NCBI GenBank assembly: GCA_017438975.1
Contig: JAFRUH010000021.1
Span: 44,517-108,516, forward strand
DNA from: Bacteroidales bacterium
Lineage (GTDB): Bacteria > Bacteroidota > Bacteroidia > Bacteroidales > UBA932
DNA length: 64,000 bases
Direction of reading: 5' to 3'
In this document: piece by piece, positions 1 through 64,000 of the stretch
How the letters are laid out: the number at the start of each line of letters is the position of its first letter
Numbering within the stretch: position 1 is the first letter of the stretch
Program-made: the position numbers and the translations under genes
Notes under the pieces: model-generated
What the model was told of the DNA's origin: nothing
What the model saw: only the letters and a program-made list of their open reading frames with translations
The model's database searches: none

Positions 1-1080
1 TGCGTCTTCGGACAGGGCGTGACGATCAGCGGTGCGGAAAAGGAACTGGCGGAATTCCTCTCCAAGGGAGATATTCCCGCCGGCTCGACCCTCCTCGGCC
101 TGAGCGCCCTCCCGTCCGGCTTCCCGCTGTACCGGGGAATGATCGGCATGCACGGAAACGTAGCCCCGAATATCCTTACCAATGAATGCGACGTACTCAT
201 CGCCGTCGGGATGCGGTTCGACGACCGGGTGACCGGCACCGTTTCGACCTATGCCAGGCAGGCGAAGGTCATCCATATCGATATCGACAAGTCCGAACTC
301 GGCAAGATCATCACTCCCGAGGTCGCCCTCCGCGGGGATGCACGAGAGGTCCTTGCCCGGCTGACCCGGAAGATGCAGCCCCGGAAGCGGAGCGAATGGA
401 CCCGGGCCCATCTCCGCTGCGAGAGCGTCGAGAAAGAGAAGGTGATCGACCCCGAGGTCCATCCCGGGAGCGGCTTCCTGAAAATGGGAGAGGTCGTCGA
501 CAGGGTCGCGGAAGCGACTGGAGGGAAGGCGGTTATCGTAACCGATGTCGGGCAGAACCAGATGATGGCCGCCCGCTATTCCCGCTTCGCCAGGTCGCGG
601 AGCTTCCTCTCTTCCGGAGGCCTCGGGACCATGGGCTTCGGCCTTCCCGCCGCCATCGGCGCCAAGGTCGCGGATCCCGGCCGGGAGGTCTGCCTCTTCG
701 TTGGGGACGGCGGTATCCAGATGACCCTCCAGGAATTCGGGACGATCATGCAGGACGGCATCGGCGTCAAGATGATCCTCCTGAACAACAACTGGCTCGG
801 CAATGTCCGCCAGTGGCAGGAACTCTTCTTCAAGGAGCGCTATTCCCAGACCCGGATGCTCAATCCGGATTACGGGATGATCGCGTCAGCCTACGGGATT
901 CCGTCCCGCATCGTGAAGGATCGTTCCGAACTCGACGGCGCCCTCCGGGAGATGCTGTCCACGGACCGGCCTTTCCTGCTCGACGTCCATGTCGAGGAGG
1001 AGGGGATGGTCATGCCGATGATCCCGCCGGGAAAGGGAATCCACGAAATCATGCTTACGGAAAATGAATGGTTCAGCTGA
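1..1080 (+). CDS. ilvB: acetolactate synthase large subunit, 5' truncated by window edge
   Basis: This is the C-terminal 359 residues of the ThDP-dependent acetolactate synthase catalytic subunit, which condenses two pyruvates, or pyruvate with 2-oxobutyrate, at the first common step of valine, leucine and isoleucine synthesis. The frame is open from base 1, so the start and roughly 200 N-terminal residues lie upstream. The central FAD/Rossmann-like domain is followed by the ThDP domain, with the metal/diphosphate motif GDGGIQ near nt 703 and the NNN end of that motif near nt 784. The C-terminus ends in the usual MVMPMIPPGK-type segment. It is the first visible gene of a co-directional ilv-leu operon; ilvN starts 1 nt after its stop. 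The family call is certain. Confidence 0.96.
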   Translation, partial: CVFGQGVTISGAEKELAEFLSKGDIPAGSTLLGLSALPSGFPLYRGMIGMHGNVAPNILTNECDVLIAVGMRFDDRVTGTVSTYARQAKVIHIDIDKSELGKIITPEVALRGDAREVLARLTRKMQPRKRSEWTRAHLRCESVEKEKVIDPEVHPGSGFLKMGEVVDRVAEATGGKAVIVTDVGQNQMMAARYSRFARSRSFLSSGGLGTMGFGLPAAIGAKVADPGREVCLFVGDGGIQMTLQEFGTIMQDGIGVKMILLNNNWLGNVRQWQELFFKERYSQTRMLNPDYGMIASAYGIPSRIVKDRSELDGALREMLSTDRPFLLDVHVEEEGMVMPMIPPGKGIHEIMLTENEWFS

Positions 1081-1081
1081 T

Positions 1082-1639
1082 ATGGAAAACGAAGAAATAA
1101 AGGAATATACGGTTCTTATCTATACCGAGAACGAAATCGGCCTCCTCTCCCAGATATCCAATGTCTTCACGAGGCGGAGCCTGAGCATCTGGAGCATGTC
1201 GGCGGGAGCGACCGCCCACGAGGGCGTGCACAATATCACCATCGTGACCGAAGGCACCGAACGGAAGGTCCGGCAGGCCGCCGAGCAGATCGAAAAGAGG
1301 GTCGACGTCATCAAGGTCTTCTTCTACACCGATGACAAGATCGTCTACCGCGAGCTGGCGCTCTACAAGATATCGACGGAACGCTTCCTCGGCTGCAACG
1401 ACATCGAAGGGCTCCTCTCCCGCTACGGGGCGAGGATCGTCGAGATGAACCGGAAGTTCACGGTCATCCAGAAGACCGGCTATACCGAGGAAACCCAGGC
1501 CCTCTACGATGAACTCGAGCCTTTCGGCATCCTCCAGTTCATCCGTTCCGGCCGGATCGCCGTCTCGCGGGCTGTCCAGGAGCCCGTCTTCAAATTCCTG
1601 GAAAAACGGGAAAAAGCAAGGAAACAACTAAACAAATAA
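1082..1639 (+). CDS. ilvN: acetolactate synthase small (regulatory) subunit
   Basis: This regulatory subunit binds IlvB and confers valine feedback inhibition. The 185-residue protein opens with an ACT domain (about residues 8-80, with LIYTENEIGLLSQISNVFTR) and has the usual C-terminal acetolactate-synthase small-subunit domain. An ATG at 1064 inside ilvB is also in frame. I chose the ATG at 1082, directly after the ilvB stop, because the ACT domain begins just after it and the extra residues look unlike the family; this choice is uncertain by six residues. It sits between ilvB and ilvC, as in many Bacteroidetes. Confidence 0.93.
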   Translation: MENEEIKEYTVLIYTENEIGLLSQISNVFTRRSLSIWSMSAGATAHEGVHNITIVTEGTERKVRQAAEQIEKRVDVIKVFFYTDDKIVYRELALYKISTERFLGCNDIEGLLSRYGARIVEMNRKFTVIQKTGYTEETQALYDELEPFGILQFIRSGRIAVSRAVQEPVFKFLEKREKARKQLNK

Positions 1640-1647
1640 TTATCATT

Positions 1648-2688
1648 ATGGCAATCATCAATTTCGGCGGAGTGGACGAGAACGTCGTCACCCGTGATGA
1701 ATTCCCCCTCGAGAAAGCACGCGAGGTACTCAAGAATGAAACCATCGCCGTCATCGGTTACGGTGTTCAGGGACCCGGACAGTCCCTCAATCTGAGGGAC
1801 AACGGTTTCAAGGTCATCGTAGGCCAGCGGAAAGGCAAGACCTATGACAAGGCGGTCGCGGACGGCTGGGTCCCCGGCGAGACCCTTTTCGAGATCGAAG
1901 AGGCCTGCAAGCGGGGCACCATCATCCAGTATCTGGTTTCAGACGCGGCCCAGATCGAGGTCTGGCCGACCGTCAAAAAGCACCTGACCCCGGGAAAGGC
2001 CCTCTATTTCTCCCACGGGTTCGGCATTACCTACAATGACCGGACGGGCATCGTCCCGCCGAAGGACGTGGATGTCATCATGGTCGCACCGAAGGGCTCG
2101 GGCACCTCTCTCCGGAGGCTCTTCCTGCAGGGCCGCGGCGTCAACTCCTCCTATGCGGTCTGGCAGGATGCGACGGGACGCGCCCTCGAGCGCACCCTCG
2201 CCCTCGGAATCGGCGTCGGCTCGGGCTACCTCTTCGAGACGGATTTCAAGCGGGAGGTCTATTCGGACCTGACCGGCGAGCGCGGAACCCTGATGGGAGC
2301 CATCCAGGGCATCCTCCTGGCCCAGTATGAGGTCCTTCGGGCCCATGGCCATTCGCCGTCCGAGGCCTTCAACGAGACCGTCGAGGAACTGACCCAGTCC
2401 CTGATGCCGCTCTTCGCAGAGAAAGGTATGGACTGGATGTACGCCAACTGCTCGACGACCGCCCAGCGGGGCGCCCTCGACTGGATGGGACCTTTCCACG
2501 ATGCGACGAAACCCGTGTTCGAGAAACTCTACGAGAGTGTCGCCAGCGGCAAGGAAGCCCAGATTTCTATCGACTCCAACTCCAAGCCCAACTACCGGGA
2601 AGGCCTTGAAAAGGAACTGAAGGCCCTTCGCGACAGCGAACTCTGGCGTACCGGCGCGGCCGTCCGTGAACTCCGTCCGGAAAAGTAG
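1648..2688 (+). CDS. ilvC: ketol-acid reductoisomerase
   Basis: This NADP(H)-dependent enzyme isomerises and reduces 2-acetolactate or 2-aceto-2-hydroxybutyrate to the dihydroxy acids. It has 346 residues, close to the short class I length. The Rossmann motif GYGVQGPGQ lies near residues 37-45, the SHGFGI segment near 120 and the metal-binding E-rich knotted domain after about 195 ([16 protein letters not shown]). The PGQ variant replaces the more common HAH in the nucleotide loop, as in other Bacteroidetes enzymes I know. It starts 8 nt after ilvN and is followed 4 nt later by leuA. Confidence 0.96.
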
Positions 2689-2692
2689 CGGT

Positions 2693-4183
2693 ATGGCGGA
2701 CAAGGTCTATATTTTCGACACGACGCTCCGCGACGGGGAACAGGTGCCCGGATGCCAGCTCAACACGGTTGAGAAAATCCAGGTGGCCAAATCGCTGGAG
2801 CTGCTCGGCGTCGATGTGCTCGAGGCGGGATTCCCCGTTTCGAGTCCCGGCGACTTCAACTCGGTCGTCGAGATATCGAAGGCTGTGACCTGGCCGGTCA
2901 TCTGTGCGCTGACCCGTGCGGTGGAAAAGGATATCGACGTCGCCGCCGATGCCCTGAAATATGCCCGCCGCAAGCGGATCCATACGGGGATCGGGACGTC
3001 CGACTACCATATCCGGTACAAGTTCTCTTCGACCCGCGAGGAAATCCTCGAGCGGGCGGTGAGGGCCGTCAAGTATGCCAAGCGGTACGTGGAGGATGTG
3101 GAATTCTACGCCGAGGACGCCGGACGGACCGAAAACGAGTACCTTGCCAGGGTCGTGGAAGCGGTCATCAAGGCGGGAGCCACGGTCGTCAACATCCCCG
3201 ACACGACGGGCTACTGCCTCCCGGAAGAGTACGGTGCAAAGATCAAGTATCTCTGCGACCATGTCGACGGGATTGAGAACGCCATTATTTCGACCCACTG
3301 CCACAACGACCTCGGGATGGCGACGGCCAACACCATGGCCGGTCTGCTGAACGGGGCACGGCAGTGCGAAGTGACGATCAACGGCATCGGTGAGCGGGCG
3401 GGAAATACGGCCCTCGAGGAGATTGCGATGATCCTTCGTTCCCATAAGGACATCGACCTCGAGACGACCATCAACACCCAGCGGATCTATCCCCTGAGCC
3501 GGATGGTCTCCGGCCTGATGAACATGCCCGTCCAGCCGAACAAGGCGATCGTCGGAAAGAATGCCTTCGCCCATTCCTCGGGCATCCACCAGGACGGTGT
3601 CCTGAAGGATACCAGCACCTATGAGATCATCGACCCGAAGGACGTCGGCATCGACGCCAATTCGATCGTCCTGACGGCCCGGAGCGGCCACGCGGCCCTC
3701 AAGTTCCGGCTCAAGAGCTTGGGCGTCAACCTCTCCGACGAGAAACTGGACCATGTCTACGAGGACTTCCTCCGGCTTGCCGACAAGAAGAAGGTCCTGC
3801 ACGACGACGACATCCTGATGCTGGCCGGGGCGGACCGGGCCCACGACCGCCATATCAAGGTCGACTGGCTGCAGGCGACGAGCGGCATCGGAATGAAACC
3901 GGTCGCCTCGATCGGGCTGGACATCTCCGGGGAGAAATTCGAGGCGGCGGCGACCGGAAACGGTCCCGTCGATGCGGCGATCAACGCCCTCCGCCAGATT
4001 ATCCGGCGTCATGTGACGATCAATGAATTCACCATCCAGGGGGTTACCAAGGGCTCTGACGACTGCTGCAAGGTCCATATGCAGGTCGAGAGCGAGGGAC
4101 GCCTCTATTACGGCTTCGGCGCCAGCACGGATATCGTGACGGCCTCGATCGAAGCCTATGTGGACTGTATCAATAAAATGTAA
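2693..4183 (+). CDS. leuA: 2-isopropylmalate synthase
   Basis: This enzyme condenses acetyl-CoA with 2-oxoisovalerate, the committed step of leucine synthesis. It is a full-length LeuA of 496 residues. The DRE-TIM metallolyase barrel carries [10 protein letters not shown] at the N-terminus, the metal-binding [11 protein letters not shown] segment and [10 protein letters not shown]. The C-terminal 120 or so residues match the LeuA allosteric (leucine-binding) domain. A GTG at 2666 would extend it into ilvC, but the family N-terminus fits the ATG at 2693. It is 4 nt downstream of ilvC and 2 nt upstream of leuC. A divergent paralogue lies further down the same operon. Confidence 0.95.
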
Positions 4184-4185
4184 CG

Positions 4186-5580
4186 ATGAATACCCTGTTT
4201 GACAAGATCTGGGACGCCCATATCGTCCAGAAGGTGGAAGGAGGACCGGACCAGCTCTACATCGACCGGCTCTATTGCCACGAAGTGACGAGCCCGCAGG
4301 CCTTCGACGGCCTGCGGAAACGCGGGATCCGCTGCCTCCGTCCGGAGAAGATCTTCTGCATGCCGGACCACAACACCCCGACCCACGACCAGGACAAGCC
4401 CATCGCGGATCCGGTCTCCCGGAAGCAGGTCGATACCCTGTCGGAGAATGTCGCCGAATTCGGCCTCACCCACTATGGGATGAACGATCCCCGGAACGGG
4501 ATCATCCATGTGGTCGGGCCCGAGCGCGGACTTTCCCTCCCGGGTATGACGATCGTCTGCGGCGATTCCCATACCTCGACCCACGGGGCCGTCGGAGCCC
4601 TGGCTTTCGGAATCGGCACGAGCGAAGTGGAGATGGTCCTCGCCTCGCAGTGCATCCTGCAGGCGAAACCCAAATCGATGCGGATCCGCATCGAAGGGGC
4701 TCTCGGAAAGGGTGTGACGGCCAAGGACGTCGCCCTCTTCCTGATGAGCCGCCTGACCACTTCCGGAGCGACAGGCTATTTCGTCGAATACGCCGGAGCA
4801 GTCGTCCGCGACCTCTCCATGGAAGGCCGCCTGACCCTCTGCAACCTGTCCATCGAGATGGGCGCCCGGGGCGGTTTCGTGGCGCCCGACGAGAAAACGT
4901 TCGCCTATCTGAAAGGACGTCCCCATGCCCCTGCGGGAGAAGAGTGGGAGCGCAGCGTCGCCTATTGGAAGACCCTCCGGAGCGGGGACGACGCGGTCTT
5001 TGACCGGGAAGTCGTCTTCGACGGGGCGGAGATCGAACCGATGATCACTTACGGCACGAATCCCGGCATGGGCGTTGCGATCACCGGCACGGTCCCTTCC
5101 CTCGACCGGATTCCCGCGGAAGGGCAGCCTTCTTTCCTCAAGTCCCTCAGGTACATGGACTTCCATCCCGGAGAGGAACTGATCGGGAAGGCGGTGGACT
5201 ATGTGTTCCTCGGCGCCTGTACGAACGGGCGGATCGAGGACTTCCGCGCTTTCGCATCCATCGCGGCCGGACGGCACAAGGCTCCCGGGATCACCGCCTG
5301 GCTCGTACCCGGCTCCTGGGAAGTCCGCCGGCAGATCGCGGAAGAGGGACTCGACCGGGTCCTGGAGGAGGCCGGCTTCGAAATCCGGCAGCCCGGATGT
5401 TCCGCCTGCCTCGCCATGAACGATGATAAGATTCCGCCCGGAAAGTATTGCGTATCAACGAGCAACCGCAATTTCGAGGGTCGCCAGGGGCCACTGTCCC
5501 GGACCCTTCTCGCGAGCCCGCTCACCGCTGCTGCCGCGGCCGTCACCGGAGTCGTCACTGATCCAAGAACCTTGTTATGA
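4186..5580 (+). CDS. leuC: 3-isopropylmalate dehydratase large subunit
   Basis: Large subunit of isopropylmalate isomerase, an aconitase-family [4Fe-4S] enzyme converting 2- to 3-isopropylmalate together with LeuD. It has 464 residues. Cluster ligands are visible: the Cys of [11 protein letters not shown] (near nt 5217) and the CxxC of [10 protein letters not shown] (near nt 5395). The DHNTPTHDQ and [11 protein letters not shown] substrate-site segments are intact. Its stop overlaps the leuD start by 4 nt, which suggests coupled translation of the two subunits. Confidence 0.96.
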
Positions 5581-6167
5581 AACAGAAATTCAATATCATC
5601 GAATCGACCTGCGTGCCCCTTCCCCTCGAGAATGTGGACACGGACCAGATCATACCCGCCCGCTTCCTGAAGGCGACGACCCGCGACGAGCGGTTTTTCG
5701 GCGAGAACCTGTTCCGCGACTGGCGTTACAACAGCGACGGAACCCCCAATCCCGGATTCGTCCTCAACGACCCCCGGTACGGCGGGGAAATCCTTGTCGC
5801 GGGGAAGAACTTCGGTTCTGGCTCCAGCCGTGAACATGCCGCCTGGGCCATCGCCGGCTACGGATTCAGGGTCGTGATCTCCAGCTTCTTCGCGGATATC
5901 CACAAGAATAACGAACTCAACAATTTCGTGCTGCCGGTCGTTGTTTCCGAGGATTTCCTGCAGGAGATCTTCGCCGCCGTCCGGGAAGACCCGTCCGTGA
6001 AGGTGAGGGTGGACGTCCCCGCCCAGACCGTGACCCTGCTCTCCACCGGGCGGAGCGAGTCCTTCGAACTGAACCCTTATAAGAAATACTGTCTGATGAA
6101 CGCGCTGGACGATATCGATTATCTCCTCCTGCAGAAAGACAAGATCGAAGCCTACGAAAACCGATGA
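5577..6167 (+). CDS. leuD: 3-isopropylmalate dehydratase small subunit
   Basis: Small (swivelling) subunit of isopropylmalate isomerase, 196 residues, the normal length. Diagnostic segments are [14 protein letters not shown] near the N-terminus and [16 protein letters not shown] in the middle. The ATG overlaps the leuC stop by 4 nt, and its own stop overlaps the next gene by 4 nt, so this is a tightly coupled block. Confidence 0.95.
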
Positions 6168-7684
6168 TTGAAATCTTGGATACGACCCTCCGGGACGGGG
6201 AACAGACCGCCGGCGTATCGTTCAATGCGGACGAGAAACTGGCCATCGCGCGCCTGCTCCTGGAGGAACTGAAAGTCGACCGGATCGAGGTCGGTTCCGC
6301 CCGCGTGTCCGTCGGGGAGAAGGACGCCTTCGCGAAAATCTGCGCCTGGGCCTCCACCTGCGGCCATGCCGGACAGGTCGAAGCCCTGGGATTCGTGGAC
6401 GGGGGAGCGTCGATCGAGTGGATCGCCTCTTCGGGCGGCAAGGTCATGAACCTGCTCGCGAAGGGCTCCCTCCGCCATCTCGAGGGTCAGCTCCGGAAGA
6501 CCCCGCAGGAGCATCTGGACGATATCCTCCGGGATTTGAAAAAAGCCCGTTCCAAGGGCCTCGAGGTCAATGTCTACCTCGAAGACTGGTCCAACGGGAT
6601 GGCCGATTCCCCGGACTATGTCCATTTTCTCGTGGACGCCCTGAAAGAGACTTCCGTGAAACGGATCATGCTCCCGGATACCCTCGGGATCCTCAATCCC
6701 CGCCGGACTGCCGCCTTCTGCAGCGAAATGACCGGCCGCTACCCCGGGGTCCGTTTCGATTTCCACGCCCACAACGACTACGGCCTCGCCGTGGCGAATG
6801 TCTATGAGGCCGTCCTCGCCGGCGTGCAGGGGATCCATGTGACCGTCAACGGACTCGGTGAACGGACCGGGAACCTGTCGGTCGCCGGTGCGGTCGGCAT
6901 CCTGAACGATCACCTTCATGCCCCCAACAACCTGGACGAGAGCAAGCTCATGCATGTCTGCCGCTATGTGGAGACGATTTCCGGGGTCCGGATTCCTGCG
7001 AACAGCCCCCTCGTCGGTGAGTTCGCCTTCACGCAGACGAGCGGAGTCCATGCCGACGGGGACAAGAAGGGAGGACTCTACCAGAGCGCCCTCCAGCCCG
7101 AACGCTTCGGCCGGCACCGGACTTACGCCCTCGGCAAGACCAGCGGGAAGGCCAATATCATGAAGAACCTGGAGGAACTCGGAATCAGCCTGACGCCCGA
7201 CCAGATGAAAATCGTGACTGCACGCGTCGTGGAACTCGGAGACAAGAAACAGAGCCTTTCCCCTGAAGACCTTCCGTTCATCATCGCGGATGTGCTGAAG
7301 GGCGATTTCTCGGCGGCCCCCGACCGGATCAAGATCGTCAATTACGGTCTCCAGCTGACCCGGGGCATGCGCCCTGTGGCCAACCTGAGGATCGATATCG
7401 AAGGAAAGGAATATGAGGAATCCGCCTCCGGAGACGGCCAGTACGACGCTTTCATGAAAGCCCTCTGGAAGATCTACGACCGCCTCGGGAAACATCATCC
7501 GAAACTGACCGACTATGCGGTCAAGATCCCGCCCGGAGGAAAGACCGACGCCCTTGTCGAAACGACGATCCAATGGGACCAGGACAGCCGTTCCTTCAAG
7601 ACCCGCGGAATTGACTCCGACCAGACGGAAGCGGCCATCAAAGCGACTCTCAAGATGTTGAATATCATAGAAAACCAGCAATAA
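6164..7684 (+). CDS. second 2-isopropylmalate synthase / citramalate synthase-like enzyme
   Basis: A 506-residue DRE-TIM metallolyase paralogous to the leuA upstream. It keeps [20 protein letters not shown] and [10 protein letters not shown] in the barrel and a C-terminal LeuA-type regulatory domain (with [12 protein letters not shown]), so it looks catalytically complete. Its position between leuD and leuB is, from memory, a conserved arrangement in Bacteroides-type leucine operons. The acyl acceptor is not decided by sequence: 2-oxoisovalerate (a second LeuA) or pyruvate (citramalate synthase, giving isoleucine from pyruvate) are both possible. It overlaps leuD by 4 nt and leuB by 1 nt. The family is certain, the substrate is not. 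Confidence 0.9.
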
Positions 7685-8748
7685 TGAAACTCAAAATCGC
7701 GAAACTCCCGGGAGACGGCATCGGACCGGAAGTCGTAGAGCAGGCCGTCAAGGCCGTCGATGCCGTATGCCGCCGGTTCGGCCACGAAGCGACGTACTCT
7801 TTCGGATATGTGGGCGCCGTCGCCATCGACCATTGCGGGGATCCGTATCCCGACGAGACCCATGCCATCTGCATGGACAGCGACGCGGTCCTTTTCGGGG
7901 CTGTCGGCGACCCCCGATTCGACAATGACCCGACGGCGAAGGTCCGTCCCGAACAGGGGCTCCTCGCCATCCGGAAGAAACTCGGCCTTTTCGCCAACCT
8001 CCGCCCGGTCGAAACCTTCAAGTCCCTGGTCGGGAAATCTCCCCTGAAGACCGAACTGGTCGACGGTGCAGACTTTCTCTGCGTCCGGGAACTGACGGGA
8101 GGCATGTATTTCGGCGACCGCGGCCGGAAAGACGGGGGAGATACGGCTTTCGACACCTGCATTTATTCCCGTTTTGAGATTGAGCGGATCCTTTCGCTGG
8201 CCTTCGACTATGCGATGCGCCGCCGCCGTCACCTGACCGTCGTCGACAAGGCCAACATCCTCGAGACCTCGCGCCTCTGGCGTCAGATCGCCCGGGAAAT
8301 GGCCCCGAAATATCCGGAAGTCGAGGTGGATTACATGTACGTCGACAATGCGGCGATGCAGCTGATCCGCTGTCCGAAGGCCTTCGACGTCATCGTGACC
8401 GAAAACACCTTCGGGGATATCCTGACCGATGAGGCGAGCTGCATCTCCGGGTCCATGGGCCTTCTGGCCTCCGCTTCGGTCGGTGCCCATACCTCCCTTT
8501 TCGAGCCGATCCACGGATCCTACCCGCAGGCGGCCGGCAAGAATATCGCCAACCCTGTCGCCGCAATCCTGAGCGCAGCCATGATGTTCGAGTATTCGTT
8601 CGGTCTCATGGAAGAAGGCGCCGCCATCCGGAAAGCCGTTTCCGCTTCGATCGACAAGGGAATCGTCACGGAGGACCTCGCCGCCGGCGGAAAGGCATAC
8701 TCCACCTCCGAAGTCGGCGACTGGATCGCCGCAGCCATTGAGTCATAA
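7684..8748 (+). CDS. leuB: 3-isopropylmalate dehydrogenase
   Basis: NAD-dependent oxidative decarboxylation of 3-isopropylmalate to 2-oxoisocaproate. The protein has 354 residues, typical of LeuB. Signature segments include [29 protein letters not shown] and [12 protein letters not shown] with the metal-binding aspartates. The start overlaps the previous stop (TAATG). It is followed 11 nt later by ilvE. Confidence 0.95.
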
Positions 8749-8759
8749 CCTGAAATTCC

Positions 8760-9809
8760 ATGCATATGTCAGCTTCCATCAACTGGGATACCCTGGGCTT
8801 CGATGCCTACAGGACTCGTACCGTCATCCTGTCCCATTACAAAGACGGCCAGTGGTCCCCGATCGAGAAGACCGAGACCTTTTCGTTCACATTCGATCCT
8901 TTCGCCCAGGTCTTCCACTACGCGATCTCCTGTTTTGAAGGACTGAAGGCTTTTCGCCAGAAAGACGGGCGCATCTCCCTTTTCCGGCCGGATCAGAACG
9001 CCGCCCGGATGGCCCGGACCGCCGATTATCTCGGTATGCCGTGCCCCTCGAAGGAAATGTTCGTCAAGATGTGCGAACTCTGCGTGGAGAATAACCTGGA
9101 GTTCCTGGCTCCTTATGGCCACAAGGCCTCCCTGTACATCCGGCCCCTCCTCGTCGGCATGCATCCCCAGATGCAGCTCGTTCCCTATCCGGAGGCTATT
9201 TTCGCGGTGATGTGCGCTCCTGCGGGTTCATACTACGGGGCCCATCTCCGTTCCTGCGCGGCGGTCATTCCGGGAGATTTCGACCGGGCAGCCCCGAAAG
9301 GATCCGGAAGTTACAAGATCGGAGCCAATTATGCCGCCACGTTCAGGCCCTACAAGTATGCCCATGAGCAGGGATACGCGGAACTGCTGTACCTGAATTC
9401 CTCGACCCGGGAGTTCGTCGACGAGTTCGGTTCCTCGAACTTCTTCGGAATCAAGGGAAACAAGTATGTCACCCCGCTTTCCGACAGCGTCCTTCCTTCC
9501 ATCACGAACCTGACGCTCCAGCAGGTGGCCAGGGATTTCGGGATGGAAGTGGAGAAGAGACCCGTCCCGCTTGAGGAACTTGCCGAATTCGAGGAAGCCG
9601 GCGGCTGCGGAACCGCCGTCGTGATTACGCCGATGTCCCATATCGACATCAAGCCGGTTCTTGCGGAACCGCTGGTTTCCAGATCTTTCCGCTATGAACC
9701 GGACGGACAGGTCGGACCGGCTTGCACGAAACTCTACAACCGAATCGTGGGCATCCAGTTCGGAGAACTCGAGGATACCCACGGTTGGTGTCACTATTGG
9801 CTGGATTAA
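8760..9809 (+). CDS. ilvE: branched-chain amino acid aminotransferase
   Basis: PLP fold-type IV transaminase making the last step of valine, leucine and isoleucine synthesis. It has 349 residues (347 if the second ATG at 8766 is used). The N-terminal FSFTFDPFAQVFHYA, the CFEGLKAFR segment and the PLP-lysine region GSYKIGANYAAT are typical of the longer, class II BCAT group. It is the last gene of the ilv-leu operon and ends 4 nt before the convergent deacetylase gene. Confidence 0.95.
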   Translation: MHMSASINWDTLGFDAYRTRTVILSHYKDGQWSPIEKTETFSFTFDPFAQVFHYAISCFEGLKAFRQKDGRISLFRPDQNAARMARTADYLGMPCPSKEMFVKMCELCVENNLEFLAPYGHKASLYIRPLLVGMHPQMQLVPYPEAIFAVMCAPAGSYYGAHLRSCAAVIPGDFDRAAPKGSGSYKIGANYAATFRPYKYAHEQGYAELLYLNSSTREFVDEFGSSNFFGIKGNKYVTPLSDSVLPSITNLTLQQVARDFGMEVEKRPVPLEELAEFEEAGGCGTAVVITPMSHIDIKPVLAEPLVSRSFRYEPDGQVGPACTKLYNRIVGIQFGELEDTHGWCHYWLD

Positions 9810-9813
9810 CGGC

Positions 9814-10557
9814 TCAGACGAGTCCGGACGGCTCTGCATGGCGGACGAACGCTTCGGCGGCCGTCCGCCTGCATTCTATTCCGCGGAACCGTTCCATGGG
9901 TTCATGCCAGTCCCTCATCACTTCTTCCAACTGCTGGCTCTCGTGGCAGTAGCAGGCCTTGTGTTTTTGCTCGAGGACGGACGTGATGTCGACCCAGTCC
10001 GTCGGATGGAACAGCTGGGTCTGCGTGCCGGTCATGACCTCGAAGTAATAGAGGTCGAAGCACCGGCCGAGTCGCCGCCAGGCATCCACGACGAGCAGGC
10101 CGCAGACCGCATGGTCCCGGTGGCCATCGATCGGCCAGTGTGTCAGGACGACATCGGGCTTTTCCCGCTCCAGGAGTTCCCTCATTTCCCGGTAGCGGTC
10201 GAGGTTGATTTCCGTGCTGCCGTCGATCTGGTCCATGAAAATATGCCGTGCGCCCGTGACTGCGCAGGCCCTTTCGCTTTCCGCGACCCGGATCGCAGCG
10301 GCTTCCGCGTGGGTCTTGCCCCGGATTCCGGCTTCGCCACGGGTCAGGTAGACGCAGACGACGTCATGTCCCGCCCGGGTCAGCAGGCAGATCGTACCGC
10401 CCGCTCCGGTTTCGGGATCGTCGGGATGGGCCCCGATGACCAGGATTTTTTTCTTTTCGGACGGAGCCGTGTTCTCTTTCGACGAGAGCGGAATCCCGCC
10501 GAGAATCGTCAGGGCGGCCGCGCTTCCGGCCGCTTTCAGTGCTTCTCTCCGGTTCAT
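9814..10557 (-). CDS. LmbE/PIG-L family deacetylase, probably Tat-exported
   Basis: A zinc N-deacetylase of the LmbE/PIG-L family (N-acetylglucosaminyl-type substrates in characterised members). The 247-residue protein starts with a twin-arginine signal-like segment (NRREALKAAGSAAAL), followed by the catalytic AHPDD motif at residues 43-47 and the second zinc motif DGHRDH near 144-149. The signal suggests it works in the periplasm. It is 4 nt downstream of a membrane acetyltransferase-like gene, so an acetylation/deacetylation pair acting on amino sugars is conceivable. The actual substrate is unknown. Confidence 0.85.
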   Translation of the reverse strand: MNRREALKAAGSAAALTILGGIPLSSKENTAPSEKKKILVIGAHPDDPETGAGGTICLLTRAGHDVVCVYLTRGEAGIRGKTHAEAAAIRVAESERACAVTGARHIFMDQIDGSTEINLDRYREMRELLEREKPDVVLTHWPIDGHRDHAVCGLLVVDAWRRLGRCFDLYYFEVMTGTQTQLFHPTDWVDITSVLEQKHKACYCHESQQLEEVMRDWHEPMERFRGIECRRTAAEAFVRHAEPSGLV

Positions 10558-10561
10558 GGAC

Positions 10562-11650
10562 TTATACTTTCAGGAATACTTTTTTGCGATAGAGGAAAAG
10601 CAGAAAGAGCCAGCAGACCGCGACGTATCCCGCGGCGAGGATGACCTTTCCGACGGGTTCGGGGCAAAGGCCGGCGAGTCCGCCGAGGAAGAACTTGTTG
10701 ACCGAGGAGAAGGGGATGATCCGCTGCGCCATATAGATCGTGATCGAGTTGAGACCGATCACCTCGAAGAAGAAGGTCCATTTCTTCCATCCCTTTACGT
10801 CGATGATCCAGTAGAAGAGGGCGAACATCGCGACGCTGTAAGCTCCGACAACGAGGACGAAGGTGCTGGTCCAGAGTTTCTTGTTGATCGGGAACCAGAG
10901 GCTCCAGACGAGGCCGACGGCTAGGAGGACGGCTGCGGCGAGCAGCATCTTCCCGGTCTTGTTCCGCTGGGAGGAGCGGACGAATTCCCCGGTGAACTGG
11001 CCGAGCATCGCCGTCACGATCGCCGGCAGGGTCGACAGCAGTCCTTCCGGATCGAATTTTCCCTTGGAAAGGAGATGATCCGGCATGATAAGCCGGTCGA
11101 TGTATCCGACGATGTTTCCTTCATAGGTCAGGGGGCCGGCTCCGGCGGCGTCCGGGGCGGGAATCAGCAGCAGGAGCTGGTAGCCGACAAGGATGACGGC
11201 CGCGATGACGGCGCGCGTCTTCCACCGGAAAGCGAGGAAAAGCCAGGCCGCGAACATCCACGCGAGACCGATCCGGGCGAGGACGCTCGGGAAGCGCAGC
11301 GTGGCGAGTTTCAGGTCGAAAAACTTGTTGTAGACAAGTCCGAGCGCGACGAGGACCAGTCCGCGGCGGAGGGCCTGCAGGAAGAGCTGTCCTTTTGTTG
11401 CCCCGCCCAGCTGCCGTTTTTCGGCTGAGAAGGGGAAGGTCATTCCGGAAATGAACAGGAACAGCGGGAAGATGGTGTCGTGATGCCGGAGGCCGTCCCA
11501 GTCCACATGGCTCATCTGGCGGGCGAGCCAGCAGGAATCCCCGTCGGGGAAGAGTTGGCAGATCGCGACCAGGAGACCGGCGAAGCCCATGATAAACAGC
11601 ATGTCGAAGCCCCGCAGGGCGTCGATGGAGAGCAATCGTTTCTTGTCCAT
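10562..11650 (-). CDS. DUF5009/NagX-like membrane acyltransferase (HGSNAT-related)
   Basis: A 362-residue polytopic membrane protein with about ten hydrophobic segments. The start RLLSIDALRGFDMLFI and the later HHDTIFPLFLFISGM are characteristic of the NagX/DUF5009 family related to heparan-alpha-glucosaminide N-acetyltransferase, which moves acetyl groups from acetyl-CoA across the membrane onto amino sugars. The His in HHDTIFPLF lies where the family's acetyl-accepting His is expected. The function in Bacteroidetes is inferred only. It is transcribed ahead of the deacetylase and is separated from susD by a terminator. Confidence 0.8.
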   Translation of the reverse strand: MDKKRLLSIDALRGFDMLFIMGFAGLLVAICQLFPDGDSCWLARQMSHVDWDGLRHHDTIFPLFLFISGMTFPFSAEKRQLGGATKGQLFLQALRRGLVLVALGLVYNKFFDLKLATLRFPSVLARIGLAWMFAAWLFLAFRWKTRAVIAAVILVGYQLLLLIPAPDAAGAGPLTYEGNIVGYIDRLIMPDHLLSKGKFDPEGLLSTLPAIVTAMLGQFTGEFVRSSQRNKTGKMLLAAAVLLAVGLVWSLWFPINKKLWTSTFVLVVGAYSVAMFALFYWIIDVKGWKKWTFFFEVIGLNSITIYMAQRIIPFSSVNKFFLGGLAGLCPEPVGKVILAAGYVAVCWLFLLFLYRKKVFLKV

Positions 11651-11720
11651 ACGCTTTGGGTTAGTAGTCCTACGAAGATACTCTATTCCAAGCGGAAATC
11701 AAAGGTCTTTCTCCGCAGAT

Positions 11721-11756
11721 AAAAAGAAACCGGCCCGAAAGAGCCGGTTTCCTTTT
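11721..11756 (-). terminator. bidirectional-looking Rho-independent terminator after susD
   Basis: A perfect 9-bp stem (GAAACCGGC at 11726-11734, GCCGGTTTC at 11743-11751) with an 8-nt loop. On the minus strand it is followed by TTTTT. It sits 20 nt beyond the susD stop and should end the susCD transcript. A T-rich stretch also follows on the plus strand, but no plus-strand gene needs it. Confidence 0.8.
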
Positions 11757-11776
11757 GATTTTTTACGAACTGTCTC

Positions 11777-13258
11777 TTAGTCTTGATAGCCAGGATTCTG
11801 AGGACCCAGGCCGAGAATGATCTGGGCGTGCGGAATCGGGAGCAGATAGTGCGTGTCGGAATACATGGTGACATTGAGGCCGTGCATGATTTCCTTGATC
11901 TCGCTCTTGCTGTAACCCCGTTTCATGTCGCTCCAAGCCTTGCCTTCATAAGCGAACTCGCGGTTACGCTCGTGGTAGATGGCGTCGCGGAGAGCGGTAC
12001 CGCTGGCCGTGCTGTTGGCGAGGCCGGCACGTTTGCGGACCATATTGAGCCAGGTCAGGGCTTCAGAAGCCTTGCCGGCATGGTAGTTCGCTTCGGCGAG
12101 CATCAAGGCGACGTCGGCATAGCGGAATACGATGAAGTTGCAACCATAGTATCCGCTTGCGTTCATATCCGCGTACTTGACCGTGTAATAGAACGGGATC
12201 TTGTTCCGCAGACCGTGTCCGATCAGTTTCTGGAAACGGAGGTCACCCGGCTCGTCATAGAGTGCTTCGCAGTAGTTTTCTCTCATGAAGAAGCTGCCTG
12301 CGCTCTTCTTGGGGTTCACTTCCTTGGCCGGATCGTCGATATCCGTAGGACGGAACTGCGTGTTGAAGGAAGAGTTTGCCGTGGTGGATCCAGAGATGTA
12401 GACCATCTGGAAAATATTCTCCGGGGCCGAATCCTGATTCTCCAGATCAAAGGCATCTTCTACCGGAAGAGTCGTGAAATCGGAGAAGGGCTTCATGTTC
12501 CATGCCGCCTGCAACTGGGTAATGGCATTGCCGGAGAGGCTGGCTTTCTGTGCGCTGAAATCGGGATCGGTGGCCATCTGGAGGAGAGCCTTGCCCCAAA
12601 GGGTATAGGCAGCAGCCTTGGAGGCACGTCCGCAATTCGCCTTGTTCTGGAGGTTGGGAAGCGGACTTTCAGCCGCGGCCTTGCAGTCGTCGAAGATGGC
12701 CTGATAGACCTTCTCCTTGTCAGTCCTGACGTTGGCGGCCTTGATGGCATCGAGATTCTCAAGAGTCTCGAGTACGAGCGGAACGGAGCCGAAATGGCAG
12801 ACGAGACGATAGTAGCAGAAAGCACGGAGGAACCGCATTTCGGCCTCATAAATCGCTTTGGTGCTGGCATTGGCGTAAGTAACATCATCCAGATGCTTGA
12901 GAACGATGTTCGCACGCTTGATGCAGACATAGTATGCATTCCAGGCGGAAGCGACGAACTGATTGGTGGAGACGACAGACGCATTGTCGAAAGATGCGTT
13001 TTCGCCGGCATTTACACCCGTATCAGGATAGAAGAGCATATTAGCCTTGCACTCTTCAAGATACCACTGGCTGGTGCCGCAGATGTATCCATTCTTGAGT
13101 TGGGCGTAAGCTCCGTAGACCGATTGCTCGATATCGGATTCCGTCTGGTAGAAATTACCAACGGTAACGGCATCGGGATCGCTCAGGTCCAGGAACTTAT
13201 TGCAGGAGACGGAGGTCGCTGCGACCAGAAGGGCTGCAATAATGTATTTGAGTTTCAT
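11777..13258 (-). CDS. SusD/RagB family nutrient-binding outer-membrane lipoprotein
   Basis: Surface lipoprotein that caps a SusC-type transporter and binds its glycan or peptide ligand. I use the ATG at 13258, giving 493 residues that begin with a lipoprotein signal (lipobox SVSC, then NKFLDLSDPDA). An earlier ATG at 13270 is less likely. The body matches RagB/SusD (TPR-like helices; FLRAFCYYRLVCHFG segment) and ends with the usual LLPIPHAQI segment. It is 13 nt downstream of susC. No adjacent glycoside hydrolase or peptidase is present, so the ligand cannot be read from context. Confidence 0.93.
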   Translation of the reverse strand: MKLKYIIAALLVAATSVSCNKFLDLSDPDAVTVGNFYQTESDIEQSVYGAYAQLKNGYICGTSQWYLEECKANMLFYPDTGVNAGENASFDNASVVSTNQFVASAWNAYYVCIKRANIVLKHLDDVTYANASTKAIYEAEMRFLRAFCYYRLVCHFGSVPLVLETLENLDAIKAANVRTDKEKVYQAIFDDCKAAAESPLPNLQNKANCGRASKAAAYTLWGKALLQMATDPDFSAQKASLSGNAITQLQAAWNMKPFSDFTTLPVEDAFDLENQDSAPENIFQMVYISGSTTANSSFNTQFRPTDIDDPAKEVNPKKSAGSFFMRENYCEALYDEPGDLRFQKLIGHGLRNKIPFYYTVKYADMNASGYYGCNFIVFRYADVALMLAEANYHAGKASEALTWLNMVRKRAGLANSTASGTALRDAIYHERNREFAYEGKAWSDMKRGYSKSEIKEIMHGLNVTMYSDTHYLLPIPHAQIILGLGPQNPGYQD

Positions 13259-13271
13259 AATGATCGTCATA

Positions 13272-16200
13272 TTAGAATGTTAACTTAGCACCGACGGTGA
13301 TGATCCGGGCAATCGGGTAGGATCCCCAGTCGAAACCGGGCATCATGTTGGTATTAGACTTCGTTTCGGTACTGGTCTTACCGAAGGAGTTGTTGATCTG
13401 GTCGACTTCCGGGTTGAATCCGCGGTAGTTGGTCAGGGTGAAGAGGTTGTCACCGTTGACGTAAACGCGGAGACCGGAGATGCGCATCTTCTCGCAGACA
13501 GTCCTCGGGAAGTTGTAACCGATGTTGGCGGTCGACAGACGGAGATAGTCTGCAGTGTCGAGGTAACGGTCGGAAACTTTCAGACCGGTATTCTTGTTAC
13601 CGTGGCGGAATGCTCTAGGAACAGTTCCGGTTCCCGGTTCAGCATCGCTCTTCCAGCGGTCGCGCATGACGCCGTATCCGCCGCCGGAACCCTCGAAGTT
13701 GTAAGCGTAGTAGTCGTTGAAGTTGACAAGCTTGGCACCCATGGAGTAGGTGAATCCGAGACCGATGTCGAAGCCTTTCCAGGAAAGACGGGTATTGAAA
13801 CCGCCCGTGAAGTCAGGGTAAGCATCGCCAAGGATTTCGCGGTCGGCGGAGGAGATGAAGTTATCCCCGTTCACATCGTTATAAATAACGTTACCCGGCG
13901 AGAGGTATTCCATCGAGTAGTCCGGAACGGCGGGTCCCTTGAGGGTATAGCCGGCCGGGAAGGAATTGTTGTTGGCGATGTAAACCTCGCGGTCTTTCAG
14001 GACGTTCTGGTAGTCGGCGGTGCTCATGATACCGAGGGTCCGGTAGGCAAGGAAGGAACCGATCGGATAGCCGACCTTGGTGATATGGGTCTGGGAAGAA
14101 CGCATGGTCGAATTGAGGATCTCGTCCATACCTTCAGAGAGGAAGAGAACCTTATTCCGGTTGAGCGAGAAGTTCGTTCCGATCGTCCAGGTAACGGGAC
14201 CCTGCAGGATACGGGCGTCGAGCTGGATGTCGAAACCACGGTTCCGGATCTTGGAGTCGTTGAGGTTGGTCTTCGTAGACGTGGAACCCGAGATGGACGG
14301 GATATTCAGGTCATAGAGGACATCGGTAGAGATGGAATTGTAGTAGTTGGCGATGAGGTTGACGCGTCCGTTCCAGAAACCGAGGTCGAGACCGATGTTG
14401 GTCTGCTTGGTGGTCTCCCAGCTCAGACCGGCATCCACGAAGGAAGATTCGTAAGCGGTGGCTTCGATGGAAGAGCCGATGACTGCGGTCCCGGTGGCGA
14501 TGGTCGCGATGGAGGCGTAGTTACCGATGTTGTTGTTACCGCTCATACCCCAGCTGGCGCGAAGACGTGCGCTCACGATTCCGTCGACGGCTTCCTTGAG
14601 GAACGGCTCGTTGGTGATCGTCCAACCGGCGGAAACGGACGGGAAGTAACCCCATTTGCTGTCTCTACCGAACCGGGAGGAACCATCTGCACGGAAGCTT
14701 CCGGTGACGGTGTAGCGGTCGGCGTAAGCATAGCTGACACGGCCGAGATAGGAGACGAGGTTGTATTCGTAGCGGCCGACATTGTATTCCTGGACCTGGT
14801 TGCCGTCCACGGTAGCGACGATGTCCTGGATCCGGTTATCCGTGAAGGAGATGGCCTTGATACCGATCTTCTTGTAGGTGTGGTCCTGGACCGTGAAACC
14901 GGCGAGGGCGTCAATGTGGTGGTTTCCGAAAGCCTTCTTGTAGTTGGCGGTGAACTCACCGAGGGAGTCCTGCTCGCCGGTAGCCGTGGAGATGGCGTAA
15001 TGCTGGCTCGTCTCCAGGTTCGGGCTGTAGGCGATCGTGCTGCCGGCACCGATGGAGGTCGGGCGGTACTTCGTCCAGGTCTGGTTGTACCAGAGACGGC
15101 CGAGCTGGGCCTTGAGTTTCAGTCCGGGGATCAACTCATACGTCGCGGCGACAGTCAAGTTGTTGCGGATCTTGGTGCTGTTGATCGCCAGATCCTGGGC
15201 GATGACGACCGGGTTTTCAGCACCGTTGATGGACCAGTTGCCGCTGAAGAACTGCTGCCAGGAGCGGGCGATCATGCCGGGCTGGTTGTAGGACAGCCAG
15301 AGATCGGCGGTGTTGTTCCCATTGACATTGGCGTCAATCCAAGCGCCGCTCGGGGTAACCGTATTGTATGCCGGGAAGTTCGGAATGGAGAGAATGCAAG
15401 CTTGAGTCGCACCGTCATATCCTTCAGAGTTCTCACCACCGCCGTTGGCACGGCCGTAAGTCTTGGCCTCACGGGTTTTGGTGTCGGTCATGGAGTAGTT
15501 GACCTGGAAACCGAGTTTCTTCGAGACCTGTGCATCGAGGTTGATACGGGCATTGACCTGCTTGTGGCCGGAAGGATGGATGATACCGTCCTGGTCGAGA
15601 TAACCGACGGAGGCCATGTACTTGATGTTCTTGGAACCACCCGTGACGCTCACGTTGTGGCGCATCATGCCGGCGGGTTTGAAGTACTCGCTCTGCCAGT
15701 CGGTGTCATACATGAAGGCCGTGCTGGCATAGTCATTCTTGCTGAAGTCCCAGAAGAAAGGATGGAGACCGACCGTACCGAAGTTGGTGGAAACACCGCC
15801 GGCCTTCAGATTGGCGATACGGGTATCGTTGTCGTCTTTCGGGCTGTACGGGACACCTGCTTTCATACAGTAGGCCCAGTAGGAGTTGTTTCTTGCCTCG
15901 ACATAGAGCTCGGCGAATTCCCTTGCGTTGAGGAGGTCGATCTTGTGACCGAGGGTCTGGATACCATAGGAGACATCGTAAGTGACCTTGGCCTTTTCAT
16001 CGTTTCCACCCCGTTTGGTCGTGATGAGGACGACGCCGGAGGCACCGCGGGATCCGTAGATGGCGGCCGAAGCGGCATCCTTCAGGATTTCGACGCTCTC
16101 GATATCGTTCGGGTTGATGTAATCATCGTCCGCGACGGGATATCCATCGACCACGTAGAGAGGCTTGACGCTGGCGGTCAGGGAGTTGACACCACGGACG

Positions 16201-16697
16201 CGGATATCGACACCTGCACCCGGGGAACCATTGGCCTGACGGACCTCGACACCGGCCACGCGGCCTACGAGGGCGGAACCGAGCGTAGCCGTGGACTTCT
16301 GAAGTTCCTCGGACTTGACGGAAGCGATGGAACCGGTAAAGTCGCTCTTACGCATCGGGGCGTAACCGACGACGATGGTTTCATCGATGAGGCTGGTGTC
16401 TTCTTCAAGGACGACGTCGACACGGGTCGATCCCGTCAGAAGAACCTCTTTGGACGCGTAGCCGAGGCAGCTGACCACGAGGGTCTCGCCCTTGGCTGCG
16501 GGAATGGAATAATGACCACCGGCATCAGTGACAACGCCACGGGTGGGAGCACCCTTGACGACTACGCCGGCTCCGATGATGGGTTCGCCGTTCGCTGAAA
16601 CGACGGAACCGCTGATCACGTTATTCTGTGCGGCCAGGGAGAAGCTCACGAGGGCCAGCAGGCAGAAAGACGCAATCGCTTTCATGAATTTGGACAT
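13272..16697 (-). CDS. SusC/RagA family TonB-linked outer-membrane transporter
   Basis: TonB-dependent transporter of 1141 residues. It has a signal peptide (residues 1 to about 22, ending LAAQ), a carboxypeptidase-regulatory-like domain (about 25-110), a plug domain with the SusC signature DAASAAIYGSRGASGVV, and a long C-terminal beta-barrel ending in GAKLTF. It forms the outer-membrane complex with the SusD encoded 13 nt downstream. A promoter with a perfect -7 box lies just upstream. The antisense strand carries a 998-codon open frame, which I regard as a shadow of codon bias. Confidence 0.95.
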   Translation of the reverse strand: MSKFMKAIASFCLLALVSFSLAAQNNVISGSVVSANGEPIIGAGVVVKGAPTRGVVTDAGGHYSIPAAKGETLVVSCLGYASKEVLLTGSTRVDVVLEEDTSLIDETIVVGYAPMRKSDFTGSIASVKSEELQKSTATLGSALVGRVAGVEVRQANGSPGAGVDIRVRGVNSLTASVKPLYVVDGYPVADDDYINPNDIESVEILKDAASAAIYGSRGASGVVLITTKRGGNDEKAKVTYDVSYGIQTLGHKIDLLNAREFAELYVEARNNSYWAYCMKAGVPYSPKDDNDTRIANLKAGGVSTNFGTVGLHPFFWDFSKNDYASTAFMYDTDWQSEYFKPAGMMRHNVSVTGGSKNIKYMASVGYLDQDGIIHPSGHKQVNARINLDAQVSKKLGFQVNYSMTDTKTREAKTYGRANGGGENSEGYDGATQACILSIPNFPAYNTVTPSGAWIDANVNGNNTADLWLSYNQPGMIARSWQQFFSGNWSINGAENPVVIAQDLAINSTKIRNNLTVAATYELIPGLKLKAQLGRLWYNQTWTKYRPTSIGAGSTIAYSPNLETSQHYAISTATGEQDSLGEFTANYKKAFGNHHIDALAGFTVQDHTYKKIGIKAISFTDNRIQDIVATVDGNQVQEYNVGRYEYNLVSYLGRVSYAYADRYTVTGSFRADGSSRFGRDSKWGYFPSVSAGWTITNEPFLKEAVDGIVSARLRASWGMSGNNNIGNYASIATIATGTAVIGSSIEATAYESSFVDAGLSWETTKQTNIGLDLGFWNGRVNLIANYYNSISTDVLYDLNIPSISGSTSTKTNLNDSKIRNRGFDIQLDARILQGPVTWTIGTNFSLNRNKVLFLSEGMDEILNSTMRSSQTHITKVGYPIGSFLAYRTLGIMSTADYQNVLKDREVYIANNNSFPAGYTLKGPAVPDYSMEYLSPGNVIYNDVNGDNFISSADREILGDAYPDFTGGFNTRLSWKGFDIGLGFTYSMGAKLVNFNDYYAYNFEGSGGGYGVMRDRWKSDAEPGTGTVPRAFRHGNKNTGLKVSDRYLDTADYLRLSTANIGYNFPRTVCEKMRISGLRVYVNGDNLFTLTNYRGFNPEVDQINNSFGKTSTETKSNTNMMPGFDWGSYPIARIITVGAKLTF

Positions 16698-16752
16698 AGA
16701 AAGATTTAATTGGTTAGTTAAGTAATTGTAGTCTAATACTTATTTTAATGTG

Positions 16753-16779
16753 CAAAGATACAATTTTATCTAATAAAAT
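16753..16779 (-). promoter_or_regulatory. susC promoter with inverted repeat between -33 and -7
   Basis: On the minus strand TATCTTTG (16753-16760) is an exact Bacteroidetes -7 box (TAnnTTTG), placed to give a leader of roughly 50 nt to the susC start. The -33 element is weak (TTTA at a spacing of 18). Directly upstream of the -7 box is an AT-rich inverted repeat, ATTTTAT-CTA-ATAAAAT (16763-16779), which could be an operator. The operator role is inference. Confidence 0.6.
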
Positions 16780-16802
16780 AAAGGTGTTTTAAATATTTTT
16801 TA

Positions 16803-18197
16803 TTATTCCGTCTCCTTCCGTCGCCCTTTTTTCCAAATCAGGATGGGCAAAAGGAAAGAAATGACGGCCGCACCCAGCCAGAACCAGCTCGCGTAGGTGT
16901 AGTCGTGGACGCCTGCGTCCGTGATGTGATTGTCCAGCAGGAGACCCGTCACGACATTCTGGATGCCGGCGGCGGCATAGGATGCGATTCCGGTGATCCC
17001 GATGGCAGCCCCGCTCGCCTGTCGGGGGACGAGGTCGATCGCCATGAGACCGGGAAGGAAACTGATCAGGACCCCGATAGCGATTCCGAAGAGAACCATG
17101 GACAGGATGTTCAGCCAGCGGTCCGTCCCTCCGAAAAGGAAAAGGGCGAGTGCGATTGTTTCCAGGATGCCTGCCAGGAAGGCGGTATACTTCCGGTCTC
17201 CCTGGAAGGCGGTGTCGGTCAGCCATCCGGAGACGACCGTTCCGATGACCCCGAAAATGGGGTTGATCGAGACGATGGCCGCGGCTCCGGCGAGGTCGTA
17301 TCCCTTGGCTTCCTGGAGGAAGATCGTGCCCCATTCGTTGATGGCGTAGCGGCTCATGTACATAAAGGCGCTGGCGGCGGCAAGGATCCAGATCCCTGGA
17401 TTCCGGATGACGGTTTTCTGCATCCTGGCGGTCAGGGCCCGCTTTTCCTCAGGCGAAAGCGTCTCTTTTTCTTCCGTTTCGCCGGAAAGGACCTCGATGG
17501 GCGGGAGTCCCTTGCTCTCCGGGGTGTCGTGCATCATCATGAGGATCAGGACGATGCCGAGGACGCCGGCGAGGGCGGCGCCGAAAAAGCCCCATTTCCA
17601 TCCGGCCCCGGCCACGAGCATGCCTACGAAGAGGAAGGACAGGGCTTCCCCGATATTGTGCGAGGCGCTGAAGAACCCGTAGAACGTGCCCCGGATCCGG
17701 AGCGGGAACCACCGCGAGAGACCGACGATGGCCGGCGGGCAGCCCATGGACTGGGCCCATCCGTTGATGCCCCAGCAAACGGCGAACGAGGCGAACAGGA
17801 CGGCGTTGGTAATCGTCCCGTTGACCGCCCCGACGCCGAGGAGGCCCATAACGAAATTGGCGGCGGCGGACAGGAGCAGGCCCGTCGCCATGAACCGCTT
17901 GATGTTGGCCCCGTCTCCCAGGAACCCGTTGACGAGCTTCCCGACGGCGTAGGTCCAGTAGAGACAGGCTCCGATGATGCCGAGCTGGGTAGCCGTCAGA
18001 AGCCCTGCGTCGATGAGCGGCTGTTTCATCACGCCCATGGACAGGCGGCACACGTAATAAAGGGCGTATCCGAAGGTCCCGGAAAGGAAGGTCTCCATCC
18101 GCAGCCGCCGGTAGGTCTTCTGCTGTTTTTCCGGCGGGACCTTGACGGCGGACGGAGCGCTGATCTTGAAGAAATTCAGGACGTTGATCTTGTTCAC
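16803..18197 (-). CDS. MFS transporter of the organophosphate:phosphate antiporter type
   Basis: A 464-residue inner-membrane protein with about 12 transmembrane segments. It resembles the OPA family (GlpT/UhpT): TFGYALYYVCRLSMGVMK in TM1, SRWFPLRIRGTFYGFFSASHN around TM4-5, and a central loop before the second half. OPA carriers exchange phosphate for glycerol-3-phosphate or hexose phosphates. It is the last gene of a seven-gene minus-strand operon and overlaps the phosphohexomutase by 4 nt, which suggests uptake of a phosphorylated sugar handled by its neighbours. The exact substrate is unknown. Confidence 0.85.
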   Translation of the reverse strand: MNKINVLNFFKISAPSAVKVPPEKQQKTYRRLRMETFLSGTFGYALYYVCRLSMGVMKQPLIDAGLLTATQLGIIGACLYWTYAVGKLVNGFLGDGANIKRFMATGLLLSAAANFVMGLLGVGAVNGTITNAVLFASFAVCWGINGWAQSMGCPPAIVGLSRWFPLRIRGTFYGFFSASHNIGEALSFLFVGMLVAGAGWKWGFFGAALAGVLGIVLILMMMHDTPESKGLPPIEVLSGETEEKETLSPEEKRALTARMQKTVIRNPGIWILAAASAFMYMSRYAINEWGTIFLQEAKGYDLAGAAAIVSINPIFGVIGTVVSGWLTDTAFQGDRKYTAFLAGILETIALALFLFGGTDRWLNILSMVLFGIAIGVLISFLPGLMAIDLVPRQASGAAIGITGIASYAAAGIQNVVTGLLLDNHITDAGVHDYTYASWFWLGAAVISFLLPILIWKKGRRKETE

Positions 18198-19765
18198 AGG
18201 TTGAATTGTCTTTTGAGCATTTCGGTTTTTTCCGGGGCGTCCGGTCCTTTTACGCTGAAATAGAACCGGATCTTGGGCTCCGTCCCCGACGGGCGGATGG
18301 TGACGACATCGCCTTGGGCGGAGAAGAATTGGAGGACATCGGCGGCAGGAAGGCCGGTCTCTTCCGGTTTCAGATAATCCTTGACCATGACGACCGGAAT
18401 GCCTGCGAGGGCCTTGGGGGGCTCTTTTCGGAAGTTTTCCAGCAGACGCCGGATTTCCGCAGCTCCTTCCGCTCCTTTCCGGACCAGGGAGAAACGGGAT
18501 TCCTGCCGGTATCCGTATTTCTTATAGAGATCCTGCAGCAGGCAGTAGAGGGTTTCCTCCCTGTCGGCGGCCCAGGCGGCGCATTCGGCGAGCAGGGAGC
18601 AGGCGAGCTGGCCGTCCTTGTCCCGGACGAATTCCCCGGCGTTGAATCCGCAGCTCTCCTCACCGCCGCAGACGAATTCCCCTCCTTCTTTGCGGTGCAG
18701 TTCGACCTGTTCGGCGAGATATTTCCATCCTGTCAGCACATTGTGGCATGGGACGCCGAAATCCCTGGCGACGGCCTCGATCAGGTCGGTCGTCACGATG
18801 GTCTTTACAACATAGCATCCCTTGTGCAGGGTCCCGAGTTCCCGCCGGCGGGTCAGGATGTACCAGGTCAGGAGGGCGGCCGTTTCATTGCCGGTGAGCC
18901 GGACGAGGCGCCCTTCACCATCCCGGACGGCGGCTCCCATGCGGTCGGCATCCGGGTCCGTTGCCAGGACGAGGTCCGCCCCTTCCCGCTCGGCCACGGC
19001 GAGAGCCATCTCCCAGGCGGGAGCTTCTTCCGGATTCGGAGAGGAAACGGTCGGGAAGTTCCCGTCCGTGACATCCTGCTCGGGGACATGGTATACATTC
19101 TTGAATCCCAGTCGTTTGAGACATTCGGGGACGAGCCGGACGCCGCAGCCGTGGAGGGGTGTATATACGATTTTCAGGTCAGCGTGCCGCCGGACCGATT
19201 CCGGCGAAAGGGTCAGCGACAGGATGTCCCTGAGGTAACATTCGTCTTCGGCATCGCCCATCATTTCGATCCGGCCGGCCACGGTGCCCGGAGCGGGTTC
19301 GCAGCGGACCTCGGAGCGGCTTTCCATCTTGTTGACCTCGGCCACGATGTCCTTGTCCACCGGGGCGGTGATCTGTCCGCCGTCCGACCAGGAAACCTTG
19401 TACCCGTTGTACTCGGGGGGATTGTGGGAAGCCGTGATCATGATGCCGGCGACCGCCTTTTTCAGCCGGATGGCATAGCTCATTTCCGGCGTCGGGCGGA
19501 GGTCGTCGAAAAGGTACACGTCGATTCCGTTGGCCGAGAGCACCCGGGCGGCGATCCGGGCGAATTCCGCCGAATGGTTGCGGCAGTCGTACGAAATCAC
19601 GACGGAGGCCGGTGCGTCGCCGCAGTGCCGGCGGATATAGTTGGCCAGCCCCTGCGTAGCCATTCCCACGGTTCCGTCGTTCATCCGGTCGGAGCCGGGG
19701 CCCATCACGGCCCTCAGGCCACCGGTCCCGAATTCAAGGTTGAAATCTTTCTCTTTCATGGCCAT
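18194..19765 (-). CDS. phosphoglucomutase/phosphomannomutase family enzyme
   Basis: Alpha-D-phosphohexomutase of 523 residues that interconverts hexose 1- and 6-phosphates. The catalytic phosphoserine loop TASHNPPEYNGYK, the metal loop DPDADRMG, the sugar loop GGEESCGFN and the phosphate-binding RPSGTEPKIRFYF are all present. The protein starts almost directly at the conserved LEFGTGGLR, so it lacks the N-terminal extension of about 45 residues seen in the usual PGM2-type Bacteroides enzymes. The start may be at 19765 or at the second ATG, 19759. It lies between the nucleotidyltransferase and the transporter. Confidence 0.92.
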   Translation of the reverse strand: MAMKEKDFNLEFGTGGLRAVMGPGSDRMNDGTVGMATQGLANYIRRHCGDAPASVVISYDCRNHSAEFARIAARVLSANGIDVYLFDDLRPTPEMSYAIRLKKAVAGIMITASHNPPEYNGYKVSWSDGGQITAPVDKDIVAEVNKMESRSEVRCEPAPGTVAGRIEMMGDAEDECYLRDILSLTLSPESVRRHADLKIVYTPLHGCGVRLVPECLKRLGFKNVYHVPEQDVTDGNFPTVSSPNPEEAPAWEMALAVAEREGADLVLATDPDADRMGAAVRDGEGRLVRLTGNETAALLTWYILTRRRELGTLHKGCYVVKTIVTTDLIEAVARDFGVPCHNVLTGWKYLAEQVELHRKEGGEFVCGGEESCGFNAGEFVRDKDGQLACSLLAECAAWAADREETLYCLLQDLYKKYGYRQESRFSLVRKGAEGAAEIRRLLENFRKEPPKALAGIPVVMVKDYLKPEETGLPAADVLQFFSAQGDVVTIRPSGTEPKIRFYFSVKGPDAPEKTEMLKRQFNL

Positions 19766-19768
19766 TCC

Positions 19769-20701
19769 TTATTTCCAGAGCGGGGTCGGGTAGATTCCCT
19801 GCCGGGTCATTTCCCTGAAGCGGGCCACGACACCTTCCCGGTCCTCGCGGTAGGTTACCCCGAACCACTGCGACGGCGTAGAAAGCACTTCGCTGCGTCC
19901 GAGGCCCTCTTTCATAATGCAGTCGAAGACGAAGGGCGGATCGAACTCCTTTCCGGGCAGACGCCCGTCTCCCCGGAGGAAGATCCTGAACACTTCTTCG
20001 GTCCTCTCGAAAAAGTCCGGCGTCAGGCAGAACATGTTCATCGAGCAGAGCGCCCGGGCGTCCAGCGCGGCATCCTCTCCGGTAATGGCGTTGATCCCCC
20101 TGACCGTCCCGTCGGGATCCCGATGGATCTTCAGGTGCTGGACCATCGACCGGAGCCGGTTTTCCGAATCATAGAAGCAGATGCCCCGGTTCACGCCGCC
20201 GGCGTCCGTGAGGGTATTGTCGAGCATGAACCCGAGGACGGCGGAAACCCCCTCGGAGTTTTCATGGTCCCGGCACCACCCGGCCGCGATCCGGAAGGTT
20301 TCCCGGCCGTAATAATCGTCTCCGTTGATGGTGACGAACGGCTCGTGGATGACATTCCGCGCCACCAGGATCGCATGGCCGGTGCCCCAGGGCTTTTCCC
20401 GGCCTTCCGGAACGCTGAATCCCTCCGGGACCATGTCCAGTTCCTGGCTGACGAACCGGAATTCCACTTTCTCTCCGTCAGGACCGGCCAGACCGGCGTA
20501 TTTGGCGAGGACAGCGCGTTCCATTTCCTCGCGGAAGGATTCCCGGACGATGTAGACCACCTTTCCGAATCCGGCTTTGACGGCGTCGTAGATGGAATAA
20601 TCGATGATGGTTTCCCCGGAGGGGCCCATCCCGTCCATCTGTTTCAGTCCTCCGTAGCGGCTTCCCTTTCCAGCCGCGAATACAAGCAGTGTCGGTTTCA
20701 T
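19769..20701 (-). CDS. sugar-phosphate nucleotidyltransferase-like protein
   Basis: A 310-residue protein with a nucleotidyltransferase (GT-A) fold: the N-terminal LLVFAAGKGSRYGGLKQ nucleotide loop, the GPSGETIIDYSIYDA segment and a GDDYYGRE metal-site region. Such enzymes activate sugar-1-phosphates with NTPs, which would follow naturally from the mutase encoded next. I used the ATG at 20701, because a longer frame upstream lies inside the phosphoesterase gene and has shadow-like composition. It overlaps that gene by 4 nt. The nucleotide and sugar are not determined. Confidence 0.85.
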   Translation of the reverse strand: MKPTLLVFAAGKGSRYGGLKQMDGMGPSGETIIDYSIYDAVKAGFGKVVYIVRESFREEMERAVLAKYAGLAGPDGEKVEFRFVSQELDMVPEGFSVPEGREKPWGTGHAILVARNVIHEPFVTINGDDYYGRETFRIAAGWCRDHENSEGVSAVLGFMLDNTLTDAGGVNRGICFYDSENRLRSMVQHLKIHRDPDGTVRGINAITGEDAALDARALCSMNMFCLTPDFFERTEEVFRIFLRGDGRLPGKEFDPPFVFDCIMKEGLGRSEVLSTPSQWFGVTYREDREGVVARFREMTRQGIYPTPLWK

Positions 20702-22074
20702 CTTTTCTTGCGTCTGTTGAAAGTAAGGTCGTGCAGGACCTGTCCGCTCATCAGGTTGTAGGTGGTGATGCGGAGTTTCCCGTTCTCCACTTTCCCTTCG
20801 ACGACCGTGGGGAACTTGCCCGCGTCCGGATGCCGCTTCTCTCCTTTGCCCTCGTATCCCATCTCCGGACCGCCGCCGACAATCTGGCCCCAGGGCCGGT
20901 CTTTCGTCGGAGCGTCGTAGCGGTAGCGGTGCTGATGTCCGGTGATGATGAGCTGGCAGCCCGCCTTTTCCAGGAGGGGTGTCCACATCCGGGCGCAGGG
21001 TCGCTGCCACTCGGCCCAGGTAAGGGTGTATCGGGGATCCGTATCGTTCGGATAGACGTCGCCCGGATTGTGGAGCGGGTCGTCGTCGAAGAGGGGAATA
21101 TGGCAGAATGCGACCAGATACGGCGCGCTCCTGATCTCTTTCCGGTTCAGGGCATCCTTCAGCCAGAGGGTCTGCGCCTTGCGGTATTCGGTGTTGTTGA
21201 AAAGGCCGGCAAAGAGCGGGTTCGTATCCACTTTGTCCTCTCCGGTGTCGAGGCCGATCAGGGCGATGTCGCCCATCCGGACGGCGAAGTTTCTCCCGAG
21301 GTCCCAGTCCCTTGACGAACGCTCCTCCGGCTGGCGGAACATCCAGACTCTTTCGAGATGGCGGTTGGCGAAACCCCTGTCGTCGTGGTTGCCCGGGCAG
21401 AACAGATACGGAATCCGGGCCGCATAGTCCTTCCTGTCGATGTCCGGGTCGAGGAAGATCTTGACCTGCTCTTCGACCGTTTCGTTTACCGTGCAGGCAT
21501 CTCCGTTCCAGACCACGCAGCTCGGGGACAGGGAGGCGATCTTCTCAATGGCGAGACCGAAGGGAACCATCTTGATATGCGTGTCGTTGATGACGCAGAA
21601 ATGGGCCCTGGCATCCTTCCCGGCCGTCGTGAAACTGTAAGTCCTGGGGTCTTCCTCGTTTCCGAGGATCTTCATTTTATAACCGCCTTCATAGCTGATC
21701 CGGTCCGCCCCGATGCGGTAATAATACTTCGTGGCGCTCTTCAGCCCGGTCAGCCTTACCAGCATGACCTTGTCGTTCATGTCCGTCACGCGGAAGCCCC
21801 CGCAGAGTACTTTCCGTCCGTCGGAAAGGTCCTCCCGCTCACCGACGATGACGTAGCCGTTCGCCATGTCGCTGACGGCGAAGGCTACCCCGATGGAGGC
21901 CTCGGCGTAGTTCTGGAGCATCGGGGCCGATATGATCAGGGGACCGTCTTCTCCGGAAGAACTCCCTTCTCCCGTCCGTTCCACCGCCTCCCGGGCTTGG
22001 GCGACGATCCATTCAGGAGCCACAGTCGCGGCGGCAAGCGCTGCGCCTTTGCGCAGAAATTCTCGTCTTTTCAT
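20698..22074 (-). CDS. Tat-exported calcineurin-like phosphoesterase with FnIII-like N-domain
   Basis: A 458-residue secreted metallophosphoesterase. It has a twin-arginine signal (KRREFLRKGAALAAAT), an N-terminal beta domain of purple-acid-phosphatase type (about 45-150), then the binuclear metal motifs NDTHI, WNGDA, GNHDDRG and GHQHRYR. A periplasmic phosphatase in a sugar-phosphate operon could release phosphate or trim the substrate before import, but this is inference. It starts 1 nt after nanE ends. Confidence 0.88.
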   Translation of the reverse strand: MKRREFLRKGAALAAATVAPEWIVAQAREAVERTGEGSSSGEDGPLIISAPMLQNYAEASIGVAFAVSDMANGYVIVGEREDLSDGRKVLCGGFRVTDMNDKVMLVRLTGLKSATKYYYRIGADRISYEGGYKMKILGNEEDPRTYSFTTAGKDARAHFCVINDTHIKMVPFGLAIEKIASLSPSCVVWNGDACTVNETVEEQVKIFLDPDIDRKDYAARIPYLFCPGNHDDRGFANRHLERVWMFRQPEERSSRDWDLGRNFAVRMGDIALIGLDTGEDKVDTNPLFAGLFNNTEYRKAQTLWLKDALNRKEIRSAPYLVAFCHIPLFDDDPLHNPGDVYPNDTDPRYTLTWAEWQRPCARMWTPLLEKAGCQLIITGHQHRYRYDAPTKDRPWGQIVGGGPEMGYEGKGEKRHPDAGKFPTVVEGKVENGKLRITTYNLMSGQVLHDLTFNRRKKR

Positions 22075-22075
22075 A

Positions 22076-22828
22076 TCAATGGTGGCTGGTTTCTGCTTTG
22101 CGCCAGTCGTGGCCGTATCCGCTCAGAAGGTCCACGAAACGCGCGGTGATAAGGTGGGGACGGGTGATGGCGCTGCCGACCACGACGGCGTGGGCTCCGA
22201 GGTAAAGCACCTTCATGGCGTCTTCCGGCGTGTAAATATGGCCCTCCATGATGACGCGGGAACGGCCTTTGAAATCCCGGCACATCCGGGCGAATTCCCG
22301 GAAGTCGGGTCCCGTGATATGCATCGTGTCCTTGGTGTAACCGTAGAGGGTCGGGCCCACGAAATCGGCGCCCATTTCAACGGCCCGCTCGGCCTCGGCG
22401 TAAGTGGAAACGTCGGCGAAGAGGGGGGCGTCCGGGATGGCTTCACGCACTTTGGCGAACAGCTCCCAGGCGGGACGTCCCTCATGGGTGATCTGGTCGG
22501 TGCAGTCAAGGGCGATGATGTCCGCGCCTGCTTCCCAGACCTCCAGGGCCGATTCCAGGGTGGGGGTGATGAACACGTCCGTATCGTCGTGCCAGATCTT
22601 GTACAGGCCGATCAGGGGGAGGTCGACCTCTTTCTTGATCGCCGCAATCTGGTCGGGGCTGTTGGCCCTCAGGCCCACGGCACCGCCCCAGGCGGCAGAT
22701 TTGGCCATCTTGACGACGAAATCGATGGAATAGCAGGGATCGTCCGGCTGGACCTGGCAGGACACGATCAGTCCGCCCTGCAGCTTTTTCGCGAGTTCTT
22801 CAGTTTTTCTCATGATATGGTTTTTCAT
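22076..22828 (-). CDS. nanE: N-acetylmannosamine-6-phosphate 2-epimerase family protein
   Basis: A TIM-barrel epimerase of 250 residues, of the family converting ManNAc-6-P to GlcNAc-6-P. Family segments include GGLIVSCQVQPDDPCY, GGAVGLRAN, IGLYKIWHDD, FVGPTLYGYT and EGHIYTPEDA. A second ATG (22813) could be the start. The gene neighbour two positions upstream is an ROK kinase that would make the 6-phosphate. No sialidase or NanA lyase is nearby, so the sugar may be ManNAc itself or another hexosamine. Confidence 0.88.
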   Translation of the reverse strand: MKNHIMRKTEELAKKLQGGLIVSCQVQPDDPCYSIDFVVKMAKSAAWGGAVGLRANSPDQIAAIKKEVDLPLIGLYKIWHDDTDVFITPTLESALEVWEAGADIIALDCTDQITHEGRPAWELFAKVREAIPDAPLFADVSTYAEAERAVEMGADFVGPTLYGYTKDTMHITGPDFREFARMCRDFKGRSRVIMEGHIYTPEDAMKVLYLGAHAVVVGSAITRPHLITARFVDLLSGYGHDWRKAETSHH

Positions 22829-24052
22829 TTAAGGATCAAGGGGATCGATGGGGGAAACCTGAGTGCAGGAGGGAAGGATAAGGCATTCGATGCGGGTGCT
22901 TGATAACCTTTCCCCCTGCTCGAAAGGCTTGATTATCATTAGATTGGTAGAGATGGAGTCGAACCGCGCCGTCTGGACGAAGTCGAGGTGCCAGTCGCAC
23001 GAGGTGATGAGGACCGGACGGTCCATGGGGATGCCGTACCGGAGCATGAGCCTGCCGGTATTCCGGATATTGGTATGCGTATGGCGTGCGTGCGGCTCCA
23101 TGATGATGGCGGATTCGGGAATCCCGTAGGTTTCGATCAGGTGGCGCTTCATCTCGGCCGCCTCGATAAACCGGGTCTTGTAGGGATGGACCCTGCCTCC
23201 GCTGACCACGATGAAAGGGGCCTTCCCTTCTTTATAAAGTTCCGCAGCATAGGAACATACGATTCTCCCGTTCGGACTGATTTCTTCCCCGGGGGTCTCC
23301 GGTCCATGCCCGAGGGCTAGGATGAGGGGATAGGGATACTTGTCCCACTGCGTTTTCCGGATTAAGCGCAGGGCCTGCCTGTTGACCGTTTCGTCGAGCG
23401 GTTCGAAGTCGGCCGCCTCGTCCCGTTCGTTGATGCTGAGGAAGCCGAAAGCCGTCTCGAGCGGAAGCGAGCAGATGTTTTCCCCGTCCGCAATGTCGAT
23501 GATGCTTTCCCGCAGAGAGTGGCGGCACCGGTCGAAATACCGGATTCCCGGGATGATGCTCATGGAATCGATCTTGGGATAGACGGGTTTTTCGCCGAGG
23601 GCGTAAGTCCGGATCGTCCGGTTGATCCCTCCGGCATCCTGTTTCCAGGCCTCCCGGAGGAATTCTTCGTCCGATAAATCGTTGTAAATTAAATACTTCC
23701 CGCTTGTTTTCAGTTTTTTGCAAAGGGCTTCCACCGCGGGATGGACGGAAAGGGACACCAGGCGGTCGGAGACCGTCCCGATTTCCGGGTCACTGAGGAG
23801 GGCGGCTTTGATCGCCTCTTCTTCGGAGGCGGCGTTCCGGAAAGCTTCGAACTCCGTCAGGGAGAGCGAAGAAAGGGTGGGATCGGCGGAAAGGAGATCC
23901 GACAGGGTTTTGTCCCGGTTCAGTTCATGGCACAGCGGGAAATTCTTCGCCGTGATGATTTCCTTTTTGCTCATGCCGCTTTCCGGCCGGCATCCCGAAG
24001 AGAATACCAGACCCGAAGCGATCAGGATAAGGAGGGCTTCAGTTGCTTTCAT
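22829..24052 (-). CDS. DUF218 (SanA/YdcF-like) lipoprotein
   Basis: A 407-residue lipoprotein (lipobox FSSGC near residue 21). The N-terminal half is helical and unrecognised. The C-terminal part matches the DUF218/ElyC-SanA-YdcF fold, with FIVVSGGRVHPYKTRFIEAAE and PESAIIMEPHARHTHTNIRNT. DUF218 proteins are linked to envelope and polyisoprenoid biology in a few cases but have no general reaction. I chose the ATG at 24052, which gives a clean signal peptide, over 24079. It directly abuts nanE (no gap). Confidence 0.8.
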   Translation of the reverse strand: MKATEALLILIASGLVFSSGCRPESGMSKKEIITAKNFPLCHELNRDKTLSDLLSADPTLSSLSLTEFEAFRNAASEEEAIKAALLSDPEIGTVSDRLVSLSVHPAVEALCKKLKTSGKYLIYNDLSDEEFLREAWKQDAGGINRTIRTYALGEKPVYPKIDSMSIIPGIRYFDRCRHSLRESIIDIADGENICSLPLETAFGFLSINERDEAADFEPLDETVNRQALRLIRKTQWDKYPYPLILALGHGPETPGEEISPNGRIVCSYAAELYKEGKAPFIVVSGGRVHPYKTRFIEAAEMKRHLIETYGIPESAIIMEPHARHTHTNIRNTGRLMLRYGIPMDRPVLITSCDWHLDFVQTARFDSISTNLMIIKPFEQGERLSSTRIECLILPSCTQVSPIDPLDP

Positions 24053-24059
24053 ATCCGGT

Positions 24060-25013
24060 TTATAAAAATGCTGCTCCAATCAGTCCTGCGTCGTTTCCGA
24101 GGGTGGCAGGGAGGACCGGGGGAACGCCGATCTGGGCGGCTCCGAAAGTCAGTTTCGGGAGTTTCGCGGCGAGCCGGCCGAAAAGCGCATCGCCGGCGAG
24201 GGCGATCCCTCCGCCGAGAATGATGGCTTCCGGTCGGAAAATCGTGATGAACGAAGAGAGTCCGGCGGTGAGGTGGGAAACATAATCGTCAAGGATGGAT
24301 TTCGCGAGGGAATCGCCCTTGGCAGCGGCATCGAAGACTGTTTTCCCATTGATCTTTCCGGCATTTCCCCCAGCGAGGGCGAGGATCTCCGATTCCGGAT
24401 GGCCCCCGACCGCCTCGCGTGCGGTACGGATCAGGGCTGTCGCGGAGCAATAGGCCTCCAGGCACCCTTTCTGCCCGCAGGTGCAGGGCCGGCCGTCATA
24501 GACCAGTTTGGTATGGCCCAGTTCCGCGCCCATCCCGTCGGCGCCGGTAAACAGTTTCCCGTCGATGACTATTCCGCTTCCGACACCGGTCCCGAGGGTG
24601 AGCATCAGGACGTTGGACCGTCCCTTGGCGGCCCCGGCGAGGGCTTCTCCCAGGGCGGCGCAGTTGGCGTCGTTCTCGATTTTGAGGGGGAGGGGAAGCT
24701 TCCCTTCGAGGTAATGGAAAATGGGTACGTTTTTCCAGCCGAAGCAGTTGGCATGGACGAGGAGTCCGGTCGTGGGATTGATGCAACTGGGCATCCCGAT
24801 GCCCCATGAGGATACCTTTTCCATGGGGATTCCCGCCTCTTCGACGGCCATTCGGCTGACCCGGACGATATCACCGGTGATCTCGTCGATCCCGCGGTGG
24901 GCGCCGGCAGGGATGGAGACCTTGGAAAGAATCCTGAAAGAGCCGTCTACCACGGCGGCAACCAGATTGGTCCCGCCGACGTCGACGCCGAGCCGATATT
25001 CCAGTGTTTTCAT
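24060..25013 (-). CDS. ROK family sugar kinase (glucokinase / N-acetylhexosamine kinase type)
   Basis: A 317-residue cytoplasmic kinase starting GVDVGGTN. It has the ROK zinc site (GH about 12 residues before CTCGQKGCLE), the catalytic region KIENDANCAALGE and the GGGIALAG C-terminal motif. ROK kinases phosphorylate glucose, GlcNAc or ManNAc. With a NanE-type epimerase in the same operon, N-acetylmannosamine is the best guess. The ATG at 25013 fits the family; a start at 25028 is possible. It is the first gene of the minus-strand operon, divergent from the AraC regulator. Confidence 0.9.
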   Translation of the reverse strand: MKTLEYRLGVDVGGTNLVAAVVDGSFRILSKVSIPAGAHRGIDEITGDIVRVSRMAVEEAGIPMEKVSSWGIGMPSCINPTTGLLVHANCFGWKNVPIFHYLEGKLPLPLKIENDANCAALGEALAGAAKGRSNVLMLTLGTGVGSGIVIDGKLFTGADGMGAELGHTKLVYDGRPCTCGQKGCLEAYCSATALIRTAREAVGGHPESEILALAGGNAGKINGKTVFDAAAKGDSLAKSILDDYVSHLTAGLSSFITIFRPEAIILGGGIALAGDALFGRLAAKLPKLTFGAAQIGVPPVLPATLGNDAGLIGAAFL

Positions 25014-25094
25014 GTGATTGGATGTCATTATGCAAATGAATAAAGAAAAATACGATTCTGAAATGAGAGATAAAAGCTAAAAAGATGGAAAATC

Positions 25095-25126
25095 TTTGCT
25101 TTTTTTACGCGAAAGTCATATCTTGA
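25095..25126 (+). promoter_or_regulatory. promoter of the AraC regulator gene
   Basis: TTTG (25095-25098), 20 nt, then TATCTTGA (25119-25126): a Bacteroidetes -33/-7 pair with one or two mismatches in the -7 box. The ATG at 25131 follows so closely that the transcript would be nearly leaderless. I see no equally good box for the divergent ROK gene. Confidence 0.45.
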
Positions 25127-25130
25127 GACC

Positions 25131-26006
25131 ATGATTCGGATCAGAAAGGGGTTTCAGGGCCAGCGGCTGGTCGTTTTTCCGTTCTATGCAGCGGAAGAAA
25201 AGAGGCGTCCCGGCCTGCGGCTCCACTCCATGGGTTCATTCCCGAACGCAGCCCATCATTATGTCGAAAGACCCGTCGGTTGCGGTGAATATGTGCTGAT
25301 CTGGTGTACCGGAGGCGAGGGATGGTACTTCCTGGAAGGAATCAAGCACATCGTTCCGAAGTCCCGTTTCTTCATCCTGCCTCCCGACAAGGCCCACGCC
25401 TATGGCTCTTCCGAGGAGAATCCCTGGTCCATCTACTGGGCCCATTTCACCGGCGAGTCCGCCCCGGAAGTCTATGAACGCCTGAAAGGGCTCCACCCGT
25501 TCGGGGAGGATGCGCGCGTTTCGGACCTGGCTGCCTTGTTCAACGAGATCCTGACGGTGCTCGAGGGCCACGCAGACGAAGAGACGGCCGCCTATGTGGA
25601 CATGGCTTTCCCCCGGCTGATGTCGGCCTTCCTGTATCCGGATCTCTGGAACGGGTCGGGGACGGCGCCCGCCCGGCAGGGGAACGTCGCCCTGGTGGGA
25701 AAGGCCTGCCATTTCATGGACGAGCATCTTTCCGAGAAACTCACACTCGGGATGATCTGCTCCCATGTCGGCTATTCGGAATCCTATTTTACCAGGGTCT
25801 TCTCCAAGGAGACGGGGATGGCCCCGATGACGTACCTGATGCGCATGAAAGCCGGGAAGGCCTGCCGGATGCTCGAGAATACAAACCTGAAAATCAACCA
25901 GATAGCCCCGATGCTCGGCTTCGACGATCCCTACTATTTCAGCAAATTCTTCTCCAAGGAAACAGGGATGTCGCCAAAAGAATGGCGGAAAGCTCACCAA
26001 GGCTGA
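25131..26006 (+). CDS. AraC family transcriptional regulator
   Basis: A 291-residue regulator with an N-terminal cupin-like sugar-sensing domain (about 20-130, including FFILPPDKAHAYGS) and a C-terminal double helix-turn-helix AraC domain (about 190-290: LGMICSHVGYSESYFTRVFS, then INQIAPMLGFDDPYYFSKFF). It is divergent from the ROK/nanE operon and convergent with the glycyl radical enzyme activase, so it probably senses a sugar and controls one or both. Its 3' end overlaps the activase gene's 3' end by 13 bp. Confidence 0.92.
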   Translation: MIRIRKGFQGQRLVVFPFYAAEEKRRPGLRLHSMGSFPNAAHHYVERPVGCGEYVLIWCTGGEGWYFLEGIKHIVPKSRFFILPPDKAHAYGSSEENPWSIYWAHFTGESAPEVYERLKGLHPFGEDARVSDLAALFNEILTVLEGHADEETAAYVDMAFPRLMSAFLYPDLWNGSGTAPARQGNVALVGKACHFMDEHLSEKLTLGMICSHVGYSESYFTRVFSKETGMAPMTYLMRMKAGKACRMLENTNLKINQIAPMLGFDDPYYFSKFFSKETGMSPKEWRKAHQG

Positions 26007-26917
26007 ACATCCAGCCCCATCCTGCGTCCCATTTGAACGAAAGCCTCGAGATCCTCATTCCCGATGCCCTTCCTGGGGAAGGTATAAGGAAGCGAGAGCT
26101 CCCGGTATTTGTCTACTCCGTAGGTATGGTAGGGAAGGAGGCGGACGGTCCCGATCCCGCACGCCGCGATGCGGGTGTAGATGTCCCGGAGAACGTTTTC
26201 CTCCAGGTTGAATCCCGGGATGCAGGGGACCCGTGCAATGACTTTGCGGCCGGTCCCGGAAAGGGCGGCGAGATTCCGGAAAATCAGGTCGGCATCCCCT
26301 CCCGTGACCTTTTTCAGGACGACCGGATCGTCATGCTTGATATCGAAAAGGAACAGCCCGGTCAGGGGAGCGGCCTGCAAGATTCTCTCCGTCGGGACGT
26401 TCCCGCATGTCTCAATTGCCGTGTCAATCCCTTGATCCTTAGCCGCTTCCAGAAGGTCCATGAGTCCCTCCGGCTGCAGAAGGGGTTCGCCGCCCGAGAA
26501 GGTGACGCCTCCTCCCGAATTCCGGTAGTAGTCCGTATCGCGCCCGACGGTTTCCATGATTTCCCTGACGGTCATCGGTTTGCCGCTGACGGAGATGGCG
26601 CCTCCTGGGCAGGTCTTCTCGCAGGTCCCGCATCCGATGCAAGACTTCCTGTCGAAGGAGGGGAATCCGTCCGGCCCGGGTTGGATGCAGCCTTCCGGAC
26701 AGACCGCCGCGCACCGCAGGCAGCGGGAGCATTTTCCCACGCTGTGGCGCTGGACGGGATGGAGCGGCCGGGATTCCGGGTTGGCGCACCAGGGACAATG
26801 CAGGGGACAGCCCTGGAGGAAGACCGTCGTCCGGATGCCCGGTCCGTCCTGCAGGGAAAACCGTTGGATCGAGACGACCCTGAGAACGGTCTCAGCGGAG
26901 GGAATTCTGCTCGTCAT
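25994..26917 (-). CDS. glycyl radical enzyme activase (radical SAM)
   Basis: A 307-residue activase that installs the glycyl radical on the enzyme encoded just upstream. The radical SAM cluster motif CPLHCPWC uses C37, C41 and C44. An inserted ferredoxin-like domain carries two more [4Fe-4S] sets (C63/66/69/73 and C93/96/99/103), as in non-PFL activases. The SAM-binding GGGVTFSGGEPLLQ is intact. It overlaps the glycyl radical enzyme gene by 26 bp, indicating coupled expression. Confidence 0.95.
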   Translation of the reverse strand: MTSRIPSAETVLRVVSIQRFSLQDGPGIRTTVFLQGCPLHCPWCANPESRPLHPVQRHSVGKCSRCLRCAAVCPEGCIQPGPDGFPSFDRKSCIGCGTCEKTCPGGAISVSGKPMTVREIMETVGRDTDYYRNSGGGVTFSGGEPLLQPEGLMDLLEAAKDQGIDTAIETCGNVPTERILQAAPLTGLFLFDIKHDDPVVLKKVTGGDADLIFRNLAALSGTGRKVIARVPCIPGFNLEENVLRDIYTRIAACGIGTVRLLPYHTYGVDKYRELSLPYTFPRKGIGNEDLEAFVQMGRRMGLDVQPW

Positions 26918-29186
26918 ACAGCACCCTGCTTAGGAGTTCCTGCTGGATTTCCGGAGATAGGTCGACGAAAACGGCGGAAAAACCGCTTACCCGGACGATG
27001 AGGTTCGGGTAGTTTTCCGGATGCTTGACGGCGTCTTCCAGGACGCCGTGGTCCACGACCGTGACCATCAGGTGACAGCCACCCCGTGCGAAATAAGTCT
27101 TGAACAGGCTTTTGATGACATCCCGGTGGCGGTTGAACATCCCGGGGGTGAACTTGATGTTCTGCACGGAACCGGCATGGTACCGGGCGTCGAAACGGGT
27201 CAGGGAATTGAGCATCGCCGTAGGCCCGTTTTTGTCCGCTCCCCCCTGGGGATTGTTGGCCGGGTTCATGTACATCCCCCGCAGCCGGCCGTCGGGAGAG
27301 GCTCCGGTCTTGAGTCCCCATTCGGTATTGAGCTGGTTGTTGCTGATGACGATCAGGAAGTACTGCATGCCGACGGCGATTCCCCGGTCCCGGACCCCTT
27401 TGGCGACGAACCGGTAGAGGTCGTCGGCCATGGAATCGGCCGTGTCGAGGTCGTTCCCGTACTTGTCGCAGCGGAGGCAGTCCGCCCGGAGGGCTTCATA
27501 GCCTTCGAAATTGGCCAGCATCGCAGCCCCGACCTGCTCCAGGGTATATTTCTTCCGGTCGAAGACGAGGGTCTTGACCGCCAGGAGGGAGTCGGAAGCG
27601 TTGATGTTTCCGTAGGTCTCGTTGGTCCCGCCGAGGTAGCGGACGCCCCCGTCCAGGAGGGCCTTGCCCCGCGCGATGCAGTCGTCCATCAGCAGGCTGG
27701 TGAACAGGAAAGCGACCTCCCGGTTCATCACCTCGTAGGAGTGGTACTGCGCCTGGGCGGAAAGGTCGAGATAGAAGTCCAGCAGTTTTTTGTAGCCGTC
27801 GTAGAATTCTTCGAAAGTCCTGTATTCCGACAGGGGTTTGATCGGGACGCCGCCGTCTTTCCGGATGCCGTCTTCCGGGTCCACGCCCCCGTTCATGTAG
27901 ATCGTGAGGATTTTCAGAAGGTTGATGCAGATGTTCGGCGTGCCGGTGCTCTGGCCCTGGATGACGAATTCCGTACATCCGAAGGGAACATATTGCTCCG
28001 CGGCTTTTTCGTCGATCCGCATGCCGTAGGCGACGGCCGGAACCTCGACATCGTCGTTGTAGAGGGTCGGGTAGGTCGCGCCGGCGCCGAGGGCGTCGAG
28101 GGCTTCGTCCCAGATTTCTTCCGAAGTGTCTTTGTCCAGCCGGAGGGTGAACTGCGGCTCGACATAGCGGCAGTCTCTGGCGACTTTCATCGCGATATGG
28201 AGGAAGATGTCGGCCTCTTTCGGGTGCTTCCTGCCGCGTCCACCGACGATGATCCGACCGTTGACCGTCGTCCTCCGGTTCTCGATGAGGGTCCAGAGGC
28301 TCTTGACATACCGGTAGGCTTCCTGTTCAGTCAGCGCGCCGGAGGCAAGGTCGTTCGCGAGGAAAGGCCCGAGGAAATCGTCCAGGCGACCGTAATTGAT
28401 TACGCCCGCGAGAAGGGCGTAGAGCCAGAGGAGCTGTAGCGCTTCCGGGAAGGTCGACGGGGCGTCTTCCTTGATTTTTTCGAGTACCTCCGCCATCCGG
28501 GCCAGCTCCGCAGCCCTTTCCGGGGTGGCGGCCGCCCTCTGCGAGAGGGCGTCCTGCTTCAGGGCTTCCGCCGAGCGGACGAAGATGTCAAGGCAGAGCA
28601 GTCCTGCCTGGAGGAATTCGTTTCCCGGGTCTTCCCGGAGACGGCCGGCGATTCTTTCCCGGAGACCCCCGATCCCGAGGGAAAGGAGGGTGGGATAATC
28701 CAGCATCATCCCGGAGAGACGGGCTGTCGCTATCATGGGATATTCCGTATCGATGAACATCCCGAGCACCCCTTCCCGGAGTGTCTCCTTATTATAAGTC
28801 GTCTTCAGGTCATGGTCTTCCCAGTACCGGTAAAGTGTATCCACCCGGTGGCGTTCTTCTTCCGGAAGCTGGGCGCGGAAGGCTTTCAGCTTGCGGAAAA
28901 CGCAATAGTGACCGACGCCGCCGAGGGAGGTGACGCATCCGAATCCGATCGGGAGGAAATCCAGCCGCCCCGCAATCAGGTCCTGGTCCTGGATGTGCCG
29001 GAAGAGGGTCGGATAGAGGACCTCCAGGCAGGCTGCTTCCCGCATTTCTTTGGAGGATCCGAGACGGGCCTTGTAGACGGAGGTATACCGTTCCATGATT
29101 TCCAGCTGCTCGAGGAGGGGCTTCTCACAGGGAATTTTCTTGCTGATTTCGACGTTTTGTGCCGTTTCTATGTTGAATATTGCCAT
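26892..29186 (-). CDS. glycyl radical enzyme of unknown substrate (PFL-like family)
   Basis: A 764-residue oxygen-sensitive radical enzyme. The C-terminal glycyl radical motif RVSGFSAVFVDL places the radical on about Gly735. The active-site thiyl Cys is Cys404 in PFGCTEF, followed by Glu406. That Cys-x-Glu arrangement is typical of the dehydratase/lyase branch rather than pyruvate formate-lyase, which has a Cys-Cys pair. Most members I know read GCVE, so the Thr at 405 is unusual. The substrate cannot be assigned. The nearby AraC regulator and sugar-phosphate genes suggest a polyol or sugar derivative. A near-consensus promoter lies immediately upstream. Confidence 0.9.
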   Translation of the reverse strand: MAIFNIETAQNVEISKKIPCEKPLLEQLEIMERYTSVYKARLGSSKEMREAACLEVLYPTLFRHIQDQDLIAGRLDFLPIGFGCVTSLGGVGHYCVFRKLKAFRAQLPEEERHRVDTLYRYWEDHDLKTTYNKETLREGVLGMFIDTEYPMIATARLSGMMLDYPTLLSLGIGGLRERIAGRLREDPGNEFLQAGLLCLDIFVRSAEALKQDALSQRAAATPERAAELARMAEVLEKIKEDAPSTFPEALQLLWLYALLAGVINYGRLDDFLGPFLANDLASGALTEQEAYRYVKSLWTLIENRRTTVNGRIIVGGRGRKHPKEADIFLHIAMKVARDCRYVEPQFTLRLDKDTSEEIWDEALDALGAGATYPTLYNDDVEVPAVAYGMRIDEKAAEQYVPFGCTEFVIQGQSTGTPNICINLLKILTIYMNGGVDPEDGIRKDGGVPIKPLSEYRTFEEFYDGYKKLLDFYLDLSAQAQYHSYEVMNREVAFLFTSLLMDDCIARGKALLDGGVRYLGGTNETYGNINASDSLLAVKTLVFDRKKYTLEQVGAAMLANFEGYEALRADCLRCDKYGNDLDTADSMADDLYRFVAKGVRDRGIAVGMQYFLIVISNNQLNTEWGLKTGASPDGRLRGMYMNPANNPQGGADKNGPTAMLNSLTRFDARYHAGSVQNIKFTPGMFNRHRDVIKSLFKTYFARGGCHLMVTVVDHGVLEDAVKHPENYPNLIVRVSGFSAVFVDLSPEIQQELLSRVLYDEQNSLR

Positions 29187-29194
29187 GACAGTTG

Positions 29195-29222
29195 CAAAAA
29201 TAGAGAATGTCTAGGTCCCGGT
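29195..29222 (-). promoter_or_regulatory. promoter of the glycyl radical enzyme gene
   Basis: On the minus strand TTTA, 19 nt, then TATTTTTG (29195-29202), an exact -7 box with a one-mismatch -33 box. The box ends 9 nt before the annotated ATG, so the message would be nearly leaderless, or the true start could be a later Met (residue 31). Confidence 0.5.
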
Positions 29223-29286
29223 AAATGGCAGAATCCCTCAAAAACGATGGAATATCCTACCCCGCGGAATTATTCTTCAAAAGTGT

Positions 29287-29294
29287 TACCTTTG
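29287..29294 (+). promoter_or_regulatory. -7 promoter element of the GNAT gene
   Basis: TACCTTTG matches the Bacteroidetes -7 consensus TAnnTTTG exactly, 19 nt before the ATG at 29314. No TTTG is seen at the right spacing upstream, so only the -7 element is supported. Confidence 0.5.
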
Positions 29295-29313
29295 CATTTC
29301 AAATAATGACGAT

Positions 29314-30447
29314 ATGAAACATGAAACTTCCGTACGGATCGTTTCCGTCGAAGGACGGCGCGCCCTGATGCAATTCATCCGTTTTCCCCTCGGGCTATAC
29401 AAGGACTGCCCCCAGTGGGTCCCTGCTTTCGAAGATGATGAGATCAAATCCCTCTCAGACCAGAACCCTTCCCTCGCTTTCTGCGAGCGGGAACTCTATC
29501 TGGCCATCAAGGGCGGAAAGATCGTCGGCCGTGTCGCCGCAATCCTGAACCGGAAGGCCAATGAAAAGTGGGGAGAGAAGACCGTCCGGTTCGGATGGAT
29601 CGACTTTATCGACGATTTCGAGGTCGCCAAGGCGCTCATCGATGCAGTCGTTTCCTGGGGGAAATCCCGGGGAGCAGAGAAGGTCAAAGGCCCTCTCGGG
29701 TTCACAGATATGGACCGGGAAGGACTTCTGGTAGAGGGATTCGAGCACGACAGTCCCTTTACGGTCATCTATAATTTCCCGTATTACGGAGAGTACCTCG
29801 AGCGGATGGGTTTCCGGAAGGACGCCGACTGGACCCAGCGGATCATCGAACTTCCCGACCATCTGCCGCCGATGTTCCAGTATGCTGACCTCGTCGAGAA
29901 ACGCTATGGACTCAAGATCTGGCGAGGACGCAACATGCGGGAAATGTCGAAGCGCGGCCGGGAGATGTTCCATGTCCTCAACGATGCCTTCGCCCCGCTC
30001 TATGAGTATTCCAAACTGACGGAAGAGCAGATTGACGGGTATGTGAAGCAGTATGTCCCGATCATGAACAAGGACCTTGTCGCCTTCGTCGTCAATGAAG
30101 AGGACAAACTGGTCGGCTTTACCGTAACGATGCCCTCGATCTCCAAGGCGGTCCGGAAGGCCAGGGGACGGCTGTTTCCTTTCGGATTCATCCCCTTCCT
30201 CCGGTCCCTCCGGAAGAACGATACGATCGAGGCGCTGCTGATCGGCGTTCTCCCCGAGTATCAGGGGAAGGGCGCGAACGTCCTGATGTTCAAGTATATC
30301 CATGAAAATTGCATCCGCTTGGGAATCAAACGGATGCTTCTGAATCCGCAGCTGGAGGAAAATTACAAGGTCCAGTCCCTCTTCGGGGAGTATGACCCGC
30401 AGCCCTACCAGCGACGCCGGAGCTATGTGATGGAACTGAAGGACTAG
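29314..30447 (+). CDS. GNAT-fold acyltransferase, YghO-like (bacterial ceramide synthase-like candidate)
   Basis: A 377-residue protein with no signal peptide. Recognisable segments are the N-terminal FPLGLYKDCPQWVPAF, the central GPLGFTDMDREGLLVEGF and a C-terminal GNAT-like acyl-CoA/ACP-binding region ending IGVLPEYQGKGANVLMF. From memory it belongs to the YghO-type family that includes the N-acyltransferase (bCerS) of Caulobacter ceramide synthesis. That link is recalled, not computed. It is convergent with, and overlaps by 4 bp, an ACP gene that follows an acyl-AMP ligase, a context that suits an N-acyltransferase of a sphingoid-like base. Function is inferred. Confidence 0.75.
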   Translation: MKHETSVRIVSVEGRRALMQFIRFPLGLYKDCPQWVPAFEDDEIKSLSDQNPSLAFCERELYLAIKGGKIVGRVAAILNRKANEKWGEKTVRFGWIDFIDDFEVAKALIDAVVSWGKSRGAEKVKGPLGFTDMDREGLLVEGFEHDSPFTVIYNFPYYGEYLERMGFRKDADWTQRIIELPDHLPPMFQYADLVEKRYGLKIWRGRNMREMSKRGREMFHVLNDAFAPLYEYSKLTEEQIDGYVKQYVPIMNKDLVAFVVNEEDKLVGFTVTMPSISKAVRKARGRLFPFGFIPFLRSLRKNDTIEALLIGVLPEYQGKGANVLMFKYIHENCIRLGIKRMLLNPQLEENYKVQSLFGEYDPQPYQRRRSYVMELKD

Positions 30448-30686
30448 GAAGCGAGTCCCGCTACAAATTCACAGACTTCTCCCACCGTCGTGAACGGAGC
30501 CTGTCCGTCGGGGAAGCGCATCTGGAATTTCTCTTCGATGGCCAGCGAAAGCAGCATCATCGACAGGGAGTCGATGCCGAGTCCGCGGACCAGTTCCGTA
30601 TTGAAGTCCACATTCGTGAGGTCCGTATTCGGACGGAGGACCGAAAGGATTTCTTTCAGTTCTTCGAAAACTTGTTCCTTTGTCAT
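30444..30686 (-). CDS. acyl carrier protein
   Basis: An 80-residue acidic helical protein with the phosphopantetheine attachment serine at S40 in GLGIDSLSM. It is not in a fatty-acid synthesis cluster but is the last gene of the Hdr/cysteate-synthase operon, overlapping the acyl-AMP ligase by 4 nt. That pairing implies a dedicated ACP charged by the ligase. Its 3' end overlaps the GNAT gene by 4 bp. Confidence 0.92.
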   Translation of the reverse strand: MTKEQVFEELKEILSVLRPNTDLTNVDFNTELVRGLGIDSLSMMLLSLAIEEKFQMRFPDGQAPFTTVGEVCEFVAGLAS

Positions 30687-32173
30687 ACGCGTGCGACTTT
30701 CATGCTGCCCGTACGCTTGAAATCTTCCGTACGGACGGTTGTTTTCATGATCTGATGGGTCGTCGGGAGGGTTGCATTGATCTTCTTCACGAGATTCTCC
30801 ATGTAAGCGACAACCTCTTCCCAGGGTTTTCCGTCAAAGGCGGGCATCAGCGGGAGGATTTCCACGGCGATGCAGGGCTGTCCGTTCAGTTCCCCTTCCT
30901 TGACCATGGCGTCTTTCACGCATGGATCGGCGTAGAAGGGTTCTTCCAGGCTCTCCGGACTGACATTTTCGCCGTTGGCGAGGATGATCAGGTTCTTGAT
31001 CCGCCCCGTAATGTAAAGGAAACCTTCTTCGTCCATGCGGACGAGGTCCCCGGTGCGGAGCCATCCGTCTTCCGTCAGGGCTTCGGCCGTCTTTTCCGGG
31101 TCATTGTAATAGCCGGAGAAGAGGTTGTCTCCCTTGACCCAGAGTTCTCCGTCTACGAATTTGACTTCCTGGCCGGGATAGACCTTTCCGATCGACGTCG
31201 GTTTCTCTACGGCGTTCGCGTTGGCGGACGTCAGGTTCGCGGTCTCCGTCAGTCCGTAGCCGAAGCAGAATTCGACACCGAGTTTGGTAAAGATGTCCAC
31301 GAGGCGCGGAGGTACGTTCGCCGCCCCGGAAATGATCATCCGGAGACTGCCTCCGAGGAACTGCGGGCCGTAGAGTTTGCACAGACCTGCGAGGATGTCG
31401 CAGATTCCCGGAACGATGACGAGGATCGTCGGCTTGATGACCGGAAGCTTCCCGATCGTCGCTTTCATGTCCTCGCAGGTATAGATGAGGTTGCCGGTAT
31501 AGAAGCAGCCCATCGTGCCGGCGATCAGGCCGAAGACGTGGCTCAGGGGGAGCAGGGAGATGTACCGGTGCACTCCGATAACCTTGCCGGGCTTGAAGAT
31601 GGCATTGTAGGATCCTCTCATGAGGGCCCTGTGGCTGAGGACGGCGCCCTTCGGGGTCCCCGTCGTTCCGCCGGTGAAGAAGATCGCGGCGGGCTGCTCC
31701 TTGTCCACGACCGTCGCCGGGACGCCGTTTTCAGCGATGGACGAGGCCGGGAAGACTTTGACGCCCTCGAGCTTGGCGCAGAGGGGAGCGAATTCATCCC
31801 GGACGAAAATCGCGGCGATATCGAACTTGCGGCAGGAGCCGATTACGGCCATTTCCGGAAGGGAGGCCGGGAAGTTCATGGCAACGTAACCCGCCGAGGT
31901 AACGGCAAGGAAGAGTTCGATGGCATCCTGGCTGTTCCGGTCGAAGATCGCGATATGCGATCCTTTCGGAAGGCCGGTCGCTTCCAGGAATGCGCGGCGG
32001 CGGGCGACCCTCTCTCCAAGTTCTTTATATGTAATGGTTTGGGTGAGATCGGAGAGGGCGGGCCTGTCGGCATACTCCTTCTCCATCCAGGTAACGAATT
32101 CCCCCATGGTGGGAAGGTAGGGCATGCGTTCCAGCTCCTCCCGGGGGATCATGTCATAGAAATAATTGGACAT
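30683..32173 (-). CDS. acyl-AMP/acyl-ACP ligase (AMP-binding family)
   Basis: An ANL-superfamily adenylating enzyme of 496 residues. It has the ATP loop FTGGTTGTPKGA, the GYGLTET motif, the hinge segment TGRIKNLIILANGEN and a C-terminal RTGSMKV containing the catalytic lysine. Together with the adjacent ACP it most likely activates a fatty acid and loads it onto ACP. Analogous ligase/ACP pairs are needed for bacterial ceramide synthesis, which supports a lipid role here. The start is 18 nt after the cysteate-synthase-like gene. Confidence 0.9.
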   Translation of the reverse strand: MSNYFYDMIPREELERMPYLPTMGEFVTWMEKEYADRPALSDLTQTITYKELGERVARRRAFLEATGLPKGSHIAIFDRNSQDAIELFLAVTSAGYVAMNFPASLPEMAVIGSCRKFDIAAIFVRDEFAPLCAKLEGVKVFPASSIAENGVPATVVDKEQPAAIFFTGGTTGTPKGAVLSHRALMRGSYNAIFKPGKVIGVHRYISLLPLSHVFGLIAGTMGCFYTGNLIYTCEDMKATIGKLPVIKPTILVIVPGICDILAGLCKLYGPQFLGGSLRMIISGAANVPPRLVDIFTKLGVEFCFGYGLTETANLTSANANAVEKPTSIGKVYPGQEVKFVDGELWVKGDNLFSGYYNDPEKTAEALTEDGWLRTGDLVRMDEEGFLYITGRIKNLIILANGENVSPESLEEPFYADPCVKDAMVKEGELNGQPCIAVEILPLMPAFDGKPWEEVVAYMENLVKKINATLPTTHQIMKTTVRTEDFKRTGSMKVARV

Positions 32174-32191
32174 TGTTGGTGGTTTAAGTAT

Positions 32192-33475
32192 TTAGAATAA
32201 AGCGCTGACCGCACGGACAACTTCCTCGGCAGGAAGGTCCGGTGAAAGGACGAGGTCCGGTTCCTTGAGCAAGAATCCCCTGGACAGGGCGCCAAGGGTT
32301 CCGCCCCCCGTGCAGTTCAGCATAATGTATTCGTCTTTTTTGACGGCTCCTTCCCGGACGGCTTTCGCAAGGGCCGTGACGGCGACGCAGGCGGCAGGAA
32401 GGAGGTCATAGCCTTCCCGGTTCCTGAATTGGAGCAGCCAGTAGATGATATCGTTGTTCGTGGCAAGATAGAAATCTCCGCCGCTTGCTTTCAGGACATC
32501 GTAAAGGCCTCCGGCCAGGCTGTAGGGCGGTTTCCGGTTCGAAAGGACGGTGGCGAGCACGGCCTCCGCCTGTCGGCGGCCCTCTTCCGGGGCCAGGTCA
32601 ACCAGGGCGCGGGAATCGGCCTTCCAGGAGTCGTACATCAGGGTAAACGGCTCGTTCTGGGCGACATAGACCCGCATCTTGTTCTCGCCGAAACATCCGT
32701 CCTCACCGAGACGGCAGGCATTCTCCCAGGCGGCAATGGCACCCGTCCCGGATCCGACGGCCTGGAAATAGGCATCGGGAATCCGCCCCATCTTTTCCAC
32801 GCAGCTGAGGACGGTCGTCCCCATGCCGTCGCGGCGGGCGATGTTCTTGGCCCCACCCTCCAGCATGAAATGGGGATCGGTCGCCAGTTTCTCTCCGAGA
32901 GCGATGGCGTCGTAATAGTCGCATCCGTGGGGCACAGCCACCAGCTTGACGCATTTGTTCAGTTTCCGGCGGAACCACAGGTCGTGCAGGTTGTCCTGAG
33001 GGACGCAGATGACGATCGGAATCCGGTTGTCGGAGCAGACTTGTGCGAACGCACGGGCCGTATTGCCGGCCGACTGTACGACAAGGATCCGCATCTCGTC
33101 CGCTTCCATCCTTGCTAGGACGGAATAGGCTTCCGTCTCCTTGAAGGAACCGGTGCGCATCTTGGCCCCGATCCGGGGATTCCATCCGGAGAAGGTGATG
33201 TACAGGTTCTCCAGGCCGAGGAACTGGGCCAGTCCCTTGGACTTGTACGTGACGGGGGCGCAGGATTTCCGGAGGACGCGGCTGATCGGCATCCATTCCG
33301 CATAGCGGTAGATCCCGTCGAGGTCGTCCCGGGGTGTGAACTTGCGGTTGTCGTAGACCGCCCGGACGAGGGAGGGGGTCTTTCCGGCAGGATCGCTCAG
33401 CGTCCAGCCCAGATCTTCGAATTCGTGCCCGTCAGCGGCGTTGACGAGGTGGTACTTGGTTTTCTCGAATTTCAT
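32192..33475 (-). CDS. cysteate synthase-like PLP enzyme (threonine synthase family)
   Basis: A 427-residue fold-type II PLP enzyme. The Schiff-base lysine is K112 in RTGSFKETEA, the Asn loop is QSAGNTARAF and the phosphate loop is GSGTGA. Segments such as GIYRYAEWMP, SCAPVTYKSKGLAQ and LYITFSGWNP resemble, to my recollection, cysteate synthase, which makes L-cysteate from O-phosphoserine and sulfite, rather than housekeeping threonine synthase. The genomic setting (SDR, ACP, acyl ligase) is lipid-like, not threonine biosynthesis, and fits a CapA role in capnine sulfonolipid synthesis. Its start overlaps the membrane Hdr subunit by 4 nt. The family is certain; the specific activity is probable. 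Confidence 0.75.
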   Translation of the reverse strand: MKFEKTKYHLVNAADGHEFEDLGWTLSDPAGKTPSLVRAVYDNRKFTPRDDLDGIYRYAEWMPISRVLRKSCAPVTYKSKGLAQFLGLENLYITFSGWNPRIGAKMRTGSFKETEAYSVLARMEADEMRILVVQSAGNTARAFAQVCSDNRIPIVICVPQDNLHDLWFRRKLNKCVKLVAVPHGCDYYDAIALGEKLATDPHFMLEGGAKNIARRDGMGTTVLSCVEKMGRIPDAYFQAVGSGTGAIAAWENACRLGEDGCFGENKMRVYVAQNEPFTLMYDSWKADSRALVDLAPEEGRRQAEAVLATVLSNRKPPYSLAGGLYDVLKASGGDFYLATNNDIIYWLLQFRNREGYDLLPAACVAVTALAKAVREGAVKKDEYIMLNCTGGGTLGALSRGFLLKEPDLVLSPDLPAEEVVRAVSALF

Positions 33476-35304
33476 ATGGCTTCTGTTTTTGTTATTGTTC
33501 CAACGGTTTGCGCGTCCACGATTTCGGCGATGTCCCGGACGGGCCGGTCCGCGTACCGGCTGAAGGTGGCGAGGCAGAGCGGACAGGCCGTCGCGATGGC
33601 GTCCGCCTTCCCGTCATAAAGGTTCTCCAGGGCGGCGCGCGTCATCTTCTCCCGCTTCGCGAAGGACAGGGTCAAGGACCCCAGGGAACCGCCGCAGCAG
33701 ATGCTCTCATTCCGGTTTTTGGGCGACTCGGTGATGGCCGCGATACGTCCGAGCAGCCGGCGCGGCTCCTCATAGATCCCCATTCCCCGGCCCAGCTCGC
33801 AGGGATCGTGGTAAACATAGCAGAGGTCGCTCCGGGACGCTTTCAGCCGTCCTGCATCCAGCAGCTCCTGCATATAATCGATATAATGGACGATCCGGAT
33901 CCCCGGAAGGTCGTATTTCTCCTTGAACATCTTGTAGCAGATCGGACAACTGACGACGAGGGTCCCGACCCCGTATCCCAGGATCTGCGCCTCGTTTTTC
34001 CGGACGATGGCTTCCGCTTCCTCCAGCCTCCCGGCCAGGTACATCGGGCGGCCGCAGCAGACGCCTCCGTCCCGGTCGATCCATTCATAAGCGATTCCGG
34101 CCTTGCGGAAAACGGATTCGACGCTGCGTCCGACGGAAGGGACCAGCCGGCTCATACAGCCGGCGTAGTAAAGGACCTTTCCTTCCCCGGCGCTTTCGGC
34201 GGGAGGAGGATCGGGGATGCAGGAATAATCCGGACTGAGGGCATATTTCCTTTCAGAGCGCAGCTGGATGCGGAGGGCGGGACCTTCGACCCCGACCTGG
34301 CAGACGGCTTCGCATTTTCCGCAGAGGAGGCATTTGTCGCTGATCTCTTCGATCCGGCGTTCGTTCTTCCGCCTCAGCTGCCGGGTCAGGTAGACGGTAC
34401 AGTCCTTGATGTTCGCTTTGTCCACGCTCATCGGGCAGGCGTCGATGCAGACTCCGCAGTTGGGGCAGGACAGGACCTGGACCTTTGCAAATCCCTTGCG
34501 CGCATTGCGGACTCGGATACCTGCGTTCCGGAGGGGAATCAGCATCATCTCCGCAGGGATATGCATGTACCGGGAGAAAGGCAGGACGACCATGAACACG
34601 TCGAGCACGATGGAATAGGCCCACCAGGTCGGAAGCAGGTTGAGGTCGTTCCCCAGGAACTGGCGGAAGACCCAGTTGGCGGGGATGGTCAGGAAGGAGC
34701 CGCCGCTGATATGGGCCGTGAAACTCTCGGCCAGGAGCCGGAGCGGGAAAATGGCCCAGAGAGAGTAAAGCCCGATCCGGTTCATCAGGGACGGCCGGGC
34801 GGTCCGGCGCATGCCGAAGATGCGGGAACGGATGCGCTTGTACATCGCGAGCGCGATACCGCTGAGGATAATCAGCAGGAAGAAATCCATCAGGAAGAAG
34901 AGCAGGGAACCCTGGATCGTGGAGTCCGCTTCGGCAACGAAGAAATTGAAAAAGATCGGATAGTAGAAAAGCCGGATCCGGTGCGGCAGGAAGAGGATGA
35001 CCTCGATATGCCCCAGGACGATCAGCATGAACCAGCCGAAGGCGATGCTCGAATGCATATAGCCCAGCAGCCGGTTCCGTTTCCACAGCTTGACGTGGAA
35101 AAGGCAGTCGCAGAAGATGTCCCTGATATTCTTCAGGATGGTTTTCGGCGTGACGAGCGAGATGAAGAACCGTTTCCGGTCCTCCGCGGGAAGCTGCAGG
35201 AGGATCCGGAAGATACCGATGAAACAGTATCCCAGCACGAAAACCATTCCCGCGACAAAGGGAATGACAAAGGGATGGAAGCCAGATGCGACGCGGTCAA
35301 TCAT
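33472..35304 (-). CDS. membrane-anchored HdrE/HdrD-like Fe-S oxidoreductase fusion
   Basis: A 610-residue fusion. Residues 1-255 contain five or six hydrophobic segments with several His (for example H84, H99, H248) like a b-type cytochrome (HdrE/NarI-like) anchor. Next come two [4Fe-4S] ferredoxin motifs (C280/283/286/290 and C325/328/331/335). The C-terminal half has two CCG domains (GVCCGRP with CPICYKMF, then SICCGGSLGS with CPLCLATF) as in HdrD/GlpC. Such proteins pass electrons between the quinone pool and disulfide or thiol chemistry. It is the membrane end of a five-gene Hdr-like module and overlaps the genes on both sides. Confidence 0.88.
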   Translation of the reverse strand: MIDRVASGFHPFVIPFVAGMVFVLGYCFIGIFRILLQLPAEDRKRFFISLVTPKTILKNIRDIFCDCLFHVKLWKRNRLLGYMHSSIAFGWFMLIVLGHIEVILFLPHRIRLFYYPIFFNFFVAEADSTIQGSLLFFLMDFFLLIILSGIALAMYKRIRSRIFGMRRTARPSLMNRIGLYSLWAIFPLRLLAESFTAHISGGSFLTIPANWVFRQFLGNDLNLLPTWWAYSIVLDVFMVVLPFSRYMHIPAEMMLIPLRNAGIRVRNARKGFAKVQVLSCPNCGVCIDACPMSVDKANIKDCTVYLTRQLRRKNERRIEEISDKCLLCGKCEAVCQVGVEGPALRIQLRSERKYALSPDYSCIPDPPPAESAGEGKVLYYAGCMSRLVPSVGRSVESVFRKAGIAYEWIDRDGGVCCGRPMYLAGRLEEAEAIVRKNEAQILGYGVGTLVVSCPICYKMFKEKYDLPGIRIVHYIDYMQELLDAGRLKASRSDLCYVYHDPCELGRGMGIYEEPRRLLGRIAAITESPKNRNESICCGGSLGSLTLSFAKREKMTRAALENLYDGKADAIATACPLCLATFSRYADRPVRDIAEIVDAQTVGTITKTEAI

Positions 35305-35614
35305 AGATTCGGCAAAGGTTCAGGATAAGGTTTCGCGTATTGATTCCGCGGGGACAGACCATCGTGCACTTCCCGCAAAGCATGCATCCGGAGAGAAGGG
35401 GACGGACATCCTGGCCCCGCTGGAGACCGAGCAGGACCTTTCTCAGGCTCATTCCGCTGTACGGGCCGGCCGTGCAGGTCGCCCCGCAGGATCCGCAGTT
35501 CATGCAGATCCGGGCATCCGGCGACGCCTCGCACAGCCTCTCGAAGAGAGTCGTGTCGACTTTGTCCAGCTCGACGGCGGAACTCTTGCTCAGCTTGAAC
35601 CCGAAATCCGTCAT
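35297..35614 (-). CDS. HdrC-like 4Fe-4S protein (small)
   Basis: A 105-residue soluble protein with two [4Fe-4S] motifs: CMNCGSCGATC and CMLCGKCTMVCPRG. This matches HdrC, the electron-relay subunit of heterodisulfide-reductase-like complexes. It overlaps the HdrA-like gene by 4 nt and the membrane subunit by 8 nt, so it probably links the FAD subunit to the membrane anchor. Confidence 0.88.
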   Translation of the reverse strand: MTDFGFKLSKSSAVELDKVDTTLFERLCEASPDARICMNCGSCGATCTAGPYSGMSLRKVLLGLQRGQDVRPLLSGCMLCGKCTMVCPRGINTRNLILNLCRIYD

Positions 35615-36627
35615 AGGCCTTTCTGGAGATAACGGTGGATGTCGAGGGCCGCTGCACGGGCCTCGGCGAGGGTCTCGGGGACGGTTTTGGGCCCGGTGCA
35701 GGCACCGGCGAAGAAGATGCCGGGACGGTTGGAGGCGTTGATGCTCCGGATATTGTCGAGGCTCTTGAGGAAGCCGTCGCTGTCGATGTCCAGCCGCGCC
35801 ATCCGGGCGAGACGGGTCATTTCAGGGTTGCAGGCCATCCCGGCCATCAGCACGAGGAGGTCGAGCCGGACCCTCAGGGGCTTGCCCGTCAGGGTATCCT
35901 CGGCCTTGACCTGCAGACGTCCGTCTGCGGTCTCTCCGACTTCGGAGACACGCCCCCTGACGAACTGGATTCCATATTCCTGCTGGGCCCCGAGGTAGAA
36001 GTCCTCGTATTTCTTCCCGAAAAGACGGAGGTCCATGTAGAAGCACCAGACCCGCGCCGAGGGGAACTTTTCCTTGATTTCGATGGCCTGCTTGACGGCA
36101 GTCATGCAGCAGACCTTCGAGCACTCCAGGTTTCCGGCCTTGAGGTCCCGGGAGCCGACGCAATGGACAAAGCCCACATTTTCCGGCACCTCCGGGATAC
36201 GGACGTCCGGCTTGCCGTTGAACCAGGCCTCGAGGTCAGAGTTGGTAATGACGTGGTCATAGACCCCGTATCCGTACTCCTCCTTCCGGGCGGCGTCGAA
36301 GAGCTGGAATCCCGAGGCGACCAGGAGCGACCGGCAGGCGACGTTCACGCCGTTGGAAAGCATAACCTGGTACCCGTCGCGGAGCCGGTTGATGGAGTTG
36401 ACCTTCGTTTCCAGGAAGATGTTCGCGTCGGAGATCTCCTCTCCCAGGCCACGGATGAGGTCCTGGGCGGAAGCCATGTCCGGGAATAGCCGGTGCCACT
36501 GCCCGACATGGCCGCCGAGGCGGTCTTTCTGCTCCACGACGATGGGATGGTAGCCCAGCAGCAAGAGCTGCCGCGCCGCCTCCATTCCGGCGATGCCCCC
36601 GCCGATGATGACAACATTCTCTTTCAT
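35611..36627 (-). CDS. HdrA-like FAD-dependent subunit
   Basis: A 338-residue flavoprotein related to HdrA. The dinucleotide-binding motif VVIIGGGIAGMEAARQL is at the N-terminus. A Cys-rich segment, HCVGSRDL followed by CSKVCCMTA, resembles the HdrA cluster-binding region, and a second FAD motif, GIFFAGACTGPKTVPE, lies near the C-terminus. It lacks the extra N- and C-terminal ferredoxin domains of methanogen HdrA, so it is a short version. The ATG at 36627 is chosen, 2 nt after the HdrB-like stop. Confidence 0.85.
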   Translation of the reverse strand: MKENVVIIGGGIAGMEAARQLLLLGYHPIVVEQKDRLGGHVGQWHRLFPDMASAQDLIRGLGEEISDANIFLETKVNSINRLRDGYQVMLSNGVNVACRSLLVASGFQLFDAARKEEYGYGVYDHVITNSDLEAWFNGKPDVRIPEVPENVGFVHCVGSRDLKAGNLECSKVCCMTAVKQAIEIKEKFPSARVWCFYMDLRLFGKKYEDFYLGAQQEYGIQFVRGRVSEVGETADGRLQVKAEDTLTGKPLRVRLDLLVLMAGMACNPEMTRLARMARLDIDSDGFLKSLDNIRSINASNRPGIFFAGACTGPKTVPETLAEARAAALDIHRYLQKGL

Positions 36628-36629
36628 CG

Positions 36630-37700
36630 TCAAAAACATTTGAGGTTCGTGGGAAGTTCCGGCTTGAGGAGGTCTTCCTTGTTGAGACCCAGATACTTCG
36701 CCTTCGGATCATATTCGACCCCGATCCGGTCCAGGAAAGGTTCCACGGCGACCTGGTGCAGCTGGAGTCCGAGGTCCCAGGGATCATAGCCGAGCACCAG
36801 GCCGGCCAGTTCCTCGTAGGTGAAGACAGGGATGCCGAATCCGTCCTTCCCGTAGGTCTTGCCCGTCTGCTCGGAGATGACGTACTGCCACCGGTCCATG
36901 AAATAGCAGCATCCCGGGCAGTTCGTCAGGATCGCCTGGATGCCGTAGGGCTCCATCGATTCGAACTTCTTGTGGGTATTCGACACGCAGTAACCGCGGT
37001 TCGCTTTCATATGGTACTGCCGGAACCCGTAACCGCAGCAGTGGCGGCGTTCGGGGTAGTCGACGACCTGGCCTCCCCAGCTTTCGATCATTCCCGCAAG
37101 GACATAGGGATACTCGGCCCCGCCGATGCCCTTCGAAGGGAACATCTTGGCGTAGTGGCATCCGATATGCTCCGCCATCCGGACGGGCTCTCCCGTCTCC
37201 TTGTCAATGAGGCGGTAGCGGGCCTTTTCGGCAATCTCATTCCGCCAGTGATAGATCAGGTCGCTCGTATGGGCCAGATACTTCGGCTTGTTGAATTCCC
37301 TCCGGCAGGCCTTCCAGAGCTGTTCCCGGATCCGGGTTTCGAGTTCGGGAAATTCCCGCCAGGTTTCCAGGATCTCGACATAGTTGCCGAACGAGGTGAC
37401 GCAGCTCGGGACATAGTTCTCGTACCCGGATTCGGTCATCAGGGCGAACTGGCGGGCGACGATGGTCATCGCCGTCTCCTGGGGAATCGCGTCACAGTGG
37501 TAAGCGATGCCTCCGCAGGTGGTATGATAAGGGGTCTCATAGACATCCTTTCCGAGATCGTTCCGGGTGATGTCGGTGAATTTCCGTTCGCTGGCAGGAA
37601 AGAAATTCTGCCGGATGCAGCTCCTGACGTAATACCAGTGGTCGTCGGGAATCTCTTTCTGGTAGTCCTTCCAGATTTTCTGTTTGCCCTCGTAAATCAT
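36630..37700 (-). CDS. HdrB-like CCG-domain subunit
   Basis: A 356-residue protein of the HdrB family, the subunit that in methanogens holds the non-cubane [4Fe-4S] clusters reducing heterodisulfide. Cys-rich segments are HTTCGGIAYHCDAI, IGCHYAK, RRHCCGYGFRQ and TNCPGCCYFMD. This supports at least one CCG-type site; the first half is degenerate compared with canonical HdrB. It overlaps the HdrC-like gene by 4 nt. Confidence 0.83.
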   Translation of the reverse strand: MIYEGKQKIWKDYQKEIPDDHWYYVRSCIRQNFFPASERKFTDITRNDLGKDVYETPYHTTCGGIAYHCDAIPQETAMTIVARQFALMTESGYENYVPSCVTSFGNYVEILETWREFPELETRIREQLWKACRREFNKPKYLAHTSDLIYHWRNEIAEKARYRLIDKETGEPVRMAEHIGCHYAKMFPSKGIGGAEYPYVLAGMIESWGGQVVDYPERRHCCGYGFRQYHMKANRGYCVSNTHKKFESMEPYGIQAILTNCPGCCYFMDRWQYVISEQTGKTYGKDGFGIPVFTYEELAGLVLGYDPWDLGLQLHQVAVEPFLDRIGVEYDPKAKYLGLNKEDLLKPELPTNLKCF

Positions 37701-38392
37701 TCGTTGAAATGTTTGTCCGAACTGTATTCGAACGCTTTTTTCTCATATTCTTCCAGGCTCATCCCCATCTCTTCCGCTTTCTGCTGGGAGTATTTTTCGA
37801 CGAGGCTGATGCGCTCGGTGGCGCCGGTGACGTCGAAGATGGCCTTCAGTTCGTCCAGGGATTCCTGCGGGATGCGCCTCAGCACCCCGGGACCGTCCCC
37901 CTTGTAGTTCGCCCCCAGCCGCTCGAGACTCTTTTCCAGATGGTCCATGTGCCATTTCCAGACGGGACCGGACTCCTTGTGATCGTTCCAGTCGAAGGTC
38001 TCGGGGTAGACGCAATAGCCGAATTCGAGGATATTGCGGGAGAAGGTACGGGTAAGGGGAAGCATCTGGCGTCCCTTTTCGGAGCGGGTGAACAGTCCGG
38101 TCCGGATGCTGAGGTCCCGCAGGGCCATGATCACGAGTCCGGGCCCGTTCTTCCGGGGACACCGGGTCAGGCAGCTCATGCATTCCCCGCAGTACCAGAT
38201 CGTATCGGAAGAAAGGAGCTCTTCGATCTGCCGGTCATCCCGGGTCTGGACGATGTCCACGATTTTCCGGGGGTCGTACCGGTAGAACTCCGCGGCCGGG
38301 CAGACGGCCGTGCAGGTCCCGCAGTTGATGCAGGAATGGTATCCTTCCTTGAAACGGTAGTCTTTTTCGAGTTCCTCGAACAAATGGTTCAT
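37697..38392 (-). CDS. HdrC-like 4Fe-4S protein (large)
   Basis: A 231-residue HdrC-type protein. It has two ferredoxin motifs near the N-terminus (CINCGTCTAVCPA and CGECMSCLTRCPR) and a helical C-terminal half typical of HdrC. The ATG at 38392 is taken; the longer frame lies inside the SDR gene. With the HdrB-like and HdrA-like proteins downstream it would make an HdrABC-type soluble complex. Confidence 0.85.
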   Translation of the reverse strand: MNHLFEELEKDYRFKEGYHSCINCGTCTAVCPAAEFYRYDPRKIVDIVQTRDDRQIEELLSSDTIWYCGECMSCLTRCPRKNGPGLVIMALRDLSIRTGLFTRSEKGRQMLPLTRTFSRNILEFGYCVYPETFDWNDHKESGPVWKWHMDHLEKSLERLGANYKGDGPGVLRRIPQESLDELKAIFDVTGATERISLVEKYSQQKAEEMGMSLEEYEKKAFEYSSDKHFNE

Positions 38393-38396
38393 ATTC

Positions 38397-39182
38397 TCAG
38401 ACGGGTTTGATCTTCCGGGCAAGGCGTGCGCAGAGCCCGGGGAAGAAGCGTTTGACATAGACCATCGCGAGCTCTCCTCCGCCGACGAGCACTTCACGCC
38501 GGCCTTTCCGGACGGCCCTGACGATGGTACGGGCGGCTTTTTCCGGAGAGATGCCGCCTTCCTGGCCCGGGTCCATCTTCCCGTGTGGCTTCCCGCCCTT
38601 GTCGAGGGCGCGGAGGGAGATGGGGGTCCTGACGCGTCCCGGGCAGACGATCGTCACCCGGATGCCCTTGCCGTATGCTTCCGCCTGCAGGGTCTCGAAG
38701 AACCCGTACAGGGCGAATTTGGAGGAACTGTAGCCGCATCGCAGCGGGAATCCGAAGCGTCCCGCAATCGAGGTCGTGACGGCGATATGGCCGCCACCCC
38801 TTCCTTCCATCAGCGGGAGCAGTTCCCGGGCGATGGCGGCGGGGGCGAAGTAATTGATTTCCATGATCTGGCGGATCATGTCCATGGAAGTATCCTCCAC
38901 GGTTGTCCGTTGGCTGATGCCGGCGTTGAGGAAAGCGACACCGATTCCGCCGAAGGCGTCCCAGGCCTTCCGGACCAGGTCTTCGATTCCGTCCGGTTCG
39001 CGGAGGTCATAGGGGAGGATGACGACTTCCTTCGCTCCTTTTTCCCGGCACTTTTCCCCGACCGGGGCGAGGCGCTCCGCGGAAGAGGATGTCAGGATGA
39101 GGGACGCCCCGGAGGCCGCCCACTCGTAGGCGCACGCCTCTCCGATCCCGGAGGAAGCTCCTGTGATCCAGACCGTTTCCAT
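38397..39182 (-). CDS. short-chain dehydrogenase/reductase (3-ketoacyl-base reductase candidate)
   Basis: A classical SDR of 261 residues with the nucleotide motif TGASSGIG (7-14), the NAG motif (86-88), Ser138 and the catalytic Y151-x3-K155 (YSSSK). The C-terminus is hydrophobic and basic (KRFFPGLCARLARKIKPV), as in membrane-associated lipid reductases such as 3-ketosphinganine reductase or DHRS7. In an operon with a cysteate synthase-like gene, reduction of 3-ketocapnine is a reasonable hypothesis. It sits 4 nt from each neighbour. Confidence 0.88.
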   Translation of the reverse strand: METVWITGASSGIGEACAYEWAASGASLILTSSSAERLAPVGEKCREKGAKEVVILPYDLREPDGIEDLVRKAWDAFGGIGVAFLNAGISQRTTVEDTSMDMIRQIMEINYFAPAAIARELLPLMEGRGGGHIAVTTSIAGRFGFPLRCGYSSSKFALYGFFETLQAEAYGKGIRVTIVCPGRVRTPISLRALDKGGKPHGKMDPGQEGGISPEKAARTIVRAVRKGRREVLVGGGELAMVYVKRFFPGLCARLARKIKPV

Positions 39183-39186
39183 CGGC

Positions 39187-40266
39187 CTAGGCCTCTCTGA
39201 TTTTTTCCCGGGAGACGAGTCCCATCATCCGGAAGAGGAACTTGGGAAGGGGCTTGAGCGGATCCCGTTTCTTCATGTCGATCACCCATCCCAGCTTCTT
39301 GACGACCGGGACCTTGTGGGTCTCGACGAACTCGATCAGGGTCCCGTCGGGGTCTTCGATATAGGTGAAATGGCCGGAAGCGTCGCCCATGTCGAAACTG
39401 GTGTCGCCGGGGCAGCTGTCCACGGTGAAGGGATGGCCTTTTTCCGCACAGAATTTCCCGAATGCGCGCATGCCGGTGACGTCATAGCAGATCTGGATGA
39501 ACCCGGGATCGCCCCAGAACCGGCCCTCGAAAATCTTTCGGGGCGTCCGGTCCAGGGCCTGGACGAGTTCGATGCAATCCGGTCCCATCAGTTCGGAGAA
39601 GGCTCCTTTCCTTCGGCGCGAAGTGCCGAGGAGAACCCTCCGGTACCGCTCTCCGGCGCCGGGGAGGATCGACCAGTCGCCGAACACACCGGTTTCGTCG
39701 TACCGGACCGTGTCATATCCGAGGATTTCGCGGTAGAAGGCAATGGACCGGTCCATATCCGTGACCCCGACGAGGGCTCCGCCCATTCCGCCGTTCAGAC
39801 GCTTCTCCCGGAGGAAGACATAGTCGGTCTGGATGACCTGGAAACAATTGCCATACAGGTCCTTGACATAGAAGCAGGGCGTTCCGTCCGGAAGGGTCGA
39901 CACCGGGCCGACATTCTCCCACTTCGAGGAGATTTCCTTATGGAAGGCGGCGACGTCCCCGCAGTTGAGCTTGGCGGCGAAAATCCCGAGGTCTCCCGGA
40001 GCGACGGAGAAGGGAACCGGCAGGGGCTTCCTCTCTGAATACTGCCAGATCTCGAATCCGCCTCCTCCCCGGAGGCTCACGGCGATGCAGGCGTGGCGCT
40101 TGTGGGGGACGCCTCCCGTATAGGGCAGCATCCGCTCCGCCACCGTATCGTCCTCCAGGATCCGGATATCGATTCCGAACATCCCGATGAACCAGTTCCA
40201 GGACTTCCTGAAATCTACCGTTCCGACTCCCACCTGCTGGATGCCGGATATCGTGAAATTACTCAT
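39187..40266 (-). CDS. two-domain VOC (glyoxalase/extradiol dioxygenase-like) protein
   Basis: A 359-residue protein with two vicinal-oxygen-chelate repeats (about 5-145 and 155-305; GVGTVDFRKSWNWF and GVTDMDRSIAFYREILGY). Candidate metal ligands include a His in each half (KRHACIAV; GHFTYIEDPDGTLIEF) and terminal Glu residues. The C-terminal tail is basic. The reaction is unknown; VOC proteins include isomerases, lyases and dioxygenases. The ATG at 40266 is used, because the upstream extension lies within upp. It is the second gene of the operon, between upp and the SDR. Confidence 0.83.
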   Translation of the reverse strand: MSNFTISGIQQVGVGTVDFRKSWNWFIGMFGIDIRILEDDTVAERMLPYTGGVPHKRHACIAVSLRGGGGFEIWQYSERKPLPVPFSVAPGDLGIFAAKLNCGDVAAFHKEISSKWENVGPVSTLPDGTPCFYVKDLYGNCFQVIQTDYVFLREKRLNGGMGGALVGVTDMDRSIAFYREILGYDTVRYDETGVFGDWSILPGAGERYRRVLLGTSRRRKGAFSELMGPDCIELVQALDRTPRKIFEGRFWGDPGFIQICYDVTGMRAFGKFCAEKGHPFTVDSCPGDTSFDMGDASGHFTYIEDPDGTLIEFVETHKVPVVKKLGWVIDMKKRDPLKPLPKFLFRMMGLVSREKIREA

Positions 40267-40274
40267 GTGTATCG

Positions 40275-40904
40275 TTATTTGGTCCCGAAAATCCGGTCTC
40301 CTGCATCGCCGAGACCCGGGACGATATAGGCGTTCTCGTTGAGGTGGTCGTCGACGGCCGCGACATAGATGTCGACGTCCGGGTGCTCTTTCTGGACCTT
40401 TGAAATTCCTTCCGGAACGCTGACAAGGCACATCAGGCGGATATTCTTGCAGCCCCTCTCCTTGAGCATCGCAATCGCGTCGCAGGCGCTTCCGCCGGTT
40501 GCGAGCATCGGGTCGGTCACGATGACCATCCGGTCCTGGATATCCTCCGGAAGCTTGCAGTAGTAGACGACGGGTTTATGGGTCTCTTCGTTGCGGTACA
40601 GGCCGATATGTCCGACCCTGGCGACCGGAACGAGGGTGTGCAGTCCTTCGACCATTCCCAGACCGGCCCTCAGGATCGGGACGATGGCAAGTTTCCTGCC
40701 GGAGACTTCCTTGGCGCTCATCTTGCAAAGGGGCGTTTCGATCTCGACGTCTTCGAGCGGGATGTCGCGGGTAACCTCGTATCCCATCAGAAGGGAGATC
40801 TCATTCAACAGTTCCCGGAAATCCTTGGATCCGGTTTTCTTGTCCCGCATGATTGTCAGTTTGTGCTGGATCATCGGGTGGTCGATAACATGCAGTTGGC
40901 TCAT
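40275..40904 (-). CDS. upp: uracil phosphoribosyltransferase
   Basis: Pyrimidine salvage enzyme making UMP from uracil and PRPP, 209 residues. The PRPP-binding loop is [15 protein letters not shown], with the uracil-site [13 protein letters not shown] at the C-terminus. It is the first gene after a perfect promoter and ends only 8 nt before the VOC gene, so it appears to lead the whole Hdr/cysteate-synthase operon. That is an odd partner for a housekeeping enzyme. Confidence 0.95.
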
Positions 40905-40936
40905 AATTAATGCAGTCTTTTATAAAAAAGGTTCTC

Positions 40937-40968
40937 CAAAGTTAACGAATCCTGCCCACTTGAACAAA
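40937..40968 (-). promoter_or_regulatory. promoter of the upp operon
   Basis: On the minus strand TTTG (40965-40968), 20 nt, TAACTTTG (40937-40944): a perfect Bacteroidetes -33/-7 promoter, about 30 nt upstream of the upp ATG. No comparable element is obvious between the genes downstream, consistent with one long transcript. Confidence 0.85.
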
Positions 40969-40977
40969 ATTTTGTTG

Positions 40978-42195
40978 TCAGCGTCCCGCAGCCCGAACGG
41001 CGACGGAGCGGAGCCAGGGGGCGAGGTCAGCCCCCGTCCCGCAGGTCGGGACCGGTTCCTCAAAAGCGGATAATTTGAAGATAGTCAGGTAGTTCACGCA
41101 GGATTTCAGGTAGGAAAGGTTCATCGACGGGTGGGCGTTGTCGCTTTGGTAGATGACGACGTCCGGCCGCTCTTTCAAAACGGTCAGCGAGGCGTTTCCG
41201 ATGGGGGAAACCTCTCCTCCGACGGCTTCCGCCATCTCTCGGGAGGCCCGTTCCACGGCGGTGTCCATCGCTTCACGGCTTCCTGCGCCTCCATAGTTCT
41301 TGGCCAGGTAGGACCAGCCGCGTTCGATGATGATCCGGCAGCCCGGACTGAAAGCCCGGATCTTATCGACGAGGGCGATGCAGTCGTCCATCAGCTGGCG
41401 GTTCCCTTCCGGATCGAGCCCGTACGTCGTCATCGGAATCGTATTGTTCTGGAGGACGGCGACATCGTATCCTCCTTTCCGGATCAGTTCATCCGTCCTC
41501 TTCAGTCCGAGATGCTGGGCGAAGGTCTGCCCGCCTTTCGTGCTGAGTTCGATGTCCAGATATCGGCCCTGGCTCCAGGCGATTTCCTTCAGCATGGACG
41601 CCGAGAAATTGTAATACGTATTGGAGTTGCCGAGGATGAGGACGCGGAGCGTATCTTTGGGGACGGCCGGTGGGAGTTGCTGGACCGATGCGGCGGTGAA
41701 AAAGGCGTGGCAGAGTCCGGCGGACCGGATGGGTCTTCCGGACGCGCGCTCTTCGGGCGTGGGCAGCGGCCGGATCCGGACCCTGAGCTCTTTCCGGATG
41801 GGGCGTGACAGGATGAATGTCGTCAGCTCCGTCGCCGGATGGCTTTCCGTGTTGTACGCCCGGAACTCCTTGAGGTTCACCCACTTCCTCCCGTCATAAT
41901 ATTCTGCCCGGTAGCGTTCGGCCTGTCCTTTCCGGGCCAAGATGCTGAAATCGAATTCGAGAGGAGTCTTCTTGTCCAGTTTCCGGACCGGTATGTGGAA
42001 AACCCAGCAGCTGTCATTCGCCGTCCCTTCGACAGGTTCATAGGAGGCGCGGGCCTGGGCGCGGCCGGGGGTGCCGCCTTCCGTCGCGAAGCCGGGATTT
42101 TCACCCTTCGGAATGACCCATTTTACCGGAAAGCCTTCGCCCGTGAGGAGAAGGACGGCCGCAAGGAGCGCTTGGGTAAGAATGGAATGGAACAT
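40978..42195 (-). CDS. secreted SGNH/GDSL-type hydrolase
   Basis: A 405-residue exported protein (signal peptide residues 1 to about 20). Residues 25-165 form an unrecognised beta-rich N-domain. The C-terminal domain has an SGNH-like start LILGNSNTYYNFSA (nucleophile Ser), a middle LQNNTIPMTT oxyanion region and the catalytic Asp-His segment SDNAHPS. It could be an acetyl- or methyl-esterase acting on uronate-containing glycans, because it lies 6 nt downstream of uxuB. That role is inference. Confidence 0.78.
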   Translation of the reverse strand: MFHSILTQALLAAVLLLTGEGFPVKWVIPKGENPGFATEGGTPGRAQARASYEPVEGTANDSCWVFHIPVRKLDKKTPLEFDFSILARKGQAERYRAEYYDGRKWVNLKEFRAYNTESHPATELTTFILSRPIRKELRVRIRPLPTPEERASGRPIRSAGLCHAFFTAASVQQLPPAVPKDTLRVLILGNSNTYYNFSASMLKEIAWSQGRYLDIELSTKGGQTFAQHLGLKRTDELIRKGGYDVAVLQNNTIPMTTYGLDPEGNRQLMDDCIALVDKIRAFSPGCRIIIERGWSYLAKNYGGAGSREAMDTAVERASREMAEAVGGEVSPIGNASLTVLKERPDVVIYQSDNAHPSMNLSYLKSCVNYLTIFKLSAFEEPVPTCGTGADLAPWLRSVAVRAAGR

Positions 42196-42201
42196 AGATT
42201 C

Positions 42202-43788
42202 TTATCGTGCTTTTACATATTTATGCAGCGTGGCGCGTACGGCACCGGGGCCGGAGAAAAGCTCGCGGACCATCCCTTCGATGCGCCCGCCGAGACCCGC
42301 CTCGTAGAGGTCCAGCCCGAAAATGTCCGCCCTGGAATAGAGTTCCTTCAGACAGCCGTAGTCCTGGTCCGGCCTGCCGACCTCGAGGGGAGCGACGAGG
42401 GCCTGGAGTTCCGCGAGATTCGGGTCGGGGGAGGGGCTGAAAGGGTTCCCGTCGTCGAGGATTCCTTTCAGGTAGCGAGCATAACCCGCCAGGGTGAGCG
42501 GAATCAGCACCAGGTTGTCCATGTCCAGCCCGCGGTCGATGTACTTTTTGATCGTCTCGCCGAAACGGATGGACAGTTTATGGCTGGTGTCCATGGCGAT
42601 GCGCTGCGGTGAATCGGGCATGAAGGGGTTCGGCAGCCGGCGCAGGATCACGTCGCCGATGAATTCATAGGGATTCAGCACGACGGGGTCCGTCACGACC
42701 GGCATGGCTTCGATGTATCCGATCTTCTGGATGAACGGGCGCAGGTCTTCGTCGGCCATCTCGGCGCTGATGAGGTCGTAGCCCAGCAGGCAGCCGAAAA
42801 TGCTCATCGCCGTGTGCAGGGGATTCAGGCAGGTCGTGACCTTCATCGTCTCGACCTTGTCGACCGTTTCGCGGGAGGTGAAGAGGACTCCGGCTGTCTC
42901 GAGGGGCGGGCGTCCGTTGGTATAGTGGTCCTCGATGACGAGGTACTGTACTTCCTCGGAATTGACGAAGGGGGCCGTGAAGGTATGCCGGGCGGTCTCG
43001 ATATAGGCGTTGTCCTCGAATCCGTCCGCGGCGAGGAGTTCTTTTACTTTCTCATGGGGACGGGGGGTGATCTTGTCGATCATGGACCAGGGGAAGGCGA
43101 TTTTCGTCCCGTCCCGGAGATAGGAGAGGAAGTCTTCGGGGGCGAGGCCCTCTTCAACCCACCGCTCCGCATAGGCGAAGACCCCTGCCCGGACCTTGTC
43201 CCCGTTGTGGGAGCAGTTGTCCATGCTCTGGACGGTCAGGGGAAGCGCCCCGGCGTTGAACCGTTCCAGGAGCAGGGCGGCGACCTTTCCCATCGCAAGC
43301 CGGGGCTTCAGTCCGCACTCCAGGTCGGCGGGGGCGACGGCATAGCCCTTTTCCGTGATCGTGAAGGAGATCATCTGCAGGGTCGGGCTCCGGAAGATTT
43401 CAGTCAGCCGCTGCCAGTCGGAGAAGACGTAATCGGCCTTGAGAGCCTCCGTAACGGAGGCGATGACCGTCTTCTCAATCGTCCCGGAGGGCTGGAGGCT
43501 GACGGAAAGCGAAAGGTTCCCGTAGGGTTGGTAGACCTTGTCGACCACTTCGAAGTCGAAGGTCTCCGCGACGATGACGCCGCGGTCGAATTTCCCGTCG
43601 TTCAGCAGTCCGTTGAGGAGGGCGGCCGGGAAGGCGCGGAAGATGTTGCCTCCTCCGAAATGGACCCAGACGGGTTCCCGGAAGGTTTTTTCGCGGACCT
43701 CCGCGATGTTGAATTTCGGGAGCCGGTATCCCTTGGACTCCCATTCGGCGGGGTTGAATTCTCCGCTGAGTATTTCGGTCAGTTTCAT
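42202..43788 (-). CDS. uxuB: fructuronate reductase / mannitol dehydrogenase family
   Basis: A 528-residue NAD-dependent long-chain mannitol-dehydrogenase family enzyme. It has the N-terminal VWVHFGGGNIFRAF nucleotide site, TVQSMDNCSHNG and the catalytic lysine segment DTSHKLSIRFGET. With mannonate dehydratase directly upstream it would reduce D-fructuronate to D-mannonate in glucuronate catabolism. The first frame start is TTG at 43800; the ATG at 43788 gives the family N-terminus and is preferred. Confidence 0.9.
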   Translation of the reverse strand: MKLTEILSGEFNPAEWESKGYRLPKFNIAEVREKTFREPVWVHFGGGNIFRAFPAALLNGLLNDGKFDRGVIVAETFDFEVVDKVYQPYGNLSLSVSLQPSGTIEKTVIASVTEALKADYVFSDWQRLTEIFRSPTLQMISFTITEKGYAVAPADLECGLKPRLAMGKVAALLLERFNAGALPLTVQSMDNCSHNGDKVRAGVFAYAERWVEEGLAPEDFLSYLRDGTKIAFPWSMIDKITPRPHEKVKELLAADGFEDNAYIETARHTFTAPFVNSEEVQYLVIEDHYTNGRPPLETAGVLFTSRETVDKVETMKVTTCLNPLHTAMSIFGCLLGYDLISAEMADEDLRPFIQKIGYIEAMPVVTDPVVLNPYEFIGDVILRRLPNPFMPDSPQRIAMDTSHKLSIRFGETIKKYIDRGLDMDNLVLIPLTLAGYARYLKGILDDGNPFSPSPDPNLAELQALVAPLEVGRPDQDYGCLKELYSRADIFGLDLYEAGLGGRIEGMVRELFSGPGAVRATLHKYVKAR

Positions 43789-43796
43789 CTTGGCTG

Positions 43797-45029
43797 TCAA
43801 TCAAAGAATCCGGGTTGCCTGTATGTGAGTCCCAGTTCGCGGTCCACGGTGGCGATGATGCCCTGGACCTGTCCCATCGCGAACATGCGTCCAAGGAAAG
43901 AATAGCCGGCATTGTAGCCCCGGGTCTCGTCGCCGAGCATCGTCATTCCGTGGTCCACCCGCATGGGCAGACCGGGATTCTCCTTTTCGAAAATGCGGAC
44001 GAGTTCGATGATGTCGGCGCGCCCGCCGAGGTGCGAGGCTTCGGTGAAGTCGCCGTTCGGGAAGATGTGGCAGGAGCGCAGATGGATGAAGTGGGTCCTG
44101 GAGGCGAACTTCCGGGCCATGCCGACGACGTCGTTGTATGCTCCTGCGGACAGGGATCCGGCGCAGAAGGTCAGGCCGTTGTGCTTGTTGGGAACCGCGT
44201 TCAGGAGCCATTCGATATCCTCTTCCGTACGGACGATGCGGGGGAGTCCCAGGACTTCGATCGGCGGGTCGTCCGGATGGACGCACATATTCATCCCGCA
44301 CTCTTCGCAGACGGGCATGATGGCCTCGAGGAAGTATTTCATGTTCGCCCGGAGGGCGGCTTTGTCAATTCCTTTATAAAGGGCGAGGAATTCCCTGAAT
44401 TTCTGCACAGGAGCCTCGTCCCCTTCCTTGAAATTCCCGCTGACGAATCCCTGGGTCTTGATGACGATGTTCTCGACGAGGGCATGGTCCTTCTCGGGGG
44501 TCATGGTCTTCGCCAGGGCGTCGGCTTCGGCAAGCACGTCCCGCCCTTCTCCGTACCCCTCCGGGAATCGGAACGCGGCCCATTCTTCCCGTGCACCGGG
44601 GCGCTTGAGGATATAGATGTCGAAGTAGGCGAATTCGGCGTAGTTGAAATAAAGGTTCGTCGCTCCGTTCGGATTCTCATGGAGCAGGTCCGTCCGGGCC
44701 CAGTCCAGGACCGGCATGAAATTGTAGCAGATGCAGTGGACCCCCTCCGCGGAAAGGTTCCGCAGGGACTGCTTGTACACTTCGATCTGTTCGTCCCTGT
44801 CCGGACCGCCGTATTTGATCGTCTCGACGACGGGGAGCGACTCGACGACGCTCCACCGCATGCCGTAGCTTTCAATGTATTCGCGGAGGTCGCGGATCTG
44901 CTCCCGCGTCCATACCTGTCCCAGCGGAACGTCATGCAGGGCCGTGACGATTCCTTCCACTCCGATCTGCCGGAGCATCGCAAGGGTGATCTTGTCCTTC
45001 TTGCCGAACCATCTCCATGTTTTTTCCAT
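43797..45029 (-). CDS. uxuA: mannonate dehydratase
   Basis: A 410-residue TIM-barrel metalloenzyme that dehydrates D-mannonate to 2-keto-3-deoxygluconate. Family segments include TWRWFGKKDKITL at the N-terminus, CVHPDDPP, HLRSCHIFPNGDF and VDHGMTMLGDE, containing the metal ligands. It is the first gene of the uxuA-uxuB-SGNH operon and has a perfect promoter upstream. Kdg kinase and aldolase genes are not in the window. Confidence 0.95.
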   Translation of the reverse strand: MEKTWRWFGKKDKITLAMLRQIGVEGIVTALHDVPLGQVWTREQIRDLREYIESYGMRWSVVESLPVVETIKYGGPDRDEQIEVYKQSLRNLSAEGVHCICYNFMPVLDWARTDLLHENPNGATNLYFNYAEFAYFDIYILKRPGAREEWAAFRFPEGYGEGRDVLAEADALAKTMTPEKDHALVENIVIKTQGFVSGNFKEGDEAPVQKFREFLALYKGIDKAALRANMKYFLEAIMPVCEECGMNMCVHPDDPPIEVLGLPRIVRTEEDIEWLLNAVPNKHNGLTFCAGSLSAGAYNDVVGMARKFASRTHFIHLRSCHIFPNGDFTEASHLGGRADIIELVRIFEKENPGLPMRVDHGMTMLGDETRGYNAGYSFLGRMFAMGQVQGIIATVDRELGLTYRQPGFFD

Positions 45030-45057
45030 AATTGATTTTTTCTTTGTGGTTTACGAA

Positions 45058-45088
45058 CAAAGATACGATTTTCACGCTAAAAAGCAAA
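45058..45088 (-). promoter_or_regulatory. promoter of the uxuAB operon
   Basis: Minus-strand TTTG (45085-45088), 19 nt, TATCTTTG (45058-45065), an exact consensus promoter, about 28 nt from the uxuA start. No clear GntR-type operator is evident around it. Confidence 0.85.
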
Positions 45089-45157
45089 GATGCCCTTCCC
45101 CTTACGGACCGTTGTGACCGCCGATTGTAAGCAGGTCGGCAAAAAATCGAAAAAAGT

Positions 45158-45188
45158 TTTGGAGAAAAGAAAAAAAGTCGTAACTTTG
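45158..45188 (+). promoter_or_regulatory. promoter of tRNA-Gly
   Basis: TTTG (45158-45161), 19 nt, TAACTTTG (45181-45188), a perfect Bacteroidetes promoter 33 nt before the tRNA. Confidence 0.85.
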
Positions 45189-45221
45189 CAATCCCGATTC
45201 ACCAAAACGGGTATCAATAAT

Positions 45222-45297
<76 letters not shown>

Positions 45298-45301
45298 AAT
45301 G

Positions 45302-45330
45302 AAACGCCAGCCCTTGAGGTTGGCGTTTTT
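45302..45330 (+). terminator. Rho-independent terminator after tRNA-Gly
   Basis: AAACGCCA (45302-45309) pairs with TGGCGTTT (45321-45328), followed by more T residues, starting 5 nt after the tRNA CCA. Confidence 0.85.
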
Positions 45331-45378
45331 GGGTATGGAATTTGCAAAACCTTTCGCAGATCATAAAATTGAATGGCT

Positions 45379-46275
45379 ATGAAAACGCTGAAACTGCTTG
45401 CCCTGGCAAGCGCATTTCTTTTCGTTTTTGCAGGAATGACCTCCTGCAACAAAGACAATGGCGGAAAAGACGCGGACCAAGTGTTCGGCAAATTTGAAAT
45501 CAAGGACGCGTCCAGCCCTGTCAAATCCATCGAACTGACCCCCGAGGGCGAATATATCGTCACGAAGAATCCCGCCGTCACCAAGGGCAACGACGATCTG
45601 GACCTTGACGACGTCTGGGTGTACGGAAAATTCAATTTTATCGACGGAGCCTACCTGCTGCAGGGTTTCGGGAAAATCGTCATCGACATGCTGGGTGGCG
45701 GAGTGGCCGAAATCGCCATCGACAGGAGCGGCTGGGACCCCTTCACGGTCCGAGCCAACCTGGCATCCACGGTCCGGGAGACGGAGATCAACCGGAGCCT
45801 CTGCCGCCACTGGGAGTTTGAAAGGACCTATTTTTCCCTCTCCTTCAGCGACTTGCCTTTCCTGAATTTCGGATTCGACGTGGATGGCTGCGACTTCACG
45901 AAATGGTTCCAGAAAACCGGTGACGAGGAAGGAGAGAGAGACCTGGACGAGAAATGCACCGGTATCATTTTCACGGAATCAGGCACCTATGCGGTCCTCT
46001 TCGACAACGGAAAGGTCAATGTCGGTTCCTGGGCCTGGGAAAACGGTGAGGACGGCAGTCTCAAGTGCGACTGGAACGAACAGTACCAATCTTTCTTCAA
46101 GGATTACCGCTTCCATGGCTCCCTCTCAGTGGATGTCGAGGAGGGAGACCCTGCCACCTGCACCATCGTCCGTTCCTTTGATACTACGATGGAGCGGTAC
46201 AAACTCTTCTCAGGTTATTCCTCCCACAGCATGACCACGAGCCTCACCTACTATTTGAAGGAGCACAAGGACTGA
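45379..46275 (+). CDS. lipoprotein of unknown function
   Basis: A 298-residue predicted lipoprotein (lipobox MTSC, then NKDNGGKDADQ). The rest is beta-rich and acidic, with scattered Trp, and resembles Bacteroidetes lipocalin-like or DUF49xx lipoproteins only in general character. I do not recognise a family. An ATG two codons upstream (45373) is also possible. Its 3' end overlaps the convergent FG-GAP gene by 25 bp. Confidence 0.8.
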   Translation: MKTLKLLALASAFLFVFAGMTSCNKDNGGKDADQVFGKFEIKDASSPVKSIELTPEGEYIVTKNPAVTKGNDDLDLDDVWVYGKFNFIDGAYLLQGFGKIVIDMLGGGVAEIAIDRSGWDPFTVRANLASTVRETEINRSLCRHWEFERTYFSLSFSDLPFLNFGFDVDGCDFTKWFQKTGDEEGERDLDEKCTGIIFTESGTYAVLFDNGKVNVGSWAWENGEDGSLKCDWNEQYQSFFKDYRFHGSLSVDVEEGDPATCTIVRSFDTTMERYKLFSGYSSHSMTTSLTYYLKEHKD

Positions 46276-48200
46276 CGCTCGGTATTCCTGATGAGATAGA
46301 AGTGGCCGTCCTCTGCACCCAGGAGGAGGTCGATGATGCCGTCATGGTCCCAGTCGACGGGCGTGGGGCAGGTGGTATGGCCCTCCAGGACGGTCCGTGA
46401 CAGGTCTCCCTTGTAGGTCAGCATATATCGCCCGCTTTCGGACGGCTCCCCCTGCCACCATACGGCGGAAGGACCATCGGCGATGAGGTCCGGGTGTCCG
46501 TCATGGTCCCAGTCGGCAAAGCATATTTTTCGACGCCCGGACTCTCCTGCTTCGAGATCGTTCAGCCGGAGGGGTCCCGGCGTCGTGTCGGTGATCCCTT
46601 TCCGGTTATTGTAGACGGATCCGTCAGAGCCATGGAAGATCCGTTTCCCGGGGTTCAGGCGTCCGTCCCCCCGGCGCTCGTAGTAGCTGAGCCATCCTTC
46701 CTGGTCAAGGGAGATCAGGTCGCACAGTCCGTCTTTGTTCCAGTCGATCGCGACCGGGGTTGTCCGCCATTGCGTCGCCAGCGTCCCTTCCGCGGGGGAC
46801 CACCAGTTCCATTTCACCTTGGGCGTCTCTCCGTCCCAAGCCACGGTGACATCTTTCGGTGCGGAAAGCCTTGTCCCACGTAAGCCTTTCATCCACTGGA
46901 CCTTGCCCCAGATGGAATTGAAGATGATATCAGCCCTCCCGTCGCCGTCCCAGTCGGCTACGCTGAGGACCGTATACCCCCATTTGCGCTCCGCCGGACC
47001 CTGGATGGATCCGTTTTCACCGGCCATGATCCTGAAGGGCTTGCCTTTAACGGTAAACAGGGTGGGCGTGTCCCACTTCCCGTTCCCGAGATTCCGGATC
47101 AGGGCGATCTCACCGGCGGAATTCCCCGTGATGATGTCCTCCTCCCCATCTCCGTCCCAGTCAAAGCTGCAGGGAGTGGCAAGGGCTCCGAATTTGACGA
47201 GGTCGGCCTTTTGCCGGAAAGGGACCGGATCCTCGAAGAGCGGCATCCCTTTCCATGTCCTGCCGGTATTCCGTACCCAATAGATGGTCCCGTCTTCATC
47301 TCCGACGACGAGGTCCATGTGAGAGTCCCCGTCGAAATCGAAGGGTACCGGAACGATCATTTCGATATGGAACCGGATTTCCCCCTTCCTGTTTGACAGC
47401 CTTCTCCCCTCGGAGAAAGCCGGCTTCCCGGGGGACCCCGAGTTCTTGAACCAGGTCAATCCGTCCAGGAATTCCCCGCAGATCAGGTCCTGCAGTCCGT
47501 CCCCGTCGAAATCGGCCACGCAGGGACAAGGGGCTCCGAACGTGTCTATGACCCGGCCTCCCGCTTCGACCTTGCCCTTATTGACATAAGTTCCATCCTC
47601 ATTTTCAAGGAGATAGACATATCCATGGAGGGGACCGTGCGTCCAGTTCCCGTCGGTATCGTACGCGTTGTCCCACCCGTAGTCGTCCCAGCTGTCTATC
47701 CCGACAAGGATGTCCGCGTCCCCATCAGCGTCCCAGTCGGTATAATTCCACATGTTCGAGCGGGATCTCCTGATCATGGCGCCGATCCGCTCCCCTTCAT
47801 ATCTGACAGGCGAGGGCTTCCCGGTGAAGTCGCCGGAAAAGAATCCGGGATACTCCTTGTCTTTGGCGAGTACCCGGGGTTCTCCTCCGAAATAGCTGAC
47901 CCTGATATTATTAGGTCCCTTGTCAAAGACCTTGACGGCTTTTTCGAAAAACGGGGTTGAATTGGTTCCGACGTTGCGGAAGAAATAGATGCCTTTGTAA
48001 GGTTTGTCCGGGCATGAGACCAGGAGATCGTTCCGTCCGTCTCCGTCATAATCGGTCGGAAGAGGAATCCCCCAGAGGCCGACACTGAGCTCGACGGCAG
48101 CCTCGGTGCCGTAACGTAAGGGGATGGCTTCCGGCAGCCGAACGTCCCGGACAATTGCGGAGAGTCCCGCGGAAAGGAGGCAGATGAGTATGGAGGTCAA
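46251..48200 (-). CDS. secreted FG-GAP/VCBS repeat protein
   Basis: A 649-residue exported protein with a short N-terminal hydrophobic signal. At least seven FG-GAP/VCBS-type calcium-binding repeats are visible (DYDGDGRNDLL, DWDADGDADIL, DFDGDGLQDLI, DFDGDSHMDLV, DWDGDGEEDII, DWDGDGRADII, DWDHDGHPDLI, DWDHDGIIDLL), giving an extracellular beta-propeller. No catalytic domain is visible, so a binding role is most likely. It overlaps the lipoprotein gene tail to tail. Confidence 0.9.
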   Translation of the reverse strand: MTSILICLLSAGLSAIVRDVRLPEAIPLRYGTEAAVELSVGLWGIPLPTDYDGDGRNDLLVSCPDKPYKGIYFFRNVGTNSTPFFEKAVKVFDKGPNNIRVSYFGGEPRVLAKDKEYPGFFSGDFTGKPSPVRYEGERIGAMIRRSRSNMWNYTDWDADGDADILVGIDSWDDYGWDNAYDTDGNWTHGPLHGYVYLLENEDGTYVNKGKVEAGGRVIDTFGAPCPCVADFDGDGLQDLICGEFLDGLTWFKNSGSPGKPAFSEGRRLSNRKGEIRFHIEMIVPVPFDFDGDSHMDLVVGDEDGTIYWVRNTGRTWKGMPLFEDPVPFRQKADLVKFGALATPCSFDWDGDGEEDIITGNSAGEIALIRNLGNGKWDTPTLFTVKGKPFRIMAGENGSIQGPAERKWGYTVLSVADWDGDGRADIIFNSIWGKVQWMKGLRGTRLSAPKDVTVAWDGETPKVKWNWWSPAEGTLATQWRTTPVAIDWNKDGLCDLISLDQEGWLSYYERRGDGRLNPGKRIFHGSDGSVYNNRKGITDTTPGPLRLNDLEAGESGRRKICFADWDHDGHPDLIADGPSAVWWQGEPSESGRYMLTYKGDLSRTVLEGHTTCPTPVDWDHDGIIDLLLGAEDGHFYLIRNTERQSLCSFK

Positions 48201-48223
48201 GAAAAATAGATATGCGAAATGAA

Positions 48224-48607
48224 CTAGTCCGCCTGCGAGGCGAGGTCGTCCAGGATTTCCTGTTTCCTTTTCTCGTCTTTGTCGAGGATGTCGTCCATCC
48301 CCGTCAGTTCGGAAACATAATCGAAGATGACAGCCTCTTCCGCCGTGATGATCCGGTCCGCCACAATCGTCGCGCAGATGACCTCGGCCACGACGCTCTT
48401 TTGTTCATCGGTCATATTCTTGACCGTGACGAGAGCCGGGAGAAGGGGCAGGTCCTGTCCCAGTTCAAAGTCTTCCTCGGAACAATCGATTGCGTCCAGC
48501 ACGTCCTGGGCGAATTCGATTTCCTCGTCATCGATCCAGCTGTCGGCCTCGATGATGCCGATCATCAGGCTGATGACGGCCTGCTTTTCAATTGATGTGA
48601 ATTCCAT
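48224..48607 (-). CDS. TerB-like small helical acidic protein
   Basis: A 127-residue all-helical acidic protein. The pattern MIGIIEADSWIDDEEIEFAQ and the later ATIVADRIITAEEAVIFDYV (two D-x-x-I-x-x-E-E type repeats) resembles TerB/DUF533-like proteins. The function is unknown. A -7 box TATTTTTG (minus strand, 48634-48641) lies 27 nt upstream. Confidence 0.7.
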   Translation of the reverse strand: MEFTSIEKQAVISLMIGIIEADSWIDDEEIEFAQDVLDAIDCSEEDFELGQDLPLLPALVTVKNMTDEQKSVVAEVICATIVADRIITAEEAVIFDYVSELTGMDDILDKDEKRKQEILDDLASQAD

Positions 48608-48759
48608 GTCGTATCAGGATTGGTTATACCCTGCAAAAATAATAAATATTATTTGTAACGAAGCGGTAATAATACGATCTAATAACCTATGGCGACCGAA
48701 TCGGACATCCAGACTTCCCTCGTCAGAAGAGGCATCCCGTTCGAGAAGAAGTAAAGAGG

Positions 48760-49095
48760 TCAGCGGACCTTGATCGAGCGGATCAGGTAGAGGATGGGGA
48801 AGATTTCCAGACGACGATCAGCAGGTAACAGAATATGTAGCCATAAGCGTCGGTGATCTTTTCTTCAGCCCGGAGAGATCCGTCCACACGGACGAGATGC
48901 ACGGTATTGGGTGCGATGGTCATGGTTACTTTCCGGTGGATCCCCTTGGCTGCGAGGATCGCCCGGTCTATCTTGATGCCGCCGGAAGTGGAACCGGAGC
49001 AGCCGCAGATAAGTGAACAGATAATGAGCACGGTCATGCTGAGCGGAGGCCAGGTTGTAGTGTCCCTTGTTGCGAAGCCCGTCGTGCCCACGGAA
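48760..49095 (-). pseudogene. trkH potassium-transporter remnant
   Basis: The minus strand reads a TrkH/KtrB fragment: SVGTTGFATRD (selectivity-filter loop), then CSGSTSGGIKIDRAIL, up to YGYIFCYLLIV. It then breaks into another frame that carries what looks like the TrkH C-terminus (RLEIFPILYLIRSIKVR, stop at 48760-48762). The N-terminal two thirds and an internal segment are missing. The 5' end is at the junction with the lysR fragment near 49070-49095. It is a decayed gene, not a functional transporter. Boundaries are approximate. Confidence 0.7.
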
Positions 49096-49842
49096 ATCGG
49101 CCGGAAGATCATCGACCGTGCGAAGGTCGTTCTCTACAATGTGGGCCAGATCTCCGAGTTGGCCCGTTCGGAAAAAGAAACCCTTTCCGGATCCCTTCGT
49201 ATCGCCTTGATTTCCACCGTGTCACCGGTCCTGGTTCCGGGCCTTTTCAAATACTTCGGGGATACATATCCGTCGATCTCCTTGCAGACGGAAGAGATGC
49301 TCACGGATACAGTCAAAGATAAACTCCGGAAGGCCGAGGTCGATATGGGTATCGTCGCCGGTCCCGTCCGGGAGCCCGGCCTGCTGGAGATACCGCTCTA
49401 CCACGAACGTTTTTTTGCCTATGTATCACCGGAAAATCCCGCCTACGCCCGGGAAAGCATCCGGTCGGAATCGCTCCTGAAAGAACCGGTCTGGATTATC
49501 CGGAAAGGTTTGAGGCAGCTGGATCCGCGGGAACTGGAGGAGGGCACATTTACCTATGACCGTTTCTTCGAGGGAGGACGTGTGGGAATCCTCATCCAGG
49601 TCGTCAATGACAATGGAGGGATCACCATCATTCCGGAAACGCATACCAGACTGATCCTGTACAGCCTGCAGCATTGTCTCCGTCCCATTGTCGACCCCGT
49701 TCCGGTCAGGACCATTTCCCTCGTGATCCGGGACGATTATATCCATGAAGCGAAACTGAATGCAGTTGTGGAAGCCGTAAAGCATATCATCCCGGGACCC
49801 CTGCTCGACGATGTGATCCGGAAAGGCCATCTGACCTTGTAG
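49062..49842 (+). pseudogene. LysR-family regulator remnant lacking its DNA-binding domain
   Basis: The plus strand encodes the linker helix and the complete effector domain of a LysR-type regulator, from KPVVPTEIGRKIIDRAKVVL to the end (about 255 residues, with GSLRIALISTVSPVLVPGLF and TIIPETH). The N-terminal helix-turn-helix is absent. Upstream sequence in this frame is antisense to the trkH remnant. It resembles OxyR in layout but has no redox cysteine at the expected place (EPVWIIRKGLRQL). Most likely a 5'-deleted pseudogene; expression of the isolated domain from an internal start cannot be excluded. Confidence 0.7.
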
Positions 49843-49856
49843 AGAGGGGGGAGGGT

Positions 49857-50744
49857 TTACCGCTTGAGCGGCTCCATATGGACGATGATGTGCGACTGCT
49901 CCCCGAAGCGGTCCTTGAAGCGGAGTTCGACCTCCGTAGCCTTTTCGTGGGCTTCGGAGAGGGTTTGGGAGCCGTCCAGACGGATATGGACCTCGGCGAC
50001 GATGCGGTTCCCGACCCGGCGGGTGCGGAGGTTGTGGGGATCTTCCACCCCCGGCACTTCCCGGATGAGATCGATCATTTCCTGCTCCGTTTCGGCCGGC
50101 AGGGAACTGTCGGTCAGTTCGCCGAAACTGGGCCCCAGCAGGTCCCAGGCCACTTTTACCAGCATCGCGCCCACCACGATGGACGCCAGCGGATCCAGTA
50201 CCGTCCAGCGGTGGCCGAGGAAGATGGCCCCTCCGATGCCGATCGCCGCGCCGATGGAACTCAGCGCATCCGAGCGGTGATGCCAGGCGTTGGCCTCGAG
50301 GGCCGGGGACTGCAGGTGTTTCCCCCTGCTGCGGGTATACTGGAAAAGGAGTTCTTTGGCGACGATGGAAACGAGGGCGGCCCAAAGGGCGAGCCTGCCC
50401 GGGGAAGGAAGGTCCTCTCCCTGGAGCCACCGGGCAAGTTTCAGCGCTCCGGAAACCACAATGCCCACGGCTGCCGCTGCGAGCGCCAGTCCGATGAACA
50501 GCGTTGCGACCGTTTCGTACTTGCCGTGCCCGTAGTCATGGTCCTCATCCTGCGGCCGGGCGCTCACCCGGACGAAGACGAGCACGACGATATCGGTAAT
50601 GAAATCGGACAGGGAATGCACGGCGTCCGAGACCATGGCCGCCGAATGCCCCGCCACGCCGGCGAAGGCCTTCACTCCGACCAGCAGCAGGTTCACGACG
50701 CTTCCCGCGAGGGTCACGCGTGCTATTTCATCTTCGCGTTTCAC
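49857..50744 (-). CDS. cation diffusion facilitator (CDF) metal efflux transporter
   Basis: A 295-residue inner-membrane protein with six hydrophobic segments and a C-terminal cytoplasmic metal-binding domain (about 215-295). The zinc/iron site residues are visible in TM2 (SDAVHSLSD) and TM5 (HHRSDALSS), with DYGHGKYET between TM2 and TM3. It is of the FieF/MMT type, exporting Zn, Fe or Mn by proton antiport. It overlaps the HD gene by 17 nt and is last in a three-gene operon. Confidence 0.93.
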   Translation of the reverse strand: MKREDEIARVTLAGSVVNLLLVGVKAFAGVAGHSAAMVSDAVHSLSDFITDIVVLVFVRVSARPQDEDHDYGHGKYETVATLFIGLALAAAAVGIVVSGALKLARWLQGEDLPSPGRLALWAALVSIVAKELLFQYTRSRGKHLQSPALEANAWHHRSDALSSIGAAIGIGGAIFLGHRWTVLDPLASIVVGAMLVKVAWDLLGPSFGELTDSSLPAETEQEMIDLIREVPGVEDPHNLRTRRVGNRIVAEVHIRLDGSQTLSEAHEKATEVELRFKDRFGEQSHIIVHMEPLKR

Positions 50745-51303
50745 GTTCTTCGTTCAGGAGGTTCTGCGTATCTACAAGGATTTCCTTCCGCAGGCGGGTA
50801 AGCCAGTCGGAGAAGGAGACTGCATCGAAAGCGTAGGTAAGGTTCAGGGAATACTCGTTCTCGGACCAGGTGTCCAACGGGGATTCATTGTGCTGTATGA
50901 GGGCCTCGAGTTTGTCCAGGGCCTTGTAAATCTTGGCTTCCGGGGTCTCCCGGGCATCCATCTCCCGGTACAGCGCCTCCATCTCTCCGGCCGGAGGGTC
51001 CGGAAGGGTATGGACCCATCGTTCCAGCAAGGTATCCTCCGTTTCCCGGTCCCGGTCCGATTTGAGGAAGACCGGGATGTCTCCGGTAAAGCATTCGCCG
51101 AGGTCGTGGATGAGGCACATCCGGATCACCCTGTCCATGTCGACCTCCGGGAATTCGTCCCGGAGCAGGAAAGCCATCAGGGAGACTCTCCAGCTGTGCT
51201 CCGCGACGCTTTCCGTGCGGCGACGTGAAGTCGTGCAGTGCCTGGGCGTATCCTTCAGGCGCTCCGCAACATGCAGGATGTCAAGAAATTCCCTGGGTTC
51301 CAT
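50728..51303 (-). CDS. HD-domain hydrolase (YfbR/HDDC2-like 5'-nucleotidase)
   Basis: A 191-residue HD-domain protein with metal ligands in ESVAEHSWRV (His), CLIHDLGEC (HD) and a later Asp (ALDKLEAL). It resembles YfbR/HDDC2 5'-deoxynucleotidases, which dephosphorylate dNMPs. It overlaps the beta-lactamase-fold gene by 23 nt and the CDF gene by 17 nt. Confidence 0.85.
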   Translation of the reverse strand: MEPREFLDILHVAERLKDTPRHCTTSRRRTESVAEHSWRVSLMAFLLRDEFPEVDMDRVIRMCLIHDLGECFTGDIPVFLKSDRDRETEDTLLERWVHTLPDPPAGEMEALYREMDARETPEAKIYKALDKLEALIQHNESPLDTWSENEYSLNLTYAFDAVSFSDWLTRLRKEILVDTQNLLNEERETRR

Positions 51304-52639
51304 ATGATTCTGCGCAGGCTGTGAGGATATCTTTCAGAAGGCCGTTGAAATCGATGACCCGGTCGGGTTTCGGGGAATACCCGAGAATGACGACGACCAG
51401 CTGTTCGGTCGGGAGGATGAAAATCTCCTGACCGTCATGGCCGCGGCATTCGAACATGTCCTCCGGGGCGTCGGGATAGGTTTTCGAGCGGTTCAGCCAG
51501 AAAAACGCCCCGTACCTTCCTTCGCTGCAGGAGGCGATGTCCGTCGTATAGGCGACCCAGTTTTCAGCAAGGATCCGCTTGCCGCCGGCGTATCCGTCGT
51601 CCAGGTACAGCTGTCCGAACCGTGCATAGTCCCGCGCGGTGACATAGAGGTAGGAAGAACCGACGGGGGTCCCGCTCATGTCGGGTTCGAACCGGGGATT
51701 CCGGATCCCCGTCGGACCGAAAAACTGTTCGCGCAGATAGGTCAGGAATGCGGTATCGGAAGGGAATCGTCCGCGCAGGTAGCGCATCACGATATTGGAG
51801 CTGCCGCTGGAATAGTACCAGTGCGTTCCGGGTTCATGCATCAGTTCCTTGGACTGGGCGAAGAGACCCATATCCTGTTCCCGGTGCAGCATCAGGTTGA
51901 CGTCGGAGCGGTTTCCGTAGTCTTCGTTCCAGGCCAGCCCGCTCTGCATCTGCATCAAATCGTTGAGGGTGATCGCCTTGCGGGAGTCGTTCTGCCACTC
52001 GGGAATGTCCAGGGGGGCGTAGATGTCGAGGAGGCTGTCCCTGACCATCACGCCCACGAGCGCATTCGTGAAACTCTTGGCCATGCTCCAGCTCAGGAGC
52101 GGCGTGTCCGCGGTAATCCCGCTGCGGTAGCGTTCTGCGACGATGCCTCCCTTGTGGAGGACGACGAAAGCGAAGGGGGTCCCGTTATAGGCCCGTTCGT
52201 CGACGAGAGCCTTCGCAATCGGCTCCAGCCTGGCGGCAAGAGCGGAATCGCCTGCCGCAAGCGGCGGGACACTGTCTGTCTCGGGCGGAAGCGGGAAGGT
52301 CTCCTCCCGGAGTTTCGACGCGTCTCTGCCGCGCAGGAGCGTGACTCCGTATCCGTCCCGGCAGAGGGCGGTCGACTTGCTCCAGAGGAACCGGCTCGTG
52401 ACGGTCCGGTTCTCCCGGTCTACCTTGTTCCGGGTAAACTTGATAAAGGAGAAATTGAGGTCAAGCGACTCGACGTCAGAGGGTTCCCTTCCGGAGACGA
52501 AGACGTCGGAAGCCAGGTTCTTGGCCGCATAACCGGTGATGATGGGCATCAGGCTGTTCAGATACAGGCAGCCCCCGAGAATCGCCGCGGCCAGAAGCGC
52601 CAGCACAATGCGAAGTGTTTTTTTGGCTTTTGGTTTCAT
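51281..52639 (-). CDS. membrane-anchored serine hydrolase (class C beta-lactamase fold)
   Basis: A 452-residue protein with an N-terminal membrane anchor (residues 10-33) and an AmpC-like domain. The catalytic SMAK is at 185-188, a tyrosine motif YSSGSSN follows, and the KTG-like position reads GHDGQ. Such proteins are esterases or D-aminopeptidases as often as beta-lactamases, so resistance should not be assumed. First gene of an operon with the HD and CDF genes. Confidence 0.87.
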   Translation of the reverse strand: MKPKAKKTLRIVLALLAAAILGGCLYLNSLMPIITGYAAKNLASDVFVSGREPSDVESLDLNFSFIKFTRNKVDRENRTVTSRFLWSKSTALCRDGYGVTLLRGRDASKLREETFPLPPETDSVPPLAAGDSALAARLEPIAKALVDERAYNGTPFAFVVLHKGGIVAERYRSGITADTPLLSWSMAKSFTNALVGVMVRDSLLDIYAPLDIPEWQNDSRKAITLNDLMQMQSGLAWNEDYGNRSDVNLMLHREQDMGLFAQSKELMHEPGTHWYYSSGSSNIVMRYLRGRFPSDTAFLTYLREQFFGPTGIRNPRFEPDMSGTPVGSSYLYVTARDYARFGQLYLDDGYAGGKRILAENWVAYTTDIASCSEGRYGAFFWLNRSKTYPDAPEDMFECRGHDGQEIFILPTEQLVVVILGYSPKPDRVIDFNGLLKDILTACAESYGTQGIS

Positions 52640-52684
52640 GCCCCTAATTTAATGGTTTCAAGGGAATAAACCAAAAGATGCGTC

Positions 52685-53872
52685 CTACTCCGCGTATTCC
52701 TTGATCAGGCGGACCATCAGTTCGTTCAACTGTTCGACCTTGTATTCTCCGACCGAAGCTTCGATATGGTCGCCGCCCACTCCGCTGTCGTTGGTGATGA
52801 AGACATAGGTCCCGCCCGTGGCGGCGGCGAAAAACCGGCACATGAATTCCGTGCTCTTGTCCGTCCCGCTGGCCGTGACCGGGATGATCCGGATGCCGAG
52901 GGCAGCATATTGGCTGATCAGTTCATTCAGGTTTTCTACGATCTCGTCCGTATGGTGTGCCGGGGCATCGAGGACCAGGAATGCGATCCGGTTCAGGGCC
53001 TTCGGATTCCAGTCCAGTTTCTGCAGGGCATCTTCGAGGGCGGTATGGACCGCTTCGGGATAGTCCCCACCGCCGTTTGCGTTCTGCTTGCCGACGAATT
53101 CGGAAATCTTCTTGAAATCGGAAGAGAACCCCTTGTAACGGGTCAGGTAATCGTCCCCCTCATCCCGGTAGAAGAGGGCGGCCGCCCGCATGTCCCGGTT
53201 CGCGTAGGCACTCCGGGCCTTTTCCAGGATGTCCTGGAGGTCGTCTTTCAGGAAATCGATCTCGTCCTGCATGGACCCGGTCGCGTCGACGATGAACGCA
53301 ATGTCCACAGAACGGTCCGCCGCCGTTTTCCGGACCGTATAGGTATTGACCTTGACCTTCCCCTGTCCGTCCCAGTGCGACATGACCGGCCTTTCCTTGC
53401 GGACGGAACCGTCGATCGAGATCGAGAGTGTCGTGGAATCCGGATCCTCTTCTTTTTGGAAAAGGCCGACCCAGGCGTCCGCGCGTCCCTTGTTGTCAGT
53501 GACGGCTTTCCAGATCACCTTGCCGCCGCGGAGAAGTTCCACGGGGATGCCGGGTGCGGGGGCTCCGCTTTCATCCCGGGTCATGACGGCGATCCGGTTG
53601 TTGGTCCAGAAACTCCAGTATTCGCTCTTGTCCTTGAAGGAATTCTGCATCAGTCCGCTCCAGAAGTCCCAGTGGTCGAGGTCTTTCCATTCTCCGGCGG
53701 TGACGATGCCCGCCGATGAGTTCCCGTTCCCGCCGGAAGGTTTGGACGGGGTTCGGGCTTCTCTTTCCATACCATCAAACGCATAGGATCCGTCAAGGGA
53801 ATACTCCATGGAACATGCCCCCAGCAGCAGGGCTGCGGCGGCGATCAGGGCTGAGTGGGCAAAATTTTTCAT
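52685..53872 (-). CDS. VWA-domain lipoprotein
   Basis: A 395-residue lipoprotein (C20 in LLGAC). Residues 90-180 form a beta domain (carboxypeptidase-regulatory or invasin-like, with VTDNKGRADAWV). A von Willebrand A domain spans about 188-395, with the MIDAS start DATGSM at 196-201 and GGGDYPEAVHTALEDAL later. The DxTGS form binds a metal ion for protein adhesion. The ATG at 53872 gives a proper lipoprotein signal; the longer frame upstream is non-coding and AT-rich. Confidence 0.87.
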   Translation of the reverse strand: MKNFAHSALIAAAALLLGACSMEYSLDGSYAFDGMEREARTPSKPSGGNGNSSAGIVTAGEWKDLDHWDFWSGLMQNSFKDKSEYWSFWTNNRIAVMTRDESGAPAPGIPVELLRGGKVIWKAVTDNKGRADAWVGLFQKEEDPDSTTLSISIDGSVRKERPVMSHWDGQGKVKVNTYTVRKTAADRSVDIAFIVDATGSMQDEIDFLKDDLQDILEKARSAYANRDMRAAALFYRDEGDDYLTRYKGFSSDFKKISEFVGKQNANGGGDYPEAVHTALEDALQKLDWNPKALNRIAFLVLDAPAHHTDEIVENLNELISQYAALGIRIIPVTASGTDKSTEFMCRFFAAATGGTYVFITNDSGVGGDHIEASVGEYKVEQLNELMVRLIKEYAE

Positions 53873-54023
53873 ATTATTTCGATATCTGTCCATTAAATCG
53901 CGATGGTCTTCATTTCTTGCATGGATTTTGCACCAAAAACAAAAAAATTTGGCGCTGTCAAAAAAAACTGATAATTTTACCAAGTTGAAATAGAATTTTT
54001 GTTTTCTTAAACCATTAGTAATC
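53873..54023. other. AT-rich divergent intergenic region
   Basis: A 151-nt AT-rich spacer between the VWA lipoprotein (minus) and the OmpA-like gene (plus), in strong contrast to the GC-rich genes around it. It holds the promoter for the OmpA gene (53948-53979). No good box is seen for the VWA gene, and I see no hairpin or small ORF. Confidence 0.6.
53948..53979 (+). promoter_or_regulatory. promoter of the OmpA-like lipoprotein gene
   Basis: TTTG (53948-53951), 20 nt, TAATTTTA (53972-53979), with only the last base of the -7 box off consensus, about 45 nt before the ATG. Confidence 0.6.
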
Positions 54024-54710
54024 ATGAAGAAATTTGCTTCTATCATTCTCAGCGGACTGATCATCCTCAGCGGATGTGGCTTGTCCAAAACGGCTTCCGG
54101 TTCCCTGATCGGATCCGGTGCAGGTGCTGCCGTAGGTGCCGGTCTCGGTTACCTGATCGGTAAGGACGGCAAGGGTGCCGCAATCGGTGCAGCGATCGGA
54201 ACCGCCATCGGCGGAGGTACCGGTGCTGTGATCGGAAACAAGATGGACAAGAAGGCCGAAGAGCTCGCCGCTCTCCAGAACGCCCAGGTCGAAACGGTCG
54301 AGGACGCCAACGGTCTTACCGCCATCAAGGTTACCTTCGACAGCGGAATCCTCTTCCCGAAGAACGGAACGACCCTTTCTTCTTCCGCGAAGACCGAACT
54401 GACCAAGTTCGCGACCGAGATGTCCGATATGGCTGATACCGATATCACGATCTTCGGCCATACCGACAATACCGGTACCCGCGAGGTCAACGACCGTATC
54501 TCCCTCCAGCGTGCCCAGTCCGTCGCGAAACTTCTCAACCAGAAGGGTATCGCCGAGAGCCGCATGCGCGTCGAGGGCCATGCCTATGACGAGCCGGTCG
54601 CTACCAACGAGACCGCCGAAGGCCGTGCCCAGAACCGCCGCGTCGAGATCTACATCTCCGCCAACGAGAAGATGATCAAGGCCGCAGAGGCTGAGGCTGC
54701 GAAGAACTAA
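54024..54710 (+). CDS. OmpA-family peptidoglycan-binding lipoprotein
   Basis: A 228-residue outer-membrane lipoprotein (lipobox LSGC, C18) with a glycine-zipper segment (about 25-75, GAAIGAAIGTAIGGGTG) and a C-terminal OmpA domain (IFGHTDNTGTREVNDRISLQ and QNRRVEIYI) that binds diaminopimelate in peptidoglycan. It has the usual YiaD-like architecture. Codon use is strongly biased, suggesting high expression. It is followed by a strong terminator. Confidence 0.93.
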   Translation: MKKFASIILSGLIILSGCGLSKTASGSLIGSGAGAAVGAGLGYLIGKDGKGAAIGAAIGTAIGGGTGAVIGNKMDKKAEELAALQNAQVETVEDANGLTAIKVTFDSGILFPKNGTTLSSSAKTELTKFATEMSDMADTDITIFGHTDNTGTREVNDRISLQRAQSVAKLLNQKGIAESRMRVEGHAYDEPVATNETAEGRAQNRRVEIYISANEKMIKAAEAEAAKN

Positions 54711-54739
54711 CAGACTTCCATACAGTCTGTTCCGCATTC

Positions 54740-54772
54740 GGAGGACCGGTTCATACCGGTCCTCCCTTTTTT
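54740..54772 (+). terminator. strong Rho-independent terminator after the OmpA-like gene
   Basis: A perfect 11-bp stem (GGAGGACCGGT at 54740-54750, ACCGGTCCTCC at 54755-54765) with a 4-nt loop and a run of six T. Confidence 0.93.
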
Positions 54773-54812
54773 ATTTGTTGCAAAATGGGGATTATTTCGT
54801 ATCTTTATCAGA

Positions 54813-56171
54813 ATGTTGAAAGCTATGCGTCTGTTTCCCCACTGTTTTCTCGCGGCGTTTCTGGCCGTTTCCATCCTGACCCCGGTCCGGGGACAGGAGA
54901 CCGGCAAAGCCCGCTCCGAGATCCTCTCCGTCCCCTTCAGGGGCGGGGGCGTATATAATATGTATCCGGAATCTCCGGAGGCTCCAGGGACCCCTCCAAA
55001 GGGCTACAAGCCATTCTATATCAGTCATTTCGGCCGTCACGGAGCACGCTATAACCTGGGCGGTTACGAGACGCTGCTCCGCCGCCTCGACAAGGCTCAT
55101 GAGCAGGGGCTGCTGACCCCTTACGGCGAAACCTTCCGTTTCCGCTACCGGAAGATGTTCCCTTCCCTGCGTGACCGGGGCGGGGACCTTTCCTTCAAGG
55201 GACAGCGGCAGCAGTTCGGAATCGCCCACCGGATGAGCCGGAATTATCCGGAGGTTTTCCGGCGTGCCCCCCACATCGTTGCCGTTTCCTCCACGGTCCA
55301 GCGCTGTGTCCTGACGATGGGCGCCTTCTGTCTCCAGATGGCCCGGGAGATGCCCGGAATCGATATCCGGATGGACCAGGGGAACGTCTATATGGACTAT
55401 ATGTCCGCCCAGTCCGATTTCAACCCGGCCTATATCGCATCGAAGCGTGCCCGGAAGGATTCCGTCCGGAACGCCGATTATCGGAAGAATCTTTCCATTC
55501 TGGTGGAACGAATTGATTTCGAACCGATTCTCGGGCGACTCTTCACCGATCCGGCCGCGGCTGCCCCGATTTTCAACGACGACCCGAAGGGATTCGTCTC
55601 CGATCTTTATTACCTCGTCGCATCGACCCAGAGCGTCGATTACGAGGAAGATTTCCACGATCTCTTCACCCCGGAAGAGTGGTACGGTCTCTGGGCGGTG
55701 GACAATTTCCAGTTCTATGCCCATTTCGGTCCGGCCCCCTATTTCGGGGGCCTGCAGTGGGCGACGGCCGAAACCCTGCTCCGGAAAATCCTGGATGAGG
55801 CCCGTCAGGACCTGGGAGAGGGGAGGGTCGGTCTCCGCTGCCGGTTCGGCCACGATGTCGGCCTGATGGCGCTGCTGTCCCTTCTCCGCGCGGACGGGTT
55901 CGCCCTCGGCCCGGCGGATCCCGCGAAGGTCGCCGACTGCTGGCAGGACTATAACTTCCCGATGTCGGTCAACCTCCAGTGGATTTTCTTCCGGAACCGC
56001 GAAGGCAAGGTCCTGGTCCATTTCCTCCTGAACGAAGAGGAACTTTCCCTGCCGCTTCCCGCCGTGGCTTCCAAGGACGGAGGCAAGTACTATGAATGGG
56101 ACCTCCTTCAAGGATACTGCGAAGAACGGATTGCCGATGCGAGACGATTGATTGAAAGCGTAAACAATTGA
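54813..56171 (+). CDS. secreted histidine acid phosphatase-family protein (MINPP/phytase-like), copy 1
   Basis: A 452-residue exported protein (signal peptide to about residue 27, VRGQE) of histidine phosphatase clade 2. The phospho-accepting RHGAR is at 75-79 (HFGRHGARY) and the distal acid motif is FGHDVG near the C-terminus. MINPP-like enzymes of gut Bacteroidetes dephosphorylate inositol phosphates including phytate, which is the best guess for function. It is the first of three tandem paralogues; its stop is 2 nt before the next start. Confidence 0.88.
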   Translation: MLKAMRLFPHCFLAAFLAVSILTPVRGQETGKARSEILSVPFRGGGVYNMYPESPEAPGTPPKGYKPFYISHFGRHGARYNLGGYETLLRRLDKAHEQGLLTPYGETFRFRYRKMFPSLRDRGGDLSFKGQRQQFGIAHRMSRNYPEVFRRAPHIVAVSSTVQRCVLTMGAFCLQMAREMPGIDIRMDQGNVYMDYMSAQSDFNPAYIASKRARKDSVRNADYRKNLSILVERIDFEPILGRLFTDPAAAAPIFNDDPKGFVSDLYYLVASTQSVDYEEDFHDLFTPEEWYGLWAVDNFQFYAHFGPAPYFGGLQWATAETLLRKILDEARQDLGEGRVGLRCRFGHDVGLMALLSLLRADGFALGPADPAKVADCWQDYNFPMSVNLQWIFFRNREGKVLVHFLLNEEELSLPLPAVASKDGGKYYEWDLLQGYCEERIADARRLIESVNN

Positions 56172-56173
56172 AC

Positions 56174-57511
56174 ATGAAAAAGTTGATATTCCTTATCCTG
56201 GCCGCAGCCGGATTTGTCGCAGCCTTCCCGGCACGCGCGCAGCAGCTGTATTATCCACCTGCCCGCGAGGCCTATGAGGCGGATCCGACAATCGTCCGGG
56301 GCAACTATACCCTCTACGATTTCGACACCCCGGCCCCGACTCCGGCCCCGAAAGGGTTCAAGCCCTGTTACATTTCGACCTACAACCGCCACGGTGCCCG
56401 GACCTACGGTTCCAACAGCGGCTATGACTCCTGGTATGCCGTCCTGAAGGCGGCCGCGGCGGACGATATGCTGACCCCGGCGGGAAAGGAACTCCACGAC
56501 ATCTTCATGGCCCTTTATCCCAGGGTACAGCTGCGCGGGGGAGACCTGACGGAAATCGGTCACCGGCAGCTCCGCCTGCTCGGAATGCGGATGTGGAAGG
56601 CCTATCCCGACCTGTTCCGGAAGCATCCGGTGATCGACGCTCGCTCGACGACCGTTCCGCGGGTCATGCTGTCCATGATCGAGTTCTGCGACGGGCTCAA
56701 GACCTGCGATCCGACCCTCGACATCACCCAGACGGCCTCCCAGGTGGACAGGAGCTATCTCAACCCCCTTTCCTCTACCAATCCGAATACCATCCCCGCA
56801 GACAGGGACATCGAATCGGGGAAAGACTCCTATCGGCGCGCCTATCACGCCCTGATGAACGACCATATCGACGCGGATGCCCTCCTGGGGCGTTTCCTGA
56901 AGGATCTCAGCTATGCGGAAAAGGGCGGGCGCTCGACGCGGATGGACCTCTGCCGCCTGCTTTTCAACGTAGCCGTCGACCTCCCCTGCGTCACGGACGA
57001 GTATGACCTCACCCATTTCCTGACCTCCGACGAACTGTTCTGTTTCTGGCGGGCGGAGAACTTCCGGTTCTATTCCGTCGCCGGGCGGACGCCGGTCCAT
57101 CGCGGCCGGAACTGGGCCCTCGAGGAGAGGCTTCTCCGGAGTATCGTCGAGACGGCCGAGGCGGATCTCGCGGACGGCAAGGTCCAGGTCCGCCTCCGTT
57201 TCGGACACGATTTCTACCTGATCGGCCTCGCGACCCTCCTCGACATCGACGGATGGAACATCGAAGAGCCCGATCCGGAAAAAGTCGACGCCGTTTTCCG
57301 GCACTACTGTTCCCCGACGGCCATGAACATGCAGTTCATCTTCTACCGCAACGACCTCGGGGACATCCTTGTCCGGACGACGCTCAACGATCGCGAGGTC
57401 CGTTTCCCGATCGCCGGCTTCGAGGGTCCGTATTACCCTTGGACCAGTTTCCGCGCCTACTGCAACAGCCGTCTCAATGTCGCCAAAGAAATCCTTTCAA
57501 GCACCAAATAA
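56174..57511 (+). CDS. secreted histidine acid phosphatase-family protein, copy 2
   Basis: A 445-residue paralogue of the previous gene, with a signal peptide (FPARAQQ), RHGAR at 72-76 (YNRHGARTYG) and the distal FGHDFY. The first in-frame start is TTG at 56168; the ATG at 56174 is used. It diverges from copy 1 in the middle (substrate cap), so the copies may differ in substrate range. It is 6 nt upstream of copy 3. Confidence 0.88.
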   Translation: MKKLIFLILAAAGFVAAFPARAQQLYYPPAREAYEADPTIVRGNYTLYDFDTPAPTPAPKGFKPCYISTYNRHGARTYGSNSGYDSWYAVLKAAAADDMLTPAGKELHDIFMALYPRVQLRGGDLTEIGHRQLRLLGMRMWKAYPDLFRKHPVIDARSTTVPRVMLSMIEFCDGLKTCDPTLDITQTASQVDRSYLNPLSSTNPNTIPADRDIESGKDSYRRAYHALMNDHIDADALLGRFLKDLSYAEKGGRSTRMDLCRLLFNVAVDLPCVTDEYDLTHFLTSDELFCFWRAENFRFYSVAGRTPVHRGRNWALEERLLRSIVETAEADLADGKVQVRLRFGHDFYLIGLATLLDIDGWNIEEPDPEKVDAVFRHYCSPTAMNMQFIFYRNDLGDILVRTTLNDREVRFPIAGFEGPYYPWTSFRAYCNSRLNVAKEILSSTK

Positions 57512-57517
57512 TCTGAA

Positions 57518-60430
57518 ATGAAAAGAATCCTTGTCATATTCTGGGCCCTGATCCTTTCCGTCGCGGCCTTCGCCCAGTCGGACCGGACTTTCCGCCGGCT
57601 CTCCCCGGACGAGGTCCGGGCCACCCTGCACGCCGATCCCTATAAATACGGAGGCATCTATTATGTCGACGACTTCTCGGACCGGGACTATACGCCTGCC
57701 CCGAAGGGATACAAGCCTTTCTATATTTCCAGCTATGCCCGACACGGAGCCCGGTACATCCTCAGCGAGAGCCAGTATACGCGGATCCATGAAACCCTGA
57801 CCCGTGCCCGCAAGGAAGGAAACCTGACTCCTTTCGGGGAAGAGGTCTGCGCCCGCTTCGAAGGTATCTACCCCCAGCTCAAGGACAGGGCGGGAGATCT
57901 GACCCCGCTCGGGAAAAAGCAGCACAAGGAGCTCGGAAAGAGGATGATCGCAAACTATCCGGAGGTATTCAAGGGCGCCGCCAGGGTCCATGCCTTCTCG
58001 ACGGACGTCCCCCGCACGGTCCTGAGCATGAGCGCTTTCCTGGAAGGGCTCCGGGAAGCCAATACGAAGCTGGAAATCAAATCGGACGTCTCCCTTGCTG
58101 ACAAGCATTTCCTCAATCCCCAGTCGCGGGACCACCGCTATGTCAACGAATGGTACTGGACGGAAGTCCGGGAGGATCGCGCCCAGTGGCGGAAGGAAGT
58201 GTTCAACCCGATGCGGGAGCGGAGCATCGACTGCCAGTCGATCCTCGGACGCCTGTTCAAGGACGTCGGCAAGGCGCTCGGAAAGATCGAACCCGTCAAG
58301 CTGACCTATGATTTCTTCTTCCTCGCGATGAACATGACGAGCCTTCCCGTAGAGGGCGGTTTCATGGATCTTTTCGAGGAGAAGGATCTTTTCGCACTCT
58401 GGGAGTGCGACAATTTCGAGTATTACGTCGAGAAGGGACCGGCCCCCTACAGCATGGGCTTCAGCCGGGCGCTCGGCGGATATATGATGGACGATATCCT
58501 GACCAGGGCGGAGAAGGACATCGCCTCGGGAGAGGTCCGGGCGGATCTCCGCTTCGGCCACGACGGCTGCATGATGAGCCTCCTGACGCTGATGAACGTC
58601 GGCACCTGGAACGAAGTCGTCCCAACGGAGGAGGTCAAGGAGGTCTGGCAGGTCCACAATGTCCCGATGGCGGCGAACCTGCAGTTCATCTTCTACCGGA
58701 ACAAGGCGGGGGACATCCTGGTCAAGCCCCTCTATGATGAAAAGAACCTAGTCCTTCCGTTCGAGCCTTTCGAGGGCCCCTATTACCGCTGGTCCGACTT
58801 CCTCGCCTATTATCGTCCTGTTACGGAGGAAGCCAAGGCACTTCTCGCCGAGAATATACCTTATAATATATTAGGGCGCGTGACGACCCCCGATGGATGC
58901 CCTCTCGAAGGGGTCGGAGTCTCCGACGGGTTCCAGATCGTGAAGACGGCAGCGGACGGAACGTACCGGATGTATTCCTGGAAAAAGCGCGGAACGGTCT
59001 TCGTCATCACGCCCTCCGGATATGAGCCCGGGACGGTGGACGGGATCCAGCCCGCTTTCCACGCCCGCCTCGCGAAGCCTCCCTACGAGCGGGAGGAGCA
59101 CGACTTCGTCCTGCATCCGGTCGACCAGGATCGCTACTCGATGGTTTTCCTGACGGACGTCCATCTGTCGAACGACCCGACCCGCGGAGACCTGCAGGTC
59201 TTCCGTGAGATTACGATGCCTTTCCTCAAGGCGAAGATCGATTCCCTCCGCCGGGAAGGCCCGGTCTATTCGGCCAACCTCGGCGATTTCACCCACGAAC
59301 TGTTCTGGGGGAAATGCAACTATGGCCTCGCCGACGGATATCGGACCTTCCTGGATGAAGGTTATCCCGCGATGATGTACAGTATCCCGGGCAACCACGA
59401 CAACGACCCCGCCGTGATCGGGCCGGATACGGATTTCCGGGCGGAGCATATCTTCCGCGAGGTGATGGGCCCGACCTACTATTCCATGAACATCGGGCGG
59501 CAGCACTGGATCATGATGGACAACATCGTCTATGTCAATACCCCCGGGGAGGGCAAGAAAGCGCCCGGCGTCCTCGGGGCGAGGAATTACCTGCACGGGT
59601 TCAACGAGGATGAATGGACCTTCCTCCGCAACGACCTTGCCCTGGTTCCGGACGGAACGGAGGTGATCCTCTGCACGCACTGCCCCATAGTCCGGGACGG
59701 AAAGAAGGGTACCTATAATGATAATCCGGACGAGACGGCGGAACTTGACCGGCTGTTCGCCCGTTTCGGCAAGGTCCGGATCTTCTCCGGCCATGTCCAT
59801 AAGATTTGCTTCAGCGAGAACGACCTTTTCCCCCATTTGACCCAGGCCATGCTGCCCGCCCTCTCCGGGAACATGTGGACGACCCGGACCAACCCGGTGC
59901 TCTGCGGGGATGGGGAACCGGCGGGGGTCTTCGTCGGGCGGTTCGCCCCGGACAGTTCCTCTCTGGAGTTCCGGAGCCAGATGTACGGAGACGTGGCGAT
60001 GCGCATCTATGACATGAACGCCGTCCGATCCTTCTACCTGGCGGATCCCCTGATCAGGAAGGAACTGGATTCGTACGGTCTCCATATCGACTATTCCGCG
60101 AAGGAGTATGCCAACCAGGTCTATGTCAACTACTGGCGTTATGTTCCGGGGGAGACGGTGGAGATCCTGGAAAACGGGAAGCCCCTTGCGGTCGAGCGGA
60201 CGCAGGACGAAGACCCGCTCTTCTCCGTGAGTTTTTCCCCGGTCTGGGACGGAGTGCCCGATGCGAAGATATTCGTTTCCCATAAATCCTGGCCGAGCAA
60301 CCATATGTTCAAGGCTCAGGCGAAGACCCGGAAAGGGAAGATCCTGGTCCGGGTGCGGGATGCGTCCGGGGCCGTCATCCGGGAAGAGACACTTTCGAGA
60401 CCCGGAACGTTTTCGAGGGAAATGCGTTGA
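57518..60430 (+). CDS. two-enzyme fusion: histidine phosphatase plus calcineurin-like phosphoesterase
   Basis: A 970-residue exported protein. Residues 1-445 are a third histidine-phosphatase paralogue (signal ending AFAQS; YARHGARY at 73-80; distal FGHDGC). Residues 450-530 form a carboxypeptidase-regulatory/CalN-like beta domain (ILGRVTTPDGCPLEGVGV). Residues 540-790 are a calcineurin-type metallophosphoesterase (FLTDVHL, NLGDFTH, GNHDND, GHVHKI). A C-terminal beta domain follows (about 795-970). Both active sites look complete. The junction codons ATA, ATA, TTA near 58856-58876 are rare in this gene. It would act in the periplasm on multiply phosphorylated substrates; the actual substrate is unknown. 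Confidence 0.9.
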   Translation: MKRILVIFWALILSVAAFAQSDRTFRRLSPDEVRATLHADPYKYGGIYYVDDFSDRDYTPAPKGYKPFYISSYARHGARYILSESQYTRIHETLTRARKEGNLTPFGEEVCARFEGIYPQLKDRAGDLTPLGKKQHKELGKRMIANYPEVFKGAARVHAFSTDVPRTVLSMSAFLEGLREANTKLEIKSDVSLADKHFLNPQSRDHRYVNEWYWTEVREDRAQWRKEVFNPMRERSIDCQSILGRLFKDVGKALGKIEPVKLTYDFFFLAMNMTSLPVEGGFMDLFEEKDLFALWECDNFEYYVEKGPAPYSMGFSRALGGYMMDDILTRAEKDIASGEVRADLRFGHDGCMMSLLTLMNVGTWNEVVPTEEVKEVWQVHNVPMAANLQFIFYRNKAGDILVKPLYDEKNLVLPFEPFEGPYYRWSDFLAYYRPVTEEAKALLAENIPYNILGRVTTPDGCPLEGVGVSDGFQIVKTAADGTYRMYSWKKRGTVFVITPSGYEPGTVDGIQPAFHARLAKPPYEREEHDFVLHPVDQDRYSMVFLTDVHLSNDPTRGDLQVFREITMPFLKAKIDSLRREGPVYSANLGDFTHELFWGKCNYGLADGYRTFLDEGYPAMMYSIPGNHDNDPAVIGPDTDFRAEHIFREVMGPTYYSMNIGRQHWIMMDNIVYVNTPGEGKKAPGVLGARNYLHGFNEDEWTFLRNDLALVPDGTEVILCTHCPIVRDGKKGTYNDNPDETAELDRLFARFGKVRIFSGHVHKICFSENDLFPHLTQAMLPALSGNMWTTRTNPVLCGDGEPAGVFVGRFAPDSSSLEFRSQMYGDVAMRIYDMNAVRSFYLADPLIRKELDSYGLHIDYSAKEYANQVYVNYWRYVPGETVEILENGKPLAVERTQDEDPLFSVSFSPVWDGVPDAKIFVSHKSWPSNHMFKAQAKTRKGKILVRVRDASGAVIREETLSRPGTFSREMR

Positions 60431-60656
60431 AAATGAAGGAAAATCAGCCGCTCAACGGCCTGAAATGCTAGAAAAATTGCATATTTTTTTAAGAATATTG
60501 TTTGCAATTCAAAAAAACTGATTAACTTTGCGCATAAGTATGTTTATGGCTACCCATGAGCGGAGCAGGATTGTCCGGCATGGTATGCCCAAAAACCAAT
60601 GGATAAAGGTTATAAATAAATAATATTTATTCACATTTTTTAAACCATTTTTTGTT
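60431..60656. other. AT-rich intergenic region with promoter
   Basis: A 226-nt AT-rich spacer. It contains the promoter at 60501-60530 and a long leader of about 120 nt before the ATG at 60657, with no convincing hairpin or small ORF. Confidence 0.55.
60501..60530 (+). promoter_or_regulatory. promoter of the collagen-like lipoprotein gene
   Basis: TTTG (60501-60504), 18 nt, TAACTTTG (60523-60530). The -7 box is exact; the spacing is one shorter than usual. It predicts an unusually long leader of roughly 120 nt. Confidence 0.6.
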
Positions 60657-63600
60657 ATGAACAAAAAACTCAAGAACTTGTTCCTCGCCGGAGCTCTCGT
60701 ACTGGGCTTCGCAGGAATGGCAGTGTCTTGCAAGGATTACCAGCCGGATATCGACGCTCTCGATACCCGTCTGGCGAAAGTTGAAAGCGCGCTGCAGGAT
60801 CTTCAGAACCAGATCAAGGCTGGCTACATTCTCACGAATGTTAACTCCGGCGCTGACGGTTCTGTAACTCTTACCCTTAACAATGGTAGCACCTATACCA
60901 TTCCTGCCGGAAAGGATGGTGCAGCCGGCGCGAAAGGCGAGAAGGGTGACAAGGGCGACAAGGGCGACAAGGGCGACAAGGGTGATACCGGCGCCGCTGG
61001 AGCCAAGGGTGAGCCCGGCACTGTTGTTACGATCGGTGAGAATGGAAACTGGTTCCTTGACGGCAAGGATACCGGCATGGCCGCCCAGGGTAAGGACGGT
61101 GCTGCCGGCAAGGACGGCAAGGACGGCAAGGATGGCAAGAACGGTGGTTACTACTATCCGGCCGAGGACGGTTTCTTCTATTTCGTAGATGACGAGAATC
61201 CTCTCCCTGGCAAGAAGACCGAGACGAGCTACATCGCCGCCGGTGCTGCTTCCGCAGTATGGGACAAGGAGAACGGAACCCTTACTCTCTACAACGTCGA
61301 TGGTGGCGAAGGAGAGAACAAGAAGGTCGAGATCGCTCTCACGAACGAGCTGAAGAGCCTCGTCTTCATCCCGAAGACCTATGTCGACGGTGTCGAGGCG
61401 ATGGTATTCGACAACTTCGCTTACATCCCGATGACGCTCAAGAACAAGGACGGCGTCAACAAGGACAAGAGCGGCAAGGCCCTTGCAAAAGACAAGTATG
61501 AGATCGCTCCGTACAACACCTATGCTGCTGACACCGAGACTGCAACCGGCAAGCACAAGAAAGGCGATGTCGTGGATCCGGTCAACATGATCCCCCGCGT
61601 CGTTGCCCAGTACTATGTGAACCCGGCGAACGCGAAGATCGACCTCAAGCCTGGCGATCCCGTGAACTTCGTATTCCACGATGCCGAGTGGCGCACCCGT
61701 GGCCACGCCTCCGAGGACTTCAACGTCACCGGTGAGTTCCTCAGCCTCGAGGACGGTATCCTTTCCGTCGTCGTCTCCGTCGAGGGCTTCCCTGCAGACT
61801 GGAGCTTCTTCCGTGGATTGTTTGGACCTACTATTAAACCTACTAAGTATCTTAATGAGCCCGAAGAGTACGAAGATCCCGGCCAGTATCTTTCCGTCGC
61901 CGCTCTTCAGATCGTGAAGGAAGACGGTTCTACCGTCACCTCCGATTTCGCGACTGTCCTGAACGACTACTATGACGGTCTCCGCATCGCCGAGCCGAAC
62001 GCCGTTGCCAAGAAGCACTACGGCGAGGCCGTCGATGTCCACTACCGTCGTGCCAATGTCGGCATCAACGCCGTTGATCCCGAGGCTTACAACGAGACCC
62101 CGGTCAATAAGTGCGACCCGGAGAAGCTCGAGGAGATCCTCCCGCTTTGCGATACGGTCGTCGTTTACAACAAATCTATCGACATCAAGAAGATCGTCGC
62201 CGTCCACGCCGTCTATGGCGAATACGACGCAAAGGCTGGTCTTAAGTATGTTGAGTGCGCCGACTACGAACTTGCTGAAGAGACCCTCGAGAACCTCGGT
62301 CTCACCTGGAAGTTCGAAATCGTGAAGAACTTCCTTGTCGGTAAGAACCTGACTCCTCAGGATGAGTTCGTCACCCTCGAGGACGGTATCTTCACTCCTC
62401 GCGTTTACGAGGATGAGGAATATGCCCGCGCCGCTGTCGGTCGTACCCCGATCGTCCGCGTAACGCTCCTCAACGGCTCCGAGGTTATCGAAGTCGCCTA
62501 CATCAAGATCTGCATCGTCGACGACGACTATGTCGAGCCGGATGTCGCTTACGAGTTCCCGATTGCCGCTATCAAGTTCGACTGCGAGAAGGGTGGTACT
62601 ACCCAGACGACTGTCAAGCAGATGAACGAGTACTACAACGCACTCAAGGTCTACAAGGCTCTCTTCCACGAGACCTATCCTGAGCTCGTCTCCCTGGCTG
62701 ACACCTACAATGCCGAACTTCTGAAGCAGCTCCAGAACATGGTTGCCCAGAAGAAGATCAAGGAGGAAGAGGCACAGGTCCTTTATTTCCTGAACATGGA
62801 AGTCGGTACCCTTGAGGATGTCATCGACACCGAAGGTGAGGCGACCCACATCATCAAGTGGACGATCGATCCTGACACGATTTGGGAATCCGTTGCCGCT
62901 GGCCGCGAGGAATTCTGGATCCACGGTACCTATCAGAACGACAAGGGCGCCCAGAAGGGTCTCTTCATCCTGAAGGCCCCGATCGCAGACCTTGCCCAGG
63001 CCTACGATGTGAACGAGCCGATGTACATTCCTACTTACTGGAATGCCGAGAAGACGATCACCGACTTCAACGTGACCCAGCCTTGGAATGACGACGCTGA
63101 GAATCCGAAGAACGCTGCTGAGAATTGCGTCTTCGTCAACAACCTGAACGCTCCGTTCTCTACTTGGGGTATTCCGGCTACCGATGCGGATGCTAAGAAG
63201 CAGGGCGTCCCTGGCCTCATCAAGCTTGACAAGGCTATCACCGCTCTGAACTTCTTCTTCCACGAGCAGAACCTCAACCGTACCGCTGTCGGTACGATCA
63301 AGAACGTCATCTTCGAGATCAGTGTGGATGGCACCGAGCTCTACGCTACTGTCTATGACAAGGCTCCGACCAAGCAGAAGGCTGTTGTCGAGTCTACGAA
63401 TGGCTATGCCCTCTACAAGGCGGCTAGCGGTGCGAAGGTTGTCAAGAACGTTGACGGTGTCGAGCTGAAGAACCAGCTGATCGCCACGATCGACAACGAA
63501 GCAACCGGTACCGACAAGCAGACGGGTAAGACCTACCAGGCCAACTCCATCACCCTGAACAAGGATGGCGTTCTCGCCAAGATGTTCCTCAACGAGGCCA

Positions 63601-64000
63601 GAACCTCCCTGCACGTCTTCATCGGCGCTGTCGGTCAGGTCTGCGGAGATGAAGAGAAGGAAGTTGCGATTACCTTCAAGGGTAAGGAATACTACGAGGC
63701 TGAGTACGTACGTCCGATCGAGATCACCGATATCGCTCAGGATCACTTCATCGACGGTGTCAACGGCACTGCGAAGGGCTCCTACATCGAGATCGACAAG
63801 CTCATCGCTCCTAAGGATTGGCGTAACCATGCGTTCGGCTTCCTCGAGACCCAGACTGTGAAGGAGAAAGATCCTGCAACTGGCGAGGAGACTGAGGTTA
63901 CCAAGCAGGTCCCTGTCGGCCACTACAGCTACTGGACCTTCTACGGACCGTTCGAGATCACGATCGACAAGAGCACCGTCAGATGGGATGCTGAAGGTTC
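60657..64000 (+). CDS. large surface lipoprotein with collagen-like repeats, 3' truncated by window edge
   Basis: The plus strand is open from the ATG at 60657 to the last base (at least 1114 codons, no stop in the window). It begins with a lipoprotein signal (MAVSC lipobox), a coiled-coil heptad stretch (IDALDTRLAKVESALQDLQN), then the segment ILTNVNSGADGSVTLTLNNG typical of DUF4988/PL29-type N-domains. Two collagen-like Gly-x-y stretches follow (60909-61019 and 61089-61148), then a long beta-rich region of unknown fold. Codon use is strongly biased, suggesting high expression. The antisense strand has a 1098-codon open frame, which is a by-product of that bias. No enzyme motif is seen. Confidence 0.9.
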   Translation, partial: MNKKLKNLFLAGALVLGFAGMAVSCKDYQPDIDALDTRLAKVESALQDLQNQIKAGYILTNVNSGADGSVTLTLNNGSTYTIPAGKDGAAGAKGEKGDKGDKGDKGDKGDTGAAGAKGEPGTVVTIGENGNWFLDGKDTGMAAQGKDGAAGKDGKDGKDGKNGGYYYPAEDGFFYFVDDENPLPGKKTETSYIAAGAASAVWDKENGTLTLYNVDGGEGENKKVEIALTNELKSLVFIPKTYVDGVEAMVFDNFAYIPMTLKNKDGVNKDKSGKALAKDKYEIAPYNTYAADTETATGKHKKGDVVDPVNMIPRVVAQYYVNPANAKIDLKPGDPVNFVFHDAEWRTRGHASEDFNVTGEFLSLEDGILSVVVSVEGFPADWSFFRGLFGPTIKPTKYLNEPEEYEDPGQYLSVAALQIVKEDGSTVTSDFATVLNDYYDGLRIAEPNAVAKKHYGEAVDVHYRRANVGINAVDPEAYNETPVNKCDPEKLEEILPLCDTVVVYNKSIDIKKIVAVHAVYGEYDAKAGLKYVECADYELAEETLENLGLTWKFEIVKNFLVGKNLTPQDEFVTLEDGIFTPRVYEDEEYARAAVGRTPIVRVTLLNGSEVIEVAYIKICIVDDDYVEPDVAYEFPIAAIKFDCEKGGTTQTTVKQMNEYYNALKVYKALFHETYPELVSLADTYNAELLKQLQNMVAQKKIKEEEAQVLYFLNMEVGTLEDVIDTEGEATHIIKWTIDPDTIWESVAAGREEFWIHGTYQNDKGAQKGLFILKAPIADLAQAYDVNEPMYIPTYWNAEKTITDFNVTQPWNDDAENPKNAAENCVFVNNLNAPFSTWGIPATDADAKKQGVPGLIKLDKAITALNFFFHEQNLNRTAVGTIKNVIFEISVDGTELYATVYDKAPTKQKAVVESTNGYALYKAASGAKVVKNVDGVELKNQLIATIDNEATGTDKQTGKTYQANSITLNKDGVLAKMFLNEARTSLHVFIGAVGQVCGDEEKEVAITFKGKEYYEAEYVRPIEITDIAQDHFIDGVNGTAKGSYIEIDKLIAPKDWRNHAFGFLETQTVKEKDPATGEETEVTKQVPVGHYSYWTFYGPFEITIDKSTVRWDAEG
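60948..60983 (+). repeat. four tandem 9-nt units encoding D-K-G
   Basis: GACAAGGGC is repeated three times, followed by GACAAGGGT, in frame within the first collagen-like stretch. Slippage here would change the number of Gly-x-y triplets without a frameshift. Confidence 0.9.

Follow-up and report, generated by a model that had tools for sequence, protein, structure and literature searches.

A probable sulfonolipid (capnine) operon of a Bacteroidales bacterium with a possible sulfite-generating Hdr module of its own

The window, i.e., the whole stretch of 64,000 nucleotides that was analysed, was annotated from about 22.8 to 45 kb. The host is a gut or rumen Bacteroidales bacterium. The central feature is a series of genes on the minus strand. 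It starts with a VOC (glyoxalase-fold) protein (39187-40266, start corrected; 35 bits to PF00903 with the longer ORF) and an SDR (38397-39182; adh_short, 158 bits). Then follow five Hdr-type genes, which encode an HdrC-like 2[4Fe-4S] protein (37697-38392, start corrected from relatives), an HdrB-like protein (36630-37700), a short HdrA-like flavoprotein (35611-36639), a small 2[4Fe-4S] ferredoxin-like protein (35297-35614; Fer4 models) and an HdrD-like membrane subunit (33472-35304; CCG 85 bits, Fer4 matches). The series ends with the PLP enzyme cysteate synthase (CYS, 32192-33475), an AMP-binding acyl ligase (30683-32173; PF00501, 185 bits) and an acyl carrier protein (ACP, 30444-30686; PF00550 (PP-binding), 33 bits). 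From SDR to ACP the intergenic distances are -101, -4, -10, -4, -8, -4, +18 and -4 nucleotides, and the first value results from an over-long HdrC start; with the start of the relatives it is about +4. Just upstream of the VOC gene lies a uracil phosphoribosyltransferase gene (40275-40904, minus strand; PF14681, 277 bits), which is probably unrelated to the operon. The open reading frames and strands of a first-pass annotation were verified, and profile searches confirmed the gene families that it had named, but the five Hdr-type genes (33472-38392) and the upstream VOC gene had been left out of its operon.

Cysteate synthase converts O-phosphoserine and sulfite to cysteate. The assignment of the PLP enzyme, for which threonine synthase had been named as the alternative, was clear: the score to TIGR03844 was 418.1 bits, above the curated cut-off of 324.9, versus 58.4 bits for the best threonine synthase model, and in the PDB the values were 481.6 bits for 'Cysteate synthase' 9k3c and 45 bits for the best threonine synthase. 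The identity as threonine synthase was thus rejected. A second cysteate-synthase-like family, CYSp, reached about 111-144 bits to TIGR03844, and it may be the CapA of Capnocytophaga described in passages of PMC10191378.

The earlier statement that the operon lacks an acyltransferase of the oxoamine synthase family was correct. The genome does contain one, and its absence from the genome was therefore rejected as a possibility: on another contig a cysteate fatty acyltransferase (CFAT) is encoded, with 543 bits to PDB 28eh ('Cysteate-C-fatty acyltransferase'), 577 bits to 7u7h and 210 bits to serine palmitoyltransferase. This CFAT is 71-72% identical to the operon-borne CFAT of relatives. It retains SQMYAKSLPM, which, by hand decoding of a primer given in a part of PMC9304779, is the region of Lys281 of SulA. 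CYS, SDR and CFAT frequently share one operon in relatives (best 80 of 110 loci). A capnine-type sulfonolipid route, as proposed before, is thus well supported by sequence comparison.

The role that ACP and ligase had been given in this route was not supported. Downstream of CYS they occur in the window and in only one of the 80 loci (L003; best 80 of 110), and they were rejected as conserved parts of the system. In one further locus, a relative of the ligase (28%) lies upstream of the VOC gene. The SDR scored 204 bits to PRK06181, just under the cut-off of 215, and a further SDR, which adjoins CFAT, had 303 bits. An SDR adjoins CFAT also in relatives (best 80 of 110 loci), and the SDR of the operon is a candidate 3-ketocapnine reductase. 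The VOC protein is 64-84% identical in 20 relatives, and its gene is also linked to CFAT. On the plus strand, opposite to the operon, lies the gene of a GNAT, a candidate N-acyltransferase (29314-30447; Acetyltransf_1, 34 bits). Its similarity to YghO was verified by an alignment with the E. coli protein (29% over 364 aa, E 8e-47), and a homologue shares the locus with CYS in L003 and 26 further loci. A PDB search gave no match for either the VOC protein or the GNAT.

The Hdr subunits retain their cofactor ligands. HdrC (86 bits to NF041779, below the cut-off of 350) has eight Cys in 71 of 71 relatives. HdrB scored 124 bits to NF041780, below the cut-off of 450, and 113 bits to the PDB HdrB 9sfi_C; it has one complete CCG site with invariant C28, C62 and C100, and its first CCG motif is degenerate, likewise in the two Hdr relatives L146 and L147. 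HdrA comprises 342 aa with four Cys in 76 of 76 relatives. It matched PDB 6tjr, which we take to be sHdrA, over its full length (209 bits), versus a partial match to the methanogen-type HdrA 9sfi (203 bits), a small margin; only a part of NF040770 was matched, with 246 of the 1100 bits needed. The HdrC2-like ferredoxin-like protein kept eight Cys in 40 of 40 relatives and is 27% identical to HdrC2 and, over 74 aa, 35% to HdrC1 of L146. HdrD combines a hydrophobic N-terminal part with two [4Fe-4S] motifs and two complete CCG domains. It has four hydrophobic regions, and 18 Cys as well as His70, His84 and His248 are invariant in 67 of 67 relatives.

The arrangement recurs in relatives. HdrD lies directly upstream of CYS in 36 of 80 loci, a biased frequency because these loci (the best 80 of 110 matches to Cys, some of which end at contig ends) had been fetched via Cys. 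In most fully seen Hdr-bearing relatives CFAT is part of the operon, and in three other families (L104, L107, L137) Hdr adjoins CFAT, a CYS-like gene is present too, and the gene orders differ. In a sample of Bacteroidales genomes CFAT was present in 116/120 genomes with Hdr versus 137/224 without (p 8e-15), and in 36/37 versus 48/71 with one genome per family, which corrects for kinship only in part (p 2e-4). Hdr is lacking in most CFAT-containing genomes of this sample (137/253). Hdr and Cys were not associated in it (Hdr in 41 of 101 genomes with Cys and 79 of 243 without, p 0.17, or p 0.65 with one genome per family). Judged by eye, HdrB lies no more than about 8 kb from Cys or CFAT in at least 10 of the 120 genomes with Hdr, and 15 of the 20 Hdr regions that were laid out contain neither of the two. 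In an HdrB tree, a script counted seven changes of the label 'linked', six of them forced; L062 was labelled standalone despite adjoining CYS, and two L146 rows were one sequence.

Among CFAT-containing genomes, the sulfate assimilation gene CysD was rarer in the presence of Hdr (72/116) than in its absence (111/137, p 0.001), also with one genome per family (22/36 versus 42/48, p 0.009). In its strict form, the idea that Hdr replaces sulfate assimilation predicted CysD in those Cys-containing relatives that lack Hdr. This form was rejected, as CysD was found in only two of 50 relatives with Cys. HdrB was lacking in 24 of the 50 (Hdr present in 26) and CysD in 48, and thus this clade must have a further source of sulfite besides Hdr; in the order-wide sample, 12 genomes with Cys have neither Hdr nor CysD. 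Only the weaker form of the sulfite idea was retained.

In 20 of 80 loci (best 80 of 110), the gene series that contains CYS continues downstream with a YeiH-family gene, directly after CYS in 15 cases and after an SDR in five. Its product in relatives reached 175 bits to PF03601 (cut-off 24.5) and 86 bits to TIGR00698 (cut-off 232.6). In L156, from another family, a YeiH-like gene lies between CFAT and CYSp. YeiH is named as a sulfite exporter in passages of PMC12423496 on Hyphomicrobium, in which sHdr forms sulfite. The gene was found downstream of CYS in 14/14 Hdr-less CFAT/SDR clusters versus 6/36 Hdr-bearing ones (p 4e-8), a count that includes near-copies, one genome twice (L035 and L025) and four of the 36 clusters that end within 0.6 kb downstream. 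At the genome level mutual exclusion was rejected, because YeiH is present in 42 of the 50 relatives (22/24 without and 20/26 with Hdr). At least one of Hdr, YeiH and CysD occurs in 49 of the 50, which is barely above the expectation for independence. Profile search recognised no sulfur-carrier gene in the operon, and the dedicated lipoate-binding protein LbpA was not found in the genome: a single GcvH was above the cut-off, the second match had 20.6 bits (cut-off 22.2), and the GcvH gene adjoins genes that, judged by eye, resemble glycine cleavage genes.

Taken together, the locus may be a capnine operon with its own sulfite-generating Hdr module, a reading to which we give about an even chance. 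HdrB and HdrC of an sHdr-like complex would form sulfite by oxidizing sulfane sulfur bound to a thiol or a carrier, and the electrons would pass via FAD in HdrA and via the Fe-S proteins to the membrane subunit HdrD and on to menaquinone. The sequences themselves show the gene identities, the conserved cofactor ligands, the gene order, its recurrence and the co-occurrence with CFAT; we infer the oxidative direction, sulfite as product, menaquinone as acceptor, a sulfur carrier and the lipid itself. The sulfite would be joined with O-phosphoserine to cysteate by CYS, CFAT, here encoded on the other contig, would condense cysteate with acyl-ACP, the SDR would reduce 3-ketocapnine, and capnine would possibly be N-acylated by the YghO-like GNAT. 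More tentatively, and with slightly less than an even chance, anaerobic gut Bacteroidales would perform a sulfur oxidation dedicated to biosynthesis. In it, a membrane-anchored sHdr-type complex, encoded in one operon with the lipid genes, would form sulfite from sulfide-derived sulfane sulfur, the electrons would end in menaquinone (and fumarate respiration), and gut sulfide would enter the sulfonate head group of bioactive sulfonolipids with no need for sulfate assimilation.

The same gene links would be expected if Hdr worked in the reductive direction and a cleavage of thiosulfate or S-sulfo-thiols, driven by menaquinol or ferredoxin, liberated the sulfite for CYS. The complete CCG sites of HdrB and HdrD are of the disulfide-cleaving type, and the hydrophobic part of HdrD is possibly quinone-reactive. 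However, the reduction of thiosulfate by menaquinol is unfavourable in view of the redox potentials, and the Hdr of L146, the closest relative outside the Bacteroidota among plasmids, is coupled to a sulfide:quinone reductase, which points to oxidation; we regard the reductive direction as unlikely. This coupling and the sHdr-like architecture also argue against an action of Hdr on the lipid or acyl chain, e.g., in a thioester or keto redox step together with CFAT, SDR and VOC and unrelated to sulfite. Such a role would fit the higher frequency of CFAT than of Cys in genomes with Hdr (116/120 versus 41/120) and the link of VOC to CFAT, but not the 137 of 253 CFAT-containing genomes that lack Hdr, and it appears improbable.

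Hdr might also be a general electron-transfer complex that is merely placed beside sulfonolipid genes. The small number of genomes in which Hdr was seen by eye beside Cys or CFAT (at least 10 of 120) and the many Cys-containing genomes without Hdr are consistent with this, whereas the recurrence of the linkage in four families with differing orders and the presence of CFAT in 116 of 120 genomes with Hdr (36/37 at one per family) make it doubtful. Methanogens that produce coenzyme M carry cysteate synthase together with HdrABC, and Methanosarcina acetivorans was among the matches in the sequence search. Cysteate could feed a coenzyme M-like thiol, the heterodisulfide of which is reduced by the Hdr proteins as in methanogens. 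The shortness of HdrA and the position of CYS beside CFAT in many relatives (best 80 of 110 loci) render this very improbable.

In the passages used here, PMC11211663 reports effects of gut Bacteroidota sulfonolipids on host immunity. The published route, in the passages at hand, names the enzymes from phosphoserine to capnine, and not the origin of sulfite in anaerobes that lack sulfate assimilation. A concrete, testable answer is offered by an Hdr complex encoded among the lipid genes. If the sulfite-generating module is real, Hdr-type sulfur oxidation would extend from energy metabolism to lipid biosynthesis. Among the papers listed in searches of the open-licence PMC literature, none linked sulfonolipids with heterodisulfide reductase in its title or abstract. 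What is new compared with the first-pass annotation is the Hdr complex together with the VOC protein and, as seen in relatives, the YeiH-family transporter.

The gene order C-B-A-Fer-(TM + Fe-S + 2 CCG) is similar to hdrC1B1A-hyp-hdrC2B2 of sHdr, for which a part of PMC6067878 gives sulfite as product. Both have a short HdrA and begin with HdrC and HdrB, followed by a second Fe-S and CCG module. Here a hydrophobic membrane part is fused to this module, hyp was not recognised, no lipoate-binding protein was found, and the genes belong to the lipid operon of what is presumably an anaerobe. The nearest relative outside the Bacteroidota, from a search restricted to plasmids, is L146, the Picosynechococcus PCC 7003 plasmid NZ_CP016476, with the same order (HdrC 46%, HdrB 41% and HdrA 45% identical). 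Its order is C1-B1-A-C2-B2-sulfide:quinone reductase, with separate HdrC2 and HdrB2 unlike here, and neither cysteate synthase nor CFAT is annotated in the stretch seen. HdrB and HdrC are also homologous to those of methanogen HdrABC, and as in HdrDE, HdrD joins CCG domains with a membrane part; unlike in HdrABC, HdrA (342 aa) has no additional domains, and the scores are far under the curated cut-offs. The lipid genes resemble the route of Alistipes and Odoribacter, which comprises an archaeal-type cysteate synthase, SulA/CFAT and a 3-ketocapnine reductase according to passages of PMC10191378: the cysteate synthase fits the same model and the CFAT is of the same family, again in gut Bacteroidales. 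In A. finegoldii and C. gleum the reductases are not clustered with cfat and cys (PMC11211663, in the passages used), whereas here a single operon comprises the genes of CYS, SDR, Hdr and VOC and, in relatives, that of CFAT as well.

The part of the locus worth following up is a heterodisulfide-reductase-type (Hdr) module within one tight series of minus-strand genes, extending from about 40.3 to 30.4 kb according to the window's ORFs and profiles. The order is VOC protein (39187-40266), SDR, HdrC (37697-38392), HdrB, HdrA, a small 2[4Fe-4S] protein (Fer), HdrD, cysteate synthase (CYS, 32192-33475), AMP-ligase and ACP; the starts of HdrC and of the VOC gene were revised in the light of relatives and of the sequence itself. 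Directly upstream is a uracil phosphoribosyltransferase gene. The first-pass annotation had also described a GNAT as converging on the operon, and its likeness to YghO was borne out by profile and by comparison with YghO. The VOC-type protein is strongly conserved and adjoins the cysteate fatty acyltransferase (CFAT) or the SDR in the window's clade and at two further loci, L104 and L155; with the L104 relative as query, no PDB match by sequence was obtained.

The proposal of a sulfonolipid pathway proved right in kind. The PLP enzyme scored 418 bits with the cysteate synthase model TIGR03844 (cut-off 324.9) versus 58 bits with the best threonine synthase model, and 482 bits with PDB 9k3c, named cysteate synthase, versus 45 bits for the best threonine synthase structure. 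The acyltransferase missing from the window was looked for elsewhere in the genome (2.8 Mb, 33 contigs, 98.5% complete, 3.6% contaminated). Three oxoamine synthases matched there, and the copy on another contig, C30, is CFAT-like: it scored 543 bits with 28eh ('Cysteate-C-fatty acyltransferase') and 577 bits with 7u7h, which we infer to be SulA of A. finegoldii, versus 210 bits with serine palmitoyltransferase (SPT). It also keeps the peptide around SulA Lys281, the reference peptide having been translated manually from a primer given in PMC9304779. An SDR adjoins this CFAT. In Hdr-bearing relatives, e.g., at L004, the gene flanked by VOC and SDR shares 71-72% identity with the C30 protein; when layouts were compared, no CFAT was present at this position in the window, L003, L010 and L030. 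In PMC11211663, which gives m/z 79.957/80.965 for sulfonolipid fragments, the reductases of A. finegoldii and C. gleum are described as unclustered with cfat and cys, and the use of an archaeal-type cysteate synthase with SulA by gut Bacteroidota such as Alistipes was already known (PMC10191378).

The gene context was compared in the best 80 of 110 cysteate synthase loci, some of which end at contig ends. By title all 80 belong to Bacteroidota, for the most part to uncultured rumen and gut Bacteroidales, and the closest is L003, with a 93% identical cysteate synthase. HdrD lies directly upstream of CYS in 36 loci; CYS occurs with CFAT or SDR and without Hdr in 14, and without all three in 30. 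The full order VOC-CFAT-SDR-HdrC-HdrB-HdrA-Fer-HdrD-CYS was found in 17 loci and, with an added YeiH-family gene, in five more; L014 shows this order as well, preceded by a ligase relative. Downstream of CYS, a YeiH-family gene is present in 20 of the 80 loci; L003 is the only one in which ligase and ACP come after CYS, and a GNAT homologue shares the locus with CYS in L003 and 26 further loci. One genome, G198, carries two Hdr sets (L094 and L095), with HdrB 70% identical in the set beside cysteate synthase and 62-63% in the one elsewhere.

The cofactor sites of the Hdr proteins were invariant in all relatives aligned: eight Cys in HdrC (71/71) and in Fer (40/40), four Cys in HdrA (76/76), one full CCG site plus C28, C62 and C100 in HdrB (78/78), and eight Cys with two full CCG sites in HdrD (67/67). 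Invariant in the N-terminal part of HdrD were also His70, His84 and His248 (67/67). Four hydrophobic regions in HdrD suggest that this part is quinone-reactive and cytochrome b-like, with haem and quinone predicted from the sequence. HdrA is short, and its best PDB match, over the whole length, was 6tjr (209 bits), which we take to be sHdrA of H. denitrificans, followed by 9sfi (203 bits); the best match of HdrD was weak (9ojn, 49 bits). An HdrB relative was present in four of 72,556 plasmid records, and the nearest outside relative in this search, which outside Bacteroidales covered plasmids only, was from Picosynechococcus, with the order C1-B1-A-C2-B2-SQR. On an Acidithiobacillus ferrooxidans plasmid (L147:787-4490), an HdrB relative (29%) lies near GcvH-like, hemerythrin and DUF2249 genes, and no HdrA or HdrC annotation was found in this stretch.

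Co-occurrence was analyzed in 344 Bacteroidales genomes (requested completeness at least 90%). Cysteate synthase exceeded its cut-off in 100 (101 if a truncated copy is counted), an HdrB homologue was present in 120, CysD in 220 (215 over its cut-off), and CFAT in 253, that is, 278 matches minus 25 at 1e-71 to 1e-74 that were taken as SPT. CFAT was present in 116/120 genomes with Hdr versus 137/224 without, and with one genome per family (108) in 36/37 versus 48/71. Among CFAT-bearing genomes CysD was rarer with Hdr (72/116 versus 111/137; one per family, 22/36 versus 42/48). No association was found between Hdr and Cys (344 genomes, p 0.17; one per family, 0.65), or between Hdr and CysD over all 344 genomes (p 0.72). 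In the genomes of 50 of the 80 loci, Hdr was found in 26, CysD in two, YeiH in 42 and CFAT in 48; thus, the clade must have possible sources of sulfite other than Hdr. Hdr was present in 7/7 genomes with Hdr at the locus, 2/13 with an Hdr-less CFAT cluster, 16/29 with CYS alone, and the remaining one, L038, where the contig is cut. The YeiH matches in many CYS-alone genomes (e.g., G364, G368, G371) are reported with one or two stops within the alignment, which may reflect terminal overrun or decay.

In three other families Hdr is grouped with CFAT and another gene resembling cysteate synthase, CYSp, the order differing each time: CFAT-CYSp-SDR-VOC-HdrC-HdrD-HdrB-HdrA (L104), HdrC-B-A-D-CFAT-CYSp (L107) and CFAT-CYSp-HdrC-B-A-Fer-D (L137). 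In an HdrB tree of 74 rows, with L062 entered as standalone despite adjoining CYS and two L146 rows being one sequence, the linked state needs seven changes, six of them forced by well-supported branches. Against recurrent linkage count the low share of Hdr-bearing genomes in which about 8 kb or less separates HdrB from Cys or CFAT (at least 10/120 in the order sample, by eye, among the CFAT matches listed) and the 15 of 20 Hdr regions compared that stand without either gene. CYSp is a family of PLP proteins that carry a CxxC...CxxC motif at the N-terminus, encoded beside or near CFAT (L104:14450, L107:13007, L137:10412, L141:7422, L142:11140, L154:6909, L155:6441 and L156:10480); at L156 a YeiH-like gene lies between the two. 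The L104 protein scored 120 bits with TIGR03844 and 184 bits with threonine synthase PRK08197, both under cut-off. CYSp is a candidate alternative cysteate synthase and possibly CapA. At L136:8481-8905, hdrC is immediately preceded by a short segment that is labelled CFAT (81% identical). The CFAT-CYS cluster of this genome lies elsewhere, and the segment may be left over from a former linkage of CFAT with Hdr.

Sulfite is a required substrate of cysteate synthase, and by the potentials of sulfite/sulfide and menaquinone, the oxidation would be slightly favourable. Homology and gene context point to sulfite formation by the Hdr module as the best single mechanism. None of the open-licence PMC papers listed in one search contained both 'sulfonolipid' and 'heterodisulfide reductase'. 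In PMC6067878 and PMC12423496, sHdr converts protein-bound sulfane sulfur to sulfite; the latter names YeiH as sulfite exporter in the Hyphomicrobium sHdr system, and in Salmonella sulfite resistance is conferred by YeiH (PMC12880088). In the present locus an sHdr-like complex flanks the sulfite-consuming enzyme; some relatives have a YeiH-family transporter at its flank as well.
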